NCBI RefSeq assembly: GCF_017358165.1 | Contig: NZ_CP071446.1 | Coordinates: 1,426,001-1,490,000 of the forward strand | DNA from: Thermosipho ferrireducens | GTDB lineage: Bacteria; Thermotogota; Thermotogae; Thermotogales; Fervidobacteriaceae | Length of the DNA stretch: 64,000 nt | Direction: 5' to 3' | Part shown: piece after piece, positions 1-64,000 of the stretch | How positions within the stretch are numbered: position 1 is the stretch's first letter | How the letters are laid out: each line of letters starts with the position of its first letter | The notes under the pieces: model-generated | Told to the model about the DNA's origin: nothing | The model's input: the letters and a program-made list of their open reading frames with translations, nothing else | The model's database searches: none | Made by a program: the position numbers and the translations under genes

Positions 1-42
1 TTTGTATGTTATAATTTTTGTGGATTGAAAAGTCCATACCTC

Positions 43-195
43 CCTTTTCACGATTATGGGAAGCCGGTGAGAATCCGGCGCGGGGACGCCACCGTGACCG
101 GGGACGAAAGCCACATGAATGCCACTGGGCAAAGGTGCCTGGGAAGGCGTGGTGAGTAGGATGATCCGGAAGCCGGGAGACCTGTCGTGAAAAGG
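43..195 (+). promoter_or_regulatory. Cobalamin (B12) riboswitch upstream of btuF
   Basis: This leader RNA should bind adenosylcobalamin and switch off the btuFC operon. The sequence shows the conserved core 'GAAGCCGGTGAGAATCCGGC' (60-79), a 'GCCACTGGG' segment near 121, and the B12-box-like 'AGCCGGGAGACCTGTCG' (171-187). The outer P1 helix is explicit: CCTTTTCACGA at 43-53 is perfectly complementary to TCGTGAAAAGG at 185-195. A TATAAT at 10-15 could be its -10 element; the -35 would lie outside the window. The expression platform is the hairpin at 203-227. Confidence 0.95.
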
Positions 196-202
196 AAGGA
201 AC

Positions 203-240
203 CCACCTTTACGGTCCCTAAAGGTGGTTATTACTGTTTT
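203..240 (+). terminator. Riboswitch expression-platform terminator
   Basis: CCACCTTTA (203-211) pairs perfectly with TAAAGGTGG (219-227) around a 7-nt loop and is followed by a T-rich tract. It begins 8 nt after the P1 helix of the cobalamin riboswitch and precedes the btuF RBS (AAGGAGG, 255-261). This is the position expected for ligand-dependent transcription termination. Confidence 0.8.
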
Positions 241-270
241 AATTTCAAATTTTTAAGGAGGTGTGGTTTT

Positions 271-1158
271 ATGAAAAGGTCTGTTCAAATGTTTCTATTG
301 ATTCTGTTGATTGTAGCAACTCTTAGTTTTGGTGTTACTATCATTGACGATGCTGGAAGATTGGTGGAAATTCCATCGGTTCCAGGTAAAGTAGTTAGTG
401 CTGCTCCAAGTGCTACGAGATTCCTTTTATCTCTTGGATTGGAAAATAAAATTGTGGGCGTAACAGACTGGGATATGTTTCAATCGGAGAAGATAGGGAA
501 TCTGGTACCTTTGAATATAGAAAAGATTTATTCTTTAAATCCTGATCTGGTGATTACTTTTGGTGGATTTCAACTTCCAGAGGTTAAGAAACTTGAAAAA
601 GCGGGATTAAAGGTTGTTGTTTTGAATCCGGTAACGCTCAATGATATAGTAAAAGACATAACTCTATTAGGAGGAATATTTGGAATAAGTGATAAAGCGT
701 CCAGACTCGCAGATAATGTAAGAAATGAAATTGTAAATATGGGAATAAAAACTTCTAAAATACCCCTGGAAAAAAGACCAACTGTTTTCTTCACAGTAAC
801 TCCTCCAGATGATAACGTTAAAGAATTATGGACAGCTGGTATGGGTTCGTACATAAACGAATTAATAACAATAGCTGGTGGGGTAAACATTGTGGCTCCG
901 TATACGGGAAATAATGGATGGCTTCCAGTAGATTGGGAATTTCTTGTTTATAAAAATCCAGATATAATAATTATTGCTTCATACGGAGATCCGCAAAAAA
1001 CTTTGAATAATATAAAAAACAGCAAGATTTTTGGTTCGCTCAAAGCTGTGAGGAAAGGGAAAGTTTACATAGTGAATGGAAATGAAATAAGTCAGATAAG
1101 TCCTGAAACAGTCAAATATCTTAAAAAATTCTACAACTTCTTTTATGGGGGCAATTAA
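271..1158 (+). CDS. btuF: Cobalamin ABC transporter substrate-binding protein (BtuF-like)
   Basis: Predicted extracytoplasmic binding protein delivering corrinoid to the permease encoded next. It is 295 aa with a signal peptide (MKRSVQ then a hydrophobic run to about residue 20) and the helical-backbone binding-protein fold: 'SAAPSATRFLLSLGL', 'NPDLVITFGG', 'NPDIIIIASYG'. ATG 271 is chosen because AAGGAGG lies 9 nt upstream; an in-frame ATG at 187 lies inside the riboswitch P1 stem and has no RBS. The gene ends 2 nt before btuC. The B12 riboswitch upstream is what specifies cobalamin; the protein sequence alone would allow heme or siderophore. No cysteine lipobox is visible. Confidence 0.88.
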   Translation: MKRSVQMFLLILLIVATLSFGVTIIDDAGRLVEIPSVPGKVVSAAPSATRFLLSLGLENKIVGVTDWDMFQSEKIGNLVPLNIEKIYSLNPDLVITFGGFQLPEVKKLEKAGLKVVVLNPVTLNDIVKDITLLGGIFGISDKASRLADNVRNEIVNMGIKTSKIPLEKRPTVFFTVTPPDDNVKELWTAGMGSYINELITIAGGVNIVAPYTGNNGWLPVDWEFLVYKNPDIIIIASYGDPQKTLNNIKNSKIFGSLKAVRKGKVYIVNGNEISQISPETVKYLKKFYNFFYGGN

Positions 1159-1160
1159 GA

Positions 1161-2150
1161 ATGAAGCGTATAATTTTTAACAAAACTGGGAGGATTATCC
1201 TCCCAGTTTTGTTCGTATTAACAATTTTGATTAATATTTCTCTTGGAAGTGTGAGAATAGAATTTAAAGATATTTTTACTTCAATATTTGAAGACTCTAA
1301 TATTCATTTCTTAATATGGAGATTAAGATTTCCCAGGGTATTAATGTCAATAATTACTGGAAGTGCTCTTGCTATTGTTGGAAGTGTATTTCAGAGTATT
1401 ATGAAAAATCCCCTGGTTGATCCATATTTAATTGGAACATCCGCAGGAGCTGGATTTGGTGCAGTTATGGCATTATATCTTATTTCAAGTTTGAATGTTT
1501 CTGTAAGTGTGCCTATTTTCAGTTTTGTTTTTGCCCTTTTAGCATCTCTTTTAACAATAGCTCTGGCCAGAAAAAAAGATGTAATACCTATAACACATTT
1601 GATTTTGTCTGGGGTATTAATTAGTACAGTCTTTTCTTCTGGAACTATTTTGTTGATAAATTTTTCTCATAGATCGTTAACAAATGTTTATGTATGGCTT
1701 TTTGGAAGTCTCTCAGGAATTACTTATGAGGATTTGCTTTTTCCGTTTTTAGTGACAATATTATTTTTACTTTTTGCATATATTAAGAATGGCGAGCTGG
1801 ATGCCATGGCATTGGGAGAGGATGAAGCTAAAATTTTAGGTGTTGAAGTTGAAAAACTAAAATGGATTTTATACATATTCGGATCATTTACAATCTCTGT
1901 AATAGTTTCGAAAACTGGTATAATAGGATTTGTGGGGCTTATTATCCCACATGCTTCGCGACTTGTGGTTGGTTCAAGGCATAAATACAATTTAATAGGT
2001 AGTGCTATAATAGGTGGCATATTTTTATCATTTGCAGATACCATTTCAAGAACGGTGGTTGCGCCAATAGAAATACCGGTGGGTGTTATTACATCCTTTG
2101 TTGGAGCACCATTAATGTTTATCCTTTTAAAAAGAGGTGGGAAAGGTTGA
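1161..2150 (+). CDS. btuC: Cobalamin ABC transporter permease (FecCD/BtuC family)
   Basis: Multi-spanning permease of 329 aa, usual for the FecCD family. Visible motifs are 'PRVLMSIITGSALAIVG', 'NPLVDPYLIGTSAGAGFG' and the C-terminal 'GFVGLIIPHASRLVVGS', followed by 'APIEIPVGVITSFVGAP'. It lies 2 nt after btuF and ends in a TTGA overlap with the next gene. No ATP-binding subunit follows, so the BtuD partner must be encoded elsewhere or shared; the nearest FecE/BtuD-type ATPase in the window belongs to the iron/heme cluster at 37.7 kb. Confidence 0.9.
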   Translation: MKRIIFNKTGRIILPVLFVLTILINISLGSVRIEFKDIFTSIFEDSNIHFLIWRLRFPRVLMSIITGSALAIVGSVFQSIMKNPLVDPYLIGTSAGAGFGAVMALYLISSLNVSVSVPIFSFVFALLASLLTIALARKKDVIPITHLILSGVLISTVFSSGTILLINFSHRSLTNVYVWLFGSLSGITYEDLLFPFLVTILFLLFAYIKNGELDAMALGEDEAKILGVEVEKLKWILYIFGSFTISVIVSKTGIIGFVGLIIPHASRLVVGSRHKYNLIGSAIIGGIFLSFADTISRTVVAPIEIPVGVITSFVGAPLMFILLKRGGKG

Positions 2151-2965
2151 AATTCCTTTCAAAAGACGCTAGAAGAAAATTAAAGGATATAGAATTATTT
2201 GTACTTGATATAGATGGAACCTTTTCTATAAGTGGAAAATTTTTTGAAGGTTCTTTAAAATTTGCTGTTAATGTAGAGAGAAAAAGTAAAAAGTTTGTTT
2301 TTTTGACAAATAATTCCAATAAATCGCTGGAAGAGTATCTCGAAGAGTTTGAGAAAAACGGACTATTTCTTGATTCTGAACAGGTGTTTACTGCAGGAAT
2401 TGAGACGGCTGAATATTTGTACGAAAAATTTGGAAGTAAAAAAATTTATATTGTTGGCACATCTGCTATCAAAGATATATTTGAAAGAGCGGGACATAAA
2501 GTAGTAGAACACGATCCAGAAATAGTAGTTGTTACTTTCGATAAATCGTTAAATTACGAGAAACTTGCAAAAGCTTCTACATTTGTCTCACAGGGAAAGC
2601 TTTTTGTAATTACGAATCCAGATTTAAATTGTCCATCCAGAGATGGTCCCGTGCCTGATACAGGGGCTATAGCAAGTGTTATTGTGCAAACAACTGGTAG
2701 AAAACCAGATATTGTTTTCGGAAAACCTGAACCGCTTATACTTGAGATGGTTATGAAAAAGTTCAATGTGCAAAAGCATAAAACATGCGTAGTGGGCGAT
2801 AGGTTATACACTGATATTCTTCTTGGTATTCGTGCAGAAGTTCTAACAATTTTGGTACTTACAGGCGAAGCTAAAGAAGAGGATGTTCATAGATTGGGGA
2901 TAACGCCGGACATAATTGCTAACGATATAGGTGAAATAGCAGATTTTTTGGGTGATAGTGAATGA
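2147..2965 (+). CDS. HAD-superfamily hydrolase, NagD/phosphoglycolate phosphatase type
   Basis: Cytosolic 272-aa HAD phosphatase of the NagD-like subgroup. The nucleophile motif is 'FVLDIDGTFS', motif II 'FLTNNSNKS', and motif III/IV 'FGKPEP' with 'CVVGDRLYTDILLGI'. The large insert between motifs II and III is the type II cap. The start is TTG at 2147, overlapping the btuC stop as TTGA, with GAGGTGGGAAAGG as RBS. The downstream sigma-factor gene starts in an ATGA overlap, so btuF-btuC-HAD-sigma probably form one riboswitch-controlled transcript. The substrate cannot be read from sequence; no link to cobalamin is evident beyond position. Confidence 0.85.
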   Translation: MKFLSKDARRKLKDIELFVLDIDGTFSISGKFFEGSLKFAVNVERKSKKFVFLTNNSNKSLEEYLEEFEKNGLFLDSEQVFTAGIETAEYLYEKFGSKKIYIVGTSAIKDIFERAGHKVVEHDPEIVVVTFDKSLNYEKLAKASTFVSQGKLFVITNPDLNCPSRDGPVPDTGAIASVIVQTTGRKPDIVFGKPEPLILEMVMKKFNVQKHKTCVVGDRLYTDILLGIRAEVLTILVLTGEAKEEDVHRLGITPDIIANDIGEIADFLGDSE

Positions 2966-3579
2966 TAAAATATAATTTAAGAGGAAAAAGGACCGAGAAG
3001 CTGATTGAACTTGCCCAGAGTGGATTAAAAGAGGCTCTTGATTTAATAATAGAAAGATATTATCCTATGGTTTTGAAAATATCTTCCAATTATTATGCCC
3101 CATGGGCAGAGTTTGAGGACATAGTTCAAAATGGTCTAATAGGACTTATAAAAGCTGTTTTTTACTTTGATTTTGAAAAAAGCTCATTTAATTCATTTGC
3201 ATGGAGAAGTATTGAAAGCGAAGTGCAAACTTTTATTACATATCTTAATAGAAAAAAGAATAAAATACTTTCAGACTCTGCAAGTATAGATAATTTTCAG
3301 GAAGACAGTTCTGAACAATCAGAATATTTACTTCCAGATACCAACGTAAATGTTGTTCACACAGCGTTTCTGGAAATTGTTAAAGAAACTATAATAAACC
3401 ATTTGAAAGATATTGAAATAGATATTTTTGAAATGTGGTTATTGGGATATTCATACAAGGAGATAGAAAAGGAATTAGGAGTAAATTTTAAGAAGATAGA
3501 TAATACTATTCAAAAAATAAAAAGAGTAGCAAGAACAAAAGTAGATAGATTTATTTTAAATTTTGTTTTTCAAAAATAG
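2962..3579 (+). CDS. Small RNA polymerase sigma-70 family factor (SigH-like)
   Basis: Predicted alternative sigma factor, 205 aa. Region 2 spans about residues 20-90 ('FEDIVQNGLIGLIKAV', 'FNSFAWRSIESEVQTFI') and a region-4-like helix-turn-helix lies at about 150-195 ('MWLLGYSYKEIEKELGV'). The N-terminal order resembles SigH/Spo0H-type factors rather than the primary sigma. The ATG overlaps the HAD stop (ATGA), so translation is probably coupled. No anti-sigma gene is adjacent; minus-strand tmRNA follows. Its target promoters cannot be inferred here. Confidence 0.8.
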   Translation: MIKYNLRGKRTEKLIELAQSGLKEALDLIIERYYPMVLKISSNYYAPWAEFEDIVQNGLIGLIKAVFYFDFEKSSFNSFAWRSIESEVQTFITYLNRKKNKILSDSASIDNFQEDSSEQSEYLLPDTNVNVVHTAFLEIVKETIINHLKDIEIDIFEMWLLGYSYKEIEKELGVNFKKIDNTIQKIKRVARTKVDRFILNFVFQK

Positions 3580-3584
3580 AATTC

Positions 3585-3946
3585 TGGTGGAGGCGGCGGG
3601 AATCGAACCCGCGTCCGAAGACAGGGTCCTCCGGGTTTCTCCGAGCGCAGTCCGTGTTTTAAAATTCAGGTTCGAAGCGCCCACGGACAGGCTCTTCAAA
3701 CCTTAGCCTTCCTAAAGATTCCCGGCCCAGGACGGAAGGCACTTCCGGGACCAGTAGGCTGGTTATATCACGCCCTTCTCTAATCCCCAGCCAGGATTAG
3801 GAAGGACGGCTGCTTATTCTAATTAAGCAGCGAGAGCAAGTTCTTCGTTGGCACTTATCTTTTGTCCGGACTTTTTTACGAGGAGTCCGGCGAACCCCGG
3901 CTCGCTTCCCGGAGGCTCCTGCCCCCGTCGAGACCATTTCGCCCCC
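3585..3946 (-). ncRNA. ssrA: tmRNA (ssrA), tag ending ANEELALAA
   Basis: Transfer-messenger RNA for ribosome rescue. The 5' end GGGGGCG (complement of 3940-3946) pairs with CGCCTCC before the encoded ACCA at 3585, giving the tRNA-like acceptor, and the T arm 'GGGTTCGATTCCC' is intact. The tag frame on the minus strand reads ANEELALAA then TAA, codons 3852 down to 3823; upstream in frame are K-I-S, so the exact resume codon is uncertain. GC content is much higher than flanking DNA, as expected for a structured RNA from a thermophile-type genome. Length is 362 nt. Confidence 0.95.
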
Positions 3947-3997
3947 GTTTCACAGCTCTATAATATTAGACATTTCAAAGAGAAAATGTGTTCACAA

Positions 3998-4021
3998 AAT
4001 TAAAGGTCCCTTCCTGGGACC
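3998..4021 (-). terminator. Terminator after tRNA-Leu
   Basis: GGTCCC (4005-4010) and GGGACC (4016-4021) form a perfect 6-bp stem with a 5-nt loop. On the minus strand it is followed by TTTAATTTT. It separates tRNA-Leu from tmRNA, implying that ssrA has its own promoter. Confidence 0.7.
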
Positions 4022-4022
4022 C

Positions 4023-4110
4023 TGGTGCCGAGGGCGGGACTTGAACCCGCACGAGCTATACGCTCACATGGCCCTCAACCATGCGTGTCTGCCAATTCCA
4101 CCACCTCGGC
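4023..4110 (-). tRNA. tRNA-Leu (anticodon GAG)
   Basis: Minus-strand tRNA of 88 nt with encoded CCA. The acceptor stem GCCGAGG pairs with CCTCGGC, the anticodon loop TTGAGGG sits between CATGG and CCATG, giving anticodon GAG (Leu, CUU/CUC). The long variable arm (about 4047-4062) is typical of a class II tRNA and supports Leu. The T loop reads GGGTTCAAGTCCC. Confidence 0.95.
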
Positions 4111-4123
4111 GACACCAATATAT

Positions 4124-4152
4124 ATTATACCATACAATGCTTTAAACGTCAA
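4124..4152 (-). promoter_or_regulatory. Promoter of tRNA-Leu
   Basis: On the minus strand TTGACG (4152-4147), a 17-nt spacer and TATAAT (4129-4124) form a near-consensus sigma-70 promoter 13 nt before the mature tRNA 5' end. Confidence 0.75.
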
Positions 4153-4302
4153 GAAGTTATTTATTATAAGGTGATTAAAGACCATTTATCACTTTTAAAG
4201 TATAGCATAATCTTATGTCATATTCAATATACCATAGAAATAGTCTTTGTCAAGAAAATGCGGGGTCTGTTTCAAAAATAGGAAGGAAAGGTATAGAAAA
4301 AA

Positions 4303-4332
4303 AGCAAGGGAGATGTTATAATCTCCCTTGCT
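4303..4332 (+). promoter_or_regulatory. 12-bp perfect hairpin abutting the transposase start codon
   Basis: AGCAAGGGAGAT (4303-4314) and ATCTCCCTTGCT (4321-4332) are perfectly complementary with a 6-nt loop. The transposase ATG begins at the very next base. A TATAAT lies in the loop and 3' arm (4317-4322). The only purine-rich RBS-like GGGAG is inside the 5' arm and too far from the ATG. Such hairpins in IS elements commonly block expression from external transcripts; an internal start would give a nearly leaderless mRNA. The same structure occurs at 43998-44027. Confidence 0.6.
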
Positions 4333-5229
4333 ATGAGAAGAAGAAACATAAAGAAGATATTCAAACTTATCCAAAAATTCTACAAAAATATTTTACCACA
4401 ACTTCCCCAAAAATCTACCAATAGGGGGAGGCCTAGGAAATATTCAGATGTATTAATACTTTCATTAGCAGTTCTTAAAGAACTGTTGGGACTTTCATTC
4501 AGAGAGACATTAGAAATAGGTACAATGTACTTTAACAAAGTTCCATCACTCAGGGACTTTCATTACAGGGTTCTTCAATTAGAAGAGATTATAAAACATC
4601 TTATAAACTTCATACACAACACACTTCAGTGTGAGATAGAGAGTATTATAGTAGACGGTACAGGAATAGGGTTTAAGAAACATACTACCTTGAACTGGAT
4701 GAGAGGTACATATGTACGACAGATAAAGAACCACGTTAGATGTGAAGTAGTGTTAACAAAAGGAAAATACAAACTTTTTCAGTATGTGGAAGTGGGAAAA
4801 GCTTATTCAAGTGAAATAAAACTTCTAAAAAAACTATTGAAAAAGATAGAACTCAAGGGAAAGAAATTCATAGCAGACAAGTTGTACGATGTTAAATGGT
4901 TGAGGGAGTATCTGAAAAAAAGAGGAATAAAAGAGGTAATAAAAATAAGAAAAGGAGCAATAGGCAGGAAAGAAGTAGATTATGAAGAATACAAAGAAAG
5001 GAACGAAATAGAAGGACTATTTGGAAACATAAAAACAAAACTTGGGGGATATGTATACGCCTACAGAGATGACATGGCAAGGATACAGGCACTAATAAAG
5101 TTTTTATTGTACAACCTGTATGTGGCATATATTTTTCTTTTTACAAAGCTATGTATTGATATTACAAATTTCATAGAAAATCATATAAAAATATACAAAT
5201 TTTATATAATTCCATGTAAAATTAGATAA
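4333..5229 (+). CDS. DDE transposase of IS copy A
   Basis: Intact 298-aa transposase. The catalytic triad candidates are D in 'IIVDGTGIG' (about residue 100), D in 'KFIADKLYD' (about 180) and E in 'ERNEIEGLFGNIK' (about 230), the last resembling the YREK-type signature of IS4/IS5-like enzymes. The N-terminus is basic (MRRRNIKK) with a 'GRPRKYSD' segment followed by helix-turn-helix-like sequence. There is no Shine-Dalgarno sequence outside the upstream hairpin. The first 180 residues are identical to copy B; the C-terminal part differs by a few residues. Confidence 0.88.
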   Translation: MRRRNIKKIFKLIQKFYKNILPQLPQKSTNRGRPRKYSDVLILSLAVLKELLGLSFRETLEIGTMYFNKVPSLRDFHYRVLQLEEIIKHLINFIHNTLQCEIESIIVDGTGIGFKKHTTLNWMRGTYVRQIKNHVRCEVVLTKGKYKLFQYVEVGKAYSSEIKLLKKLLKKIELKGKKFIADKLYDVKWLREYLKKRGIKEVIKIRKGAIGRKEVDYEEYKERNEIEGLFGNIKTKLGGYVYAYRDDMARIQALIKFLLYNLYVAYIFLFTKLCIDITNFIENHIKIYKFYIIPCKIR

Positions 5230-5346
5230 AATTAGATAAAATTACATAAATTCACATGAAATTCATAAAAAAATTGTATATTTCAAGTTCATTTTTCTTA
5301 TTCTTATACGATTTTTGAAACAGGGCCAGAAAATGCGCCGAAAAAA

Positions 5347-5530
5347 TGGCGAGATTAGCGAGGTTAGCGAGATTGGCGAGGTTAGTAAAAAGAATAAGAT
5401 CCTTCGTCACTTCGTTCCTCAGGATGACATCCCCCTCACATGCGTTCGGGATGACAATAAGGAAAAAGATCCTTCGTCGCTGGCGCTCCTCGGAATGACA
5501 TCTCTCTTTCATTTGTTCGAAATGACAGGG
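5347..5530. repeat. Composite intergenic repeat, site 1
   Basis: A run of 9-bp units (GCGAGATTA/GCGAGGTTA/GCGAGATTG) is followed by two imperfect copies of the module that elsewhere reads 'AAGATCCTTCGTCG...' to 'GGATGACA'. It starts 10 bp beyond the end of IS copy A. No credible gene overlaps it; its apparent ORFs are translations of the repeat. Confidence 0.85.
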
Positions 5531-5651
5531 AAAGAGATTATCATTTTAAGAAGCGAAAAGATAGATAATCTTATAATTAATGAGCTCGACAAAAGATGTT
5601 GAGAATTGGTAAGAATCTTGCCAGTATTTCAATTTGACAATTTTTAATCTG

Positions 5652-5679
5652 TTGAAATTGACTATAATTGTGATATTAT
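5652..5679 (+). promoter_or_regulatory. Probable pfkA promoter
   Basis: TTGAAA (5652-5657), a 16-nt spacer and TATTAT (5674-5679) lie 36 nt before the pfkA start in otherwise AT-rich non-coding DNA. An upstream TTGACA (5634-5639) has no well-spaced -10 element. Confidence 0.5.
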
Positions 5680-5714
5680 TATTTTGAAAAGTATATTTGA
5701 AAAGGAGGAATTAT

Positions 5715-6674
5715 ATGAAAAGAATAGCGGTTATGACAAGTGGTGGAGATGCCCCTGGTATGAATGCAGCAGTAAGGGCAGTTGTAAGATACGCTGTTAA
5801 CAAAGGACTGGAGATTTATGGAATTAGAAGAGGGTACGCGGGATTGCTTGACGAGGATTTTATTCCATTGAATTTTGCGTCTGTTGGGGGAATAATGGAA
5901 AAAGGAGGAACAGTTTTAAGGAGTAGTAGATGTCCTGAATTTGTTAGAAAAGAGACAAGAGCCGAGGCTGCAAGCATATTAAAGAAGCATAATATAGAGG
6001 GATTGATAGTCATTGGGGGAGAAGGTAGTTTACATGGAGCAATGTTTTTAGAAGAAGAGCAGAAAGTTCCCGTTGTTGGTATTCCGGGTACTATTGATAA
6101 TGACATAGCAATGACAGATATGAGTATAGGTGTAGATACGTGTTTAAATACAGTAGTTGATGCTATTCAGAAACTAAAAGATACAGCATCTTCACATGAA
6201 AGGGCTTTTATTGTTGAGGTAATGGGAAGAACATCAGGATACATTGCAACTGTATCGGGGCTTGTAACTGGCGCGGAAGCTGTTGTAATCCCAGAAGTTC
6301 CAGTTAATTACGAGGCACTTGCTAATAAAATTTTAAGAGAGAGAGAAAGAGGGAAAATAAATTGTATAGTCGTTGTTGCAGAAGGCGCAGCAAGTGCATA
6401 TACGGTTGCAAGACATCTTGAACACAGAATAGGTTACGAAACACGTATAACCATTCTTGGTCACATTCAAAGAGGAGGTTCGCCTACAGCCTTTGATAGA
6501 CTACTTGCTTCTCGAATGGGAGTCGCTGCTGTTGAAAATTTAACTCGAGGACAAAGTTTTGTTATGATGGCTTTGCAGGGAGGAAAAATAGTCCCGGTAA
6601 AACTTGATGAAGTGTTGAAACAGAAAAAAGGTTTAAACATGGAGCTTGTAGAACTTGCGGCTCTATTGTCATGA
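5715..6674 (+). CDS. pfkA: ATP-dependent 6-phosphofructokinase
   Basis: Glycolytic phosphorylation of fructose 6-phosphate. Length is 319 aa, exactly that of the bacterial PfkA family. Visible signatures are '[15 protein letters not shown]' (nucleotide binding), 'GTIDNDI' (catalytic loop), '[15 protein letters not shown]' and '[14 protein letters not shown]' (sugar-phosphate/effector contacts). ATG 5715 follows AAAGGAGG (5701-5708) with ideal spacing; an in-frame TTG at 5697 would add six residues and precedes the RBS. The stop overlaps the next gene's ATG (ATGA), an uncommon partner since pyruvate kinase is the more usual neighbour. Confidence 0.97.
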
Positions 6675-7975
6675 GTATCAGAATAAAGAACGCAAAAGTT
6701 TGGAACGGAAGAAATTTTGAGAAAAAAGATTTATATATAAATTCTGAAGGGATTTTTGTAAGTTTCCTGAAAGAAGAAGAAATCAGGAAAAGTATTGATC
6801 TGGAAAGTTTTTATGTTTTTCCAGGGTTTGTAGATTCTCATGCACATGTTTTGGGTGTGGGGATAAAAAAACTTATAAAAAATCTGGAAGGGGATTTTGT
6901 AAATGAAATTTTAAAAACAGAAGAATCAATAATAGTGGGTCGTGGATGGTCAAAATTACCAGATAATATTAATAAGTTATTGGATTTTGATAGACCAGTT
7001 ATTCTTATAAGAAGATGCGGACATGTTGCGTGGATTAATAATAAGGCAAAAAATCTTCTAAAGTTGAAAGAAAACATGATTTTTGAAAATGAGTTAGAAA
7101 AAATATGGAGTTTATTACCGGAGGATTTCTATGAGTATGCTTTTAAACTTGGAGAGAAACAATTTTTAAAGAGTGGGGTTACATGTGTTCATTCAGACGA
7201 TTTTCATGGAATATCTTTTGAAACTTTAAAAAAGTTGTTATCACGTAGTGAAATAAGAATTTATGAGAAATTGTACACAGACAGACCCTGGGATTATGAA
7301 TATGGAAATTATGGAATTTCTGAGATATTTGGAATAAAAATATTTGCAGATGGTTCATTGGGTGGAAAAACTGCTTTCCTTTCAAAACCATATAAAGGTT
7401 CTGAAAATAGTGGGGTCAATACTTTACCACATAATTTTAGTAAAATAATAGATTTTGCTGATAGAAATGGGTTACAGGTTTGTGTTCATGCGATTGGAGA
7501 TCAGGCAGTAACAGAAGTTCTTAACGCTTTTGGAAGAAGTTATGGTCATAGAATAATACACGCGCAAATAATAAAGAAAGCCGACTTTGAAAGATTAAAA
7601 AACTTTGTATTTTCTATTCAGCCTCATTTTTATTTTGAAGATTTACCGTTGCTTGAGAATATCCAGGATGGTGAGTATTTGTTATACCCTTTTTTCGAAA
7701 TGTATAGAAAAAATATAGATATAGCTTTTTCAACAGATTCACCTGTTTCACCAGAAAATCCCTGGTATGTTATTCAGTCGGCGGTGAAAATGGGATTTTC
7801 ATTAGAAGATTCTATAAAACTTTATACCGAGCACGGTGGAAAAATTATCGATAAACCTATTGGAAAAATTTCACCTGGTTATTATGCAGATTTTGTAGTT
7901 TATGAAAAGCAATTTTATAGTACTCCTAAAGCAGTTTTTGTAGGAGGAAAGCAGGTTTTTGGTGAGAAATTATAA
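6671..7975 (+). CDS. Amidohydrolase family protein (YtcJ-like)
   Basis: Predicted metal-dependent hydrolase of the amidohydrolase superfamily, 434 aa, cytosolic. The metal site is suggested by '[11 protein letters not shown]' (HxH), '[11 protein letters not shown]', 'IIHAQI' and 'FSTDSPVSP'; the C-terminal '[12 protein letters not shown]' is the usual beta-sandwich return. A family-typical 'ADGSLGG' occurs mid-protein. It is shorter than the roughly 530 residues common for YtcJ, mainly through shorter insertions. It is translationally coupled to pfkA (ATGA). The substrate is unknown; nothing nearby suggests one. Confidence 0.85.
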
Positions 7976-7998
7976 AGAAATCAATGACATAAAAAGAG

Positions 7999-8072
7999 AG
8001 TGTCATTCCGAGCGTACGCGAGGGATCTTATATTACTACCCTTGCCAGTACTTGCCAATCCTGAGCGTGAAT
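7999..8072. repeat. Composite intergenic repeat, site 2 (short)
   Basis: A single module, 'GTCATTCCGAGCG' to 'GAGGGATCTTAT', followed by degenerate 'CTTGCCAGTA/CTTGCCAATC' units and a fragment of the 'CCTGAGCG' submodule. This is the shortest of nine sites in the window and lies just upstream of the tRNA-Gly promoter. Confidence 0.7.
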
Positions 8073-8079
8073 GGAATAC

Positions 8080-8108
8080 TTGAAAATCCTTTTTAATTTT
8101 GATACAAT
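8080..8108 (+). promoter_or_regulatory. Promoter of tRNA-Gly
   Basis: TTGAAA (8080-8085), a 17-nt spacer and TACAAT (8103-8108) lie 20 nt before the mature tRNA 5' end. Confidence 0.75.
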
Positions 8109-8128
8109 ATTAGACGAGATAGATAGGT

Positions 8129-8204
8129 GCGGGTGTAGCTCAGTTGGTAGAGCATCAGCTTCCCAAGCTGAGGGTCGCGGGTTCGAGTCCCGTCGCCCGC
8201 TCCA
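8129..8204 (+). tRNA. tRNA-Gly (anticodon CCC)
   Basis: 76-nt tRNA with encoded CCA. The acceptor GCGGGTG pairs with CGCCCGC (one G-U). The anticodon arm TCAGC-TTCCCAA-GCTGA gives CCC, reading GGG glycine codons. The D arm 'GCTCAGTTGGTAGAGC' and T arm 'CGGGTTCGAGTCCCG' are canonical. Confidence 0.97.
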
Positions 8205-8207
8205 GTA

Positions 8208-8230
8208 AAGGGCTTTATAGCCCTTTTTTT
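8208..8230 (+). terminator. Terminator after tRNA-Gly
   Basis: AAGGGCT and AGCCCTT form a 7-bp stem with a TTAT loop, followed directly by T residues. It starts 4 nt after the tRNA CCA end. Confidence 0.85.
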
Positions 8231-8265
8231 ATTATAATTTTTATTATAATTAGGAGGCGGATTAA

Positions 8266-9534
8266 ATGTCGGTTGATGCAATAATAGCTTTATTTGTTTT
8301 TGTTGTAGTTTATTATCTTATTATTTCTGAAAAGATTCATAGATCAATTGCTGTGGTGCTGGGAGCTTTTACATTAACTTTTTTTGGAGTCTTTGAAGAT
8401 CCAGAGTATTTGTTTAAAAATTATGTGGATTTTGATACTATATTTTTATTAATAGGAATGATGTTGCTTGTTTCCACAATTAAAAGTGTTGGTTTTTTTG
8501 AATATATCGCTGCAAAAGTAATTAAACTTTCAAGAGGATCTTTGATAAGTACTTACATGCTTTTGATTATTTCTGTGGCAGTCTTTTCAGCATTTGTTGA
8601 TAATGTAACAACTATTATGATTTTTATTCCAATAACGCTTGCAATTACGGATATTGCAGGAACAAATCCAGTTCCTTTTATTATAGCTGAAGTTTTAAGT
8701 TCTAATATTGGGGGGACAGCTACCCTCATAGGAGACCCTCCTAATATTCTTATTGGTAATGCTGCACGATTTAGTTTTAATGATTTTCTTGTAAACACAG
8801 GTCCAGCTGCTCTTGTAACATTATTTGTCGTTCTTATATTTTTGCTTTTAATTCAGTTTTCGAAACTAAAAAAACATGTAAAGTTTGAAATAAATTTTGT
8901 GAATATTTCCAGGTCAAATCTTTTAAAATCTTATGCGATCCTTTTAATTACGTTATTATTATTTGTTTTCCAGGAATTTCTTGGAATACACAGTTCTGTA
9001 ATTGCCTTTGGAATGGGATTTATTTCAGTGTTGATTCTGGATCCCAAAAACCTTGAAAAACATTTCATGGAAATTGAGTGGGGGACCATATTTTTCTTTA
9101 TAGGACTTTTTATCATAACAGGTGCTCTTGAAGATACGGGAATACTTTCAACAGTTGCAAATATTTTAAGTAATAATCTTGGAGATTCTCCAAGAATGTT
9201 TGGAATAGTTTTAATGATAGCTTCGTTTTTCATAAGTGGATTCTTTGATAATATTCCATTTACTGCAACGATGCTGCCTGTGATAAAAATGCTTCCAGAA
9301 ATTAATGTGAATCTTACAAATTTAACACCTTTCTGGTGGGGATTATCTTTGGGGGTTTGTTTTGGAGGAAATTTGACACCCATAGGAGCATCTGCTAATA
9401 TTGTTGCAATAACCATGGTTTCAAAATATTCAAATTCTAAAATTACATTTAAAGATTATATGAAATTGGCGATAATACCATCACTTATATCGCTGGTAAT
9501 TTCCATAGTATACGTTGAACTTAGGTATTTTTAA
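8266..9534 (+). CDS. ArsB/NhaD (ion transporter superfamily) membrane transporter
   Basis: Integral membrane anion or Na+/H+ transporter, 422 aa with about 11 hydrophobic segments. Family motifs are 'FSAFVDNVTTIMIFIPIT' in the first half, 'NIGGTATLIGDPPNI' after it, and the mirrored 'ISGFFDNIPFTATMLPV' and 'FGGNLTPIGASANIVA' in the second half, showing the inverted-repeat fold. ATG 8266 follows TAGGAGGCGG. No arsenic genes are nearby, so ArsB function cannot be assumed; NhaD-like antiport or dicarboxylate transport are alternatives. The cation exchanger encoded 12 nt downstream favours an ion-homeostasis role. Confidence 0.82.
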   Translation: MSVDAIIALFVFVVVYYLIISEKIHRSIAVVLGAFTLTFFGVFEDPEYLFKNYVDFDTIFLLIGMMLLVSTIKSVGFFEYIAAKVIKLSRGSLISTYMLLIISVAVFSAFVDNVTTIMIFIPITLAITDIAGTNPVPFIIAEVLSSNIGGTATLIGDPPNILIGNAARFSFNDFLVNTGPAALVTLFVVLIFLLLIQFSKLKKHVKFEINFVNISRSNLLKSYAILLITLLLFVFQEFLGIHSSVIAFGMGFISVLILDPKNLEKHFMEIEWGTIFFFIGLFIITGALEDTGILSTVANILSNNLGDSPRMFGIVLMIASFFISGFFDNIPFTATMLPVIKMLPEINVNLTNLTPFWWGLSLGVCFGGNLTPIGASANIVAITMVSKYSNSKITFKDYMKLAIIPSLISLVISIVYVELRYF

Positions 9535-9546
9535 GGGGGAAGGTGA

Positions 9547-10488
9547 ATGGTTTTTTTGTGGTTGGTCCTGGGAATGATTTTATTGATCAAAGGTGCAGAT
9601 TGGCTTGTTGAAGGAGCCGTTTCTATAGCTTTAAATTTAGGAGTTTCCAAGCTAATAGTAGGGCTTTCAGTTGTAGCTTTTGGGACATCAATTCCCGAGC
9701 TTGTTGCTTCTGTAGTTTCTGTATTAAAAGGTCACTCAAGTGTTTCTATTTCTAATGTTGTGGGAAGCAATGTGGCGAATATTGGGCTTTGTCTGGCTGT
9801 AGGTGTACTTTTTTCCTCTGTTAATATAAGAAAGCAAACAATGAGGATAGAGGTGCCTTTTATGATAATCTCAACATTTGTATTCTTTTCGCTCCTTATA
9901 AGAAACGGTGCTTATTTATTACAATGGAATGATGGAATTGTTTTTCTATCGCTTATGATAGTTTATATATATTACATAGTTACGTCTGCTCGGGATGTTA
10001 TAGAAGAAGAGCTCGAAAGTGAAATAAGGGGTAAGTATAAAACATTAACTTCAGTAATGTTAGTTCTTATTGGAATTGCTGGTGTTTCGTTAGGAGGGGA
10101 ATTAACCATTAGAAATGTTGTGGAAATTGCAAAAATGTTTGGACTCAGTGAAACATTTGTTGGTTTAACAATAGTTGCCATTGGAACTTCGCTTCCTGAA
10201 TTAGTTGTAAGCATAACTTCCATTGTAAAGGGAGAAGGCGATATTTTAGTGGGTAATATAGTAGGAAGTAACATATTCAATATTCTTCTTATCCTTGGTA
10301 TTAGCTCTCTTATTGGCAACCTTACTGTCGATGTGCGTGGTTATTATATAGATTTGTTTGTAATGATAGGGATTGCGCTTTTACTATTAATATTTTCTTT
10401 TACCAGGAGAAAACTCACACGTGTAGAAGGAATACTGCTTTTGAGTATTTACATTACGTATATTTTATACGTATTCCAGAGAAAATAA
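9547..10488 (+). CDS. CaCA-family Na+/Ca2+ exchanger (YrbG-like)
   Basis: Membrane cation exchanger, 313 aa with about ten hydrophobic segments. The two alpha repeats that form the ion site are clear: 'AFGTSIPELVASVVSVLKG' with 'SNVVGSNVANIGL' near the N-terminus, and 'AIGTSLPELVVSITSIVKG' with 'GNIVGSNIFNILL' in the second half. It is co-directional and 12 nt after the ArsB/NhaD-like gene, and 17 nt before guaB. Whether it prefers Ca2+ over K+ or another cation cannot be judged. Confidence 0.9.
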   Translation: MVFLWLVLGMILLIKGADWLVEGAVSIALNLGVSKLIVGLSVVAFGTSIPELVASVVSVLKGHSSVSISNVVGSNVANIGLCLAVGVLFSSVNIRKQTMRIEVPFMIISTFVFFSLLIRNGAYLLQWNDGIVFLSLMIVYIYYIVTSARDVIEEELESEIRGKYKTLTSVMLVLIGIAGVSLGGELTIRNVVEIAKMFGLSETFVGLTIVAIGTSLPELVVSITSIVKGEGDILVGNIVGSNIFNILLILGISSLIGNLTVDVRGYYIDLFVMIGIALLLLIFSFTRRKLTRVEGILLLSIYITYILYVFQRK

Positions 10489-10499
10489 GTAGGAGGTAA

Positions 10500-11957
<1,458 letters not shown>

Positions 11958-12174
11958 ATTTAGCGAGGTTAGCTTCCCCACTCATGTCATTTCGAACCCG
12001 AAGGGTGAGGAATCTTATAATTAGCGAGTGTTGGCGAGATTGGCGAGGTTAGCGAGGGTTAGTAGTTCCTTTTTGTCATTCCGAGGAGCGCATGCGACGA
12101 GGAATCTTATAATTAGCGAGATTTGCAAGCTCTATCCTGAGCATGGAGTGCGAAGGATCTTGCGAGAGTTAGTA
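11958..12174. repeat. Composite intergenic repeat, site 3
   Basis: Two full modules ('GTCATTTCG...GAGGAATCTTATAATT' and 'GTCATTCCGAGGAGCGC' to 'GACGAGGAATCTT'), each followed by 9-bp GCGAG-type units, and a third diverged 'CCTGAGCATGGAG' module. It fills the whole gap between guaB and the phosphoesterase gene. Confidence 0.88.
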
Positions 12175-12193
12175 AAAAAAGGAGCTGGGTAAT

Positions 12194-12970
12194 ATGAAAA
12201 GAATAGCTTTCATATCTGATATACATGGGAACATTGAAGCTTTGGAAGCAGTGCTAAATGATATCGAAAAGAAAAACATAGAGGAAATTTATTGTCTTGG
12301 AGATTTAGTAGGATATGGTCCGGAACCAGATGAAGTTATAAAAAAGATAAGAGAAAAAAATATAATCAGTGTTAAAGGAAACTATGACGATGCAGTTGGT
12401 AACGAAAAGTCGGATTGTGGTTGCTCATACTCGCCGGGGCGTGAAACAGAAATAGGTAATGAATCTTTGAACTGGACTATCAAAAATGTTACCAATGAAA
12501 ATAAGGAATTTTTAAATAGTTTGCCAGAAACATATAACTTCGAAATAGAAGGTATAAAAGTTCTATTAGTCCACGGAAGCCCTTTAAATCCACTTTTTGA
12601 GTATTTGCATTCCAGAACTTCTTCAGATAGATTAAAAAAAGTAGTTGAAAGTACTGATGCGGAAATAATTATTTGTGGCCATACCCATCACATGCTGGCA
12701 AAACATCTTTCTGGAAAAAGTTTGTTAAATCCAGGAAGCGTTGGTAGAACAAAGGATGGTTTTTCAGGTGGCGCATCTTATCTTATAGTTGAATTTGACA
12801 GAGGTGTATATTCGTATTCTTTTGAAATTGTAAAATATGATGTGAAAACTACTATTGAAAAAATTATTAAGGCGGGTCTTCCAGAAGAACTCGCAATCAT
12901 ACTGGCTCTTGGTGAAACTTTCAACATGCGAAATTCTGAAAAAAAGAAAAATAATATGTTTTATATATAA
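12194..12970 (+). CDS. Calcineurin-like metallophosphoesterase
   Basis: Predicted dinuclear-metal phosphoesterase, 258 aa, cytosolic. The five conserved blocks are present in order: 'FISDIHGN' (D-x-H), 'CLGDLVGYGPEP' (GD), 'VKGNYDDA' (GN[HY]D), 'LLVHGSP' and 'ICGHTHH' (GHxH), followed by 'LLNPGSVGRTKDG', which is typical of the YfcE/MJ0936-like branch. The start follows AAAGGAGCTGGG. The C-terminal about 45 residues extend beyond the usual core. Phosphodiesterase is more likely than protein phosphatase, but the substrate is not visible. Confidence 0.88.
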   Translation: MKRIAFISDIHGNIEALEAVLNDIEKKNIEEIYCLGDLVGYGPEPDEVIKKIREKNIISVKGNYDDAVGNEKSDCGCSYSPGRETEIGNESLNWTIKNVTNENKEFLNSLPETYNFEIEGIKVLLVHGSPLNPLFEYLHSRTSSDRLKKVVESTDAEIIICGHTHHMLAKHLSGKSLLNPGSVGRTKDGFSGGASYLIVEFDRGVYSYSFEIVKYDVKTTIEKIIKAGLPEELAIILALGETFNMRNSEKKKNNMFYI

Positions 12971-12997
12971 ATAATTTTTTTACCATGGGGGGATTTT

Positions 12998-13516
12998 ATG
13001 GATTTTTTAGATGTTGTAAGGAAAAGAAGGAGTATAAGAAAGTTTAAAAACATTCCTATACCAGAAAAAATTATAGATAAAATAGTTGAAATTGCAATGT
13101 ATGCACCAAGCGGAAGAAATTCAAAACCTGTGGATTTAATAGTGATAACAGAGAGAGACAAAATAAGAAAAGTCAAAGATTTCAGAAAAAGTGCTTACGG
13201 TTTTCTGGAAACGGCTCCACTTGCTATTGTAGTTGTTGCAAACAAGAACAGTACCACCTGGATAAACGATGCATCTATTGTTGCAATTTACATTCAACTT
13301 GCTGCGGTAAATTTTGGGCTTGGATCATGCTGGGGACACGCGCATGAGAGATTTTATAATGATGAAAGTGTTGAAAACAATATAAAAGAATTGTTGAATA
13401 TTCCAGAAGAATACCGCGTGTTGTGTGTCATAGGAATAGGTTATCCAGCTGAAGAAAAACCCGAACATTCTTCTGAAGAAATTGATTTTAGAAAAATTCA
13501 CACAGAGAAATGGTAA
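12998..13516 (+). CDS. Nitroreductase family protein
   Basis: FMN-dependent oxidoreductase of the nitroreductase fold, 172 aa. The FMN phosphate motif 'RKRRSIRKFKN' is at the N-terminus, with 'YAPSGRNSKP' following, a mid-region 'LGSCWGHAHERF', and 'LCVIGIGYPAEEKP' near the C-terminus, the usual family ending. It starts at ATG 12998 after GGGGGG, 28 nt after the phosphoesterase gene. Single-domain members reduce quinones, flavins or nitro compounds; the physiological acceptor is unknown. Confidence 0.9.
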   Translation: MDFLDVVRKRRSIRKFKNIPIPEKIIDKIVEIAMYAPSGRNSKPVDLIVITERDKIRKVKDFRKSAYGFLETAPLAIVVVANKNSTTWINDASIVAIYIQLAAVNFGLGSCWGHAHERFYNDESVENNIKELLNIPEEYRVLCVIGIGYPAEEKPEHSSEEIDFRKIHTEKW

Positions 13517-13741
13517 AAAATAAAAGCAACTAAACACGAAATTTTTTGCAAATTCAGTCTATTCCTTATTTTTTAATTTAATTTATAACATGGTTTTAAA
13601 TTTTATTAACAAAATATGTGATATATATACATTAAAAAGTTATAAAATTTATCTATAAAACATTTGATTTGAGTTGTATAATTTTAAATTAAGGGACATG
13701 AAATGTCCGGTTTGTATGTAGAAAGGTTAGGAGGTAGGATT

Positions 13742-15439
13742 ATGTTATTTAAGAAACTTTCCACATTGATTCTTTTCATAGCAGTTGTTGCTGTTGTTAT
13801 TGCAGTAAGTGTGTCATTGATTTCAACATATGTTATGGTAAAAAAAGATGCTACGGATTTAAAACTCGACGCTGTGAAAAACATTGTTGATGCTGCATAT
13901 GGTGTTATTGAGAAAATTTATAGTCTTGAGAAAAGCGGTCAAATTTCTCGGGATGAGGCTATAAAAAGAATAAAGACCGCAGTCAGTAGCATGAAATTTG
14001 AAGGTTCCAATTATGTGTTTGTCTTTAACGATAGATACATAGGAATTGTTCATCCTACTCTTGAGGGGAAAGACGGCTCAAAGATTAAAGATCCAGATGG
14101 TAAGCTTGTTCTTGTGGATCTTGTTGAAGGCGCGCGAAAAAACGGAGAGTTTGTGTATGATTATATCTGGGTAAAGCCGCCAAAAAATGTAGAAACTCCT
14201 AAAATTTCATATGCAAGGTGGTTTGAACCGTACAAGTGGATGATTGGTGCAGGTGTTTATATAGATGATGTTAGTGTCATAATTAGAAGTATTATTATGC
14301 CAATTATTTATATAGCAATAGCTGTAATTGCGGGAATTATTGTTATAATTTTGTTTATTGGTAAAAGTATTGGAAAAAGCGCAAATAAAGTTGCGACAAT
14401 CACTGATGCAGTAGCATCAGGAGACCTTTCGAAAGAAATTGATATTTCAAGGAAAGATGAGCTTGGCATTATAGCTGATTCTGTAAATAAGATGGTTGAA
14501 AATTTAAAGGCAACTATGACCCAGATAAATGAGGCATCAATTCAGGTAGAAGAATCTTCGCAAAATCTTGCAGCAGTTGCTGAAGAACAGGAGGCATCAG
14601 TTGAGGAAGTAAATTCAACATTTGAAAAAATAGTTACAAACTCTCAAAACATTTCTGCTTCTCTTCAGGAAATAAATTCAAGTATCGAGGAAGTTGCAGC
14701 GAGCGCCCAGGCTGTTTCAAAAGCGGCGCAGGAATTATCTGAAAGATCAGGTGAGATAACAGATTCAGTGCGTTCAGGCACGCATTCTGTGGAAGAAGTT
14801 ACAAATATAGTTGAGAGGAGTTATCAGGAAATACTTGAAACAGCTCAAACAGTTCAGGAACTCGCAAAGAGCGCACAAAATATAGGTGAAATTGTTGAGA
14901 CAATCAATCAAATCTCAGAGCAGACCAATCTTTTAGCGCTTAACGCGGCTATAGAAGCTGCAAGAGCCGGTGAAGCTGGAAGGGGATTTGCAGTTGTTGC
15001 AGATGAAATTAGAAAATTAGCGGAAGAAAGTAAGAATGCAACTGCTGAAATTGCCCAGATACTTGGAGAAATTAAAAACGATGCAATTAAAGTAGACGAA
15101 AACACAAGAAAAACGGTGAAAAGTATTAAGGAAGCATCAGAGTTTTCAAGGAAAGTTAATGAACAGCTTAAAAACATTGAAAAAGAAATAATTAATATGG
15201 CGCATATGGTTGATAACGCAGCAGCTTCTGCGCAGGAGCAAAGCGCTGCAGCGGAAGAAATGTCGAGCGCTGTGGATGCAACTACGAGAACCCTTACAGA
15301 GGAAGTAACTGAAATTGAGAAGAGTAAAGAGATGCTCATTCAGCTTGAACAGGGAGTTCAGCAGGTTGCAGCGCTTAGCGAAGAACTTAACCATCTTGTT
15401 GAAACAATGAGAGAACAGGTTAAAAAATTTAAGTTGTAA
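13742..15439 (+). CDS. Methyl-accepting chemotaxis protein with a single-Cache sensor domain
   Basis: Membrane chemoreceptor, 565 aa. Order: TM1 (about residues 8-32); an extracytoplasmic sCache_2-like domain (about 35-185) with '[16 protein letters not shown]', 'YDYIWVKPP' and '[14 protein letters not shown]'; TM2 (about 190-215); HAMP; and a signalling domain whose hairpin tip reads '[20 protein letters not shown]' then '[20 protein letters not shown]'. ATG 13742 follows TAGGAGGTAGG; an in-frame ATG at 13703 sits in a palindrome without an RBS. No C-terminal CheR-tethering pentapeptide is evident. The upstream 220 bp are AT-rich, with TATAAT at 13677 and GGACAT-GAA-ATGTCC at 13694-13708. 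sCache_2 often senses small carboxylates; the ligand here is unknown. Confidence 0.93.
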
Positions 15440-15463
15440 TAGTTTTTATGGAATGAAAAGGGG

Positions 15464-15489
15464 AAGGGAGCTTTAATGCTCCCTTTTTT
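15464..15489 (+). terminator. Terminator after the Cache chemoreceptor
   Basis: AAGGGAGC (15464-15471) and GCTCCCTT (15478-15485) form a perfect 8-bp stem with a TTTAAT loop, followed by TTTT. Confidence 0.88.
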
Positions 15490-15535
15490 AATGGTATAAT
15501 GGGTAAAGAAAAAGGTTTGGGAGGGTTGATGATAA

Positions 15536-16969
15536 ATGTCTATTCCAAAATATCCAATTCCTTCGTGGGTTTATGATTCTGTGGTTTATGAAATATTTCC
15601 AGAAAGGTTTGCTATTGGAAAAGGGAAAACTATAGAAGATAAAAGAAAATTGTATGAATCAAGGGGTGGAAAAATCGAGAATTGGGGTGTTCCACCAAAA
15701 GCGACTAAAAATCACGATCATGTTCGTGTATTTTACGGAGGAGATCTCTGGGGAATTGAAGAAAAGATAGAGTATTTAAAAGATTTAGGTATAAACACTA
15801 TATATTTAACACCAATTTTTCTGGCAGAATCAAATCACAAATATGATACCATTGATTATTTTAAAGTGGATCCCCAGTTTGGTGGTATACTTGCTTTGAA
15901 AAAGCTTATTAAAAGTGCGCATAAGAACGATATTAGAATAATACTGGATGGAGTTTTTAACCACGTTGGAAAAAAACACGTATGGTTTGAAAAAGCTGTA
16001 AAAGGTAATAAGAAGTATATGAATCGCTTTATATTTTATGAAACTCACTATAGAGCATGGTGGGGAGCTCATTCATTACCAGAACTCCATTTAGAAGAGG
16101 TTGAAGTAAAAGATTATATATCACAAATTTTAAAAAAGTATCTTGAGCTTGGTATAGATGGATGGCGATTGGACTGTGGACATGATCTTGGACCTATGAT
16201 AAACAGATATATAAATGCTACAGTGAAACGATTTTCATCAGAGAAATATCTTGTGAGTGAAATATGGACTTATCCATCGGGATGGGATATGGTGGATGGA
16301 ATTATGAACTATCATTTTGGAAATACTGTTATAAATTATTTAACTGGAAAGTTGAAAAATGCAGGGGTTGAACTTGAAAAGGCATATAAAGAAACACCAA
16401 ACATTCATGGATGCTGGAACATGCTCGATAGTCATGACACTGAGCGACTTGCAACAGTAATAAAGGATAAATTTTTGAGAAAAGTAGCGATTCTTTTGCA
16501 GTTTACCTATCCTGGAGTTCCTGTTGTTTACTATGGTACAGAAATAGGAATTGAGGGTGGTAAAGATCCTGAATGTCGTGCTACCATGGAATGGAACGAA
16601 AACAAATGGGACAGAGAATTAAGAGATTTTTATAAAATGTTGATAAAATTAAGAAAAACTGAATCAGCTTTGAGATTTGGAAGTTTTGAGCTTATGTCAA
16701 ATGAACCTTTAGTATTTCTGAGAAAAGCTCCTATGGTACTTGATGATATTATAGTAATTGTGAATATTAACGAAGAAAAGGAGATAGCATTCTCTGTTCC
16801 AGATCATAGATTATTGAGTGGTACACCGTTTGTAGATGTATTTACTCAAGAAGAAAGCTACATAGTTGGAGGAGTATTGAAGGTTAAACTAGCAGCTAAA
16901 TCATTTAAAGTTTTGAAAGTTTCAAATAAAGTGGTTAAGGGTTATGATCAGTATAAAAGAATATCGTGA
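15536..16969 (+). CDS. GH13 alpha-glucan hydrolase (cyclomaltodextrinase/neopullulanase-like), cytosolic
   Basis: Alpha-amylase family enzyme of 477 aa. The (beta/alpha)8 barrel starts at once: '[15 protein letters not shown]', then 'DGVFNHVG' (region I), 'GWRLDCGHD' with nucleophile Asp213 (region II), 'VSEIW' with acid/base Glu242 (III) and 'LDSHDTERL' with Asp301 (IV). A C-terminal beta domain is present, but the N-terminal starch-binding domain of classical neopullulanases is absent. There is no signal peptide, so it should act on imported maltodextrins or internal glucan. TATAAT at 15495 and GGGAGGG precede ATG 15536. Exact substrate preference is not determinable. Confidence 0.9.
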
Positions 16970-16970
16970 T

Positions 16971-17243
16971 TTAGCGAGGGTTAGCGAGGTTGGCGAGAGT
17001 TAGCAAGATTGGTAAAAAACAAGATTCTTCACATTCGTTCGGAATGACAAGTGAAAAAGCTCCTTCGTCGCTGGCGCTCCTCAGGAGGACATCCCCTTCG
17101 CTACGCTCAGGATGACAGGAAAAGAGGTTGTCATTCCGAGGAGCACATACGACGAGGAATCTTATAATTAGCGAGGTTGGCAAGACCTGTTCTGAGGAGT
17201 AAAATGACGAAAAATCTTACAAGTATTGTTGAAAGTTGGTAAT
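16971..17243. repeat. Composite intergenic repeat, site 4
   Basis: Begins with GCGAGGGTTA/GCGAGGTTG/GCGAGAGTTA units, then modules in both orientations ('AAGATTCTTCACATTCG', 'GGATGACA', then 'GTCATTCCGAGGAGCAC'), another GCGAGGTTG unit and a degraded 'CCTGTTCTGAGGAG' copy. It spans the whole gap between the GH13 gene and the methyltransferase gene. Confidence 0.88.
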
Positions 17244-17277
17244 AAGAAAAGGTTTAATTTAACCTGAGGTGATTTGT

Positions 17278-17979
17278 TTGAAATCTTATGAGTATTATAA
17301 CAAAATAGCAGATTTGTATGATTCTATGTATGATAACAAAGAGTGGGATATAGTGAGAAAAGCTGTTAAAAGTTATATAGAGAATACAATTTCACCACAT
17401 AATTTAGATGTAGTAGATATAGGTAGTGGAACAGGTTACTGGGCAGAATATTTCTTGAAACTTGGAAATAACGTAACGATTGTAGAACCATCTAAAAATA
17501 TGCTGGAGAAAGCAAAAGAAAAATTGGGAGATAATGTTTATTATATAAATTCTACTGTAGAAGAGCTCAACGTTGAAGAAAAATACGATGTGGCGAACTT
17601 GCAGGGAGATGTTTTGAGTTATGTGGAAAATCTTGAAAAAGCAATGAAAAAACTTTCTGATATTCTAAAGCCTGGGGGTTACTTATTTGCCACAGTAGAT
17701 AGTTTCTATTATATGTCGAAACTTGTGTTTAAATACGGAACATCAAAAGAAAAAGAATCATTTCTAAAAACTCATATTACAACAGTAGGCTCCCAATATG
17801 GTTTGTTTTTATCGAGGTGTTTTACATGTGAAGATATAAAAGCGCTGGAAAAATATGGTTTTGTTTTGCATGAGATACGAGGAGTTGGATATTGTAGTGA
17901 CCTGGCATCAGAAATATCATTGTCGCAAAATACCATTTATAAAGCCGAACATATTTATTTTTCCCTTCGAAAACGATAG
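17278..17979 (+). CDS. Class I SAM-dependent methyltransferase
   Basis: Predicted cytosolic methyltransferase, 233 aa. Motif I is 'VVDIGSGTGYWAEYF', followed by motif II 'NVTIVEPSKNML' and 'DVANLQGDVLSYV' with 'LKPGGYLFATVDS'. TTG 17278 is preferred because GAGGTGAT (17266-17273) sits 5 nt upstream; an in-frame GTG at 17269 lies inside that RBS. The 3' end overlaps the convergent exporter gene by 25 bp. The substrate is unknown; the fold resembles small-molecule (UbiE-like) methyltransferases. Confidence 0.85.
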   Translation: MKSYEYYNKIADLYDSMYDNKEWDIVRKAVKSYIENTISPHNLDVVDIGSGTGYWAEYFLKLGNNVTIVEPSKNMLEKAKEKLGDNVYYINSTVEELNVEEKYDVANLQGDVLSYVENLEKAMKKLSDILKPGGYLFATVDSFYYMSKLVFKYGTSKEKESFLKTHITTVGSQYGLFLSRCFTCEDIKALEKYGFVLHEIRGVGYCSDLASEISLSQNTIYKAEHIYFSLRKR

Positions 17980-18827
17980 GAGAAATAATTGACTCCCCAG
18001 ACTCCGGATATGATTAAACTCATTCCAAAAATATGTGAAAAGCCAATAGTCTCGTTCCTGAAAATTGCCCCCGCTATAACCGAAATAACCGTGGCAAGAT
18101 TTGCAAAAATTGAAGATTGAGCAGGCGATACTTTAGAAAGCATGTAATTGACCAGAAAAAATGCAACAGAGGAAGACAAAATTCCAAGGTATAAAGCAGA
18201 AAGTAATACATTAGAATTGAGTAAAATTTTATAGTTTAACTCGTTATTTATTAAAGCAATAAGGTTGAAAAATATAGCTCCTATTATCATCATAAAAAAG
18301 GTAATTTCTTTTGGTGTAAATTCTTTAGAGAGAATTCTCGATGTAAAATTATATCCTACTGCTGATAATATAGCACCCAGTATCAAAAGATCACCAACCA
18401 GATTTCCCCGAAAACTGTTAAATCCCACAATAGTAAATACTCCGGTAAAGCTTAAAAATACAAACAAATAGTTGATACGAGGGACCTTTTCTTTTAATAT
18501 TAGGGGAGTTAAGAATGTTATAAATATCGGAATACTTGCTATAAGGATTCCAGCTTCCGATGAGGGAACTTTTTTAAGTCCAAATGTTTCAAATAGAAAA
18601 TAGGAAATTGGTTGAAAAAATGTTAAAATTAAAAGCTTAAGGTACCGTTTCTTTTTGAGATTAACGACTTTTATTAAACTCAAAAAAATCATTGCAATAG
18701 CAGCGAAAGTAAATCTCAACGCAATAAAATTCAGAGGAGTAGTGTAATCCAGAGCATTTTTTGTAAATAAAAATGAAAATCCAAAGATAAAAGACATAGA
18801 AATTCCAGCAATAATTACTTTGTACAT
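17955..18827 (-). CDS. EamA/DMT-family transporter
   Basis: Ten-helix drug/metabolite exporter, 290 aa, containing two EamA repeats. The first carries 'LNFIALRFTFAAIAMIFLSL' and 'SSEAGILIASIPIFITFLTP'; the second ends in 'SSIFANLATVISVIAGAIF'. It starts at ATG 18827 after GGAGGAAT. The gene is monocistronic and convergent with the methyltransferase gene, the last 25 bp overlapping. A second EamA protein is encoded at 33.7 kb. The substrate cannot be predicted. Confidence 0.88.
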   Translation of the reverse strand: MYKVIIAGISMSFIFGFSFLFTKNALDYTTPLNFIALRFTFAAIAMIFLSLIKVVNLKKKRYLKLLILTFFQPISYFLFETFGLKKVPSSEAGILIASIPIFITFLTPLILKEKVPRINYLFVFLSFTGVFTIVGFNSFRGNLVGDLLILGAILSAVGYNFTSRILSKEFTPKEITFFMMIIGAIFFNLIALINNELNYKILLNSNVLLSALYLGILSSSVAFFLVNYMLSKVSPAQSSIFANLATVISVIAGAIFRNETIGFSHIFGMSLIISGVWGVNYFSYRFRREK

Positions 18828-18969
18828 ATTATTCCTCCAGGCATATATAATTTATTTAAGTGATTATGTTCGCTATACTAATTATCCGAAAATATCAAGA
18901 ATTTGTCAATAGTAAATTTCAGTTACGATAAAAGACGGCAGGCTTTAACTTGTGAAATCCTTCCTATTC

Positions 18970-19031
18970 GTAACAATTATTACAGACTTAGCTATAAAGG
19001 TATCGTATAATTAACTTAGAATATGCTAAGT
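18970..19031 (+). promoter_or_regulatory. Promoter/operator region of the DUF438-hcp operon
   Basis: TATAAT at 19006-19011 is flanked by two inverted repeats. GTAACAATTATTAC (18970-18983, one mismatched pair) covers the -35 area, and ACTTAG-N6-CTAAGT (19014-19031, perfect) lies at the expected transcription start. Six-base arms with a 6-nt spacer fit a dimeric CRP/FNR-type regulator, and such a gene lies at the other end of the operon. Assignment to that regulator is inference. Confidence 0.4.
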
Positions 19032-19047
19032 ATAAGGAGTTGAGATT

Positions 19048-20241
19048 ATGAGTGAAATTTTTAGTAAAAAGGAGTATTTAAAAAATCTTATAAAAAGATC
19101 AAAACATGAAGATACTGAGCAGTTAAAACAGGAGTTAAGAAAAATTATAAGCCAGCTTTCTCCAGAAGAGATAGCGAAAGTTGAACAAGAGCTTATGGAA
19201 GAAGAAAATTTATCAATTGAGGATATTAGAAACGTATGTGATGTACATTTACAAATGTTTGAGGAGTATGTAGAAAAAGAGAAACTTGATGTTCCAGAGT
19301 GGCATCCAATCTTCATTCTTATGAAAGAGCACGAACATATACTTCATACGCTGGAAGGGTTAAGGAACATTTCTAAAGAGCTCAGTAAAATACAAGGTAT
19401 TGATGAAGCTTTACCAAAACTTTTAAAATTATCGCAAACTATAGAAGAGTTGCACGCAGCTGAAAAGTATTTTTTAAAAGAAGAGAACGCGTTATTCCCG
19501 TATATTGAAAAACATGGAGTGGTTAAACCTCCTGCGATTATGTGGAAAGAACACGATATAGTAAGAGAGCTGAGAAAAAGATTGAAAAAGCTAAAAGACG
19601 AAAGAAATTTAGAAACTGTAAAAAAAGAATTATCGCAAATTGCTATAGAACTTTCTGAGCTTTTTGTGAGTCATGTACATAAGGAGCATTCTATATTATT
19701 TCCAACAGCTTTAAATTTGATATCTGAAAACGAATGGTATTTAATAAGAGAAGAATTTGATAAAATCGGTTATTGTTGTTATAAACCAAAACCATTTGGA
19801 CGTAAAATTTCTGAGGAAAAAATTCTTATAGAAAATAGAATTAAATTTCCAAGCGGAGAGTTGACTCTTGAAGAGTTGAATGCTGTCTTAAATGTTCTGC
19901 CAGTTGATATATCTTTTGTGGATAAGAACGACGAAGTGAAATATTTCAACGAAACTGAGGATAGGATCTTTGTTAGAAGCCGGGCTATTATTGGGAGGAA
20001 AGTGCAAAATTGCCACCCGGAAAAAAGCATTGATATAGTTAATAAAATTCTTAATGACTTTAAAAGCGGCAAAAGAGACAAAGCAGATTTCTGGATAAAG
20101 CTCGGAGAAAAATATGTGTATATTCAATATTTTGCTGTTAGAGATAAAAACGGGGAATATCTTGGTACTTTAGAAGTTACTCAGGATATTGCCCCTCTCC
20201 AAAAAATTCAAGGTGAAAAAAGAATATATGATGAAAAGTAG
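19048..20241 (+). CDS. DUF438-hemerythrin-PAS protein
   Basis: 397-aa soluble protein with three recognisable parts: an N-terminal helical DUF438-type region (about residues 1-80, 'LSPEEIAKVEQELMEE'); a hemerythrin-like HHE four-helix domain (about 90-235) with ligand-type histidines in 'MKEHEHILHTLE', 'LHAAEKYFLKEENALFPY', 'WKEHDIVREL' and 'HVHKEHSILFP'; and a C-terminal PAS domain (about 275-390, 'NVLPVDISFVDKNDEVKYF'). HHE domains bind a diiron centre and are linked to O2/NO handling. It lies 12 nt upstream of hcp and probably shares its promoter, which argues for a nitrosative-stress sensing or repair role. Confidence 0.88.
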   Translation: MSEIFSKKEYLKNLIKRSKHEDTEQLKQELRKIISQLSPEEIAKVEQELMEEENLSIEDIRNVCDVHLQMFEEYVEKEKLDVPEWHPIFILMKEHEHILHTLEGLRNISKELSKIQGIDEALPKLLKLSQTIEELHAAEKYFLKEENALFPYIEKHGVVKPPAIMWKEHDIVRELRKRLKKLKDERNLETVKKELSQIAIELSELFVSHVHKEHSILFPTALNLISENEWYLIREEFDKIGYCCYKPKPFGRKISEEKILIENRIKFPSGELTLEELNAVLNVLPVDISFVDKNDEVKYFNETEDRIFVRSRAIIGRKVQNCHPEKSIDIVNKILNDFKSGKRDKADFWIKLGEKYVYIQYFAVRDKNGEYLGTLEVTQDIAPLQKIQGEKRIYDEK

Positions 20242-20253
20242 GAGGTGGAAAGT

Positions 20254-21912
20254 ATGTTTTGTTACCAGTGTCAGGAAGCTGCAAGAGGGATAGCGTGTGA
20301 TATTAGAGGTATTTGTGGAAAAGAGCCTGAAGTTTCAGATTTACAGGATATGCTTATCTGGGTGACTAAAGGTCTTTCCTATTGGAATCTTAAAGCAAAA
20401 GAGTACGGTATCAAAGATGATGAAGTGAACTTATTTGTAGCTGAAGCATTGTTTGCAACCATCACAAATGTTAACTTCTCAGCCAAAAGAATTTCTCAGA
20501 TGATTGACAAAGCGATTGAGTTAAGGGATAGAATAAAAGAAGAATTTCTGAAAGCTTACGAAAAGAAACATGGCAAAAAATTTAATGAAAAAGTGCCGGA
20601 ACCAGCTGATTGGAGTACTCCTGGTGGAATGAGTGTTTACGAATTAAAAGGTGCAGAAGTTGGAGTATTGCTTGACAAAAATGAAGACATAAGATCATTG
20701 AAGCAATTTCTCATTTACGGGTTAAAAGGAGTAGCAGCCTATGCAGACCATGCCTATATATTAAAACATACTAATGATGAAATACTTTACTTTATTCAGA
20801 AAGGTCTGGTAGAAACATTGAGAAATGATATAACGGCAGATGAATTGGTGGGACTTATTCTTGAAACGGGCAAATATGCAGTCGAAGTAATGGCTCTTCT
20901 TGACAAAGCTAACACATCTACATACGGTCATCCAGAAATTACAAAAGTTTACACCGGTACTTACAACACTCCAGCGATACTTGTAAGTGGACACGACTTG
21001 CTGGATCTTGAAGAGCTTCTCAAACAAACAGAAGGTACAGGCATAAAGGTGTACACCCACGGAGAAATGTTGCCGGCTCACGCATATCCTGAATTGAAAA
21101 AGTATAAGCATTTAGCGGGTAATTTTGGAAATTCATGGTGGAAACAGGATAAAGAATTTGAGGAATTTGGCGGAGCAATTTTGATGACAACAAATTGTCT
21201 TGTTCCCCCGAAAGAAACTTATAAAGACAGAGTATTTACTACAGGTTTAGTTGGATTTGATGGGGTTACACACATACCGAATCGTGTAGATGGCAAACCA
21301 AAAGATTTTTCACCTGTTATACAAAAGGCGCTTGAGCTTGGACCAATTCCAGAAAGACCTGGTAAAGAACTAACAATAGGATTTGCACATGATCAGGTTT
21401 CAAAAGTTTTGGATAGTGTTCTGGAAGCAGTAAAAGCCGGTAAGATTAAAAAATTCTTTGTTATGGCTGGATGTGATGGAAGGCACAGTTCCCGTGAATA
21501 TTACACAGAATTTGCTAAGAAACTTCCAAATGATACAGTTATTCTCACAGCTGGTTGTGCTAAATACAGGTACAATAAACTTGATCTTGGTGATATTGAT
21601 GGAATCCCAAGAGTACTTGATGCTGGTCAATGTAATGATTCATACTCTCTTGCAGTTACAGCGCTTAAATTAAAAGAGATTCTCGGTTTAGATGATATCA
21701 ATGAACTTCCTATTGAATACAACATCGCATGGTATGAACAGAAAGCTGTAGCGGTACTTCTTGCACTCTTATATCTTGGTGTAAGAAAAATAAAACTTGG
21801 TCCAACTTTACCAGCTTTCTTGTCACCAAATGTATTAAAAGTGGTAGCAGAAAAGTTCAATATTTCAACTATTTCAGATGTTGAAAATGATATCAAAACT
21901 ATGTTAGCATAA
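20254..21912 (+). CDS. hcp: Hybrid cluster protein (hydroxylamine/NO reductase)
   Basis: Fe-S/oxo enzyme of 552 aa implicated in NO or hydroxylamine reduction in anaerobes. The N-terminal cluster motif is C-x2-C-x8-C-x5-C ('[16 protein letters not shown]' onward), the spacing of the compact class. Hybrid-cluster ligands are suggested by 'MTTNCLVPP', '[15 protein letters not shown]', '[10 protein letters not shown]' and '[10 protein letters not shown]'. ATG 20254 gives the canonical MFCYQC start after AGGAGGTGG; a GTG at 20245 lies in the RBS. It is paired with the hemerythrin protein upstream and faces a CRP-like regulator, a typical setting for HcpR-type control. Confidence 0.96.
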
Positions 21913-21914
21913 TC

Positions 21915-21943
21915 AAAAAGCGCGGGAAATTCCCGCGCTTTTT
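21915..21943. terminator. Bidirectional terminator between hcp and the CRP-like gene
   Basis: AAAAAGCGCGGGAA and its complement form a near-perfect palindrome ending in TTTTT on both strands. It sits 2 nt after the hcp stop and 5 nt from the end of the convergent regulator gene. Confidence 0.9.
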
Positions 21944-21948
21944 AACTA

Positions 21949-22614
21949 TTAAAGTTCATTTATAAGTTGCTTGAGTTTTTCGATCTTCAATATTCTGATA
22001 TTTCGACCTTCACGTTCTATGATTCCTTCCTTTTCAAATTCCGCAAAAACCCGCGAAAGAGCGGGCCGGGCACAGCCAAGAAATCTTGAAAGCTTTTCTT
22101 TGTTTATTTTCAAATAAATGTCTTTGCTTGAAGTTGCCTTTTTTAATAAAACATAAGCTACTTTTTCTTTTAATGTTTTGGTTGAAAGTAAAAAAAGTTT
22201 TTGAGATAAGATATGAAATTTATCGCCTATTTCATTGAGAAACTTCAAAAACAATTTTTTATTTTGCTGTAAAATCTCTAAGAAAGTGTCTTTTTCAATT
22301 GCAAGTATTCTGGCATTTCCTTCGGATATTATATTCACCGGGTAAAACGGTTCTGATGTATATATAAATCCTGGAGCGACAATATCGTAAGGTTCCAAAA
22401 TATCCAGTTCGAGACTTTTACCACTTTCAGATACGTATTCTGCAACTACTTTTCCATCGACTATTATAAACACTTCATCGATTTCCTCACCCTGGGCTTT
22501 TATAAGCTCGCCGTTTTTAAACTTTAAAAGTTTAAATCCAGATTTATTTTTAAGAACAACTTCGTCGATGTTGTCGAAATACGGTATCTTTTTAATAACT
22601 GTAATAATATCCAT
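21949..22614 (-). CDS. CRP/FNR-family transcriptional regulator (HcpR-like candidate)
   Basis: 221-aa regulator with an N-terminal cNMP-binding-like beta barrel (about residues 10-120, 'IVDGKVVAEYVSESGKSL') and a C-terminal winged helix ('RFLGCARPALSRVFAEFEKE' then 'GIIEREGRNIRIL'). It lacks the N-terminal cysteine cluster of FNR, so an Fe-S sensor is not evident. It is convergent with hcp, and a CRP-type protein next to hcp is a common arrangement for HcpR regulators of nitrosative stress; that assignment is inference. Start ATG 22614 follows GGAGGAAATTT. Its operator may be the palindromes upstream of the DUF438 gene. Confidence 0.82.
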   Translation of the reverse strand: MDIITVIKKIPYFDNIDEVVLKNKSGFKLLKFKNGELIKAQGEEIDEVFIIVDGKVVAEYVSESGKSLELDILEPYDIVAPGFIYTSEPFYPVNIISEGNARILAIEKDTFLEILQQNKKLFLKFLNEIGDKFHILSQKLFLLSTKTLKEKVAYVLLKKATSSKDIYLKINKEKLSRFLGCARPALSRVFAEFEKEGIIEREGRNIRILKIEKLKQLINEL

Positions 22615-22668
22615 AAATTTCCTCCTGGATTTTACAAATGTCTTCTAATAAATATTATATAACAAAAA

Positions 22669-22710
22669 CTAAAAACCACACCGCATGTTATTGTGCGGTA
22701 TGGTTTTTAG
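22669..22710 (-). terminator. Terminator after glnA
   Basis: A long stem pairs CTAAAAACC-A-C-ACCGCA with TGCGGT-A-T-GGTTTTTAG (one internal mismatch) around an 8-nt loop. On the minus strand it is followed by a T-rich run. It lies 10 nt beyond the glnA stop. Confidence 0.8.
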
Positions 22711-22719
22711 TGCCATATC

Positions 22720-24090
22720 TCAAGCATCAAAGTAATATTCAAATTCTGCTGGATGGGGAATAGAGTTAATTGAGCGAGCTTCCTTTATTTTTGCATTTGC
22801 CCAGTGTGTTAATAGTTCCTCAGGAAAAGTTGTCAAGTAGGAATTGTCATCTAAAAGGGCCTTACAGGCCTCTTCAAGATTTGCTGCAAGAGGCATAATT
22901 GTTTGATTATACGCATCGCCTTCAAATGGTCCAAATCCTTCAACAGTTGGATCTAAATTCTTTTTAATCCCGTCTATTCCTGCAAGAATCATGGCTGAAA
23001 AAGCAAGGTATGGATTACACGTGGCATCAATTGTTCTAAATTCTATTCTACGTTTTGCAGGATCTTTTACATATGCGGGAATCCTAATAGCTGCTGTTCT
23101 ATTGGCAAGCGCAAACACTGCGTTAGTGGGGGCTTCAAATCCCGGTACAAGTCGTCTGTAAGAATTTGTTGAAGGATTGCTAAAAGCCATTACGGAATTT
23201 GCGTGTTTTAAAAGACCAGCAATGTAATTGAGAGCTGTTTTTGATAAATTATACACTTCGTTTCCATCAAAAATATTTTTGCCATTTTTTACAAGAAATT
23301 GGTGAACATGCATGCCGTTTCCAGCTTCATCGTAAAGTGGTTTTGGCATAAACGTTACTATGTAACCTAATTTATGAGCGATATTTCTTGCGACATGTTT
23401 TACTAACAAAGTATAATCAGCTGCTTTCAAAGCGTCTACAAAGTTCAATTCTATTTCTACCTGACAACTTCCCACTTCATGATGATGATATTTTACAGGT
23501 ATTCCATATTCTAATAGTTTTTCCACTATTTTGTTTCTAATTTCCATGAGGGTGTCAAATGGGGGAATTCTATGGTAACCTCTCTTTTTCCCTATAAAGT
23601 ATTCTCCGCTCTTTCCTGCATTCCAGAAACCTTCAGAACTATCTACATATAAAGAGATCTCGTTAGTGGAAACATTGTACTTAACATCTTCCAGTATATG
23701 GAATTCGTATTCCGGTCCCATAAAGACTTTATCTGCTACATTGTCGATGAGCTTTAAAGTACTTTTAAGTATAGTTCGAGGGTCATATGGACATGGTAAT
23801 TTTGTTTGAGCATCGTAAACATCACAAATGATTGAAAGAACCTTTTCATTATCATATTCTTCAATGAAAAATGTTTCTGGATCAGGAATGAGTATCATAT
23901 CACTATTGGTTACGTTTGCGTACCCAAGGTTAGAGGCGTCAAACCCAACTCCTTCATGAAATGTTTTTTCTGAAAAATTTGTTCGGGCAAGGGTTACATG
24001 TCGCCATCGTCCCCAGATATCAACTACTTTTAAGTCTATGAAGTTAATTTTTTCACTTTCTACCAATTTCACAATTTCTTTTGGATCCAT
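22720..24090 (-). CDS. glnA: Glutamine synthetase, type I
   Basis: ATP-dependent synthesis of glutamine from glutamate and ammonia, 456 aa. Visible signatures: N-terminal beta-grasp 'VDIWGRWRHVTLA', 'GVGFDASNLGYANV', the metal site 'GPEYEFHIL', 'VEIELNFVDALKAAD', ATP region 'FMPKPLYDEAGNGMHVHQF', and 'RRIEFRTIDATCNPYLAFSA'. The adenylylation-loop tyrosine motif of the enterobacterial (beta) type is not seen, so the alpha subtype is likely. There is no adjacent glnR or glnB. Start ATG 24090 lies 9 nt after AGGAGG. A TTGATA-17-TATGAA promoter-like pair is present upstream on the minus strand. Confidence 0.95.
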   Translation of the reverse strand: MDPKEIVKLVESEKINFIDLKVVDIWGRWRHVTLARTNFSEKTFHEGVGFDASNLGYANVTNSDMILIPDPETFFIEEYDNEKVLSIICDVYDAQTKLPCPYDPRTILKSTLKLIDNVADKVFMGPEYEFHILEDVKYNVSTNEISLYVDSSEGFWNAGKSGEYFIGKKRGYHRIPPFDTLMEIRNKIVEKLLEYGIPVKYHHHEVGSCQVEIELNFVDALKAADYTLLVKHVARNIAHKLGYIVTFMPKPLYDEAGNGMHVHQFLVKNGKNIFDGNEVYNLSKTALNYIAGLLKHANSVMAFSNPSTNSYRRLVPGFEAPTNAVFALANRTAAIRIPAYVKDPAKRRIEFRTIDATCNPYLAFSAMILAGIDGIKKNLDPTVEGFGPFEGDAYNQTIMPLAANLEEACKALLDDNSYLTTFPEELLTHWANAKIKEARSINSIPHPAEFEYYFDA

Positions 24091-24174
24091 GTCTCAACCT
24101 CCTAACAGTTTTTTAGTTTTTCATATCAAATGTAACATTATTTATCAATTTGAACAAATGCTATTTTCGAACAT

Positions 24175-24194
24175 AATAGGAGTTGATTCCTATT
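24175..24194. promoter_or_regulatory. Perfect palindrome between divergent glnA and the WD40 gene
   Basis: AATAGGA (24175-24181), 6-nt spacer, TCCTATT (24188-24194). It lies about 85 bp from each start codon, a position suitable for a dimeric regulator acting on either gene. No regulator can be assigned. Confidence 0.4.
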
Positions 24195-24280
24195 TAGTTG
24201 TCGTGAATGTTTTCTAACTAATTTCTTCTTTTTTATGCTATATTTAAAGTGGATGGAGAATTTATCAAAGAAGGGATAGT

Positions 24281-26800
24281 ATGAAAAAACTTTGTGTAAT
24301 ATTTTTTCTTTTTCTGATTATTTCTAATTTTTATGCGTCTTTTTCTTTTAACTTTGCCGGTCATTCAGGGGCTATATGGGATATAAAAATTTATAATGGT
24401 GAGGTTTTTACAGCGGGGGCAGATGGTGCTGTAAATATATGGAAATTTGGTTCTGATATTTTATTGCGAACAATATATTCAAATAGCTCCTGGACACGTG
24501 CTGTTGAAATAACCAATGACTATATTATAACCGGGGGTTATAAACCGGATAATAGTGTAAAAATATTTTCAAAAAAGGAAGGGAAACTGGTTAATACATT
24601 TTCGGATCATAAAGGCTCTATTTTTACACTTGCAACAGATGGATTATTACTTGCATCTGGTGGTTCAGATAACACGGTAGTTATAAGAAATTTATCAACA
24701 AATGGTATAGTGGCAAAGTATCACGCTCATTCCAGATGGGTTCGAGACCTTAAATTTTATAAAAATTATCTAATAAGCGGTGGTGATGATGGAAAAATTA
24801 TATTTTTTGATTTAAACACTTTGAAAATTGATAAAGTAATTGAATTATCAGAAAAAGTTATTAAAATTTTAACTGTAAGCGATGTAGTATATGCTGTTAC
24901 AGCAAAAGGTTTTGTATATGAAATCTCTCCCAGATTAAAAAAAGTATATTTTCAGGAAAATATTACAGCAGCTTTTATTAATTCATCAAATAGGCTGATT
25001 TATTTAGGAGATAATACGGGAATGCTTTACATTTTAAGTACAGATTTTAGGCTATTAGAAAGATTAAAAATATTAAGAGCAAGTATTACAAGTATTTCTG
25101 GTTTTAAAGAAATAATTTATGTTGGTGGTTCTGATGGAAAAATAAAGATGTATAACTTAAAGACAAACGGAATAAACTCGCTGCTTACAGGAACGTTTCA
25201 AATAAAAAGGATGTTTTATAAAGAAAATTTATTATATGTTGTGATGTCTTCAGGAAAGCTTATCGTATACAATGTTTTAAATGGGCTGATTTTAAAGAGA
25301 GCAGGTTTTGATGAAGTTTCAAATTTAGATATATCTGATAGTGTATTTTATTCAGACATAAACGGCAGAGTTTACAAATTTGGAGATAGAAACATTGAGA
25401 TTTTTCAAACAGAAAATGAAGTAACACTTTTAAAATCAGTCAAAGGTAAATTGATAGTAGGGACTTATAAATATCTTTTCATTATTAACGAAGAAAGTAG
25501 TGAAATAGAAAATTATTTTGAAAGTGAAGGTAGCTGGTTTAATTCTTTTTATTACAATGGAAAATATTTTTTCTTTGGGACAACAGCTGGAGAAATCTTC
25601 GTATTGTCTGAAAACTTTGATCTGATATGGACTGAAAAAATTTCGAACTCTTTAATTGTGGGTTTTACGGGATATAACGAGTTGTTTGTAATAACTTTTG
25701 AGGGAAAAATATTTGAAATGAATTTTTCGCAAAGATTATTTAAAATAACAAAATCATTTGATGAAAATGTTTTATGTGAAACCTTTTTTGATGGAAAAAT
25801 TGTTTTAGGTACTAAAAGAGGATTTTATATTTTGGAAAATGAAACATATAAGTTTATAAAAACAGAAGCTATGGTGGTTGCGCTGTCACATGGAGACAAA
25901 AAACTTTTTGTGGGACTTGCCAATGGAACAGTGGGTGTTTACGATATAAATTATAATCTTTCTCAAATTTTACGTGAAGGAGAAAATAAAATACTTGCTG
26001 TTGATGTGTCATCAAAGGGAGAATACGTTGTAACTGGTGGAGCTGACAACAAGGTTAAGCTATGGAGAATAGAAGGAAACAAGTTTAAACTTGAAAAAAC
26101 CATGGCAGGTCATGATGACTGGGTTCGTTCGGTTATATTTGTAAAAGATAAATATATAGTTTCTGGCTCTGCTGATAACACTATAAAAATCTGGGATAAA
26201 AATTCTGGTAGATTGGTAAAGACTTTGTCAGAACATAATGGCTATGTCTGGGCTCTGGCGCACAAAAACGGTATTCTTTACAGCGGAGGCTGGGATAACA
26301 AAATTATAGCTCGAAACTTTGAGAGTGGTCAGATCTTATTTGAGGTTAAAACGAATTCAGCTGTTACTGATATAGTAATCTGGAAAAACTTTCTTTTTGC
26401 TTCAGAAGTGAATGGCGATATTGCGCGCGTAAATATAACAACAGGTGAAGTATCAGTATCAAACGTCTCTTCAAGTACTATATGGGATATAGATATTTAC
26501 AAAAATTTCATCGTTTTTGGTGATGAAAAGGGTAAAGTGTTTGTTTATAGTGTGAACGACTTTAAAAGGATACTTGTCATAAACGCTCATAAGGCAACTG
26601 TATTTACAGTTAAAATATTTCAAAATGGGATAATCACAGCAAGTGTGGACAACACGTTAAAAATTTTCAATTTTGAAGGGAAGTTGATAAAAACATACAA
26701 AAGATTCACCCAGGCAGTATTATCTATAGCGGTTGATCCGGAAAGAAATGCTATAATAACAAGTGGTGGACTTACTCCTACACTTTTCCAGCTTCCCTGA
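24281..26800 (+). CDS. Exported WD40-repeat beta-propeller protein
   Basis: 839-aa protein with a signal peptide (MKKLCVIFFLFLIISNFYAS) and WD40-type blades through most of its length. N-terminal blades: 'GHSGAIWDIKIYNGEVFTAG', 'DHKGSIFTLATDG', 'AHSRWVRDLKFYKN'. C-terminal blades: 'GHDDWVRSVIFVKDKYIVSG' followed by a 'SADNTIKIWD' strand, 'EHNGYVWALAHKNG' and 'AHKATVFTVKIFQNG'. The middle (about residues 330-560) is more diverged. Two or more propellers are likely. No enzymatic domain or transmembrane anchor is visible, so it may be a periplasmic or toga-associated scaffold. It overlaps the convergent K+ channel gene by 23 bp. Confidence 0.88.
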   Translation: MKKLCVIFFLFLIISNFYASFSFNFAGHSGAIWDIKIYNGEVFTAGADGAVNIWKFGSDILLRTIYSNSSWTRAVEITNDYIITGGYKPDNSVKIFSKKEGKLVNTFSDHKGSIFTLATDGLLLASGGSDNTVVIRNLSTNGIVAKYHAHSRWVRDLKFYKNYLISGGDDGKIIFFDLNTLKIDKVIELSEKVIKILTVSDVVYAVTAKGFVYEISPRLKKVYFQENITAAFINSSNRLIYLGDNTGMLYILSTDFRLLERLKILRASITSISGFKEIIYVGGSDGKIKMYNLKTNGINSLLTGTFQIKRMFYKENLLYVVMSSGKLIVYNVLNGLILKRAGFDEVSNLDISDSVFYSDINGRVYKFGDRNIEIFQTENEVTLLKSVKGKLIVGTYKYLFIINEESSEIENYFESEGSWFNSFYYNGKYFFFGTTAGEIFVLSENFDLIWTEKISNSLIVGFTGYNELFVITFEGKIFEMNFSQRLFKITKSFDENVLCETFFDGKIVLGTKRGFYILENETYKFIKTEAMVVALSHGDKKLFVGLANGTVGVYDINYNLSQILREGENKILAVDVSSKGEYVVTGGADNKVKLWRIEGNKFKLEKTMAGHDDWVRSVIFVKDKYIVSGSADNTIKIWDKNSGRLVKTLSEHNGYVWALAHKNGILYSGGWDNKIIARNFESGQILFEVKTNSAVTDIVIWKNFLFASEVNGDIARVNITTGEVSVSNVSSSTIWDIDIYKNFIVFGDEKGKVFVYSVNDFKRILVINAHKATVFTVKIFQNGIITASVDNTLKIFNFEGKLIKTYKRFTQAVLSIAVDPERNAIITSGGLTPTLFQLP

Positions 26801-27806
26801 AACTTTCAACATTTTCCTTTTTTCCAAGTACCATAAGTTTGTCATCAGGATGAATGGTAGTTTTGCCTGTTGGGGCAAATAATATATCTTCTGATCTTTG
26901 AATAGCTACTACCATCACATTATATTTTCTTGCAAGCTCCAATTCTGCCAGTGTTTTATTCACATATGGGCTGTTTGAAGGAATTAAAACTTCTTCGATT
27001 CTGTATGATTCATTTCCAAAAGCAACTATATCTAAGAAGTTTACTGTCTCTGGTCTTGTCGTAAGTCTTGCCATACGTGTTCCCGCTATTTCTGCGGCTG
27101 CAACAACTGTAGTGGCACCTGCATATATGAGTTTCCTTATAGAGGAAACATCAGATACTTTTGAAACAATAGTCATAGTCGCATTTAATGTTCGAGCGCT
27201 TAGGACAACAAATACATTCACAGAATCTTCAGGGAGGGTTGTTATTAAAGCTTTAGCTCGTTCTATTCCAGCAGATATCAGAATATCCTCCTCTGTTGCA
27301 TCACCTATAACGTATGGAATTTCAACTTTGTATATTTCTGTCAACCTTTTTAAAAGTTCTTCGTTGGTATCGATTACTACAAATTTTTCTCTTTCTTTTA
27401 AAAGTTCTGAAATTACGTATTGGCCTGTTTTTCCAGCACCTACCACAATGATATGATCAGTCAATTTCTCAAGCATTTTTTTCATCTTCCTCCTTGCCAT
27501 ATAATCACGCAACTGTCCCTCAACAACAATCGCTGTTATGGAAGACACACCGTAGAGTACGACACTTATACCACCAAATATCAGAAAAGAAGTGAATATC
27601 CTTCCAAATTGTGAAAGATTTTGTGGCATTTCATAACCTACAGTTGAAATTGTGATTGCAGTGAAAAAAAACGCCTCCAGGAACGTCAATCCTTCAAAAT
27701 AGTAATAATAAAACGTTCCTGAAAGCAATATTATAGAAACGATTATTAGAATTATTGTTATATGCCTTATAATAATATGTCCAACTTCTTCTTTGTTCAT
27801 TTTCAT
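26778..27806 (-). CDS. K+ channel with RCK/TrkA NAD-binding domain
   Basis: Two-helix ion channel with a cytosolic gating domain, 342 aa, of the MthK/Kch layout. TM1 spans about residues 12-34, the pore loop and filter are 'ISTVGYEMPQN' (TVGYE) at about 52-60, TM2 about 68-92, then a Rossmann RCK domain starting 'DHIIVVGAGKTGQYVI', and an RCK_C domain ending near 'KLMVLGKKENVE'. It starts in an ATGA overlap with the cupin gene. The filter sequence GYE differs from the common GYGD but matches several prokaryotic K+ channels. Confidence 0.93.
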   Translation of the reverse strand: MKMNKEEVGHIIIRHITIILIIVSIILLSGTFYYYYFEGLTFLEAFFFTAITISTVGYEMPQNLSQFGRIFTSFLIFGGISVVLYGVSSITAIVVEGQLRDYMARRKMKKMLEKLTDHIIVVGAGKTGQYVISELLKEREKFVVIDTNEELLKRLTEIYKVEIPYVIGDATEEDILISAGIERAKALITTLPEDSVNVFVVLSARTLNATMTIVSKVSDVSSIRKLIYAGATTVVAAAEIAGTRMARLTTRPETVNFLDIVAFGNESYRIEEVLIPSNSPYVNKTLAELELARKYNVMVVAIQRSEDILFAPTGKTTIHPDDKLMVLGKKENVESFREAGKV

Positions 27807-28147
27807 TCATTCCCGGGCATGTAAGGTATCACACACAAAAATTTTGCAGGTTCTTTTCCAGCATTTACAAATTGGTGTTCTTCATTTGAAGGTACAAATA
27901 TAAAATTTCCTTTTTCTGCTTTATAGCTTTTCTGGTTGGTAACTGCTTCTATTGTACCTTCTAAAACAAAAATTTCGTGTTCCCAATCATGTGAATGATA
28001 GGGGGTTTTTGCACCAGGTTTTAGAGTAAACAGTCTCATAACAAAGTTTTGTGCCCCAACATTAGAACCCATTAATACACGTTTTTCTATATTACCATTA
28101 TCGATGATGATAGGTTCGATGTTTTCTGGTTTTGAAACTATCACCAT
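27803..28147 (-). CDS. Cupin-domain protein
   Basis: Small single-domain cupin, 114 aa. Cupin motif 1 is 'PGAKTPYHSHDWEHEIFVLEG' in shape (positions about 48-68, with metal-type H, H and E), and motif 2 'FIFVPSNEEHQFVNAG'. ATG 28147 is chosen because AAAGGAGGAG lies immediately upstream; a farther in-frame start adds only five residues. The first 50 bp overlap the end of jag in another frame, and the stop overlaps the channel gene start. Single-domain cupins of this size can be sensors, isomerases or dioxygenases; no function is assigned. Confidence 0.85.
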   Translation of the reverse strand: MVIVSKPENIEPIIIDNGNIEKRVLMGSNVGAQNFVMRLFTLKPGAKTPYHSHDWEHEIFVLEGTIEAVTNQKSYKAEKGNFIFVPSNEEHQFVNAGKEPAKFLCVIPYMPGNE

Positions 28148-28766
28148 TTCTCCTCCTTTCAATTACAACATACCTGTAGGGTTCAATCCCGACAGAATAT
28201 GAAACAACATGAGGATGATTTTTCAAAAATTCATGTACAAGTTTTCTTTCAAACGAAAACATAGGATCCAGAGCAACCTTTCCTTCCCTTTCAACACGTT
28301 TCAATGCGTTTTCCACTATATTTTTAATCAGTTCTTTTCTTCTTTCTCTATAATCTCCTGCGTCTATTATAATAGTAACTTTCGTGTCAGATAATCTATT
28401 GAGAAAGATAGTGGCAATATGTTGCAAAGCTCCAAGTCCTTTTCCGTGTTTACCTATAATTTTTCCTATTCCATCACCTTCGATTTTTGCAAGAAACGTT
28501 TTTGCATTTTTTGCGTAAACACTTACGAAAATATGCTTATCAAAATATTTACATATATTAGTTAGAAATTCTTCCAGACGTCTCTCGTAATATTCCTTTT
28601 TTATAGTTATTTCTACAACTGCATCTCTTGAAAACATCCCTAAAAACCCTGCCGAACCTTTATCTATAATTTCAAAATCATATTCACCGTTTTTGATTCC
28701 ATATGATTCTTCAAAAAGTGTAATTATTTCTTCCACACTTTTTCCTGTAATAGTGAGCTTTTTCAA
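28098..28766 (-). CDS. jag: Jag/KhpB RNA-binding protein
   Basis: 222-aa protein with an N-terminal Jag domain (about 1-50, 'KSVEEIITLFEESYGI'), a KH-type domain with GxxG as 'GIGKIIGKHGKGLGALQHIA' (about 110-130), and a C-terminal R3H domain ('EFLKNHPHVVSYSVG' following 'ERKLVHEF'). KhpB/Jag binds RNA and is linked to cell-wall synthesis in Gram-positives. It starts with TTG 28766 after AGGGGTGAG, 6 nt after yidC, the usual order rpmH-rnpA-yidD-yidC-jag. Confidence 0.93.
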   Translation of the reverse strand: MKKLTITGKSVEEIITLFEESYGIKNGEYDFEIIDKGSAGFLGMFSRDAVVEITIKKEYYERRLEEFLTNICKYFDKHIFVSVYAKNAKTFLAKIEGDGIGKIIGKHGKGLGALQHIATIFLNRLSDTKVTIIIDAGDYRERRKELIKNIVENALKRVEREGKVALDPMFSFERKLVHEFLKNHPHVVSYSVGIEPYRYVVIERRRNGDSFKTRKHRTYHHR

Positions 28767-28772
28767 GTTAAC

Positions 28773-30074
28773 TCACCCCTTATTTGGCAAGCCCCAGAGT
28801 TCCCGTTGAGTTATACCTTTGATTTTGTATTTTTTATAAATATAATATGTTGTTGCAAGTTGAATCAATGTATTTGTTGTATAGTATAAAAATACGCCGC
28901 TTGGAAATCCTATAAATAAGAATGGGAAAAACACTGACATGAGTATACTTTGCCAGGCTGTTCTGCTATCCTGGCTCATAATTAGTGCAAGGAAATATCC
29001 TGCCACAATCTGTATTACCAGAAATATCCAGTTCGCCGAAAAACCACCAGCTGTGAGATCTTTCCATATTAAAAATGAACCACTAAATGCAAATTCTTCC
29101 TGGAAATATCTAATTACCTGATAAAGAACAATGAAAATGGGAAGTTGAATTAAAGCCATTAAACAACCACTTGCAGGATTTATTTTATTTTCCCGGTATA
29201 TTTTCAAAAGTTCTTGTTGTTGTTTCTGAGGATCTTTGTATTTTTTCTTAATTACTTCAATTTGTGGCTGGATTTTTCGCATTTTTATCATAGATTTTGT
29301 TTGTGCATGGTAAAGTGGATAAAGGATAAGTCGTACAATGATTGTAAATATTATTATTGTAAGTCCAAAATTTTTTGTAAAATTATTAATCCAGCTGAAA
29401 AAATATGCAAGTCCGTATTTTATAGGATCATACCAGCTTCCAACACCTGGAACAGTTTTCAGCATTTCAGAAATTGTTGTATAATCTTCTTCAAAAGCAG
29501 ATTTTATGAGAGTTTTTTTATAGGGACCTATGTAAGCGAGAAATCTTACATTAGTTCCTACAACCTTATTCTGTCCAGCTGTTTTTCCGGTAAATTTAAT
29601 AATCGATATGTAATCTCCTTTATTATAGTAAGATACAAATATGTTATTACGAATCCTATCATCCTGAGGGTAACCCACTCTTGGTATAGAAATTTCAACT
29701 GAGGTGCTGGCTTTAATATATACATCGAAAGTATAATTTGGCCCTTCTTCAAAATGATAAGTTTTTTCCGCAAACTCATAATTGAATGTAAGAGTAATTT
29801 CAGAATATTTATTGTCGCTACTTTTTAAACCATTCCATTTATAAGACGGTGTAGAAACAGAAGTTATATCAAAACCATCGTTTGAGTAGGTAAATACTTT
29901 TCTTCTACCTTCCAGTGTCCTGTAAATCTCATGAATGTTACCATCATAACCTATTTTGTATTCCATAAATTTTGTGATAACATATATTCCATCACTTCTT
30001 TCTTCAACACCAATTGTACCGCCGAAGATTATCAAAACAAATGCCAAAAATAAAAGGACGGTTATTTTTTTCAA
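28773..30074 (-). CDS. yidC: Membrane protein insertase YidC
   Basis: 433-aa insertase for inner-membrane proteins. A signal-anchor (MKKITVLLFLAFVLIIFGG) is followed by a periplasmic domain (about 25-215), then the conserved 5-TM core: 'FGLTIIIFTIIVRLILYPLY' with the key groove arginine (R in 'TIIVRLI'), the cytosolic hairpin 'MIKMRKIQPQIEVIKKKY' and 'LMALIQLPIFIVLYQVI'. The large periplasmic domain matches the Gram-negative/Thermotogae form rather than the short Firmicutes SpoIIIJ. TTG start at 30074 after GGAGGCGG. Confidence 0.95.
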   Translation of the reverse strand: MKKITVLLFLAFVLIIFGGTIGVEERSDGIYVITKFMEYKIGYDGNIHEIYRTLEGRRKVFTYSNDGFDITSVSTPSYKWNGLKSSDNKYSEITLTFNYEFAEKTYHFEEGPNYTFDVYIKASTSVEISIPRVGYPQDDRIRNNIFVSYYNKGDYISIIKFTGKTAGQNKVVGTNVRFLAYIGPYKKTLIKSAFEEDYTTISEMLKTVPGVGSWYDPIKYGLAYFFSWINNFTKNFGLTIIIFTIIVRLILYPLYHAQTKSMIKMRKIQPQIEVIKKKYKDPQKQQQELLKIYRENKINPASGCLMALIQLPIFIVLYQVIRYFQEEFAFSGSFLIWKDLTAGGFSANWIFLVIQIVAGYFLALIMSQDSRTAWQSILMSVFFPFLFIGFPSGVFLYYTTNTLIQLATTYYIYKKYKIKGITQRELWGLPNKG

Positions 30075-30076
30075 CG

Positions 30077-30316
30077 TTACCGCCTCCTTGTAAAGATATA
30101 AAATTTTTCAGGTACAGGATCTTTTCCACCTTCATGAAGGGGATTACATCGCAAAATACGCTTGAAGCCCAGGAAAAGGCCTTTTATAGCCCCGAACTTT
30201 TTAACGGCCTGATAAGTATACTCCGAACATGTGGGAGTATATATACATGTTGGAGGTTTAATGGGAGATATAAATTTTTGATAAAATTTAATGATTAATA
30301 GTACTATTTTTCTCAT
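30077..30316 (-). CDS. yidD: Membrane protein insertion efficiency factor YidD
   Basis: 79-aa protein of the YidD family. It shows the hydrophobic N-terminus '[15 protein letters not shown]' and the diagnostic '[17 protein letters not shown]' with two cysteines, then '[20 protein letters not shown]'. It lies between rnpA (29-bp overlap) and yidC (2-nt gap). The family assists Sec/YidC insertion. Confidence 0.96.
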
Positions 30317-30674
30317 TGTTTACCCTCTTCAAAAGCTCCAGTAAATCCTCACAGCATTTATAATAGTTTAGTTTTTCAAACAATTCTGAAAATCTCTTCC
30401 TTGTAATAACTAAAAAGTCGTATCCCTGAGGTATAAATGAAATATTTTGTCTTACACACTCTTTTATCCATCTTCGAGCCCTGTTTCTTTTAACAGCTTT
30501 ACCAAACTTTTTTTTAATAGATATACCAAACCTACTGTATTCAAGTCCATTCTTTCTATATATAATAACAAAGAACTCATCTTGAACAGCTTCGCCAAAC
30601 TGAACTAATCCTTTGAAATCTTTCCTGAGCTTCAAGCGCCACTTCTTTGGAAATTTTAAACGCTTAGTTTCCAT
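30288..30674 (-). CDS. rnpA: Ribonuclease P protein component
   Basis: 128-aa basic protein supporting the RNase P ribozyme in tRNA 5' maturation. The RNR signature is '[19 protein letters not shown]'. It starts inside the end of rpmH (19-bp overlap) and runs 29 bp into yidD. Overlap of rnpA with rpmH is known in Thermus/Thermotogae-type genomes, where extended forms occur; here the N-terminal extension is modest ('[15 protein letters not shown]'). Confidence 0.95.
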
Positions 30675-30790
30675 CTACCTTTCCTTCTTCGATTTTTCAA
30701 AATCTTTCGTCCAGATGCACTTCTTGAACGAGCCAAAAAACCGTGGGTTCTTTTTCTTTTGATCCTTGATGGTTGGTATGTACGTTTCAC
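30656..30790 (-). CDS. rpmH: 50S ribosomal protein L34
   Basis: 44-aa ribosomal protein. The translation starts [18 protein letters not shown] and ends in KGRWKLSV, the strongly conserved L34 pattern. The start codon is GTG at 30790 after AGGAGGAAAC. It is first in the rpmH-rnpA-yidD-yidC-jag-cupin-channel series. Confidence 0.97.
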
Positions 30791-30835
30791 GTTTCCTCCT
30801 CCTTTTTTGTATTTTTGGTCGATTAATCCCTAAAT

Positions 30836-30864
30836 ATGTTAACATAAAAGATTGAGAAAATCAA
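30836..30864 (-). promoter_or_regulatory. rpmH promoter
   Basis: On the minus strand TTGATT (30864-30859), a 17-nt spacer and TAACAT (30841-30836) lie 45 nt before the rpmH start and 8 nt beyond the end of the HD-GYP gene. Confidence 0.6.
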
Positions 30865-30871
30865 CACGCGT

Positions 30872-32287
30872 CTAACTAAATAATCCTTTTTTTCTTAAAG
30901 TTTTTAAAAATGCTTCATATACTTTTCTGGAAAACTTTTTTTCAACCATATTTTTTATAATTTCCAGCGCTTTTTCAATTGAAAGTGGACCACGGTACGG
31001 TCTTTTTTCTGTAAGTGCTGTGAATACATCTACTATAGCTACAATTTGTGATCTTAAACTTATTTCTCCATCTGATAATCCATCCGGATAACCTGTTCCA
31101 TCTATATTTTCATGATGGTGTCGTACAATATCTGCAACAAGATCCCAGCCTGGGATAGTATGTATAACCTTCTCACCAAATATGGTATGTTTTTTCATTA
31201 TTTCAAATTCTTCATCACTCAATTTCCCTGTTTTATTTAGTATATATTCTGGAATTCCTATTTTTCCTATATCATGAAGAATAGAGCCATATTTTATAGC
31301 TTCTAATTCTGTTGGATCCTTTACTCCCAATTCTTTTGCCAGCATTATTGAAAGTTCCATGACATTTTGGGAGTGATTACTTGTTCCTGCATCTTTTAGT
31401 TCTATAGCTTCAGCAAGTGCTGAGATTATCTGGATGTTCCTTTCCATAAGTTCTGAGTAAGTTTCTTCAAGTTCAGCCATAGTACTTTCAAGAATATTGT
31501 TTGTTTCCTTGTATTCTTTCAAGATAGTTGAGTAACTTGTGAAAATTTTCTTTATTATTTCCTGGAGCTCGTTTACAACTTCAAATGTTGTGTTTTCGGG
31601 CACATAAGAAACTTCTCTCTTTTCCTCTAACTTCTTTAGACTTTCGTTCAATGAACGATTTATTAACTTTACTGAGGTTAAAAGCTTTTTTTCAAATTGA
31701 TAGAAATTGTTCATAAAATACATCATAATTAGAAATAATCCAACAACAGGTAGAGAAAATAATAGCCATTTTACAAAGAAAATTCCAACCCTAAGACCTA
31801 CTATAGCCGTGTACCCTGCTCTTGTTTTTGCACGAGCAGATATCATGAAAAATTTTTCCATGCTGGATCCTATCAATTCCTCATCACTTGAATGAACAAT
31901 TTTTTCACCTCTTGTTATTATATATATTTTTGAACCTGTGGGATGTAAATTTAAGAAAGTTTCTGGAATTTCGTATAAAAGATACCCGGTTTTGTAGGGT
32001 TTTACATATTTTAAAGTTTTTACTGGATAATAAATTCCCACAAGGTAATCATTTGCTCCAACTGTAAGGAAATTTTTGAGGTCTCGATTCAATTTACTGT
32101 CAAAAAAATTTTTATCAAGTTGCGCTACTATGAAATTTTCGTTTGAGAAAGCATTGTCAATAAAACTTCCAAAAACTGTGGCACTTTCTGCCATTTCTGA
32201 TTTTGTTAAAAAATATAAGATAAATCCGGTGATAATTACAGCTGCGATTAGAAAAATATACAGTATTTTTCTTTTTTTCTCAATCAT
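30872..32287 (-). CDS. Membrane HD-GYP domain phosphodiesterase
   Basis: 471-aa membrane protein predicted to hydrolyse cyclic di-GMP. TM1 (about 8-27), an extracytoplasmic sensor (about 30-165), TM2 (about 170-195), a coiled-coil linker (about 200-285), then HD-GYP: 'NHSQNVMELSIMLAKELGV', 'GSILHDIGKIGIPEY', 'HTIFGEKVI', 'VRHHHENIDGTGYPDGL' and 'QIVAIVDVFTALTEKRPY'. The HD and GYP motifs are intact. The start ATG overlaps the stop of the upstream binding-protein gene (ATGA), so they are probably co-translated and may form one signalling unit. Confidence 0.92.
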   Translation of the reverse strand: MIEKKRKILYIFLIAAVIITGFILYFLTKSEMAESATVFGSFIDNAFSNENFIVAQLDKNFFDSKLNRDLKNFLTVGANDYLVGIYYPVKTLKYVKPYKTGYLLYEIPETFLNLHPTGSKIYIITRGEKIVHSSDEELIGSSMEKFFMISARAKTRAGYTAIVGLRVGIFFVKWLLFSLPVVGLFLIMMYFMNNFYQFEKKLLTSVKLINRSLNESLKKLEEKREVSYVPENTTFEVVNELQEIIKKIFTSYSTILKEYKETNNILESTMAELEETYSELMERNIQIISALAEAIELKDAGTSNHSQNVMELSIMLAKELGVKDPTELEAIKYGSILHDIGKIGIPEYILNKTGKLSDEEFEIMKKHTIFGEKVIHTIPGWDLVADIVRHHHENIDGTGYPDGLSDGEISLRSQIVAIVDVFTALTEKRPYRGPLSIEKALEIIKNMVEKKFSRKVYEAFLKTLRKKGLFS

Positions 32288-33228
32288 TGGTTAATCCTCC
32301 TATTTGTTAATTTTACTATATCCACTGGTCTGTCAAGAAATCCCATTTTATTGAAATGACTGAGGTTTCCTTTAATACGCACATAATGATTTTTGTAAAA
32401 CCTGAGAGCCTGTTGAGCAGAAATAAACTTATGATCTTCTACAGCGTTTACAGCGTCGTTAATTAAAATTTCAACAGGATCTTTCAAAGAACTTGTAAAG
32501 CTTACACCGTAAATTTCTTCTTTTGCATTTTTTGCATAATCAATAAGTTCTGTATCTACCGCAGCATCAGCGCATACAAAAATCATATTTGGATTTAGAG
32601 ATTTAGTTTGAGAGATTATATCAACAGCTGATTTAGTAGTAATTGTTATTACCACTGCCTCGAAATTTTTATAATCTAACTCCTTTTTCAGAAAAGTTTT
32701 AAGGCTATAAAAATAAAATTCTGTTCCTGAGAAGTAATCTAATAGTTTTTTAAACTCCTCAGAATATTTTTTATTCATGGGATCAAGAATGAGCAAAATA
32801 TTATTTATACCCCTGGCTTTCAAAAAATTTTTAATGGCGTTAATTTGTGCATTATTATCAGGTGAAAATGAAAAGATTCTATCAGTTTTATTTAGAAGCT
32901 CCCACGAAGTGATTGTTGGAGAAAAGGCTATTACATCAAAATACTCAAGATAAGGTGCAAATAACTCCCCGGTTGTACTATACGTTGGACCAATTACTAT
33001 ATTTACTCCCTTAGATTTAAATTTTCTCAATACTTTTTCAGGGGCACTCATTTCACTGTAAGTAACTAATTTCAAATTGCCCGAATAAGTTTCAGGGAAA
33101 TAATAAGAGGAATTTTTAACAGAATATAAAAAACCCACATAATTACTTGCATAAAAATACCAGAACAACAATGAAAGAAAAACACAAAAAATTAAAGCTA
33201 AAAACAAATGAAAACTTTTTAGATCCAA
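32284..33228 (-). CDS. Membrane-anchored periplasmic-binding-protein-like (type I, LivJ-like) protein
   Basis: 314-aa protein with an uncleaved-looking N-terminal segment ('FHLFLALIFCVFLSLLFWYF') and a type I periplasmic-binding fold: 'KFKSKGVNIVIGPTYSTTG', 'DVIAFSPTITSW', 'INNILLILDPMNKKYSEEF', 'PNMIFVCADAAVDTELI'. It is shorter than transport LivJ proteins and has no permease or ATPase partner nearby. TTG 33228 is preferred because GAGGTGAT lies 3 nt upstream; an in-frame GTG at 33237 lies within that RBS. Coupling to an HD-GYP membrane protein suggests a LuxP-like sensory subunit. The ligand is unknown. Confidence 0.75.
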   Translation of the reverse strand: MDLKSFHLFLALIFCVFLSLLFWYFYASNYVGFLYSVKNSSYYFPETYSGNLKLVTYSEMSAPEKVLRKFKSKGVNIVIGPTYSTTGELFAPYLEYFDVIAFSPTITSWELLNKTDRIFSFSPDNNAQINAIKNFLKARGINNILLILDPMNKKYSEEFKKLLDYFSGTEFYFYSLKTFLKKELDYKNFEAVVITITTKSAVDIISQTKSLNPNMIFVCADAAVDTELIDYAKNAKEEIYGVSFTSSLKDPVEILINDAVNAVEDHKFISAQQALRFYKNHYVRIKGNLSHFNKMGFLDRPVDIVKLTNRRINQ

Positions 33229-33321
33229 ATTTATCACCTCACAATTAATATTTTAACATACTTTACTTTATTTAGTAAATTAAAGATTGGAATGGTTTCT
33301 ATCAAACAATTGAATACAAAA

Positions 33322-33637
33322 TTAGCGAGTATCGGGAAAAAATAAGATCCCTCGTCACTTCCTTCCTCGGGATGACAAAAAAGGGGGATGTCATTCCGAA
33401 CCCGAAGGGTGAGGAATCTTATAATTGGCGAGAGTTAGCAAGGTTAGCGAGGTTGGCGAGGGTTGGTAAAATAAGATCCTTCGTCGCCGGTGCTCCTCAG
33501 GATGACATCCCCCTCACATTCGCTCGGAATGACAGAAAAAGAATAGCCATTCTAAGGAGTGTATGCGACGAAGGAATCCAACCCATCCCTGTCATTCCGA
33601 GGAGCGTATGCGACGAGGAATCTTGTATTTTTCCTTG
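33322..33637. repeat. Composite intergenic repeat, site 5 (longest)
   Basis: At least five module copies in both orientations, interleaved with GCGAGAGTTA/GCAAGGTTA/GCGAGGTTG units; the last ends 'GACGAGGAATCTT' near 33632. It fills the 470-bp gap between the divergent binding-protein and EamA genes. No promoter-quality elements were recognised here except the RBS of the EamA gene. Confidence 0.88.
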
Positions 33638-33701
33638 GAAATTAATGTTCAAGAGTGATAGAATGGTTTAAAAAAGGTGTATATAAGGAGGCTACAAGAT
33701 A

Positions 33702-34571
33702 ATGCATTATATAACCGCGATTATTTCAGCTTTTTCATCTTCAGTTACTTCAATTTTTGGCAAACTATCATTAAATATAGGTGCTTCAGCTGTCCAGATT
33801 TTATTTTTGAGATTTCTTTTTACTTTTCTGGTGGCTTTTTCTGTATTTATGATAAAAAGAAAAAAGATAGATATAAAGAAACTATTTTTGTTTGGTGGAC
33901 TTGGAATATTAAATTATGGAATAGCTGCATATTTTTTCTTTGAAGGTTTGAACTATCTAAATCCAGCGTATGCAACTGTTTTGTATTATACTAATCCAAT
34001 TTTTGTTGTATTGTTTCGACTATTTTTTTACAAAGACAAAATGAGCATATTAAACTGGATCGCAGTATTTGTATCTTTTACTGGTGTTATTTTTGCAAAC
34101 TATGGAGAAAAAGAATTTGCTGTTGGAAATAGCCTCCTTTATGGGACATTATTGGTTCTTGTTTCTGCAATTTTGAGCGCTTTTTTTGTCACTGTTGCAG
34201 GTAAAAAGTTGAAGAATGCATCAAATACTACTGTCGATTCTGTATTTTACACTTTTACAGGTGTTTTTTTGTACTATTTTGTTTTGATTATCAGTTTAAG
34301 AGAATTTGTCAGTATTGAAATAGAATTTATGGGATATGCGCTTGTTCTTGCTATATTTTCAACGTTTATTCCATTAACGCTTAATTTCTTTTCTTTAAAA
34401 AAACTTGGAGCTCACACACTTGCTATAATAATGCCATTAGAGCTTGTTTTTGCAAGTCTTCTGTCATTTTTCATATTTGGGGAAGGTTTTAACTTATTAA
34501 AGCTCTTCGGGTTCATCCTTGTTGGTTTTGCACCTATTATCGAGCGTTTAAAAGTAATTAAAAATGAATGA
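33702..34571 (+). CDS. EamA/DMT-family transporter
   Basis: 289-aa, ten-helix exporter with two EamA repeats ('ILFLRFLFTFLVAFSVFMI', 'LNPAYATVLYYTNPIFVVLF', and the second-half 'GAHTLAIIMPLELVFASLLS'). ATG 33702 follows AAGGAGGC. It lies alone, flanked by a composite repeat and a convergent AraC gene. It is only distantly similar by eye to the EamA protein at 18 kb. The substrate is unknown. Confidence 0.88.
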   Translation: MHYITAIISAFSSSVTSIFGKLSLNIGASAVQILFLRFLFTFLVAFSVFMIKRKKIDIKKLFLFGGLGILNYGIAAYFFFEGLNYLNPAYATVLYYTNPIFVVLFRLFFYKDKMSILNWIAVFVSFTGVIFANYGEKEFAVGNSLLYGTLLVLVSAILSAFFVTVAGKKLKNASNTTVDSVFYTFTGVFLYYFVLIISLREFVSIEIEFMGYALVLAIFSTFIPLTLNFFSLKKLGAHTLAIIMPLELVFASLLSFFIFGEGFNLLKLFGFILVGFAPIIERLKVIKNE

Positions 34572-34611
34572 GAAATAAATATCCGGCTTTTAGAAAATTT
34601 CCATTCTACAA

Positions 34612-35328
34612 TTATTTTTTTAAAAATGAAACAAGATAATTTTTTCGAAAATCTTTGGGTGTAACTCCGGTAATTTTCTTGAACATCTTTGTAAAATAAC
34701 TTTGACTGTTAAACCCAACTTCAAGTGCGATTTCTAATATAGACATTTTACTTTGCCTGAGTAGTTCTTTGCTCTTTTCAATTCTTACTCTATTTAAATA
34801 CCTTGAAAAACACATACCGGTGGATTTTTTAAAAATAGAACAAAAGTAACTGCTGCTGACGTGTACGTAATTACATACATCATGAAGTTTGATATCTCTT
34901 GAAAAATTGTCGTATATATACAAAATGGCCTTTTCAATAATTTTTTTATTGTTACTACAACAGTTATCCGCTATCGTCTTACAATATTTCTTGATTATTT
35001 GCTGCCCTATTTGTATGACACAGTTTACCGAACGGCAAGATTCTATTTTGTTAAAAAAATATTCTTTGTGTGCAATGTTAGTGTTCAGAAAAAACTTGTA
35101 ACTTGTTTTGTCAATCAAAGTCGTTAAACAAATTATGTGATTTTTAATAGACCTTAATTTACATTTATTTCCTATATCGATATCAAGATATATTTTTATG
35201 ATTTTTTTGTATAAATCTAAAGCACGATTCAAATTTCCTTCCTGAATAGCTTCCAGAATCCCATTTTCCAAGTGTAATTGAATATCTGCATATTTACTTT
35301 TTGTAGTTGGACCTTTTTCAAATGTCAT
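34612..35328 (-). CDS. AraC-family transcriptional regulator, cysteine-rich N-terminus
   Basis: 238-aa regulator. The C-terminal about 100 residues form the AraC double helix-turn-helix: 'DIKLHDVCNYVHVSSSYFCS', 'FKKSTGMCFSRYLNRVRIEK' and 'SILEIALEVGFNSQSYFTKM'. The N-terminal about 130 residues have no recognisable ligand domain but carry several cysteines ('CRSVNC', 'YCKTIADNCC'), which could bind metal or heme. It is divergent from the iron/heme uptake cluster, so it is the natural candidate regulator. Start ATG 35328 follows AGGGGAG. The ligand is inference only. Confidence 0.85.
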   Translation of the reverse strand: MTFEKGPTTKSKYADIQLHLENGILEAIQEGNLNRALDLYKKIIKIYLDIDIGNKCKLRSIKNHIICLTTLIDKTSYKFFLNTNIAHKEYFFNKIESCRSVNCVIQIGQQIIKKYCKTIADNCCSNNKKIIEKAILYIYDNFSRDIKLHDVCNYVHVSSSYFCSIFKKSTGMCFSRYLNRVRIEKSKELLRQSKMSILEIALEVGFNSQSYFTKMFKKITGVTPKDFRKNYLVSFLKK

Positions 35329-35347
35329 ATTTATCTCCCCTTTATAA

Positions 35348-35408
35348 GCGATATATTTTTAGATGCTACATTTATCGGAAAAATGAATTTTATTGTTTGT
35401 TATATCGC
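35348..35408. promoter_or_regulatory. Separated inverted repeat upstream of the AraC gene
   Basis: GCGATATA (35348-35355) and TATATCGC (35401-35408) are perfect complements 45 bp apart, flanked by AA/TT. Paired half-sites at this distance just upstream of an AraC-type gene suggest autoregulatory binding or looping. The remaining 300 bp up to the iron/heme operon hold only the Fur-like box and AT-rich DNA. Confidence 0.35.
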
Positions 35409-35605
35409 CTTTTTGATACACATAATCTTTTATTGATTTCTAAAGAAGTTGTCTATTTTACAACAGTTGAAACAATGTAAAAAGCATTTTTGTTGTAGCT
35501 ATTTTGATCAACACCACAAATATTATTTAATATTTCACAGCATTTAAAACAATAAGATTGTTTTAAAAAAGTAAAAAAGTTGAAGAAAAAACTGACAAAT
35601 ACTAT

Positions 35606-35631
35606 TATAATATAAATGAGAATGAGTCTCA
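35606..35631 (+). promoter_or_regulatory. -10 element with Fur-like box before the iron/heme operon
   Basis: TATAAT (35606-35611) is followed 5 nt later by TGAGAATGAGTCTCA (35617-35631), a 7-1-7 inverted repeat with one mismatched pair. It resembles the Fur consensus core TGATAAT-N-ATTATCA in geometry. It would cover the transcription start, as expected for an iron-responsive repressor site. The start codon is 84 nt downstream. Confidence 0.5.
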
Positions 35632-35714
35632 ATATCAATAGTTATTCGTTTTTTATACAAAATACATTTTAATTATTAGATAGTAGAAAAATTTTAAATA
35701 GGAGGTGGATTTTT

Positions 35715-36644
35715 ATGAGAAAGATTTTTTTTGCTTTGGTGTGTGGAGTTATATTACTTTTACCATTGTTAATCTTTAGTAATGGTGGAAAAATTGTAGA
35801 AGAATTTAGAATCATTGATGCACAAAGTCAGGAAGTTGTACTTGAAAAAATTCCCGAAAGGATTGTTGTAATGTCTTATGGTATAGCCACTATTATGAAT
35901 GAGTTAGGAATAGACTTAGTAGGAATGACCTCTACAAAACGCTCTTTACCAGACGCATTGAAGATTATTCCAAAATTAGGCAATCCTAAAAGACCGGATA
36001 TAGAAAGAATAGTGAAACTAAAACCTGATTTAATAATTTTTGGACCAACGTTTTATGAACGGCATAAAGAAACCTTTGAAAGATACAAGATTCCTGTAAT
36101 CTCCCTCAGCAATGTTACTTATAGTGATACGAAAGAACTTATAATAAATCTTGGAAAAGCTTTTAAAAAAGAGAAAAAAGCCATAGAAATTTTATACGAA
36201 TTTATCAAAAGTGAGAAAAAAATTATCGAAAGAATAATAGGCAAACCTTCTCCAAAAATTATGATAATGTTTGGAGCAGGTTCAAATTTTGTGTTGATGA
36301 GAGAAAACACTTTTGTGGGAAGTGTGGCTAAAGTATTAAAAGCTGTAAATGTAACTGAAGAGATCGTGGGAAAAGAAAATTTAAGTTCTCGTATTCCATT
36401 TAACATCGAAACAATTGTAAGGCTGAACCCTGATGTAATTTTGTTAGTTGCTCACGGAGATCCTGAGCAAGTAAGAAAAAATTTTGAAAAAGAATTTAAA
36501 GAAAATCCTGTCTGGAAGAACATCAATGCGATAAAAAATAATAACTATTATTTCCTTGATTTCAAATTATTTTCAGCAAATCCTGGAATTAGAGCAATTG
36601 AGAGTCTGGAATATTTGGCAGACATTTTATATCCACAAAAATAG
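35715..36644 (+). CDS. Iron/heme ABC transporter substrate-binding protein
   Basis: 309-aa extracytoplasmic protein with a signal peptide (MRKIFFALVCGVILLLPLLIF). It has the helical-backbone (FecB/HmuT) fold: 'KIPERIVVMSYGIATIMNEL', 'KLKPDLIIFGPTFYERH', 'IVRLNPDVILLVAHGDPEQV'. ATG 35715 follows ATAGGAGGTGG. It heads a five-gene run with permease, ATPase, radical-SAM enzyme and flavodoxin. The fold alone allows heme, Fe-siderophore or corrinoid; the radical-SAM neighbour and Fur-like box favour heme. Confidence 0.85.
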   Translation: MRKIFFALVCGVILLLPLLIFSNGGKIVEEFRIIDAQSQEVVLEKIPERIVVMSYGIATIMNELGIDLVGMTSTKRSLPDALKIIPKLGNPKRPDIERIVKLKPDLIIFGPTFYERHKETFERYKIPVISLSNVTYSDTKELIINLGKAFKKEKKAIEILYEFIKSEKKIIERIIGKPSPKIMIMFGAGSNFVLMRENTFVGSVAKVLKAVNVTEEIVGKENLSSRIPFNIETIVRLNPDVILLVAHGDPEQVRKNFEKEFKENPVWKNINAIKNNNYYFLDFKLFSANPGIRAIESLEYLADILYPQK

Positions 36645-36676
36645 AACAAAAAATTTTTAAATAGGGTAGTGATTAT

Positions 36677-37711
36677 ATGGGTGTACAAAGTGTTTCAAAG
36701 AAAGAGTTAAAAGATTATAGGTTAACAAAAAGAGTAGCAATTTACGCTGTAGAAGCTATTATTCTTATTTTCTTAATTATTATGTCTTTAGGTTCTGGCA
36801 GTGTGAATTATTCTGCAAAAGAGATTTTAATGGCACTTTCAGGGCAGGGAGATTCAGTCTCCCGGGTTATTGTACGGGAAATCAGAATACCTCGTACTGT
36901 ATCGGCAATTTTAGTTGGTTCTAATATAGCTATTGCTGGTGCTCTATTGCAAGCAGTTTTGAAAAATCCTTTAGCGGCTCCGGGAATTATAGGGGTTACA
37001 TCTGGAGCAAGTTTAGCAGCTGTTACAATAATGCTCGTATTTCCTGCATTAACTTATTTTGTACCATTTGCAGCCTTTTTTGGAGGAATTCTTGCAACAT
37101 TTTTGGTTTTTGCGTTAGCTTGGAAAAAAGGAACAGGTGTAAATGCTGTCAGAATTGTACTTGCTGGAGTAGCGTTAAATGCTATTTTAGGTGGTGGAAC
37201 TTCTTTATTGTCTATTTTATACAGTGATAGAATACAGGGGATTCTAATGTGGGTGAATGGAAGTTTGGCTGGAAACACATGGATTGATGTGCAAACTTTA
37301 CTTCCTTATACTGTAGTTGGGTTTATAGTTGCTTTATTTCTATCGGATATAGCTAATCTTTTGCAACTTGGAGATAGTAATGCAGTAAGTCTTGGAGTAA
37401 AACTAAATCAGGCAAGAATTATATTGTCTATAACTGCTGCCTTTTTAACAGGAATTTCTGTAGCCATAGCTGGAATAATAGGATTTGTTGGTCTTATAAT
37501 ACCTCATATAAGCAGATTATTAGTTGGTTCTAATTACCGATTTTTAATTCCCTCGTGTGCGTTACTTGGCGCTTCGCTTCTCGTACTCGCAGATATGGTA
37601 GCGAGAACAATATTTGCTCCGATAGAATTACCTGTGGGGTTAATTATGGCTGTCTCTGGTGGACCGTTCTTTTTATATTTACTTAAAAAAGTTGGGAGGG
37701 AAGGATATTGA
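36677..37711 (+). CDS. FecCD-family ABC permease (heme/iron)
   Basis: 344-aa permease. Motifs: 'IRIPRTVSAILVGSNIAIAG', 'LKNPLAAPGIIGVTSGASL', 'GFVGLIIPHISRLLVGSNYR' and the closing 'APIELPVGLIMAVSGGPFF'. The stop overlaps the ATPase TTG as TTGA. It is the second FecCD-family permease in the window; the first (btuC) lacks an adjacent ATPase, whereas this system is complete. Confidence 0.9.
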   Translation: MGVQSVSKKELKDYRLTKRVAIYAVEAIILIFLIIMSLGSGSVNYSAKEILMALSGQGDSVSRVIVREIRIPRTVSAILVGSNIAIAGALLQAVLKNPLAAPGIIGVTSGASLAAVTIMLVFPALTYFVPFAAFFGGILATFLVFALAWKKGTGVNAVRIVLAGVALNAILGGGTSLLSILYSDRIQGILMWVNGSLAGNTWIDVQTLLPYTVVGFIVALFLSDIANLLQLGDSNAVSLGVKLNQARIILSITAAFLTGISVAIAGIIGFVGLIIPHISRLLVGSNYRFLIPSCALLGASLLVLADMVARTIFAPIELPVGLIMAVSGGPFFLYLLKKVGREGY

Positions 37712-38520
37712 TTTACGCTAAAGAATTAGAGGTAAATTATGGTGAAAAAAGAATAGTAAAAAGAATTTCTATGGAAATAAAACCTGGAGAAATTGTTTCA
37801 ATTATTGGTCCAAACGGTTCTGGCAAGTCCACTATACTCAAAGTGTTATCCAGACTTCTCAAGCCTTCGGGAGGAGTAGCCTACTTAGACGGGTATGATA
37901 TTCAGCATTTACCCACAAAAGAAGTGGCAAGAAAGTTGTCTATACTTAGCCAACATAATAACGCTCCATACGATTTCACTGTTAAGGAAATAGTTTCATT
38001 TGGGAGGGCTCCTTACAAAAAATGGTATGAAATTACAAGCTCAAAAGATGAGGAGATTATAGAATGGGCTTTAGAAGTTACAAAACTTACGCATTTGGCA
38101 AACAGATTTGTCAATACTTTATCAGGAGGAGAAAAACAACGTGCCTGGATTGCTATGACGTTAGCTCAAAAAACGAAAGTATTGTTGCTTGATGAACCAA
38201 CGACATATTTAGATATTGCCCATCAATTAGAAATAATGGAGTTGTTATACGAAATCAACAGAAAACATGGTGTAACGGTAATTATGGTTCTGCATGATTT
38301 AAATCAAGCAGCAAGATTTAGCGATAGAATGTTTGCAATTAAAGATGGTAAGCTTGTTGCATCTGGAACTCCAAATGAAATTCTAACCAAAGAAATGATG
38401 AAAAAGATTTTTAATATTGAGGCTCAGATATTAATTGACAAAAGTACTTTAAGACCTGTGTTTCTTCCATTGTGTTCGATAAACAAAAATAAATATAAAC
38501 TATTAAAAATTGGAGTGTGA
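37708..38520 (+). CDS. ABC transporter ATPase (FecE/HmuV type)
   Basis: 270-aa nucleotide-binding subunit. Walker A 'GPNGSGKST', Q-loop region 'LSILSQHNNAPYDFTVKEIV', signature 'LSGGEKQRAWIAMTLAQ', Walker B 'VLLLDEPTTYLDI', H-loop 'MVLHDLNQAARF'. TTG 37708 overlaps the permease stop with GGGAGGG as RBS. It could energise the btuFC proteins as well, since the window offers no BtuD, but this is speculation. Confidence 0.93.
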   Translation: MIYAKELEVNYGEKRIVKRISMEIKPGEIVSIIGPNGSGKSTILKVLSRLLKPSGGVAYLDGYDIQHLPTKEVARKLSILSQHNNAPYDFTVKEIVSFGRAPYKKWYEITSSKDEEIIEWALEVTKLTHLANRFVNTLSGGEKQRAWIAMTLAQKTKVLLLDEPTTYLDIAHQLEIMELLYEINRKHGVTVIMVLHDLNQAARFSDRMFAIKDGKLVASGTPNEILTKEMMKKIFNIEAQILIDKSTLRPVFLPLCSINKNKYKLLKIGV

Positions 38521-38524
38521 AAAA

Positions 38525-39826
38525 ATGTATGTAGTAAGATACAAAAGTCATCATGCGGCTTTAATGAAATTGAAAAAAGTTTTTGAGGAGAAACAAAATC
38601 CTGCGCTATATTTAAAAGAAATGCTAAACACGAGTTCAGATAATTCACGCTCAATTTACATTCACGTTCCATATTGCATGAAATTATGTTCTTTCTGTAA
38701 TTTAAATCGCACAAAAATAGATTCGTCTATTGAAAACTACCATGAACTGATTCTGAAACAGATCAGAAATGTTGCGAAATATAACTATATACGTTCAAAA
38801 GAGTTTGAATCCATATACTTTGGCGGCGGAACTCCGACAACTTTGTCCGCAAAACAAATAGAAATAATACTTAAAGCCTTATATGAGTTGTTACCAATTA
38901 GCAGAAATGCTGAGGTTAGTTTTGAAACTTCAGTGTCAGAGCTTACAGAAGATAGATTAAATATTATGAAAGAATTAGGCGTAAATAGATTTAGTATAGG
39001 TGTTCAAACCTTTGTTGATAGAGGCAGAAGATTACTTGGCCGTCGGGGCTCTGGAATTTTAGCTATTAAAAAAATTCAGGAAGTCTTGGATAAAGGTTTT
39101 GAGAACACAAATATTGATTTAATTTACAATTATCCTGGTCAAACCTTAGATGAACTTATGTACGATTTGAAAATAGTAAAAGATTTAAATATTGCAGGAC
39201 TGAGTTACTATTCACTTATAATGCATGAAGGTTCTTTACTTTTTAAATTGATAAATGACGGTGTTGTATCACCGCCTAAAATAGAAAAAGATAAATTCTT
39301 TTTTAACATAATTTGTGATGAATTGAACAATAACGGATTTGAGCTATTAGAGTTAACAAAATTGGCAAGAAAGAATAGGGATAAATACCAATACATCCGG
39401 GTAAAATATAAAGCTGGTGATTGCTTGGCTTTTGGAAATGGAGCAGGAGGAAAACTTAAGAATTATTTGTATTACAATGTGCCAATGCCTTTTCACTTAA
39501 GGCAAGATCATGAATTTCCGCTGCCTTTAACAGGAACAGTAGTAAATAAGTATTATGACATAGGAATAAAAATTATTGGTGAAATACAATTTGGCTATAT
39601 TTCGTTTGATCAGATGGATGAAGAAAATAATGTAAAGTTCCGTTTTTATTGCAAAGATTTAATAGATAAGTACGTTGAAAATGGCTTATTAGATGAGTTA
39701 GATAACGGTTTGTACAAACTCACCAGAGAAGGGATTTTTTGGGGAAACAATATTTGTTCCGATATAGCAGAAAGGTTTGCTGAATTTTTTATAAATGAAG
39801 TTAAAGAAAAGGGGTGTATAATGTGA
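38525..39826 (+). CDS. Radical SAM protein, HemN-like (HutW/ChuW-type heme-degrading candidate)
   Basis: 433-aa radical SAM enzyme. The [4Fe-4S] motif is Cys51-x3-Cys55-x2-Cys58 in 'YIHVPYCMKLCSFCNLNR', followed by the GGGTPT loop 'YFGGGTPTTLS' and a HemN-type 'RFSIGVQTFVDRGRRLLGRR'. It extends past the barrel with a winged C-terminal region, as in HemN/HutW. ATG 38525 is used (RBS GGAG at 38511-38514); an upstream in-frame start at 38510 lies in the RBS. Members of this group in heme-uptake loci open the heme ring anaerobically to release iron. Oxygen-independent coproporphyrinogen oxidase is the alternative, less likely with these neighbours. Confidence 0.82.
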   Translation: MYVVRYKSHHAALMKLKKVFEEKQNPALYLKEMLNTSSDNSRSIYIHVPYCMKLCSFCNLNRTKIDSSIENYHELILKQIRNVAKYNYIRSKEFESIYFGGGTPTTLSAKQIEIILKALYELLPISRNAEVSFETSVSELTEDRLNIMKELGVNRFSIGVQTFVDRGRRLLGRRGSGILAIKKIQEVLDKGFENTNIDLIYNYPGQTLDELMYDLKIVKDLNIAGLSYYSLIMHEGSLLFKLINDGVVSPPKIEKDKFFFNIICDELNNNGFELLELTKLARKNRDKYQYIRVKYKAGDCLAFGNGAGGKLKNYLYYNVPMPFHLRQDHEFPLPLTGTVVNKYYDIGIKIIGEIQFGYISFDQMDEENNVKFRFYCKDLIDKYVENGLLDELDNGLYKLTREGIFWGNNICSDIAERFAEFFINEVKEKGCIM

Positions 39827-40347
39827 AAATATTGCTGACCTATTCCAGTAGAACTGGAAATACGGAGAAAGTTGCTAAAGCTATTTATGAAGTTATGCCC
39901 GAAGGGACGACCTTCAAAAAAATGAAGACTGTTGATGAGCTTTTAGAACAACATGATTTTATAATCTTAGGATGTTGGATAGATAGAGGTACAGCAAATA
40001 AAGAAGCATTGGAGTTTATAAAGAAAGTTAAAAACAAAAAAGTGGCGTTTTTTTTCACATTAGGTGCATATCCTGATTCAAAACATGCAAAAGATTCCGC
40101 TGATAGGATTAGAAACTTGTTAAAAGAAAACAATAACGAAGTTTTGGGAGAATTTTATTGTCAGGGTAAAATAGATCCTAAATTAACTGAAAAGTTTAAA
40201 TCGTTACCACTTGACCATCCGCATACTATGACCCCGGAAAGATTAAAAAGGCATGAAGAAGCTGCCAAGCACCCTGACGAGAAAGATTTAAGTAGAGCAA
40301 AGGAGACCTTTATCAATATTGTAAAAAAAATGCAGGAAATTAAGTAA
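39823..40347 (+). CDS. Flavodoxin-family protein
   Basis: 174-aa flavodoxin-like protein. The FMN-phosphate loop is 'TYSSRTGNTEKVAKAI' near the N-terminus, then 'FIILGCWIDRGTANKE' and 'AFFFTLGAYPDSKHA'. The C-terminal segment 'HPHTMTPERLKRHEEAAKHP' is characteristic of a flavodoxin subgroup found beside heme and tetrapyrrole genes. GTG 39823 overlaps the radical-SAM stop (GTGA) and lies 8 nt after AAAGGGG. It probably supplies electrons to the radical-SAM enzyme or reduces its tetrapyrrole product, as proposed for flavodoxin-like proteins in anaerobic heme-degradation loci. Confidence 0.82.
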   Translation: MKILLTYSSRTGNTEKVAKAIYEVMPEGTTFKKMKTVDELLEQHDFIILGCWIDRGTANKEALEFIKKVKNKKVAFFFTLGAYPDSKHAKDSADRIRNLLKENNNEVLGEFYCQGKIDPKLTEKFKSLPLDHPHTMTPERLKRHEEAAKHPDEKDLSRAKETFINIVKKMQEIK

Positions 40348-40462
40348 CTACTTTAGTAAAAAGTACTGGCAATATTGGAGTTTTTTATTTTTGTATAAAA
40401 AAAGTCATGTTATTACTTTAAAAATTAGTTATAATTTTTTCGTACCAATAAAAGGAGATGTG

Positions 40463-41311
40463 ATGAAAATGAATGTAGAAATTATTAAGCTCATAGCTGA
40501 TTCTTTGGATTATATAGAAGAGAATCTTTTGGAAGATATACATCTTTCGGATATTGCTGAAAACTATAATATTTCTGTCTCTCTTTATTGTAAATTATTT
40601 AAAAATTTACTTGGATTTACTGTGAAGGAATACATAATAAAAAGGCGCATGGCACTTTCGGCAAGAGATTTGATTTTCACAAAAGAAAGTATATTATTTA
40701 TAGCATTAAAGTACGGATATTCAGGGTATGAGCAGTTTTCAAGAGCTTTTAAAAAAGTTTTTAAAGTTTCTCCCGGGAGATACAGGAGGGAAGGGGTGTA
40801 CGTGAATATTTTTCCTAAAATTGTTTTGAAGGTAAGTGATTTAGATGGAGGTGATTATATGACTGAAATGGGTAATCAAAATGTGATTAAGAAATTGAAA
40901 AAGTTAGTTGAAGGGTATATCCTGGTGATAGATATTGATCGATTTGCAGAGGTGAATAAAAATTTTGGAAGAAAAGCCGGAGACTTTGTTTTGGTCGAAA
41001 TAGCGAAAAGAATCAAGAAAACACTAGATAGTTTCTTGAACGATGTTGATGTAATACGTATGGGTGCAGATGAATTTGTTGTAATTTTAAAGGGAAAAGA
41101 CGAAGAATTTGTAAAAAAGTTATCTCAAAAAATACTCGAAGAAACAAATGCATCGATTGAATTTGAGGAAAAATTGATAAACGTATCGGTATCTATAGGG
41201 ATTTCTAAATTTTCAGCAAACCGTGAAGAGGAAGAGGAAATCATTGAAAAAGCAAGAAATGCGATGCTTGCTGCAAAAAAAGAAGGAAGAAGCAAATTTA
41301 AAATTAAGTAA
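40463..41311 (+). CDS. AraC-type DNA-binding domain fused to a GGDEF domain
   Basis: 282-aa cytosolic protein. Residues about 10-110 form the AraC double helix-turn-helix ('DIHLSDIAENYNISVSLYCK', 'ILFIALKYGYSGYEQFSRAF', 'KVFKVSPGRYRREG'). Residues about 150-280 form a GGDEF domain ('YILVIDIDRFAEVNKNFGRK', 'VIRMGADEFVVIL', 'NVSVSIGISKFSA'). The signature reads G-A-D-E-F at 201-205, so the second glycine is alanine, which makes cyclase activity uncertain. ATG 40463 follows AAAGGAGATG; an upstream ATG-less extension has no RBS. There is no membrane segment. It follows the heme operon by 115 bp with its own TATAAT at 40430. Confidence 0.88.
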   Translation: MKMNVEIIKLIADSLDYIEENLLEDIHLSDIAENYNISVSLYCKLFKNLLGFTVKEYIIKRRMALSARDLIFTKESILFIALKYGYSGYEQFSRAFKKVFKVSPGRYRREGVYVNIFPKIVLKVSDLDGGDYMTEMGNQNVIKKLKKLVEGYILVIDIDRFAEVNKNFGRKAGDFVLVEIAKRIKKTLDSFLNDVDVIRMGADEFVVILKGKDEEFVKKLSQKILEETNASIEFEEKLINVSVSIGISKFSANREEEEEIIEKARNAMLAAKKEGRSKFKIK

Positions 41312-41330
41312 GAACATAACCCTCTCTCAT

Positions 41331-41533
41331 GTCATTCCGAACCCGAAAGGTGAGGAATCTTATAGTTGGCGAGAGTTAGTAAAATAAGTTCCTTCGTCGT
41401 TAGCGCTCCTCAGGATGACATCCCCCTCACATTCGTTCGGAATGACAAAAAATCATTCCGAGGAACGGGAAGGCGAGGAATTCCCCTCCTATGTCATTCC
41501 GAGGAGCGCATGCGACGAGGAATCTTATAATTA
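41331..41533. repeat. Composite intergenic repeat, site 6
   Basis: Four modules ('GTCATTCCGAACCCG', 'AAGTTCCTTCGTCG', 'CATTCCGAGGAACGGG', 'GTCATTCCGAGGAGCGC' to 'GACGAGGAATCTT'), with only one GCGAGAGTTAG unit between them. It fills the gap between convergent genes. Confidence 0.85.
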
Positions 41534-41562
41534 ACCTGATGTTTTGTAAAAACATTAAATAT

Positions 41563-42591
41563 TTAAATTTTGTATTCTTCACGTCCAAGTTTTTCCAGAG
41601 CACTGTTGTATACGTCTTTGAATTTACCTGGATTTTTTACAGTATCATAGACTGTCTCTTTTCCAAAACAATCGTGTATAATTCCCCAGATATCATTGCC
41701 AAAGCTGTACAACCTGAAATGCTTTAGCCTGGGAATTTCATCTTTACTTTGACCGTCCATATAAGGATTCATCCAGTACTCTGCTATGTGTTTTTCCAAT
41801 TCTTCCCTTGATTTTATGACATTGTTCCTTATATCTTCGATAGTTTTTTTAAATTGTCTCATGGTATTATCAAAATCGTTGTTTAAATATTCCCAGGTAA
41901 AACTATCAAGTCCTACGTTTTTAGGTCCATCGTAAATACTTTTTGATAAGACCCCTTCCGCATTATTGCAATATTTAACTGCTAAACCTTCACCTGAAAA
42001 ATACAGGTAAAATAGTTCTTCAAGTGAAATGGTGTTAATATCGATATTTTCGTATATCAAATTCATTCCAACATGATGAACTTCATGAGCAATTGACGCG
42101 CAAAAATCATCTATCGACATATTTTTTACCAGTTGAAGAAAATCAAAGTGCATGTTATTTTTATGAACATAACCAAAGCTTTGACCTATTCCTATAGTAA
42201 AAATGAAATTTAAATCAGGTAAATTAATATCATCTGGTAATCCTCTCAGAGCTATTTCTATTTGTTCTTTAAATAATTCTGGTGTTAATCTGGAAAGTTC
42301 GTTATTTTTTTCCACATAAAATTCCAGATTATCCAGCAAATCTTTATAGTATTTATGATGGATTTTCAAATCTTCGTTACAAATATCTTTCTCTGTTAAA
42401 TCCATTAAGTTTAAAAAATATTCTATAAACTCATTTTTAGAAACTCTTCCTTCGTATCTTTCAAACTCAATTTCATAATCTTCATGACTCAACAACCCAT
42501 TAAGTTCTTCACGTTCAAGTTTTCCATCTTTTAATTTTTGACATAATTCAAGCATTGGTTTAACAGTTGAATAGCGAATTTTAAAATCCAT
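41563..42591 (-). CDS. Putative zinc metallopeptidase (DUF5700/DUF2268-like)
   Basis: 342-aa cytosolic protein without signal peptide or TM. A gluzincin-like site is visible: 'CASIAHEVHHVGMNL' (HExxH) and, about 30 residues on, 'YLYFSGEGLAVKYCN' with a candidate third-ligand Glu. The rest is helical and charged. The family is judged by eye to be DUF5700-like; this is not certain. It follows a 41-aa ORF with which it probably shares a promoter; its own RBS is AAAAGGAGG. The substrate is unknown. Confidence 0.7.
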   Translation of the reverse strand: MDFKIRYSTVKPMLELCQKLKDGKLEREELNGLLSHEDYEIEFERYEGRVSKNEFIEYFLNLMDLTEKDICNEDLKIHHKYYKDLLDNLEFYVEKNNELSRLTPELFKEQIEIALRGLPDDINLPDLNFIFTIGIGQSFGYVHKNNMHFDFLQLVKNMSIDDFCASIAHEVHHVGMNLIYENIDINTISLEELFYLYFSGEGLAVKYCNNAEGVLSKSIYDGPKNVGLDSFTWEYLNNDFDNTMRQFKKTIEDIRNNVIKSREELEKHIAEYWMNPYMDGQSKDEIPRLKHFRLYSFGNDIWGIIHDCFGKETVYDTVKNPGKFKDVYNSALEKLGREEYKI

Positions 42592-42619
42592 CTCAATATT
42601 CCTCCTTTTCAGAATATTA

Positions 42620-42745
42620 TCATCTAATTATCCACAAATCATTTTCAAGTCCAAAAGATACTTTCAACATTTCCAAAGCATCTTTTATCCTGCTTGATTT
42701 AACAAACTTTCTAAAAAATTTTAAAACACTACCAAATTCTAACAT
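42620..42745 (-). CDS. Small ORF (41 aa) upstream of the metallopeptidase gene
   Basis: Encodes MLEFGSVLKFFRKFVKSS... ending ...ENDLWIIR, 41 aa, basic and amphipathic, with no TM segment. It has a strong RBS (GGAGGTG at 8 nt) and a promoter upstream, and ends 29 nt before the metallopeptidase ATG. No homologue is recognised. It may be a small protein, a substrate or regulator of the peptidase, or a leader peptide. It contains a TTATCCACA sequence (42628-42636) identical to a DnaA box, probably by chance. Confidence 0.6.
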   Translation of the reverse strand: MLEFGSVLKFFRKFVKSSRIKDALEMLKVSFGLENDLWIIR

Positions 42746-42782
42746 AATAACACCTCCAGAATTTTGAACTGATTTCAAAATT

Positions 42783-42827
42783 ATTTTATCATATACCAAA
42801 TATTTTTGTCAATAGGCAAAAATATTT
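42783..42827 (-). promoter_or_regulatory. Promoter with 11-bp inverted-repeat operator candidate
   Basis: Minus strand: TTGACA (42812-42807), 18-nt spacer, TAAAAT (42788-42783). A perfect inverted repeat AAATATTTTTG (42798-42808), 8-nt spacer, CAAAAATATTT (42817-42827) overlaps the -35 hexamer, the geometry of a repressor operator. It drives the 41-aa ORF and the metallopeptidase gene. Confidence 0.6.
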
Positions 42828-42867
42828 TTTGTTGCGTCGAATACTTTTTGTATTAAATGGAAAATTA

Positions 42868-42893
42868 TTAAAAAACCGCGGCAATTGCCGCGG
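42868..42893 (-). terminator. Terminator after the small exported protein gene
   Basis: CCGCGGC-AATT-GCCGCGG (42876-42893) is a perfect 7-bp GC stem, followed on the minus strand by TTTTTTAATAA. It lies 50 nt beyond the stop of the upstream gene. Confidence 0.88.
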
Positions 42894-42942
42894 GAAATTT
42901 ACAAATTTTCTGATAATATAACTGAGAAAATATCATTAAATA

Positions 42943-43311
42943 TTATGCATTAACAGCCAATACTATTAAAATCCATGAAACCCATCCAAGCCAACCTGAA
43001 TTTGCCTTTATCTTTTTTACTTCGTCCCTGTAAGTTTGTACATAAACATCAAGCAGATAACTTTGATCATTAGAAATCATCTCCTTGATTTCAAAAAGTC
43101 TATTCGCTGGAACTTCTGGTGTAGTTATATACTGATAAAGTGGCGCCAACGGTCCAAAAAGTACTCCTCCAAAAAACGGCATTATCTTATTAATATCTTC
43201 ATTTGCATGTTTCTTAGCTAAACTTTGAATTTCTGCTGCTGATGTCACAGTATATGCTTGTGCAATGACAGCTAAAAGTAATATAAATAATACAATCCAA
43301 ACTTTTTTCAC
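42943..43311 (-). CDS. Small exported/membrane protein of unknown function
   Basis: 122-aa protein. It has a signal peptide (MKKVWIVLFILLLAVIAQA, cleavage near AQA-YT), a central segment rich in Gly/Pro ('MPFFGGVLFGPLAPLYQYI'), a charged helix, and a C-terminal hydrophobic stretch ('WLGWVSWILIVLAVNA') that could anchor it. GTG start at 43311 after GGAAGGAGTG. Monocistronic, with its own terminator. No family is recognised. Confidence 0.7.
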   Translation of the reverse strand: MKKVWIVLFILLLAVIAQAYTVTSAAEIQSLAKKHANEDINKIMPFFGGVLFGPLAPLYQYITTPEVPANRLFEIKEMISNDQSYLLDVYVQTYRDEVKKIKANSGWLGWVSWILIVLAVNA

Positions 43312-43530
43312 GTTTTCACTCCTTCCTATTAAATTGAACTTCCATCTTTAATCATGTTTATTTAGCAGTTTTTCTTTTTTTCACCTCCTTTCAAACAAAA
43401 AATGAGTTAAAAATATTCCCCTTGAAACTTGCGAATTTCTTCTCGAATTTATAAAACGAAATAACATCACAAAGTCTGACATATTATTTTCTATTCTTTA
43501 TCTATTCAGAAGTTTTTTAAATCCAAATAT

Positions 43531-43557
43531 AAAAAATTGGAGTGCAGTAAGCACTCC
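43531..43557 (-). terminator. Orphan minus-strand terminator
   Basis: GGAGTGC-TTACT-GCACTCC on the minus strand (43557-43539), followed by AATTTTTTATA. No gene lies within 400 bp upstream on that strand; the stretch 43558-43717 is AT-rich with no credible ORF. It may end a short untranslated RNA or transcripts leaving the repeat/IS block. Confidence 0.5.
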
Positions 43558-43717
43558 TAAAACTAAAAAGAAAATAAAAGCTAATAAAGAAAAGCTTTTT
43601 TATTTTAAAGTGCTGGACTCACTGAAAATTAATTAGTATTTCATTGTATAAAACGAAAAAAATTTTAATTTTTGACATATTAAAGCCTTCATTTTTTTAT
43701 CAACAATCTACAAAAAC

Positions 43718-43947
43718 AAGATTCCTCGTCGCATACGCTCCTCGGAATGACATTTTGTGGATGCCAACCTTGCCAACACTCGCTAACTTCCGTTAACCCT
43801 CGCTATTTTTTTTGTCATCCCGAGGAATGCAATGACGAGGGATCTTATTTCTTATTGTCATTACGAACATATGTGAGGGTGATGTCATCCTGGGGAGCAC
43901 AACGACAAAGGCTCTTTTTACTAACCTCTCTAATCTCGCCAACTCTT
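43718..43947. repeat. Composite intergenic repeat, site 7
   Basis: Modules in the opposite overall orientation to most sites ('AAGATTCCTCGTCGCATACG' at its left edge) followed by 'CTTGCCAACACTCGCTAAC' units, more modules, and 'CTAACCTCTCTAATCTCGCC' units. IS copy B is inserted at its right edge. Confidence 0.85.
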
Positions 43948-44027
43948 AGTAATGTATGGGTCTGTTTCAAAAATAGGAAGGAAAGGTATAGAAAAAAAGC
44001 AAGGGAGATGTTATAATCTCCCTTGCT

Positions 44028-44566
44028 ATGAGAAGAAGAAACATAAAGAAGATATTCAAACTTATCCAAAAATTCTACAAAAATATTTTACCACAACTTC
44101 CCCAAAAATCTACCAATAGGGGGAGGCCTAGGAAATATTCAGATGTATTAATACTTTCATTAGCAGTTCTTAAAGAACTGTTGGGACTTTCATTCAGAGA
44201 GACATTAGAAATAGGTACAATGTACTTTAACAAAGTTCCATCACTCAGGGACTTTCATTACAGGGTTCTTCAATTAGAAGAGATTATAAAACATCTTATA
44301 AACTTCATACACAACACACTTCAGTGTGAGATAGAGAGTATTATAGTAGACGGTACAGGAATAGGGTTTAAGAAACATACTACCTTGAACTGGATGAGAG
44401 GTACATATGTACGACAGATAAAGAACCACGTTAGATGTGAAGTAGTGTTAACAAAAGGAAAATACAAACTTTTTCAGTATGTGGAAGTGGGAAAAGCTTA
44501 TTCAAGTGAAATAAAACTTCTAAAAAAACTATTGAAAAAGATAGAACTCAAGGGAAAGAAATTCAT
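44028..44566 (+). pseudogene. IS copy B transposase, 5' fragment
   Basis: Codes for the first 180 residues of the copy A transposase, apparently without change, up to 'LKGKKF' and part of the next codon. The frame then reads a few codons into the nested element. The first catalytic Asp region ('IIVDGTGIG') is retained, the other two are not, so the product is inactive. The 12-bp hairpin precedes the ATG at 43998-44027. Confidence 0.9.
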
Positions 44567-45845
44567 GAGACTAGTCAAAAAAATTGTGTCTGGTTAGCGT
44601 ACCTGAGATTGAAAAGTTGCAAAAGCTCGTACTCCACACCTTTGATTTTGGGTATAGAATTTTTCCAATTTTTTTCTTTTAATCTCTCCCGTATTAAAAA
44701 CACATTCAATTCTAACACCTCCACCGATTGGAAGTATTCTCCTTTCCTGTGTCTTTCTTTTTCCAACATACTGTTGAAACTTTCCGCTGCGTTTGTTGTG
44801 TATATGTAACTTCTCACCTCATCGGGATATTTCAAAAACACCACATACTTTTCTGCATCATTCAACAGTTTTTTCATGAAGATCGGGTATTTTTCTTTGT
44901 AGCTTTCACACAGCTTTTTAAGCTGTTCAAGCCCTGTGTCGTAATCGGGTTGAACCTTTATTTGTTTCAGTTCTTTTTTAAACTGTTTGGCATCTTCTTT
45001 GTTCATATGCTTGTTCACGTTTCTTTTCAGATGTACCCAGCACAGCTGATGATCAGCTTCTGGATATGCAAGTTTCACCGCGTCATTCATACCTGGAAAG
45101 TTGTCACTCACCAACACCATTACCCTTTTCAATCCCCTGCTCACCAAATCATCAAACACACGCATCCAGTCGAATTTATTTTCAGGACCAAAGTGAACGT
45201 AAAATCCGTATATATCTTTTTTTCCTTCCATGTCTATTCCAAGTACAATATATACACTCGCATCTCTTACCCTTCCATCTTTCTTTACCTGACATCTGTA
45301 TGCATCCACCACCAATGCAAATGCTGATGTTGGAAGTTGTCTCGTCTTGAAATCCTTTAACCTCTCCATAAGTTGTTCCCGAATCTTTGTCAGTTCTTCC
45401 TTTGTGTACGGAAGTTTTAGTGTTTCAAGTACATCCATGATTTGTGTGGGAGAATAACCATTCAAAACTAATGCCATGACAAATTGTGTGTATTCAGTTG
45501 TGTTCCGTTTCCAGCGTTCTGGAAGAATAGAAGACCTGAATTGCCCGCTTCTTGTTCGTGGAATGTTGAGACTGTACGATATCCCCGCAGAATTAACTGT
45601 CCGTGTGTAAAATCCGTTGCCTTTGTCTTGCACATGATTCTGAAGAAAGATATCCCTTTCACCCAGCATGAATGATTCAAGAAACGCTTCACAGAACTCT
45701 TTGAGCGCTATTTTTGTCTGTTCGTCACTATTTTTACAGTACTTTTCTATCATTTTGTTTATTGCATACTCCTTGGCTTTCTCGTACATCTCTTTATCAA
45801 TTCCCATCCCTTTCACCCCCTAGACACATTTTTTATTATACTCCC
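44567..45845 (-). mobile_element. IS256-family insertion sequence nested in IS copy B (1279 bp)
   Basis: Flanked by an 8-bp direct repeat AAATTCAT (44559-44566 and 45846-45853), the usual duplication length for IS256. Ends are imperfect inverted repeats: GAGACTAGTC...TTGTGTCT on the left and, read inward from the right, GGGAGTATAAT...TGTGTCT. The empty site is present in copy A, which confirms the boundaries to the base. Its transposase is intact. Confidence 0.93.
44575..45816 (-). CDS. IS256-family (mutator-type) transposase
   Basis: Intact 413-aa DDE transposase. The first Asp lies in 'SAFALVVDAYRCQVKKDGRV', the second in 'VMVLVSDNFPGMNDAVKLAY', and the C/H region 'DHQLCWVHLKRNVNKHM' and 'TTNAAESFNSMLEKERHRKG' with the catalytic Glu are typical of IS256. 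It spans nearly the whole element on the minus strand. No second copy exists in this window. Confidence 0.95.
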   Translation of the reverse strand: MKGMGIDKEMYEKAKEYAINKMIEKYCKNSDEQTKIALKEFCEAFLESFMLGERDIFLQNHVQDKGNGFYTRTVNSAGISYSLNIPRTRSGQFRSSILPERWKRNTTEYTQFVMALVLNGYSPTQIMDVLETLKLPYTKEELTKIREQLMERLKDFKTRQLPTSAFALVVDAYRCQVKKDGRVRDASVYIVLGIDMEGKKDIYGFYVHFGPENKFDWMRVFDDLVSRGLKRVMVLVSDNFPGMNDAVKLAYPEADHQLCWVHLKRNVNKHMNKEDAKQFKKELKQIKVQPDYDTGLEQLKKLCESYKEKYPIFMKKLLNDAEKYVVFLKYPDEVRSYIYTTNAAESFNSMLEKERHRKGEYFQSVEVLELNVFLIRERLKEKNWKNSIPKIKGVEYELLQLFNLRYANQTQFF

Positions 45846-45853
45846 AAATTCAT

Positions 45854-46211
45854 AGCAGACAAGCTGTACGATGTTAAATGGTTGAGGGAGTATCTGAAAA
45901 AAAGAGGAATAAAAGAGGTAATAAAAATAAGAAAAAGAGCAATAGGCAGGAAAGAAGTAGATTATGAAGAATACAAAGAAAGGAACGAAATAGAAGGACT
46001 ATTTGGAAACATAAAAACAAAGCTTGGGGGATATGTATACGCCTACAGAGAGGACATGGCAAGGATACAGGCACTAATAAAGTTTTTATTGTACAACCTG
46101 TATGTGGCATATATTTTTCTTTTTACACAGTTGTGGAATGATATTACAAATTTCATAGAAAATCATATAAAAATATACAAATTTTATATAATTCCATGTA
46201 AAATTAGATAA
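45854..46211 (+). pseudogene. IS copy B transposase, 3' fragment
   Basis: Continues the copy A transposase from 'ADKLYDVKWLREYLKKRG' to the C-terminus. Relative to copy A it has a Gly-to-Arg change in 'RKRAIGRKE', Asp-to-Glu in 'YREDMARIQ', and a changed 'TQLWNDITNF' segment. It retains the second and third catalytic acidic residues but has no start signals of its own. Confidence 0.88.
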
Positions 46212-46318
46212 AATTAGATAAAATTACATAAATTCACATGAAATTCATAAAAAAATTGTATATTTCAAGTTCATTTTTCTTATTCTTATACGATTTTTGA
46301 AACAGGGCCAGTAATGTA

Positions 46319-46347
46319 TTGACACTGTTCAATTTCCATGTTATTAT
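46319..46347 (+). promoter_or_regulatory. Promoter of the split ABC exporter operon
   Basis: TTGACA (46319-46324), a 17-nt spacer and TATTAT (46342-46347), close to consensus. The first two bases of the -35 overlap the IS copy B target duplication (AGTAATGTAT|TGACA), so the promoter abuts the IS and predates or was created by that insertion. Confidence 0.7.
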
Positions 46348-46389
46348 TTTTACGATTTTTGATTTTTTCACACTTAAGGGGGCAAGAGT

Positions 46390-46425
46390 ATGAGAAAGAA
46401 TAAGAATTTTTTCAGGACAATTTAA
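46390..46425 (+). CDS. Leader peptide MRKNKNFFRTI
   Basis: An 11-aa ORF with a good RBS (AAGGGGG, 46376-46382, 7-nt spacing) located between the promoter and a terminator hairpin. It precedes an ABC exporter operon, as the bmrB leader does for bmrCD in Bacillus subtilis. No strongly biased codon run is present, so an inducer cannot be guessed from it. Confidence 0.5.
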   Translation: MRKNKNFFRTI

Positions 46426-46439
46426 TAAAAAAATATTTG

Positions 46440-46566
46440 CGGCAACCAGATAAAAGGTAATAATCTGCCTTTTGATATATTGCTGTTTTTATCATTCTTG
46501 AGTTGAATGATCTTCTTTTGTATTAGATTTTCATGTAAAAAGCCCCGGGTTGCCGGGGCTTTTTTG
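46440..46566 (+). terminator. Attenuator: terminator with competing antiterminator
   Basis: AAAAAGCCCCGG (46537-46548) pairs with CCGGGGCTTTTT (46553-46564) followed by T residues: a strong terminator 35 nt before the first exporter gene. Upstream CGGCAACC (46440-46447) is perfectly complementary to GGTTGCCG (46548-46555), which covers the terminator loop and start of its 3' arm. The same CGGCAACC region can alternatively pair with ATCTGCC (46463-46469) via GGCA and AGAT. Three exclusive pairings are the layout of a transcription attenuator. Confidence 0.65.
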
Positions 46567-46599
46567 TTGCAAATTTTCTGGGAAATGGAGGGATTTTAG

Positions 46600-47553
46600 A
46601 TGAAAGAATTTTATAAATATTTTTATCTGTTTCATAAACTTCTTTCGCCTTCTCTTTTTATCAAGAAACTATTTATTGACATTGCATATTTTATCTCCAG
46701 ATTTTTATCGCTTATGCTTCCCATTTTTCTTGGAAAGATAGTGGATAATTTTGGAAAAAGAGAAATTTTACCCAGCCTTTACGCTTACGTATTTGTTTAT
46801 TCTGCTCTGTTTTTGTTTCAACAGATCAGTGGTATTAACAGAAGAACATTTTCAATAGTTGATGGGCCAAAGTATTTATTTGAAAAAGGAATATCAAATG
46901 TTTTGAAAAGAAAGGAAAATAATTTTGTTCCAGAAAAGGAAATGGACAAAATATTCAGTTTTTCTCATATTTTTGAATTTTTCTACGCGACTTTTTCTTT
47001 ATACGTTTTAATTGTTCCTGTTATGATGGCATTTTCTATAGGAATGATTATGTTAAATGAATGGAAAGCAGGCATTGTGGCAATATTCAGTTTTATTTTT
47101 ACATGGATGTCGAGTAATAAAAAAATGAAAGTAGAAGAAAAAGCAGCGTCTCAAATGAATGAAGCTGAATATAGTGTAGCAGAAACGTTATCGGATTTAT
47201 ATTCTGGATACGAAGATATCAGAGCATATGAGACCTTTAATTTAACATTTCGATGGGTGGAAAAGGTTTTAAACGGGTTAAAAAAGGCTTATTATCTGTT
47301 TGGAAAAGTTGAAGTTAAATTCGGACTTACCTATGAATTTGTATCAATTCTAACCATGCCCATTATAACATTCATACTGGGTTTTGAAGTTTTCTCTGGA
47401 AATCTTTCGGCTGGAAAGGCTATAATGCTCCTTGTTTATGCAGAAAGAGTACAGGACTATTCTGAAGTGTATATTCAAGATACAGACTATATCGCATGGG
47501 CAGTTGCCCGAGCAAAAGTTGCATACAAAGAATATTTAAAGGAGGATGAATAA
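46600..47553 (+). CDS. ABC exporter transmembrane-domain protein (no NBD), first
   Basis: 317-aa protein equal to the type IV exporter transmembrane domain alone: six hydrophobic segments, starting 'SPSLFIKKLFIDIAYFISRF' with 'LPIFLGKIVDN', and ending in the coupling/linker helix 'AWAVARAKVAYKEYLKEDE', just where a nucleotide-binding domain would normally continue. Instead a stop codon follows and a separate ATPase gene begins. ATG 46600 follows ATGGAGGG. Its partner is probably the second membrane protein at 48295. Confidence 0.85.
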   Translation: MKEFYKYFYLFHKLLSPSLFIKKLFIDIAYFISRFLSLMLPIFLGKIVDNFGKREILPSLYAYVFVYSALFLFQQISGINRRTFSIVDGPKYLFEKGISNVLKRKENNFVPEKEMDKIFSFSHIFEFFYATFSLYVLIVPVMMAFSIGMIMLNEWKAGIVAIFSFIFTWMSSNKKMKVEEKAASQMNEAEYSVAETLSDLYSGYEDIRAYETFNLTFRWVEKVLNGLKKAYYLFGKVEVKFGLTYEFVSILTMPIITFILGFEVFSGNLSAGKAIMLLVYAERVQDYSEVYIQDTDYIAWAVARAKVAYKEYLKEDE

Positions 47554-47554
47554 T

Positions 47555-48298
47555 ATGTTTGAAAAAATCGAATTTATCAATTTATCTTTTGAATATGAAG
47601 GAAGAAAAATACTGGATAATTTTAATTTACAAATAAAACGTGGTGAAAAAATTGCAATTGTAGGTTCAAGTGGTGAGGGGAAAACAACTTTAATAAGACT
47701 CATGTTAAGGTTCATAAGTCCACATTCTGGAAAAATACTGGTAAATGAAAAACCTATATCAGAATTTGAGAATTGGTACAAAATGTTAGGAGTCTTAAGT
47801 CAAAAAGCGCATATTTTTAATAGAAGTTTGAGAGAAAATCTTCTTATTGCAAATCCCAGAGCATCTGACAAAGAAATGTATGAAGCACTTGAAAAGGCCG
47901 GACTAAAGAAATTTATGCAAACAAGGAACCTTGACACTATTCTCGGAAATGAAGGTGGATTCACATCAGGTGGGGAAAGAACAAGAATAGCACTTGCAAG
48001 ACTGTTACTTAGAAAGCCGGAAATTGTTATTCTTGACGAACCTCTGGAAGGTGTGGATAAACTTGTTGAAAAAGAGGTTATTGAAAATATTAGAGATTTT
48101 GTAAAAGATAAGACTTTGATTTTAATTTCGCACAGATTTAGTATTCTTTCGTTAACGGAAGAGTTTGCAGTACTTGAAAATGGGAAAATTATTGAAAAAG
48201 GAAAATATCACGAACATTCAGAGGACAGCCTTTTGAAGCAATTTTTCAAAGCCGAACAGGAACTGACCGAAAAATTCAGAAAGGATGATGTCGTATGA
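47555..48298 (+). CDS. ABC exporter nucleotide-binding protein
   Basis: 247-aa ATPase resembling the NBD of type IV (MsbA/LmrA-like) exporters. Walker A 'IVGSSGEGKTTLIRLMLRF', Q-loop 'LGVLSQKAHIFNRSLRENLL', signature 'FTSGGERTRIALARLLLRKP' (SGGE rather than SGGQ), Walker B 'EIVILDEPLEGVD', H-loop 'LILISHRFS'. All catalytic elements are present. ATG 47555 is preferred: AAAGGAGG (47538-47545) lies 9 nt upstream, while the in-frame ATG at 47546 abuts it. Its stop overlaps the next start (ATGA). As the only NBD in the operon it must homodimerise or pair with an outside NBD. Confidence 0.88.
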   Translation: MFEKIEFINLSFEYEGRKILDNFNLQIKRGEKIAIVGSSGEGKTTLIRLMLRFISPHSGKILVNEKPISEFENWYKMLGVLSQKAHIFNRSLRENLLIANPRASDKEMYEALEKAGLKKFMQTRNLDTILGNEGGFTSGGERTRIALARLLLRKPEIVILDEPLEGVDKLVEKEVIENIRDFVKDKTLILISHRFSILSLTEEFAVLENGKIIEKGKYHEHSEDSLLKQFFKAEQELTEKFRKDDVV

Positions 48299-49227
48299 AA
48301 GAATTGATAAAATGGATTCTAAAATTACCGAAAAAATTATTATACATGATCGGAATAATGAATTTATTCGGAATATTTTCAAGCTTGATTGTTTCATACA
48401 CTGCAATAATAAATAAAGATGTTATAAATTACGCGATTTCAGGGAATAAAAATTTTTTCATAAGTAGTATGTTATTGGTAATTGCAGTTTTAACAAGTCA
48501 TGTTTTATTCACCCTGGGAAAAGGGTTTGTTTCTTTTACCAAAGGGAATTATCTTAAATACTTTGGTGAATATTGCTATAAAAAAATAATGAATAAAGAT
48601 TTTTCTGATTTTTCTAAAAAAACTCCTGCTTTTTATTCTGAGGTTTCTTTAAGAACCATTGAAGATATGCTTTATTTGATTTCAGATTATAACAATTCAG
48701 GAGGACTTGTTTTTGCATTTAGAATTACATTCTACATGCTAACTATATACACGCTTGATTATGTTTCCGGTATGTTTATGATCTTATTTTCCATTTTAAT
48801 TTTGCTATCTCTCTGGATAGCTAACATTTACTATTATAAACATTCAAAAATAGTGAAAGATAAATTTTTAGAGGTTAGATCATATGTCGCGGATATGTTC
48901 AGAGGAAAAAAAGAGACGCAGTTATTCGAAGCATACGATTTTGAAATGAATCTCTATAGGAAAAATACTGACCCTGTGTGGAAATACAAAAGAAGACTCT
49001 TTTTTGTTGATTTCATACTTAGTTTTTCGATTCGGGATTTAATTTCAACAGTATTTTATCTTTTTATCGTATATCGTGGAATAATCATAGGAAATGCTGG
49101 TACTTTTTATGCTCTCTTAAATTTATTCGCATTGATACGTTATCAGTTATTTGCTGCTATTGGAATATGGGACAGTATACGTTCTGGAATAACTTCTGCA
49201 AGGCAACTTGAAGAAATAGTAGGATAA
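48295..49227 (+). CDS. ABC exporter transmembrane-domain protein (no NBD), second
   Basis: 310-aa six-helix transmembrane domain, only weakly similar to the first. 'YMIGIMNLFGIFSSLIVSYT' gives TM1; cytosolic loops include 'MNKDFSDFSKKTPAFYSEVS', an X-loop/coupling-helix-like segment; it ends 'IRSGITSARQLEEIVG', the point where an NBD linker usually begins. A terminator follows within 20 nt, so no second NBD is encoded. The substrate is unknown; a peptide, lipid or drug are all possible. Confidence 0.83.
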   Translation: MKELIKWILKLPKKLLYMIGIMNLFGIFSSLIVSYTAIINKDVINYAISGNKNFFISSMLLVIAVLTSHVLFTLGKGFVSFTKGNYLKYFGEYCYKKIMNKDFSDFSKKTPAFYSEVSLRTIEDMLYLISDYNNSGGLVFAFRITFYMLTIYTLDYVSGMFMILFSILILLSLWIANIYYYKHSKIVKDKFLEVRSYVADMFRGKKETQLFEAYDFEMNLYRKNTDPVWKYKRRLFFVDFILSFSIRDLISTVFYLFIVYRGIIIGNAGTFYALLNLFALIRYQLFAAIGIWDSIRSGITSARQLEEIVG

Positions 49228-49246
49228 CTTTGATCTGGTGTTTAAA

Positions 49247-49281
49247 AAAGCAAATGGGCAATCTGGCCATTTGCTTTCTAC
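49247..49281 (+). terminator. Terminator of the split ABC exporter operon
   Basis: AAAGCAAATGG (49247-49257) pairs with CCATTTGCTTT (49267-49277) around a 9-nt loop, with T residues in the 3' arm. Confidence 0.75.
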
Positions 49282-49378
49282 ATTTTAAAATTTTGACATA
49301 TTTGATACAATATAAAAAGAAAATTCACAAGAATAAGAACAATTTATAAAAACCTGTATGTTTGATGGAGGTATTTTC

Positions 49379-49795
49379 ATGAATTATTTTTATTTAGATT
49401 TAAAAAGAGTAATGCCAAGTCAGCTTTATATCTCAAAAGAAAAATTGAAAAATGTATTAAAATACATAAAAAATGTAGGTATTAACAATATTGAGCCTAT
49501 ACCTATTAAAAAAATCGGTAACATTACTTTTTTTACAGATGGACACACAAGAGCGTATGCTCTCTGGAGATTAGGATTAAAAAAGATAAAAGTGACCTGG
49601 GAAACTGACGAACTTGATTGGGAACTTTATTTAATTTGTATAGATTGGTGTATAAATGAAAAGATAACCAATATTTCTCATTTAAGAGTTATTTCACACA
49701 ATCGATACAAAAAAATGTGGTTGAAAAGATGCGAGCAACTTCAGAAACAACTATACTCTTCATGTGCAATTTTTAAAACTAATCTTAAAAAATGA
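49379..49795 (+). CDS. ParB/sulfiredoxin-fold (ParB-like nuclease domain) protein
   Basis: 138-aa protein. The core 'EPIPIKKIGNITFFTDGHTR' followed by 'AYALWRLGLKKIKV' matches the ParB N-terminal/sulfiredoxin-like fold, where a 'DGHHR'-type loop binds nucleotide. There is no DNA-binding helix-turn-helix or ParA partner, so it is not a partition protein. ATG 49379 follows TGGAGG; an in-frame ATG at 49358 lies upstream of that RBS. It is preceded by a terminator and a TTGATACAAT element near 49300. Function unknown; similar stand-alone proteins have been annotated as phosphotransferase-like. Confidence 0.65.
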   Translation: MNYFYLDLKRVMPSQLYISKEKLKNVLKYIKNVGINNIEPIPIKKIGNITFFTDGHTRAYALWRLGLKKIKVTWETDELDWELYLICIDWCINEKITNISHLRVISHNRYKKMWLKRCEQLQKQLYSSCAIFKTNLKK

Positions 49796-49840
49796 CTGAA
49801 AAAGGATACTTTTTTTAAAAGCATCAGCGGCAAAAGGAAT

Positions 49841-49985
49841 GTCATCCTGAACGCATGTGAGAAGATGTCATCCTGAGGAGCGCCAGCGACGAAGGATCTT
49901 ATTTTACTACTCTCGCTAACCCTCGCAAGATCTTTTGCGCTCCGCGCTCAGGACAGGCCTTGCCAACTCTTGCTAACCTCGCCGA
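49841..49985. repeat. Composite intergenic repeat, site 8
   Basis: Modules 'GTCATCCTGAACGCATGTGAG' in shape (49841 on) and 'GTCATCCTGAGGAGCG' to 'GACGAAGGATCTTATT', then 'CTCGCTAACCCTCGC' units, a 'GCGCTCAGGACAGG' piece and further 'CTTGCTAACCTCGCCG' units. It lies between convergent genes. Confidence 0.82.
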
Positions 49986-49994
49986 CAACTGTTT

Positions 49995-50669
49995 TTATTT
50001 TAGAAATTTTAATTTATAATATCCTAAAAAATATGGATTTACACTTATGGGTCTCCAGGATATATCTGAGAGCATTATATTTTCGTATGTCACGTATCTA
50101 ACTTCTCCACCTGGACCTGTATGGTAAACAAAACCGTTACCTGTATAAATCATTACATGGTATGGATATTTGGGATCTTCGGGGTGAAAGAAAAAAATTA
50201 GATCACCTGGTTTTGCAAACTTTCTTTCTTTTGAAATAAATTCTACGTTATAATAAAACAGATTGTGTCCGTTTACATAGCTTACATATTCTTTACCATT
50301 GAAAAATATGTTAACCCCTGATGGAGTATCAGGATAATTGTATTTTTTTATATCTTCAAAAATAGGTCCTTTATATCCAGTTTGTTTTATCCACCTGGTC
50401 GTGTGTTTTTTCAACGCTTCTTTTATCGAATAAAAAACAAATCCTGAGCAATCTCTGGTTTTAAAAGTTGGGTGTATGTTATCAACATTATCAAGTGCTA
50501 TTGCAACAAACCACATTCTAAATTTCCATGAATCTTCATTGTCTAATGTTAGAGTTAATTTGTTGTCAAAAGTTGTGTCATTTTTCCCAATAATACGAAA
50601 TGAATAAAGGAAGCTCATAGTTAAAATCAGCAAACTTATTGAGAAAAATATCCACTTCTTTTTTTTCAT
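49995..50669 (-). CDS. DUF1175 (YfaT-like) NlpC/P60-fold exported protein
   Basis: 224-aa protein with an N-terminal signal or anchor ('WIFFSISLLILTMSFLYSF'). The core looks like a papain-type NlpC/P60 fold: Cys in 'KTRDCSGFVFYSIKEAL', His in 'PKYPYHVMIYTGNGFVYHTG', and 'FAKPGDLIFFFHP'. DUF1175 (Escherichia coli YfaT) is encoded next to the alpha-2-macroglobulin-like yfaS, and the same pairing occurs here. The first 92 bp overlap the 3' end of the preceding gene. Whether it is an active cysteine peptidase or amidase is unknown. Confidence 0.82.
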   Translation of the reverse strand: MKKKKWIFFSISLLILTMSFLYSFRIIGKNDTTFDNKLTLTLDNEDSWKFRMWFVAIALDNVDNIHPTFKTRDCSGFVFYSIKEALKKHTTRWIKQTGYKGPIFEDIKKYNYPDTPSGVNIFFNGKEYVSYVNGHNLFYYNVEFISKERKFAKPGDLIFFFHPEDPKYPYHVMIYTGNGFVYHTGPGGEVRYVTYENIMLSDISWRPISVNPYFLGYYKLKFLK

Positions 50670-51090
50670 AATACCCCATATACCAATAAATCAATCCCTC
50701 CTGATATTTTTCACTTAAGCCGTACAACACCCAATGCAAAAGTTCATGAAGTAATACTTTTTCAAAAATTTTCTTTTTAACAAGAATCTCTCTCGGTTGA
50801 AAAATTATCTGGAAATTCTCATATATGCCTCCAATATTATATGGCATATCTGTTAAATAATGAAATTCTGTAAGAGATTTTGTATAGTAAATAGTTACAG
50901 GTGTTGGTGGAAGCGTTAAACTTGCCTCCTGTAGAAAATTGTAGAGCTGCAGAGTAACTCCTATTGGTATGTACTCTTTTAACATATATTCTTCACTTTT
51001 TAATTGTGTAGGTGTTAAAATCACCAATAGAAATAGTATCTTCAAAATACATATTGTAAATAAACGTTGGCTTTTTCTTGAACTTTCCAC
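50578..51090 (-). CDS. Exported HExxH protein between A2M and DUF1175 genes
   Basis: 170-aa protein. A hydrophobic N-terminal segment ('LFTICILKILFLLVILTP') suggests export. A gluzincin-like motif 'KVLLHELLHWVLYGLSEKYQ' with 'EGLIYWYMGY' following gives HExxH plus a nearby Glu. GTG 51090 is supported by GGAGG 10 nt upstream. It overlaps the A2M gene by 98 bp and the DUF1175 gene by 92 bp in different frames, unusually long overlaps that suggest tight coupling. No named family is recognised. A peptidase beside a peptidase-trapping protein is notable. Confidence 0.72.
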   Translation of the reverse strand: MESSRKSQRLFTICILKILFLLVILTPTQLKSEEYMLKEYIPIGVTLQLYNFLQEASLTLPPTPVTIYYTKSLTEFHYLTDMPYNIGGIYENFQIIFQPREILVKKKIFEKVLLHELLHWVLYGLSEKYQEGLIYWYMGYYEKKEVDIFLNKFADFNYELPLFISYYWEK

Positions 51091-54000
51091 TATACATTAA
51101 CCTCCAATAATAGCTTATACTTCTTTTATTTCCATCGTAGCTTCTTATAAAAAATGAGATTTTATCTTTTTTATAATCAACGTAACTATACCAGAGTTTT
51201 TTATTATAATACCAGCTATATGAAAATTTACTGTTGTCTTCTGAGGTGTTTTCTACATAATATTTGATGACTTCGGCACAGGATGGCAAAAATTCTTCTA
51301 TTATTAGATATTCATTTGACGTTCCTTCTAAAGTAATTTCAGTTTTTATAAAGTCACCTTTTTTAAGAGAGGGTTTTATTTTTTTATATGTTATTTTGTA
51401 CGCACCTTTTTTAAAAGTTTCTTCATTTCCTGAAAATTTAAAAGGGCCTATGATTACAAGTGCGTTATTTTCAAAATAAACGGGTGTTCCTCTAGAAACT
51501 GTTTCTAATATAAATTCTGGGATTTCTGTAAAAGTAGAGGGTGTGGAAACGAGAGTCATCGTAAGTGGGATGTATTCGCTTGATAATGGCAAAAATGCAT
51601 CCAGATAAGTATTTTTAAATTTTACCATATGTCTTTTATAATCTGTGCTTTTTATATTTAAATTATTGTTTGATTTATTATCTGGAGTTATTGTTTCAGT
51701 TTCAGTGATTTCCACGTATCCATTTCCCTTTACAATGATACTATTTTCTGTCTCAATTGTGGTTAATTCACTTTTTAAATTACCACTTTCAATTATTGCC
51801 AGAATAGAGAGCGCAGTATCTTTGGTAGAATACCAGAAAGGCCCCTTCTTTTTTCTTATAAGATAGGTGATTAATTTATCTCGTAGTTCAAGATTTTGTT
51901 TGTGCATTGTTAATGTCCTTATTGCAGCGCTTGTAAGATGTACACTGGAATAAAATCCTTCACCTTTTATGTAGGCGTAATCTTCCTTTTGAATAGCTAA
52001 TTTTTTAATTTTTGAAGGAGATGTGTAAACAAAATCATAAACATCTTTTCCAGAAAATGCTATATTTTCTCCGTATAGTTTGAGGACAAAAGCAGAATAT
52101 CCATTAATTTCGCTGTTTTTTAGAAATTGTATAGCAGCGTTAACAGCTTCTTTTGGATAAAAATATCCATTTTTCTTTGCATAATACAGACCTTCTAAAA
52201 CATAGGCAGTCATAAAAACGTCGCTTTCGTCGTTGGGCCACCAGCCCCAACCTCCATCGTAATGCTGAAATTTTAAGAGCCTCTGGAGACCTTTCAATAT
52301 AATATCATCAAGATTGTCAACTTCTATAAAACTTTTTGCAACCAGGGCAGGATAAAACGAACTCATGGTTTGCTCGGTGCATCCGTACGGATACTTTATC
52401 AACTCTTTAATAGACGGTTCTAAAAGGGCTCTAATATCATTTATGATCTTTATGTTTGAATTTTTCGGAAATCTTTTTTCTCCACTTACTTTAATTATTT
52501 TTCCAGTTTTCCTTACAATATTAATATTGTGTACGGGAATCGTTATTTTGATCCCATCGAAATAATTATTCATTTCTGCTTTTGCGATTATCTCTATATT
52601 ATCCGTATTTTCCGCCTTTAAGGTGATAGGTATTCTTAAATCAGAATCAACGCTGAAACTTTTTTCTGAGAAATTTACATTTGCTCCACTTGCCTGGAGG
52701 GACACAAAAACGTTCCCTTTTTCACCTGTATAGTTTTTGATATAAATTGTTCCATCCACTTCATCTCCTACAATTAAAAACTCAGGTAAGAACAATTTTA
52801 TTTCAAATGGCTTTGATACTACAAAAGTTTTTGTTGAGTATGATACGTATTCCTTTGAAATTTCAAAAACATTAATTCTCCATTTTGTTATGCTGTCTGG
52901 CGCTTTGAAGGAGAATTTGCTGGCAAAAAGGTTTGGATTCCAATAAGCAACTTGTGGGAAATAATCTCTTATTCTTTTTTCCTGAGTTTCTTTTGTAGTA
53001 GTAAAAACATGAGATTTTTTGTTTTTTTCAAATTGTGATAGTGCATCAAAATAGATATAGTTTCCTGAATTGTAAACATAAAATCCTGGATATCTATTAT
53101 CTGGATACAAATATTCTATTAATGAACGGCTTCTGGCTAATTCGAACAGCCCTTCATCTACAACGCTTACAACTTTTAAATTTTTGCTGTTTTCCAGTTG
53201 TACACTGACCGTTTCTCCGGGAACGTAAATTTCTTTGTCTGTGGTGATTTTTTTAATTTTAACTCTGCTGTGTAATATACTTAATTTTTGGAGCTGTCTA
53301 TTTTCAAGTCCAAGGAATTCAATAAAGTAATTTTTTGAAATCTCATTGTCTGGTATATAAATAGAATAGTCAGATGGTTTATTAACCAGAAATATTTGCT
53401 GAATTTTTGAACCACCTATACATAAAATTCCAGCGTCTTTTGCTGTAAAAGTAAGTTTTATATTATCACCAGGTTTTACTGTTTTTCTATCAACTTTGAA
53501 TACTATGTCCTGTTTGTAACCTTTAAAGAAATTTTCAGTAACACTACCAAATTTGACAGTAACCATATAGATATCCTCTGGAATAGTTACTTCTCCAGTT
53601 CCATTTAATATGGTTACAAATTCTCTTTTATCTTTGAATGTTACCGTTGCTATTCCTTTTAAAGGATTCCCCTGCAAATTTGTTATATGTAATTTTAGTT
53701 TATTTCCCTCAAAATTTCCGGATATATTTATATCTTCTTGAAGTACTTTTACATAAGTATTTTTATCGTACTGTTTACCTGAATCGTCTGAAATCAGAAC
53801 CTGTATCCTGTGATAACCTGGCTCATTTAGAAGTACTGTGTATTCTGCTATTCCTTTTTCATTGGTCCTTTCAAATGTTTTGTTTATCAGATAACCATCT
53901 TTATAGGTGTAAAATAAAACTTCTGCATTTTTAACAGGATCCCCATTTAGATATTTCGCTATTGTAATTATTTTCACAGTGTTTCCAGCAATTATTTGAG

Positions 54001-54901
54001 TTGCATCAGTTGAAATTTCAAGTTTATAAGTTGGCTTTACATAATCCTGAATAAGGAAGTAATACCATGAGATCGTTTTACCATTATTTACAACTCTTAT
54101 ATAGTAATTCCCTGTTACAATCTCTTTTGTGGTTTTATATTCCAGAGAAAATCCTCCATATTCATCCGATAAGAACTCTTTATTTAAAATAATATTTCTA
54201 AAAGGGTCTTCCAGTATAACCTGAGCTTTTGAGACATATGGTACGTATTTGTTCCCCTCTCTTTTGAACAAATTTACTCTAAACCTTATAGTATCTCCGG
54301 GTGCATATAAAGGTTTATCCATAATAACCAGAGCTTTAATTTTGGGATACTGATTCCATGAAGAATATTTACTTATTACCACAATGTTATTATCAACAAA
54401 AAATAACTTATCTTCGTAAGTATTCAACGAAAATCTGAACAAAGGACCATTTAGTTTCTTCTTTGAAGAACCGCTAAAATAAAAAATTTCGTTTAAAAAT
54501 TTTCCTCTTTTTAAATCATATACACCAAAATATAAATTGTTTTCATCGGAAGCTATAAATCCCTTAAAATGCGTATAAAAGAACACTCTTGAATAATAAT
54601 TTTCTTTTGTTTCAATTATTAGTTTATAGGCTCCAGGTTTATCTGGAAATATAAGTTTAAATTCCCCATCCCTAACTTTTTTCAGTGAAAAATCCTTTGT
54701 CAAAGTAAAGTTTGATTTATCATTATTAATTATTATGTTTCTATCAATTGAGGAATAATATATACGAACATTAAACTCTTCATCCGCATATATTGTGATA
54801 TTATTAACAGGATATTCTATTATACTTTTTCGAGGAACATAAACATTAGAGAGTCCTAATATGCTTACAAACAAAAGTAATACAAAAATTATTTTCTTCA
54901 T
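50993..54901 (-). CDS. Alpha-2-macroglobulin family protein (YfaS-like)
   Basis: 1302-aa exported protein with a signal peptide (MKKIIFVLLLFVSILGLSNV) and no lipobox cysteine. Repeated macroglobulin domains fill the N-terminal half ('IMDKPLYAPGDTIRFRVNLF', 'EISTDATQIIAGNTVKI', 'TTDKEIYVPGETVSVQLE'), then the A2M domain ('APDSITKWRINVFEIS') and the thioester domain with Cys841 in 'YPYGCTEQTMSSFYPA' (C-x-E-Q). The TED helices follow ('FQHYDGGWGWWPNDESD'). An intact thioester motif implies covalent trapping of attacking proteases in the periplasm. It is the first gene of a three-gene operon with two possible peptidases. Confidence 0.93.
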   Translation of the reverse strand: MKKIIFVLLLFVSILGLSNVYVPRKSIIEYPVNNITIYADEEFNVRIYYSSIDRNIIINNDKSNFTLTKDFSLKKVRDGEFKLIFPDKPGAYKLIIETKENYYSRVFFYTHFKGFIASDENNLYFGVYDLKRGKFLNEIFYFSGSSKKKLNGPLFRFSLNTYEDKLFFVDNNIVVISKYSSWNQYPKIKALVIMDKPLYAPGDTIRFRVNLFKREGNKYVPYVSKAQVILEDPFRNIILNKEFLSDEYGGFSLEYKTTKEIVTGNYYIRVVNNGKTISWYYFLIQDYVKPTYKLEISTDATQIIAGNTVKIITIAKYLNGDPVKNAEVLFYTYKDGYLINKTFERTNEKGIAEYTVLLNEPGYHRIQVLISDDSGKQYDKNTYVKVLQEDINISGNFEGNKLKLHITNLQGNPLKGIATVTFKDKREFVTILNGTGEVTIPEDIYMVTVKFGSVTENFFKGYKQDIVFKVDRKTVKPGDNIKLTFTAKDAGILCIGGSKIQQIFLVNKPSDYSIYIPDNEISKNYFIEFLGLENRQLQKLSILHSRVKIKKITTDKEIYVPGETVSVQLENSKNLKVVSVVDEGLFELARSRSLIEYLYPDNRYPGFYVYNSGNYIYFDALSQFEKNKKSHVFTTTKETQEKRIRDYFPQVAYWNPNLFASKFSFKAPDSITKWRINVFEISKEYVSYSTKTFVVSKPFEIKLFLPEFLIVGDEVDGTIYIKNYTGEKGNVFVSLQASGANVNFSEKSFSVDSDLRIPITLKAENTDNIEIIAKAEMNNYFDGIKITIPVHNINIVRKTGKIIKVSGEKRFPKNSNIKIINDIRALLEPSIKELIKYPYGCTEQTMSSFYPALVAKSFIEVDNLDDIILKGLQRLLKFQHYDGGWGWWPNDESDVFMTAYVLEGLYYAKKNGYFYPKEAVNAAIQFLKNSEINGYSAFVLKLYGENIAFSGKDVYDFVYTSPSKIKKLAIQKEDYAYIKGEGFYSSVHLTSAAIRTLTMHKQNLELRDKLITYLIRKKKGPFWYSTKDTALSILAIIESGNLKSELTTIETENSIIVKGNGYVEITETETITPDNKSNNNLNIKSTDYKRHMVKFKNTYLDAFLPLSSEYIPLTMTLVSTPSTFTEIPEFILETVSRGTPVYFENNALVIIGPFKFSGNEETFKKGAYKITYKKIKPSLKKGDFIKTEITLEGTSNEYLIIEEFLPSCAEVIKYYVENTSEDNSKFSYSWYYNKKLWYSYVDYKKDKISFFIRSYDGNKRSISYYWRLMYSGKFKKKPTFIYNMYFEDTISIGDFNTYTIKK

Positions 54902-54990
54902 TTTATCACCCCCACCAAATTATACAACATTTTACTGGCATTTTTAGCTTTTTTCTTTCAATGTTATAGATATATTTTCCCTTTAATTTG

Positions 54991-55233
54991 CAAGAGCTTA
55001 GTAAAAAACAAGATTCCTCGCTTCACTCGGAATGACAAAAAACAGCGAGAGTTAGCGAGAGTTAGCAAGATTGGTAAAAAAACAAGATCCTTCGCTACGC
55101 TCAGGATGACAGAAAAGGTTGGCATTCCAGAGAGCATACGCGACGAGGAAAAGATCCTTCACCTTCCTGCTCTTCAGGAAGATATCTTCCTCATATGTGT
55201 TCAGAATGACAGAAGAATAAGATCTTTTGTTCC
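54991..55233. repeat. Composite intergenic repeat, site 9
   Basis: Modules 'AAGATTCCTCGCTTCACTCG', GCGAGAGTTA units, 'AAGATCCTTCGCTACGCTC' and diverged copies up to 55233. It fills the gap between the A2M and phosphatase genes; nothing else is seen in it. Confidence 0.82.
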
Positions 55234-55252
55234 TTGTAATTTGGAGTGTTTT

Positions 55253-56314
55253 TTATTTAATCAATACCATGCTTATATCGTCTTTTTGATAAATATCGAT
55301 ATTGTTTTTCATTGCATATTTGTATATTTCAGTTAAATTTTGTGTTTGTTTAAATATTTCTGCAAGACCATTTGCAGTAAGCATTTGTTTCGTATTTGTT
55401 TTTAATTCAGTTATCCCATCTGAGTAGAATAGAATTTTTTTGTTTTTAAGATTTATTATGGTTGGCTTAATTTCCGAATCAATAAATCCCATTCCTATGG
55501 GGAATGTTCGGGCTACTTCGATAATTTTGGATTGTTTTCCATTAAATATTATTGGATCTGGGTGACCACAACTTATTACTTCTAACTTATTTTTATCAAT
55601 TTTGCCTATTATAACAGTAAAATAATTCTGGTCACATATGCGTTCGGCTTTTTTTTCCATAATCATTGGCAGTTTACTAATTGAGATGTTACTGTTTTCA
55701 AGAATTGAATCTATCATAAGTTTTAACGATGTGGATAACAGTGCCGCAGCGAGCCCGTGGCCACTTATGTCTATGAGCATAATCCATGGTTTTTTATAGT
55801 ATATCAGGTCTCCTCCCAGTACATTTGATGGATAATAAACAAAATCAATTACTTTGTCTTTTTCTGGTAAAAGTGCCTGCTGAATTTCAAATGCTTTTGA
55901 TAATTCTCTATCTGCGATTGTGGCGTCTTCAAACATTTCAATTGCTCCAATAATTTCTCCTGAATCATTTTTTATGGGAATAGCATAAACACTTACTGGT
56001 ATTCTTACACTATTTTTGGTTAAAGAGTATACAGCAAACGGAACCCTGAAATATTTTTTGTTTTTCATTGACATGCTAAGAGGGCATAAATCAGTATGAC
56101 ATACCACTATTCCATTTCTGTCGATATGTTGTAAAACGTTATCTGCACAGGATTTCCCTATTACTTCGTTTGAGTTATAACCTATGAGTTTTTCAGCTGC
56201 TTTGTTCCAGTATTTTATTACCCTATTTTTATCAACAACATATGCGGGGATATCTAAAGTGTCAAGTAAATTTATAACTTTATAATCGCCCAAAAATTTT
56301 TCAAGAAGATTCAT
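55253..56314 (-). CDS. PAS domain-SpoIIE-type serine phosphatase
   Basis: 353-aa soluble protein. PAS domain at about residues 15-135 ('IPAYVVDKNRVIKYWNKAAE'), including a Cys/His pattern 'NVLQHIDRNGIVVCHTDLCP' known from a PAS subgroup, then a PP2C/SpoIIE phosphatase domain (about 160-350) with 'GGDLIYY', 'MLIDISGHGLAAALLSTSLK' and 'ILFYSDGITELKT', where Asp residues would bind the metals. ATG 56314 follows GGGAGGAAAAA. Such proteins usually dephosphorylate anti-sigma-factor antagonists; none is nearby. It is divergent from the H-NOX chemoreceptor gene. Confidence 0.9.
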   Translation of the reverse strand: MNLLEKFLGDYKVINLLDTLDIPAYVVDKNRVIKYWNKAAEKLIGYNSNEVIGKSCADNVLQHIDRNGIVVCHTDLCPLSMSMKNKKYFRVPFAVYSLTKNSVRIPVSVYAIPIKNDSGEIIGAIEMFEDATIADRELSKAFEIQQALLPEKDKVIDFVYYPSNVLGGDLIYYKKPWIMLIDISGHGLAAALLSTSLKLMIDSILENSNISISKLPMIMEKKAERICDQNYFTVIIGKIDKNKLEVISCGHPDPIIFNGKQSKIIEVARTFPIGMGFIDSEIKPTIINLKNKKILFYSDGITELKTNTKQMLTANGLAEIFKQTQNLTEIYKYAMKNNIDIYQKDDISMVLIK

Positions 56315-56459
56315 GTTTTTCCTCCTCCCAATATTCAATATCAATTATAAACTTTTTTTAAAGTAGTTCAAAATTTATAATATTCGTGTGTGTGTAGAAG
56401 TAATGATTTTTGATATAATTATACATAAAGAGAATCATTGATGCATGGGGGTGTTTGAT

Positions 56460-58274
56460 TTGAAAAGTTTTATTATGAATATATGGATTACAACCTGGAA
56501 GAAGCTTTATGGTGAGCAAATTGTTGATTCTTTGATTACAGAATTAGGTGTTGATACAGAGATTTTGCAAAATCCAATAAAAAATGTTGATGACAGTATG
56601 GTTGTAAAATTTTCAAGTGAACTTGCAAAAAGGTTGGGGAAAACTTATGAAAAAATTTGGGAAGAAACTGGATATCAGAATCTCTGGTCGTTTAAAAAAT
56701 TCTATCCTGGTTATTTTAAAAAGAAAGGATTATTATCATTCATGAAAGATATGGATATGGTACACAAAGCTTTAACAAGAAGAATTAAAGGAGCCAATCC
56801 TCCAAGAATAATTTACACTTATATTGATGAAAAAACTGCAATAATACGATATGAATCTTCAAGAGATTTTAGAAGTTATTTTTTGGGACTTTTAAGAGCT
56901 GCGTCTGATTTTTTTGACGATCCTGCAAAAATTGAAGTATTGAATAGCGGAAAAGAGGGTGATAAAACATTTCTTGAAGTTAGAGTTTTAGCTACAAAAC
57001 CGTTCGGTAAAAAGATCATTTTAAGAAAGTTCAAAGCGCTGTCGTTTGGGTTGATGAAAAGTTTTACTTCTAACTTTATTGTATTACTTCCTATAGTAGT
57101 ATTTTTATCGTCAATAATATTTTCAAGATTTTTAAATAGTGTATTTTCAGCTATGGTTACATCAATAATAGTTCTTATTGCCATATTTTTTGGAACAACT
57201 GATTTGAAAAAGGGGTTTAAAGCACTTAAAGATTTAAACAAGCTTTATGAAGAAAAAGATTTCAGTGATATCATTATTGTCAAAGGCGAACGTGGTTTTG
57301 AAGAAGTTTTCGATAAAACTTTAAAAGCTCACGAGAATTTGAAAGAGTTTTTCACAGCGCTTCAGGGAGATACTGAAGAACTTTTAAATTTCTCAAATAA
57401 GACAGTCAGCTCTATCAATGCTGTGCAAGAGCAAATAGACACTATGAAAGAGTTATCAGGTCAGGTTGCAGATACTGCAATCCAGATCAGTAATGATGCA
57501 GAAAAAATTTCTGAAGCTGTTTCTTCAAACGTTGAAACGATCTCAAAAACAATTGAGGAGCAAAACAGCATAGTGAAAAATTTAAATGATGCAGTTGAGA
57601 ATATTATACTTGCAGCAAAAAGTGTTGAGGATTCTTCAGATAATATAAGCACTGTAAGTGACAATTTTGAAGCGATAGCAGCACAAAGTAGCGAACTTAA
57701 AAATCAAGCAGATGAGATTAAGGGGATAGCCAATACGGTTATGAATATAGCTGAACAGACAAACTTACTGGCTTTAAATGCTGCAATTGAAGCTGCGAGA
57801 AGCGGTGAAGCAGGAAGAGGATTTGCCGTAGTTGCAGATGAGATAAGAAAGCTCGCGGAAGAAAGTAAAAGTTCTGCGAATAAAATTTCCGAGTTTTTAA
57901 ATTCAATTTCTTTTGGTATAGAAGAGTTGAGCAATGGAGTCATGAGCGAATATGAAAATCTAAAAACACAGTCTATTAAGCTTTCTGAAAGCGCAAAGCA
58001 AAGTAAAAAATCGAGTAAAGTAATATCTGAGATTACTGTACAATTGAATTCTTTAATTGAATCATTAAATAATGAGGCAACTAAACTGGAAAATATCACT
58101 ACCAGTATTCAAAATCTTTTGGCAATATCGGAAGAAAGTTCTGCAACAGCAGAAGAGATCAGCGCTTCTATTCAAAAGTTTTTAGGGGAATTGGATGTAG
58201 TGTTTGATAATGTGTCTCAAACAATAGGGCTTTTAAAATTAATTCAGGATAATCTAAAAGAGTTGAAGTTGTAA
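56460..58274 (+). CDS. H-NOX (heme) domain methyl-accepting chemotaxis protein
   Basis: 604-aa receptor. Residues 1-185 form an H-NOX heme domain: proximal His102 in '[17 protein letters not shown]', Pro115, and the heme-propionate motif Tyr131-x-Ser133-x-Arg135. The distal triad Trp9, Asn74 and Tyr140, which stabilises bound O2 in Caldanaerobacter H-NOX, is present at the same numbers. Two TM segments follow (about 195-245), then the signalling domain with tip '[20 protein letters not shown]'. TTG 56460 is chosen because it reproduces the family numbering and lies 7-8 nt after GGGGGTG; ATG 56445 is less well placed. Probably an O2 (or NO) sensing receptor for avoidance. Confidence 0.93.
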
Positions 58275-58344
58275 TAAGTCATGCAAAGATAGATTTGTAA
58301 TAAATTAATTGAGTGTATGAAAATGTGAACGATAAATTAATATC

Positions 58345-58372
58345 TTGACATAAGGGTATATTTTGTTAAAAT
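58345..58372 (+). promoter_or_regulatory. Promoter of the methionine operon leader
   Basis: TTGACA (58345-58350), a 16-nt spacer and TAAAAT (58367-58372), 25 nt before the leader-peptide ATG. Confidence 0.75.
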
Positions 58373-58396
58373 AAGGGAAAATATAGGAGGGGTTGT

Positions 58397-58510
58397 ATGA
58401 TAACGGGTGATATAAAACTTAAAGTGAAAAGTCTAATTAATTTCAATGTTAATATGATGATAATGTGCGGCGAGTTTGATAACTGGCCGCAGTTGTTGCT
58501 ATGTTATTAA
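58397..58510 (+). CDS. Met-rich leader peptide (37 aa) of the methionine operon
   Basis: Encodes MITGDIKLKVKSLINFNVN, then MMIMCGEF, then DNWPQLLLCY. The RBS AGGAGGGG (58386-58393) is strong. Met codons cluster at 58454-58459 and 58463-58465 (ATG ATG ATA ATG), immediately before the first attenuator arm. The peptide has no recognisable domain and lies between a good promoter and a terminator, followed by aspartokinase and methionine-synthesis genes. This placement is that of a translated leader controlling attenuation. Confidence 0.75.
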   Translation: MITGDIKLKVKSLINFNVNMMIMCGEFDNWPQLLLCY

Positions 58511-58570
58511 AGTAAGCCATTTGTATAATGAGAAGCGGCCAGTGAGAATTATGGCCGCTTTTTTTTTTTA
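58466..58570 (+). terminator. Ribosome-mediated attenuator of the methionine operon
   Basis: Four arms are visible. Protector TGCGGC (58466-58471) pairs with GCCGCA (58486-58491). Antiterminator CTGGCCGC (58483-58490) pairs perfectly with GCGGCCAG (58535-58542). Terminator AAGCGGCCA (58533-58541) pairs perfectly with TGGCCGCTT (58552-58560), followed by a run of T. The protector begins directly after the last clustered Met codon, so a ribosome stalled there would mask it, free the antiterminator and prevent termination. The aspartokinase start lies 15-25 nt downstream. Confidence 0.78.
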
Positions 58571-58584
58571 AGGGGGTGAGTGAT

Positions 58585-59733
58585 TTGAAAATTGTAAAGT
58601 TTGGTGGTTCTGTGTTCAAAGATGAAAATTCTTTTAATTCAATTTTGAAATTGCTCGATGATAGTAAAACAGTGATTATTGTGTCAGCACCTTTTGGAAT
58701 CACAGATAGACTTAAAGAAAATGCTATATCCAGTGAATTTTTATTGATGATGTACAGGCGTTTCAAGCAATTATTAGGTTTTGATTCAAGTGTTTTAAAA
58801 CAGAGGGTATTTGAAATTGAGTGTGAAAAAAATTTTGAGAAAATTTTATCGCATGGGGAAAGGTGTAATTCACTTGCACTTAAATTGTTTCTTGAGAAAA
58901 AAGGATTTGATGTGGAGGAAATACTACCTGAAAATATAAATTTTTCACTGACAGAATACGGTGAATTTAATTTGGATCAAAAGATTAGCAAATTTTTTGA
59001 AGAAGAAAAAACGTATATTGTACCTGGTTTTTACGGAGTTTTTAATGGTCAGATAAAAACAATAGGAAGAGGGGGAAGTGATTACACAGCGACTGCTATT
59101 GCATATTTATTAGATTCTAAAGAAGTAATTCTTTATAAGGATGTGAGCTCAGTCTTCTCATGTGATCCAAAAATTGTTAAAAATTCTGTTCCGATAACAA
59201 AAATTTCTTATGAAGTAGCAGAGCTTTTATCGTATTTTGGAGCTAAGGTTATTAACTATAAAGCTATAAAACCAGCAAAATTAAAGGATATTAATGTCAA
59301 AATAAAAAGTGTAGATAGTGAATCTTTTACACTTATTTCAAAGGAAATGGACTTAAATGTTTTTTCCATAAGTTATTTAGAAAGTTTAATATTGATAAAA
59401 GGATATATAAAGGAAATTCCGGTAAATGCTAAATATATGGATGTATTTCATAGGAAAGCCTGGATTGTGGCAACTGAAGAACAGGCAAAAGAAATAGAAC
59501 AATGTTTTTATAATCCAGTTTTGATTGGAAATCTTTCCCTTGTTTTTGTTACAGGAAACATTAATATCGAAAAAAAACTTTTAATACTGAATACTTTGTA
59601 TTCTAATAAATGTGATTTTTTTGTTTTAAAAGATGATGAAAAATTCATAATTTTATTGGTGAAAAGAAAGAATGTTAAAGATGCTGTTAATATAATTCAT
59701 AATATTTTATTTGCAAAGGAGGCGGTTGTATGA
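58585..59733 (+). CDS. Aspartokinase
   Basis: Phosphorylates aspartate, the first step toward methionine, threonine and lysine. 382 aa. N-terminal 'KIVKFGGSVFKDENSF' (KFGGxS-type), 'CEKNFEKILSHGERCNSLAL', 'IGRGGSDYTATAIAYLLD' (GRGGSD) and 'KDVSSVFSCDPKIV' are diagnostic. The C-terminal about 130 residues correspond to the ACT regulatory region but are diverged. TTG 58585 is used because AGGGGG ends 8-9 nt upstream and the product starts at MKIVKFGG; GTG 58576 overlaps the RBS. First structural gene behind the Met attenuator, so probably the methionine-dedicated isozyme. Confidence 0.92.
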   Translation: MKIVKFGGSVFKDENSFNSILKLLDDSKTVIIVSAPFGITDRLKENAISSEFLLMMYRRFKQLLGFDSSVLKQRVFEIECEKNFEKILSHGERCNSLALKLFLEKKGFDVEEILPENINFSLTEYGEFNLDQKISKFFEEEKTYIVPGFYGVFNGQIKTIGRGGSDYTATAIAYLLDSKEVILYKDVSSVFSCDPKIVKNSVPITKISYEVAELLSYFGAKVINYKAIKPAKLKDINVKIKSVDSESFTLISKEMDLNVFSISYLESLILIKGYIKEIPVNAKYMDVFHRKAWIVATEEQAKEIEQCFYNPVLIGNLSLVFVTGNINIEKKLLILNTLYSNKCDFFVLKDDEKFIILLVKRKNVKDAVNIIHNILFAKEAVV

Positions 59734-61034
59734 GAAGTTTTGAAGAAATAAATGAAAAAATATCTAAAGGTAAAGTTGTCGTTGTAACGGCAGAAGAGGC
59801 GGTAGAGCTCTCTAAAGAAAAAGGGGTAGATTATGTGTATAGAAATATAGATGTTGTTACTACAGGAACATTTGCCCCTATGTGTTCTTCCGGAGTGTTT
59901 TTTAATTTTGGTCACACGACGCCACCTATGAGAATGGAAGAAATAACGTTAGATGGAGTATTAACCTATGGTGGACTTGCAGCTGTTGATGGTTTTCTTG
60001 GTGTGACACAGGAATTTGAAAAAACAGGCGGAGCGTTTGTTATCGAAAAGCTGATATCGGGAGAGGATGTACTTCTGGAAGCATATGGGAAAGGAACAGA
60101 TTGTTATCCTGGAAAGCATGTGAGGGGCTATATAAACAAGGACATAATTAACGAATTTTACTTTTTTAATCCAAGAAATGTTTACCAAAATTATGCGGCG
60201 GCTACAAATAGTTCAGGACGAATGCTGTATACTTACATGGGGAAATTATTGCCACATTTTGGAAATGTTACGTATGCAACTTCCGGAGAATTAAGTCCAT
60301 TGTTAAAGGATCCACAGTTGGAAACCATTGGCATAGGAACCAAAATCTTTTTTGGAGGAACACATGGTTATGTAGTCTGGAATGGAACACAATTTGCACC
60401 ATCCAATCAAAAAATACCTAAAAGCCCTTCCAGAACACTTGCGGTAATAGGTAATGCAAAGGAAATGTCTGTGGAATATATAAAAGCTGCTCGATTTAAA
60501 AAATATGGTGTTACTATGTTCATAGGAATAGGTATTCCAATTCCTATAATTGATGAGGAAATAGCATATTATGTAACACGTTCAAACGCAGAACTTGTTA
60601 CAACTATAAAAGATTATGGAAAATGTGGAAAACCTGTTTTGAAAGAAGTAACTTTTAAAGAGTTAAGAAGCGGGAGGGTTGAATTATCTGGAAAATCGGT
60701 AAGGACTTCCTCAATTACAAGTTTAAAAATGTCACGAAAGATAGCTAAAATCTTGAAAGAGCAAATTGAAAACAAAGATTTTTACCTCACTAAGCCTGTT
60801 TCTCCCCTTCCCAAAACAGCAGATTACAAAAAATTGTCTGTGAAAAGTACTCCTTCTTCAAAAAAATTGCAAGAGAAAAGATGTATAGAATGTGGACTAT
60901 GTTGCGGATACTGTGATTCAATCGTTATGAAAGACGATAGCATTGAATTTTACAATGGCAAATGCACAAATTGCGGCTTATGTGAAGATGTCTGTCCTGT
61001 TGGCATTAGACTTCCATGGGGGTTATTGAATTGA
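59730..61034 (+). CDS. DUF39 homocysteine biosynthesis protein with C-terminal ferredoxin domain
   Basis: 434-aa protein. The body (about 1-375) is the COG1900/DUF39 family ('VTTGTFAPMCSSGVFFNFGH', 'GKGTDCYPGKHVRGYINK', 'GGTHGYVVWNGTQFAPS'), with conserved cysteines in the first two motifs. The C-terminus adds two 4Fe-4S motifs ('CIECGLCCGYC' and 'CTNCGLCEDVCPVG'). Methanogen homologues are required to make homocysteine from aspartate semialdehyde and sulfide, bypassing homoserine activation. Its position after aspartokinase and before MetF/MetH supports that route here. ATGA overlap with the aspartokinase stop. Confidence 0.92.
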   Translation: MRSFEEINEKISKGKVVVVTAEEAVELSKEKGVDYVYRNIDVVTTGTFAPMCSSGVFFNFGHTTPPMRMEEITLDGVLTYGGLAAVDGFLGVTQEFEKTGGAFVIEKLISGEDVLLEAYGKGTDCYPGKHVRGYINKDIINEFYFFNPRNVYQNYAAATNSSGRMLYTYMGKLLPHFGNVTYATSGELSPLLKDPQLETIGIGTKIFFGGTHGYVVWNGTQFAPSNQKIPKSPSRTLAVIGNAKEMSVEYIKAARFKKYGVTMFIGIGIPIPIIDEEIAYYVTRSNAELVTTIKDYGKCGKPVLKEVTFKELRSGRVELSGKSVRTSSITSLKMSRKIAKILKEQIENKDFYLTKPVSPLPKTADYKKLSVKSTPSSKKLQEKRCIECGLCCGYCDSIVMKDDSIEFYNGKCTNCGLCEDVCPVGIRLPWGLLN

Positions 61035-61726
61035 GGAGATATTATAGAAAATTTATGAATTCTCATTTATTTTCTTTCGTCGTAAAGTATAAAGAAAGTG
61101 ACCTCTGGATAGGTCTGGATAAAACGATTCCAGGACTTCCGCTTATTGTTTATGAATACATAGTAAATCTCAGAAAACAGGTAGAAAGTTATCAAAATCA
61201 ACAATTTTTTGAAAGTTTTACCCCAATTGATTTCGACGAAAAAGCCCCGGACATTGTAAAAGATATGATTCTGGCTTCAAAGAAAGCAAACGTTGGGCCT
61301 ATGGCCGCTGTGGCAGGAGCTTTTGCAAAGTTTATTGGACAATTTATTTTGAAACAGGTTGCACTTGATAAATTGATAGTTGAAAACGGAGGAGATCTTT
61401 ATATTTATTCTTTGGAAGAAACTACCATACATATATTTTCAGGTTCTATAAATTTATTTTTGATTTTACCTCCCGGAGAATTTGGTGTAGCAACATCTTC
61501 TGGGACCATTGGGCACTCAAAAAATTTCGGAAGGACTGATTCAACAACAATAGTTACTCGTGATCCCACACTGTCTGATGCTTATGCTACAGCAATATCT
61601 AACAAAATTAAAAATGTTTATGATGCCAAAATTGTATTAAAGGAGAAATATGAAGATATAGAAGATATAGTGGTAGTTGTTGATAAAACCGTAGTGTTGA
61701 ACTGTTCGCATGAGATAAGGTGGTGA
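61031..61726 (+). CDS. UPF0280 (COG2122, ApbE-like) family protein
   Basis: 231-aa protein. Conserved 'KKANVGPMAAVAGAFAKFIG', 'IVENGGDLYIYS' and 'GVATSSGTIGHSKNFGRTDS' are typical of UPF0280, a relative of ApbE-type flavin transferases. COG2122 has been genetically linked with DUF39 in homocysteine synthesis in methanogens. TTG 61031 overlaps the DUF39 stop (TTGA) with GGGGG as RBS; ATG 61016 would overlap more and has no RBS. The biochemical role is uncertain; it might flavinylate or supply reducing power or sulfur. Confidence 0.88.
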   Translation: MRRYYRKFMNSHLFSFVVKYKESDLWIGLDKTIPGLPLIVYEYIVNLRKQVESYQNQQFFESFTPIDFDEKAPDIVKDMILASKKANVGPMAAVAGAFAKFIGQFILKQVALDKLIVENGGDLYIYSLEETTIHIFSGSINLFLILPPGEFGVATSSGTIGHSKNFGRTDSTTIVTRDPTLSDAYATAISNKIKNVYDAKIVLKEKYEDIEDIVVVVDKTVVLNCSHEIRW

Positions 61727-61730
61727 GATT

Positions 61731-62657
61731 TTGAAGATATCACAAATTGACAAATTTTTTGTGTCTATTGAAATAGTTCCTCCTTTAAGAGGACATAGTA
61801 TTGACCAGATTTATAAAGTGTTGGATAAAATACTTCCTTTTGATCCAGCATTTATCAGTGTTACCAAACATCCACCAGAAATAGAATATTATGAGATAGA
61901 TGGACATATTTTAAAGCTTCCGAAAACAAAAAGACCTGGAACAATAGGGTTAGTTGCAGCAATAAAAATGAAATACAACGTAAATGTTGTTCCGCATATT
62001 ACATGTGCAGGGAATAGTAAGTTTGAGCTGGAAGAAACTTTAATTGATCTTGATTTTTTGGAAATTGACAATATTTTTGTAGTAAGAGGAGATAAATCAA
62101 AAAATGTAGTAAAAAAAGACTGGCAATATGATTATGCATATCAACTTGTCGAACAAATTTCTAATATGAATGCAGGAAAGTATCTTTATCAAAACGCTAA
62201 AAAAACAAATTTTTGTATAGGTGTTGCAGGATATCCTGAAAAGCATTTCGAATCTCCAAATATATTGGAAGATATAAAATGTTTAAAGAAAAAAATTGAT
62301 TCTGGTGCAAAGTTTGTAATAACTCAAATGTTTTTTGATGAAAATAAATATATATCTTTTGTAAAAAAATTGAGAGAACAAAATATAAATGTTCCAGTAA
62401 TACCGGGATTAAAACCAATTACAAAATTCAAAAGTGCTTTGAAACTACCGGGAAAATTTTACATAGACATTCCTGAAAAGCTATTAAAACAGTTAAGTGA
62501 GGCAAAAACGGAAAAAGAAGAATTTTTGGTTGGGGTTAAGTATATGTTGAGAATGATAGAAAATTTAGTAGATTTTGGAATACCAGGTATTCACTTTTTC
62601 ACAATGAGTAAAACAGATGCCATTGTTGAAATATTAAGAAATATTCAGGGGTGTTAA
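61731..62657 (+). CDS. metF: 5,10-methylenetetrahydrofolate reductase
   Basis: 308-aa TIM-barrel flavoenzyme supplying methyl-THF for methionine synthase. Family motifs: 'FFVSIEIVPPLRG', 'FISVTKHPPE', 'VVPHITCAGNSKFELEETLI', 'NIFVVRGDKS', 'IGVAGYPEKHFESP', 'GAKFVITQMFFDENKYISFV' and 'VPVIPGLKPI'. It starts with TTG 61731 after AAGGTGGTGA. The neighbouring MetH genes and the shared leader fix its role in methionine synthesis. Confidence 0.95.
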   Translation: MKISQIDKFFVSIEIVPPLRGHSIDQIYKVLDKILPFDPAFISVTKHPPEIEYYEIDGHILKLPKTKRPGTIGLVAAIKMKYNVNVVPHITCAGNSKFELEETLIDLDFLEIDNIFVVRGDKSKNVVKKDWQYDYAYQLVEQISNMNAGKYLYQNAKKTNFCIGVAGYPEKHFESPNILEDIKCLKKKIDSGAKFVITQMFFDENKYISFVKKLREQNINVPVIPGLKPITKFKSALKLPGKFYIDIPEKLLKQLSEAKTEKEEFLVGVKYMLRMIENLVDFGIPGIHFFTMSKTDAIVEILRNIQGC

Positions 62658-62660
62658 AAG

Positions 62661-63200
62661 ATGACTTACCTTCCAAATGATATAGAGTTTATGCCATCAA
62701 AAAAGATGATTTTTGCACGGCTTGGTGTCAGATATAAAAATGTGGATCAATATTTTAACAAAAAAGTGAATGATATATATGTTGAAGGTATGAAATATTC
62801 AAAACCTAAGGTTTGGTGGAAAATATTTGACAGAGTACCTGAATCAATTATGCCAGAAGAATTTTCTGGAGTAAAAAAGATAGTTGTTTTTGTTTCTACT
62901 CTTGGCAAACATATAGACGTAAGGATAGATAAATATATGAAAAACAATGAAATTCTTAATGGAACTATTTTAGATGCATGGGCTTCAGAAGCTTTAGAAG
63001 CTTTGAATGAGTCATTTGATATAAGGTTGAGACATATGTTTGGAGAAGGAACCAGAAGATTTTCTCCTGGTTATGGCAATGTAGATATAAGGGAGAATAA
63101 AACAGTTATTAGGCTTATGAAAATAGAAAGTATAAAAGTTTTTGAGAGTGGAGTAATGATTCCCAGGAAAACTACAACATGTATGATAGGGTGGTGGTGA
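62661..63200 (+). CDS. Stand-alone MetH reactivation (AdoMet-binding) domain protein
   Basis: 179-aa protein equivalent to the C-terminal activation domain of cobalamin-dependent methionine synthase. The signature 'RRFSPGYGNVDIRENKTV' (RxxPGYG) and the ending 'ESGVMIPRKTTTCMIGWW' are diagnostic. The domain binds AdoMet and reductively remethylates inactive cob(II)alamin. In Thermotoga maritima this domain is likewise a separate gene (TM0269) beside metH. It precedes metH by 2 nt. Confidence 0.93.
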   Translation: MTYLPNDIEFMPSKKMIFARLGVRYKNVDQYFNKKVNDIYVEGMKYSKPKVWWKIFDRVPESIMPEEFSGVKKIVVFVSTLGKHIDVRIDKYMKNNEILNGTILDAWASEALEALNESFDIRLRHMFGEGTRRFSPGYGNVDIRENKTVIRLMKIESIKVFESGVMIPRKTTTCMIGWW

Positions 63201-63202
63201 TT

Positions 63203-64000
63203 TTGACAAGAAAAGAATTTTTAGGGCTTTTGAATGAAAGAATACACTATCTTGATGGTGCATATGGTACGGAATTTTTTAGATCTGGTTTTAAGGGAGT
63301 TATAGAAATTTTAAATATTGAAAATAAAGAAATGGTTTACTCATTACAAAAAGCTTATGTAGAGGCAGGTGTTGATTTTTTGTTAACAAATACTTTTAGT
63401 GCAAACAGGTTAAAACTTGAAACATTAAAAGTGAATTATGATTTAAGGGATATAAATTATAACGCGGTGAAAATTGCAAAAATGGCTGCAGCAAATAAAA
63501 ACGTTTACATACTTGGAGATATTTCGTCAACGGGACATTTTATAAAACCATTTGGGGAAATTTCTTTTAATGAAGCGTATGATGTTTTTAAAGAGCAATC
63601 AGAAATTTTATTAAATGCGGGAGTTGACGGTTTTATAATAGAAACTATCTCAGATTTGAAAGAATTAAAAGCTGCTATTCTGGCTATTAGAGATCTTGAC
63701 GATGACATACCTATAATTGCCCACATGACGTTTAATAAAAATGGAGTTTCCGTTACGGGAACAAGCGTTGAGATTTTTGTCACTCTTTTAAATGATCTGG
63801 ATGTTGATGTTATAGGTACAAATTGTACACTTGCTCCCGAAGAATTAGTACCTGTTTTTAAAAAGATTTCTGAGTATTCAAAGAAGCCTGTAAGCGTTGA
63901 ACCAAATGCAGGAAAACCAAGACTTCAGAGAGATGGAAGTGTTATTTACAAAGTTTCCAGGGAAAGATTCGCAATTTGTATGGAAGATTTCATCGAAATG
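63203..64000 (+). CDS. metH: Cobalamin-dependent methionine synthase (partial, cut by window end)
   Basis: The first 266 residues of the homocysteine S-methyltransferase domain. 'RIHYLDGAYGTEFFRSGF', 'GVDFLLTNTFSANRLKLE', 'GDISSTGHF', 'GVDGFIIETISDLKELKAAI' and 'VDVIGTNCTLAPEELVPVFK', the last with the first zinc-ligand cysteine (G-x-N-C). The frame stays open to the last base of the window. TTG 63203 follows GGTGGTGA like metF; GTG 63197 is the alternative. Since the reactivation domain is separate, the full protein should lack it. It needs cobalamin, linking it to btuFC at the start of the window. Confidence 0.93.
   Translation, partial: MTRKEFLGLLNERIHYLDGAYGTEFFRSGFKGVIEILNIENKEMVYSLQKAYVEAGVDFLLTNTFSANRLKLETLKVNYDLRDINYNAVKIAKMAAANKNVYILGDISSTGHFIKPFGEISFNEAYDVFKEQSEILLNAGVDGFIIETISDLKELKAAILAIRDLDDDIPIIAHMTFNKNGVSVTGTSVEIFVTLLNDLDVDVIGTNCTLAPEELVPVFKKISEYSKKPVSVEPNAGKPRLQRDGSVIYKVSRERFAICMEDFIEM

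Follow-up and report, generated by a model that had tools for sequence, protein, structure and literature searches.

A conserved short leader with alternative terminator and antiterminator folds, likely a ribosome-controlled attenuator, precedes an ABC exporter operon in Thermosipho ferrireducens

What controls the expression of the ABC exporter genes found in the window, the 64,000-nucleotide stretch of the 1.98 Mb Thermosipho ferrireducens genome that was analysed here? We consider it likely that the leader in front of these genes is a ribosome-controlled transcription attenuator of the operon. A reading made from the sequence alone had proposed a near-consensus promoter, an 11-codon ORF with a good ribosome-binding site, a strong terminator and exporter genes downstream of them, and each of these elements was found in its place (Table 1). 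The promoter, TTGACA-17-TATTAT with an extended TG, agrees with the consensus at 11 of 12 positions, and its position is conserved in five orthologous leaders. About 7 bp upstream of its -35 box, and leaving the promoter whole, ends a DDE-type insertion sequence (43998-46311), which is itself split by a Mutator-family transposase gene on the minus strand (44575-45816); an intact copy is located near 4300-5330. The leader ORF reads ATG AGA AAG AAT AAG AAT TTT TTC AGG ACA ATT TAA, and a G-rich element occupies the Shine-Dalgarno position in all orthologues. The terminator begins 111 nt after the leader stop codon and has a predicted stability of -20.9 kcal/mol at 37 C; a stock terminator scan did not pick it up because its U tract is partly paired.

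Table 1. Features of the leader and the exporter operon (window coordinates).
Feature	Position	Strand	Basis or remark
Sigma-70-type promoter	46319-46347	+	-35 TTGACA 46319-46324, -10 TATTAT 46342-46347
Shine-Dalgarno of leader peptide, AAGGGGG	46376-46382	+	Sequence
Leader peptide ORF, MRKNKNFFRTI-stop	46390-46425	+	K3-N4-K5 (+X+) and T-I-stop
Local hairpin, GCGGCAA (46439-46445) / UUGCUGU (46480-46486)	46439-46486	+	Candidate anti-antiterminator; folding prediction
Antiterminator strand, CGGCAACC	46440-46447	+	Perfect complement of GGTTGCCG, 46548-46555, inside terminator
Intrinsic terminator, AAAAAGCCCCGG-GTTG-CCGGGGCTTTTT	46537-46564 (with 3' part as CCGGGGCTTTTTT, to 46565)	+	Sequence, folding
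ABC exporter membrane subunit 1, lacking an ATPase domain	46600-47553	+	Pfam ABC_membrane, 28.7 bits vs cut-off 28
ABC exporter ATPase subunit	47546-48298	+	Pfam ABC_tran, 1.1e-31
Second membrane subunit, presumed	48295-49227	+	Operon position; no family match
Fourth gene, possibly ParB-like	49358-49795	+	Orthologue same place in L014; ParB_N, ParBc_2 at E about 0.1 only

The genes behind the leader form a split exporter. The orthologue of the first membrane subunit in genome G091 matches Pfam ABC_membrane with 36.7 bits, and the closest solved sequences to the ATPase subunit are ABCB1-type exporters. The presumed second membrane subunit has a 74% identical orthologue at the same position in Thermosipho GB_MAG9_058; its structure model (pLDDT 39) was too poor for use. 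Because a distant relative of the split exporter in G088 (L035:174-3783) follows a radical SAM gene resembling the AlbA/StsB sactipeptide maturases, the exporter family may include peptide exporters, and the substrate of the operon may be a peptide and not a drug.

Is the leader itself a conserved feature of this operon? Within the order, orthologues of the first membrane subunit were confined to eight genomes of the family, one of them the genome of the window; a ninth lies in a different family of the class. Six of the eight family genomes (the window's own, G003, G014, G007, G013 and G008) carry the leader in front of the orthologous exporter, and in all six the peptide has 11 codons with the consensus MRK-x-[KR]-x(4)-T-I-stop. 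The peptides of the five relatives are MRKSKFVFGTI (in both G003 and G014), MRKIRIFSETI (G007), MRKIRTFSETI (G013) and, with a GTG start codon, MRKIKTYSKTI (G008). Thus, MRK, the basic residue 5 and T-I-stop are invariant, residues 6-9 vary freely, and the basic character of residue 5 is maintained by four different codons (AAG, AAA, AGA and AGG). A covariance model of the leader recovered these six members and additionally one in G091, from another family of the phylum (E=1.9e-4), where a shortened peptide, MRRREILSI, precedes the exporter orthologue. Two other matches of the model, L026 and L027, were rejected as members, being plain terminators without a leader. A strict pattern for the leader ORF recovered four of these six; it missed G003 and G014, which deviate from it at fixed positions.

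The other two orthologues of the family, those of G004 and G011, have no MRK-type peptide, and neither CGGCAACC nor the terminator was found upstream of their exporters. They keep a promoter-like sequence and carry a 4-codon ORF, GTG ATT ATC AAT TAA (L007:1240-1391 and L009), so that either the attenuator has been lost or these short leaders exert a different control. Because the parts are lost together in these two genomes and kept in the others, the peptide, the pairing strand and the terminator are co-conserved. The leader was absent upstream of the paralogous exporters at L035 and L050. In G014, the exporter gene that follows the conserved leader has been disrupted by a frameshift and stop codons (L012, G014:C23:112009-112955), and the leader itself differs very little from its counterpart in G003, which belongs to another genus; these observations hint at a recent loss and a possible transfer. 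The sequence-only reading had pointed to orthologous loci as the place where its proposal could fail, through absence of the leader ORF, and the ORF is kept there. At the level of sequence, comparison among relatives thus establishes the leader ORF, the terminator, the antiterminator pairing described below and their co-conservation.

The second line of evidence comes from the two folds. The claim that CGGCAACC is the exact reverse complement of a segment inside the terminator proved correct, and in 1000 dinucleotide shuffles of the spacer of the window leader, none reached a complement of 8 nt. For each of five other leaders, a complement of the observed length arose in 0-1 of 1000 spacer shuffles. 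The antiterminator and terminator strands are CGGCAACC/GGTTGCCG in the window, CGACAACTC/GAGTTGTCG in G008 and CGACAACG/CGTTGTCG in G091. Among the six distinct sequences of the antiterminator helix, 100% of the cells are paired; in two of the eight pairs both bases have changed, three pair types occurring at one of the two, these counts being taken from related sequences, so that the events are not independent. The covariation score of the antiterminator was reached by none of 500 shuffles. The versions in G008 and G091, which differ at pair 8, are best read as the outcome of at least two separate changes. Moreover, the terminator stem covaries in the relatives at positions overlapping the antiterminator, and in G008 the positions corresponding to 46442, 46447, 46548 and 46553 change together in a manner that preserves both folds. 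Because the antiterminator strand and the terminator covary, both have probably been selected, as functional alternatives, and this preservation of both folds is the strongest evidence that they act as such. The coupling of the leader to an antiterminator/terminator switch before the exporter, as first proposed, is therefore well supported by the orthologue comparison and by the covariation of the antiterminator.

What might the leader sense? A basic residue, any residue and a second basic residue (+X+; here K-x-K/R or R-R-R) occur within residues 2-5 of all seven leader peptides; about 3% would be expected to contain such a motif there by composition, and 5 of 54 long ORFs do. The +X+ motif is the main arrest site of ketolides and a common one of macrolides, and it is used in resistance leader peptides (PMC8298421). 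Because the motif is present in all seven peptides, together with the exporter operon, a 50S inhibitor of the macrolide or ketolide kind is the leading candidate for the signal, and induction of the exporter by ribosome-targeting drugs is plausible.

The other end of the peptide offers a different sensor, which we regard as unlikely: rather than at +X+, the ribosome would stall at the end of the ORF, its P site holding the last Ile codon and its A site the stop codon, owing to a phenicol- or oxazolidinone-type inhibitor or to slow termination, and would cover ten bases after the stop, leaving CGGCAACC free. Thr or Ser as the penultimate residue would suit inhibitors of the phenicol or oxazolidinone type. 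ACA ATT TAA is invariant in six leaders and is represented by TCA ATT TAA in G091, so that T/S-I-stop is kept throughout; in the six leaders the first base of the antiterminator follows the stop codon by 13-15 nt, a position immediately beyond the edge expected for the ribosome, although in G091 it follows by 20 nt, with a gap of 19 nt. In G003, the stop-codon region pairs strongly with the stretch before the terminator, but this pairing is weak in most leaders; as a general feature we rejected it (combined P 0.014, driven by G003 alone). A further point against this sensor is that a G before ACA is fixed despite the variation of residue 9 (R, G, E or K), which points to selection at the RNA level. 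The third-position bases of AAG at codon 3 and of the ATT codon are invariant as well. Because these third-position bases are invariant against the codon usage of the window, in which AAG accounts for 20% of the Lys codons and ATT for 43% of the Ile codons, part of the conservation of the leader appears to act on the RNA and not only on the peptide.

Alternatively, the leader might need no specific arrest site at all, and any delay of its ribosome, through drugs, amino acid shortage or cold, might allow the antiterminator to form. This is quite unlikely in our judgement. Several 50S drugs, and also the speed of translation, act on the bmrB leader (PMC4191407), and the free variation of residues 6-9 would suit such a general sensor; however, the fixed length of the peptide and its two constant ends exceed what that sensor would need.

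Returning to the attenuator itself, the geometry of the pairing is in part an argument against it. GGTTGCCG consists of the terminator loop and the top of the stem, so that the antiterminator covers the loop and the upper three stem pairs only and leaves four G-C pairs of the stem free. Since this lower stem could coexist with the antiterminator helix, the pairing might have another role, as a pseudoknot stabilising the terminator or with the loop as a target of a protein or a small RNA, and translation of the leader would then be incidental. We consider this very improbable: bases of the terminator stem take part in several of the eight pairs, which makes the full stem and the pairing mutually exclusive, and the MRK-type peptide, the pairing strand and the terminator are kept or lost together. 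Other explanations were rejected, namely an amino-acid attenuator of the trp, his or phe kind (no repeated residue is conserved across the orthologues, and the operon encodes an exporter) and a riboswitch or other Rfam family (the leader gave no gathering-level match, and the weak matches below the cut-off lay mostly over the terminator). The window does contain a cobalamin riboswitch, located at 34-203 before an operon for a periplasmic binding protein and a permease.

Which structure, if any, opposes the antiterminator strand? The AGAT/ATCT pairing that had been suggested as its alternative partner did not hold up, being too weak at 37 C (-2.1 kcal/mol) and unstable at 65 C. In the window genome, folding instead predicts that the local GCGGCAA/UUGCUGU hairpin (-15.8 kcal/mol at 37 C, weakening to -6.4 at 65 C) is a real local competitor of CGGCAACC, sequestering the antiterminator strand. 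The relatives showed no above-chance conservation of this hairpin, and no conserved anti-antiterminator was found between CGGCAACC and the spacer, competitors being at chance level in most leaders. A further segment, GTTGCAAATTTT (46566-46575), directly follows the U tract of the terminator and is kept in several leaders; at its site G013 has GTTACAAATTTT and G091 has GTTGCCAATTTAA. In readthrough RNA, the GCAAC core of the antiterminator strand could be a pairing partner for this segment.

In folding of the full-length RNA, the terminator was always more stable than the antiterminator; antitermination must therefore be kinetic. When the RNA was folded at the point where GGTTGCCG is just complete, the antiterminator dominated in five of six leaders, with or without a ribosome; in the window leader it hardly formed unless, at 65 C, a ribosome occupied the start codon. 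Static folding with ribosome masking, at 37 and 65 C, showed no consistent effect of the ribosome on the fold. Masking of the antiterminator strand by a ribosome halted on the stop codon, as a trp-like model would have it, was rejected for its spacing, which is too long, because the strand starts just beyond the edge of such a ribosome.

We therefore propose the following scheme for the attenuator, in which we infer what the ribosome does, which way the control runs and what the signal is; ribosome control as such is likely. Transcription would start from the conserved promoter, and the 11-residue leader peptide would be translated. During normal translation of the leader, the GC-rich terminator would form, and most transcripts would end before the exporter genes. 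If a ribosome stalled on the leader, CGGCAACC would pair with GGTTGCCG, the hairpin could not zip up, and the polymerase would go on to transcribe the exporter genes. This pairing probably starts at the exposed GTTG loop, since the loop emerges from the polymerase ahead of the 3' arm. The leader ribosome would be the natural control of such a kinetic decision, possibly through its timing relative to polymerase pausing, as demonstrated for tlrB (PMC6851288). In the RNA of the window itself, opening of the switch would require that the GCGGCAA/UUGCUGU hairpin be avoided. A fuller picture, in which a tiny peptide with arrest motifs at both ends reads ribosome-targeting drugs in Thermotogota while the antiterminator lands on the terminator's own loop, a single strand competing with hairpin closure at high growth temperature without a separate anti-antiterminator, is improbable when taken as a whole.

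If the scheme is correct, attenuation of an exporter in response to drugs or stalling would operate in a heat-loving lineage far from the Firmicutes, where such leaders were worked out, and this would suggest that heat-loving organisms meet ribosome inhibitors in nature. The seven leaders, with their covarying alternative folds, would then provide a compact natural test case for RNA switching at high temperature. In the literature searched, composed mostly of papers outside subscription, we found no earlier description either of this leader or of any attenuator of the antibiotic type from Thermotogota.

How does the leader compare with known systems? The sequence-only reading had likened it to the bmrB leader of the Bacillus subtilis exporter BmrCD, and the likeness stands for the mechanism, an attenuator with an antiterminator and a terminator before an ABC drug exporter (PMC4191407), but not for the build. 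BmrB is 53 residues long, and the terminator lies within its coding sequence (PMC4191407), whereas the leader here has 11 residues and a separate terminator, and its operon has separate membrane and ATPase genes; membership of the bmrB-type class was rejected, since with a leader of 11 codons the terminator lies 111 nt after the stop and not within the ORF. The leaders of mef(E)/mel (Streptococcus pneumoniae, Mef(E)L MTASMRLR) and ermD/ermK, which control macrolide efflux or methylation by transcription attenuation, share the very short peptide, the +X+ motif and the strong terminator, and in them, too, the terminator is invaded by a distal repeat that closely follows the leader (PMC4335068). 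No sequence relation to those leaders was noticed. The motif is C-terminal in those leaders and N-terminal here, and their antiterminator includes the U tract, whereas the one described here targets the terminator loop and the upper stem. The tlrB (yxjB) leader of B. subtilis likewise combines a short peptide (9 residues), an arrest motif (R-Y-R) and a terminator upstream of a resistance gene, and its drug-stalled ribosome prevents termination (PMC6851288). There, however, it is the stalled ribosome that keeps the terminator hairpin from forming, and the ribosome site of the gene is hidden in a second hairpin; here more than 100 nt separate the terminator from the leader, and the antiterminator is a distinct, conserved element. 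At vmlR of B. subtilis, stalling of a ribosome on the uORF allows an antiterminator to form, and intrinsic termination is thereby prevented (PMC9226507), a course also proposed here, but a defined anti-antiterminator containing the uORF exists there and none is conserved here. The features of the mef(E)L, ermD/K and tlrB kind that comparison revealed in the present leaders are a short leader ORF with a ribosome site (in seven genomes), the terminator, an antiterminator that excludes it and the +X+ motif. The build is thus closer to the mef(E)L, ermD/K and tlrB leaders than to bmrB, and, as judged from sequence comparison, these leaders represent a new, previously unlisted, conserved leader family of a known mechanistic kind.

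Follow-up and report, generated by a model that had tools for sequence, protein, structure and literature searches.

A probable methionine-codon leader-peptide attenuator ahead of methionine operons and importers in Thermotogota

The window analysed here is a 64 000-nt stretch of the Thermosipho ferrireducens genome (G000), and its last part carries a six-gene operon that forms a route from aspartate to methionine. An aspartate-to-methionine operon had been proposed at this place from the sequence alone, and domain matches to an aspartokinase-like protein, HcyS, MetF and MetH, the last cut by the window end, bore this out (Table 1). Of the two possible starts of the aspartokinase gene, comparison with relatives indicates that the TTG codon is probably the one in use. 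The same genome encodes a second MetH (G000:C1:1571656-1572447, minus strand, locus L211), which shares 62 % identity with the first across the compared part; neither a Met leader nor an Rfam riboswitch was found in the stretch fetched for this locus. At the threshold applied, Met leaders were absent from MetH loci apart from the HcyS operon, in Fervidobacterium, family f3 and others (family labels f1–f11 were assigned by the search tool).

The region between the promoter-like element and the operon contains a short ORF with a Shine–Dalgarno sequence, a cluster of in-frame Met codons, a protector arm, an antiterminator strand and an intrinsic terminator. The sequence-only reading had listed these elements, and on direct reading all of its coordinates were correct. 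The intrinsic terminator lies ahead of the first structural gene, as is expected of a ribosome-mediated attenuator. The leader folds better than all of 200 dinucleotide shuffles (z = -4.0) and is present once in the genome. At the Met frequency of the window, three or more Met in four codons are expected about 0.001 times per 37-codon ORF. Of the three stems, the protector TGCGGC/GCCGCA is the weakest in the window, since its pairing meets competition from a rival hairpin before the terminator forms.

Table 1. Features of the leader and operon in the window, with the tandem arrangement of two f10 genomes
Feature	Position	Strand	Evidence
Promoter-like TTGACA-16-TAAAAT (-35 58345-58350, spacer 16 nt, -10 58367-58372)	58345..58372	+	Sequence; core TTTGTTAAAAT invariant in four genomes
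Shine–Dalgarno AGGAGGGG of leader ORF	58385..58392	+	Duplex -10.7 kcal/mol
Leader ORF, 37 codons, MITGDIKLKVKSLINFNVNMMIMCGEFDNWPQLLLCY	58397..58510	+	Stop TAA 58508-58510; counterparts in relatives
Regulatory codons ATG ATG ATA ATG, in frame	58454..58465	+	12/12 identical in genus g4; Met clusters in all lineages
Protector 5' arm TGCGGC	58466..58471	+	Partner GCCGCA 58487-58492; paired in whole-leader fold; competing hairpin exists
Antiterminator strand CTGGCCGC	58483..58490	+	8/8 identical in four genomes; duplex p=0.024
Intrinsic terminator AAGCGGCCA 58533-58541 / TGGCCGCTT 58552-58560, T run to 58569	58533..58569	+	
Antiterminator partner GCGGCCAG	58535-58542		Within terminator 5' arm
Aspartokinase-like gene	58576..59733	+	PF00696; start TTG 58585 (favoured) or GTG 58576
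HcyS/HcyBio (DUF39) homocysteine synthase with ferredoxin domain	59730..61034	+	PF01837 6.9e-128
UPF0280-like protein (PRK04334 group)	61016..61726	+	
Methylenetetrahydrofolate reductase MetF	61731..62657	+	TIGR00676 3.1e-79
Protein with weak MetH activation-domain match	62661..63200	+	PF02965 5e-4, under gathering score
MetH, N-terminal part, runs off window	63179..64000	+	PF02574 2.5e-52
SAM-I riboswitch with second leader-ORF attenuator before aspartokinase-HcyS (G097, G090)	L091 10679-10782 with 10483-10626; L093 7682-8010	-; +	

Comparison of orthologous loci within the same family (f1) showed that the leader ORF and its Met codons precede the operon in 12 of the 13 genomes carrying HcyS; the sole exception is G017, in which the operon start differs. 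In genus g4 (G024–G026), whose aspartokinase is 54–58 % identical to that of the window, ATGATGATAATG is conserved at 12 of 12 positions and CTGGCCGC at 8 of 8, the promoter core TTTGTTAAAAT is kept and the stems are similar. Genera g2 and g3 have stems of other sequence, comprising a protector GGYGTACC/GGTAYRCC, an antiterminator strand CCGACCGnnn and a terminator CGGTCGGGT/ACCCGACCG, and their Met cluster reads ATGATG(GCT or CCT)ATGATGATG. In G014 a likely transposase gene (6190–7407, opposite strand) was observed between the leader with its terminator and the aspartokinase gene (L074 5937–7407).

Of the 103 Thermotogota genomes searched, 41 or more, from eight families, have a leader ORF in which Met codons are clustered, together with an intrinsic terminator and an antiterminator as its alternative. 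This total leaves out one f3 candidate (G034), and the leaders show five or more stem sequences that differ visibly. The leader system is phylum-wide and no peculiarity of the window's genome. Among the fetched loci, which were chosen for met genes and amount to 3.3 Mb counting both strands, all short ORFs with at least three Met in four codons and a terminator 20–160 nt downstream were such leaders before methionine genes.

For methionine-synthesis operons, leaders were present in six families besides f1. Those of f2 genus g9 (G008–G011) encode MIM and precede MetH-activation/MetH/aspartokinase/HcyS genes, and in f5 (G046) MIM leaders lie before HcyS and again before metQNI. Leaders of the YMMMR type occur in f7 (G050, G051). 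In f8, which includes a genome labelled Mesoaciditogaceae (G058), SMMM and DMMM leaders precede aspartokinase or HcyS, and a MIM leader precedes metF-metH in G060. An MNMWM leader lies before aspartokinase-HcyS in f10 (G097), and f11 (G100) has an MMNTMMMRMM leader. HcyS is present without such a leader in f2 genera g7 and g8, in G049 and G033 and, as above, in G017.

A single-sequence aspartokinase query found no relatives, and an HcyS alignment scan returned loci mostly from other phyla. Among the latter, leaders were found only on Thermotogota contigs, in an Exilispira MAG (Spirochaetota), where the leader precedes HcyS, and on one contig labelled Acidobacteriota. This contig (JAQURD010000003.1, L101 5404-5497) carries a Thermotogota-like aspartokinase-HcyS operon with the leader ..NLMIMRLNAPRGSPGV, which would reflect either transfer or a mis-binned contig.

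Three further observations concern individual leaders. In G057 (f8; L312 660-818), a well-formed leader and terminator stand before a fetched stretch in which no methionine gene was recognised, possibly an orphan remaining after operon loss. In G034 (L331 958-1117 and 1143-1661), a MIM leader and attenuator-like hairpins precede only one unannotated protein, of 173 aa and with no match in Pfam, a candidate for a new methionine-related gene. In the Met-Ile-Met clusters, the Ile codon is ATA (58460-58462 in the window; also in the leaders of G008–G011, G024–G026 and G046), and yet only 43–60 % of the Ile codons examined were ATA. Leaders retrieved through the ATGATAATG pattern do not bear on this preference, which perhaps comes from common descent.

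A scan of the 103 genomes for ATGATGATG or ATGATAATG followed by TTTTTT at 70–100 nt, with no methionine gene as query, revealed a like architecture before the methionine importer operon metQNI in f5, f9 and f10. The importer leaders of f9 (G062, G067, G069, G071–G077) and f10 (G082–G085, G087) precede an NlpA-lipoprotein/ATPase/permease operon, and none of these genomes had an HcyS match. Example proteins matched PF03180, ABC_tran with the NIL domain PF09383, and BPD_transp_1, as expected of the methionine importer MetQ-MetN-MetI. Many raw pattern matches in AT-rich genomes were random, as judged from control columns, and matches were triaged by eye for hairpins, unblinded, so that the leader count is a lower bound.

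To assess the antiterminator duplex, the stretch from the last Met codon to the terminator was compared with the terminator 5' arm in 38 leaders against 500 dinucleotide shuffles. The duplex was significant (p<0.05) in 31 of the 38, which include close relatives and are therefore not 38 independent tests; that of G000 was the weakest of its group (p=0.024). Compensatory changes in the three stems had been named as a check in the sequence-only reading, and they were seen in the antiterminator. In the Fervidobacterium group, its helix of 11 pairs was 100 % paired in eight sequences, with both sides changed in 4 of the 11 pairs; none of 500 shuffles reached the covariation score, and slid helices were 10–51 % paired. 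Of these four compensated pairs, three are located upstream of the terminator stem and hence are not explained by it. A second stem type is shared by f2, f5, f9 and, more loosely, f7, with antiterminator cells 94 % paired and two compensated pairs, a count reached by 20 of 500 shuffles. For the protector, the alignment of f2, f5, f7 and f9 contained one compensated pair and no significant covariation, and the Fervidobacterium-group protector was left out of the count, its 3' arm having been misaligned by MAFFT. By inspection, most lineages have a hairpin that starts no more than a few bases from the last Met codon, and the Shine–Dalgarno duplex was -6.4 kcal/mol or better in 37 of the 38 leaders.

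On this comparative evidence, the best explanation is very probably a ribosome-mediated transcription attenuator of the trp/his-leader kind with methionine as the regulatory codons. It is based on the parts themselves, their conservation, antiterminator covariation in one lineage, the several kinds of methionine genes downstream and the absence of the usual methionine RNA switches from this genome and its order. The sequence-only reading had reached the same interpretation, which gains from the retained ORF and Met cluster, the antiterminator covariation and the recurrence at metQNI. Its argument that chance was unlikely is strengthened by the low expectation for the Met cluster, the folding score and the scan of the fetched loci, in which all qualifying ORFs preceded methionine genes, and the match between codons and pathway that it pointed out recurs independently ahead of the importer.

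Translation of the ORF, stalling on its Met codons and the regulatory outcome are the predicted steps of this attenuator. RNA polymerase would transcribe the leader with a ribosome following behind. With ample Met-tRNA, the ribosome would clear ATG ATG ATA ATG and come to cover or pass the antiterminator strand, and this strand could also be held in the protector hairpin; with the strand unavailable, the terminator would form and the methionine operon would be off. When charged Met-tRNA is scarce, the ribosome would stall on the Met codons. At the last of these it would cover the protector 5' arm and leave CTGGCCGC free to pair with GCGGCCAG in the terminator 5' arm, and transcription would continue into the aspartokinase, HcyS, MetF and MetH genes.

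The effect of ribosome position was modelled by walking a ribosome footprint along the leader, using equilibrium folding at 37 °C with pairing across the ribosome allowed. In G000, a ribosome placed at the last Met codon gave an antiterminator pairing of 0.70, as against 0.45 for one at the stop codon and 0.64 for the leader without a ribosome. A clearer fall was obtained for G024 and G025 of g4, from 0.94–0.95 to about 0.3–0.4 before the stop codon, and ribosome position had little effect in f7 and f11. Equilibrium folding alone thus gives no strong switch, and the modelled effect in G000 is modest. Because equilibrium energies computed at 37 °C are a poor guide to cotranscriptional kinetics in thermophiles, folding backs the model in direction only.

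RNA control of methionine genes is most often exerted by SAM riboswitches. It is nevertheless very unlikely that the leader is an unrecognised riboswitch that responds to SAM, methionine or some other ligand and acts through the same terminator, with the ORF incidental. The SAM-I riboswitch is used within the phylum, being found in 12 of the 103 Thermotogota genomes, all in f10, and it was found in none of the 45 genomes of the window's order. The leader itself matched no Rfam family, the covariance model of RF00162 included. Furthermore, the Met codons and the pairing logic are kept across lineages whose stem sequences differ, whereas an aptamer should keep its binding core. In two f10 genomes, G097 (riboswitch score 86.1 bits) and G090 (81.2 bits), a SAM-I riboswitch and then a terminator-like hairpin lie just upstream of a second attenuator, in which the Met cluster is kept in G097 and lost in G090 (..KKVLIIGIT) with the stems retained. 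A cobalamin riboswitch was also observed in the window (34-203, 97 bits).

Arrest by the nascent peptide itself together with a ligand, as in leaders of the TnaC or Erm kind, would agree with the residues that f2, f5 and f9 leaders share after the Met cluster (such as MIMCxxAPxxSPGV and MMMYGNALVSSGA). These residues are, however, spelled by stem bases, and the part upstream of the Met cluster, which would occupy the exit tunnel, varies in sequence and length between lineages, which makes arrest even less probable than a riboswitch. The same low probability is given to a merely constitutive terminator that thins transcription beside a chance Met run: intergenic intrinsic terminators are common, but in the scanned loci Met clusters beside terminators stand only ahead of methionine genes, and do so in eight families; the antiterminator also covaries. 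Direct tRNA sensing, by a Met T-box or otherwise, is the least likely of all, since, although Met T-boxes exist in Lactobacillales (PMC3766115) and the g2/g3 leaders contain a vaguely T-box-like GUGGnGUACCGACCG, RF00230 matched none of the 103 Thermotogota genomes (control genomes were positive), the leader is short and its Met codons form a run inside an ORF.

The ribosome-mediated attenuator proposed here shares with the trp, his, thr, leu, ilv and phe attenuators a short ORF with a Shine–Dalgarno sequence, codons for the amino acid of the pathway, antiterminator and terminator hairpins with a putative protector hairpin, and an intrinsic terminator before the operon. It differs from trp/his-type attenuators in that the regulatory amino acid is methionine, the host phylum is Thermotogota, an amino-acid importer is also preceded by it and the stems differ between lineages. 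Methionine genes are usually controlled via SAM, T-boxes or repressors. The SAM-I riboswitch (S-box, RF00162) likewise controls methionine operons by premature termination but binds SAM directly and needs no ORF, and the Met T-box of Lactobacillales likewise reads tRNA-Met charging but senses uncharged tRNA directly, without a ribosome. A 2013 survey that included 11 Thermotogales genomes named amino-acid attenuators for His, Leu, Thr, Trp, Ile/Val and Phe, with methionine not listed (PMC3766115). As of 2010, leader-peptide systems had been described from Proteobacteria and Actinobacteria only, apart from that paper's own Firmicutes his case (PMC2965389). The nearest precedent is a weak proposal, the Met-containing leader peptide metL before metNIQ in Streptomyces lividans (PMC8079986), whose Met residues are sparse and dispersed, whose ORF is transcribed leaderless and which, according to the authors, lacks a typical Rho-independent terminator. 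Comparative genomics also yielded the uORFC-8-2 motif of Rhodobacterales, likewise a candidate for ribosome attenuation in response to a sulfur amino acid, but with Cys codons before cysS (PMC8632094). A Met-specific ribosome-mediated attenuator with terminator and antiterminator was not found in our literature search, which ran largely outside the subscription journals, and outright priority is not claimed.

If correct, this interpretation would add a new attenuator specificity, for Met-tRNA, that is phylum-wide, and would place leader-peptide attenuation in a phylum for which we found no earlier report. It would also account for methionine gene control in those lineages that lack SAM riboswitches, and points to a role in methionine metabolism or transport, broadly taken, of the unannotated protein of G034. 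We consider it reasonably likely that Met-codon attenuation is the main and probably ancestral methionine control of Thermotogota, kept while its stems were replaced and common to biosynthesis and import. In one f10 genome it would be stacked behind a SAM-I riboswitch, with a single transcript sensing both SAM and charged Met-tRNA, and such a tandem leader would constitute a natural two-signal gate. The leaders present a clear case of regulatory logic outliving its sequence, in which the cell probably senses methionine shortage by the speed of the ribosome through the leader frame.
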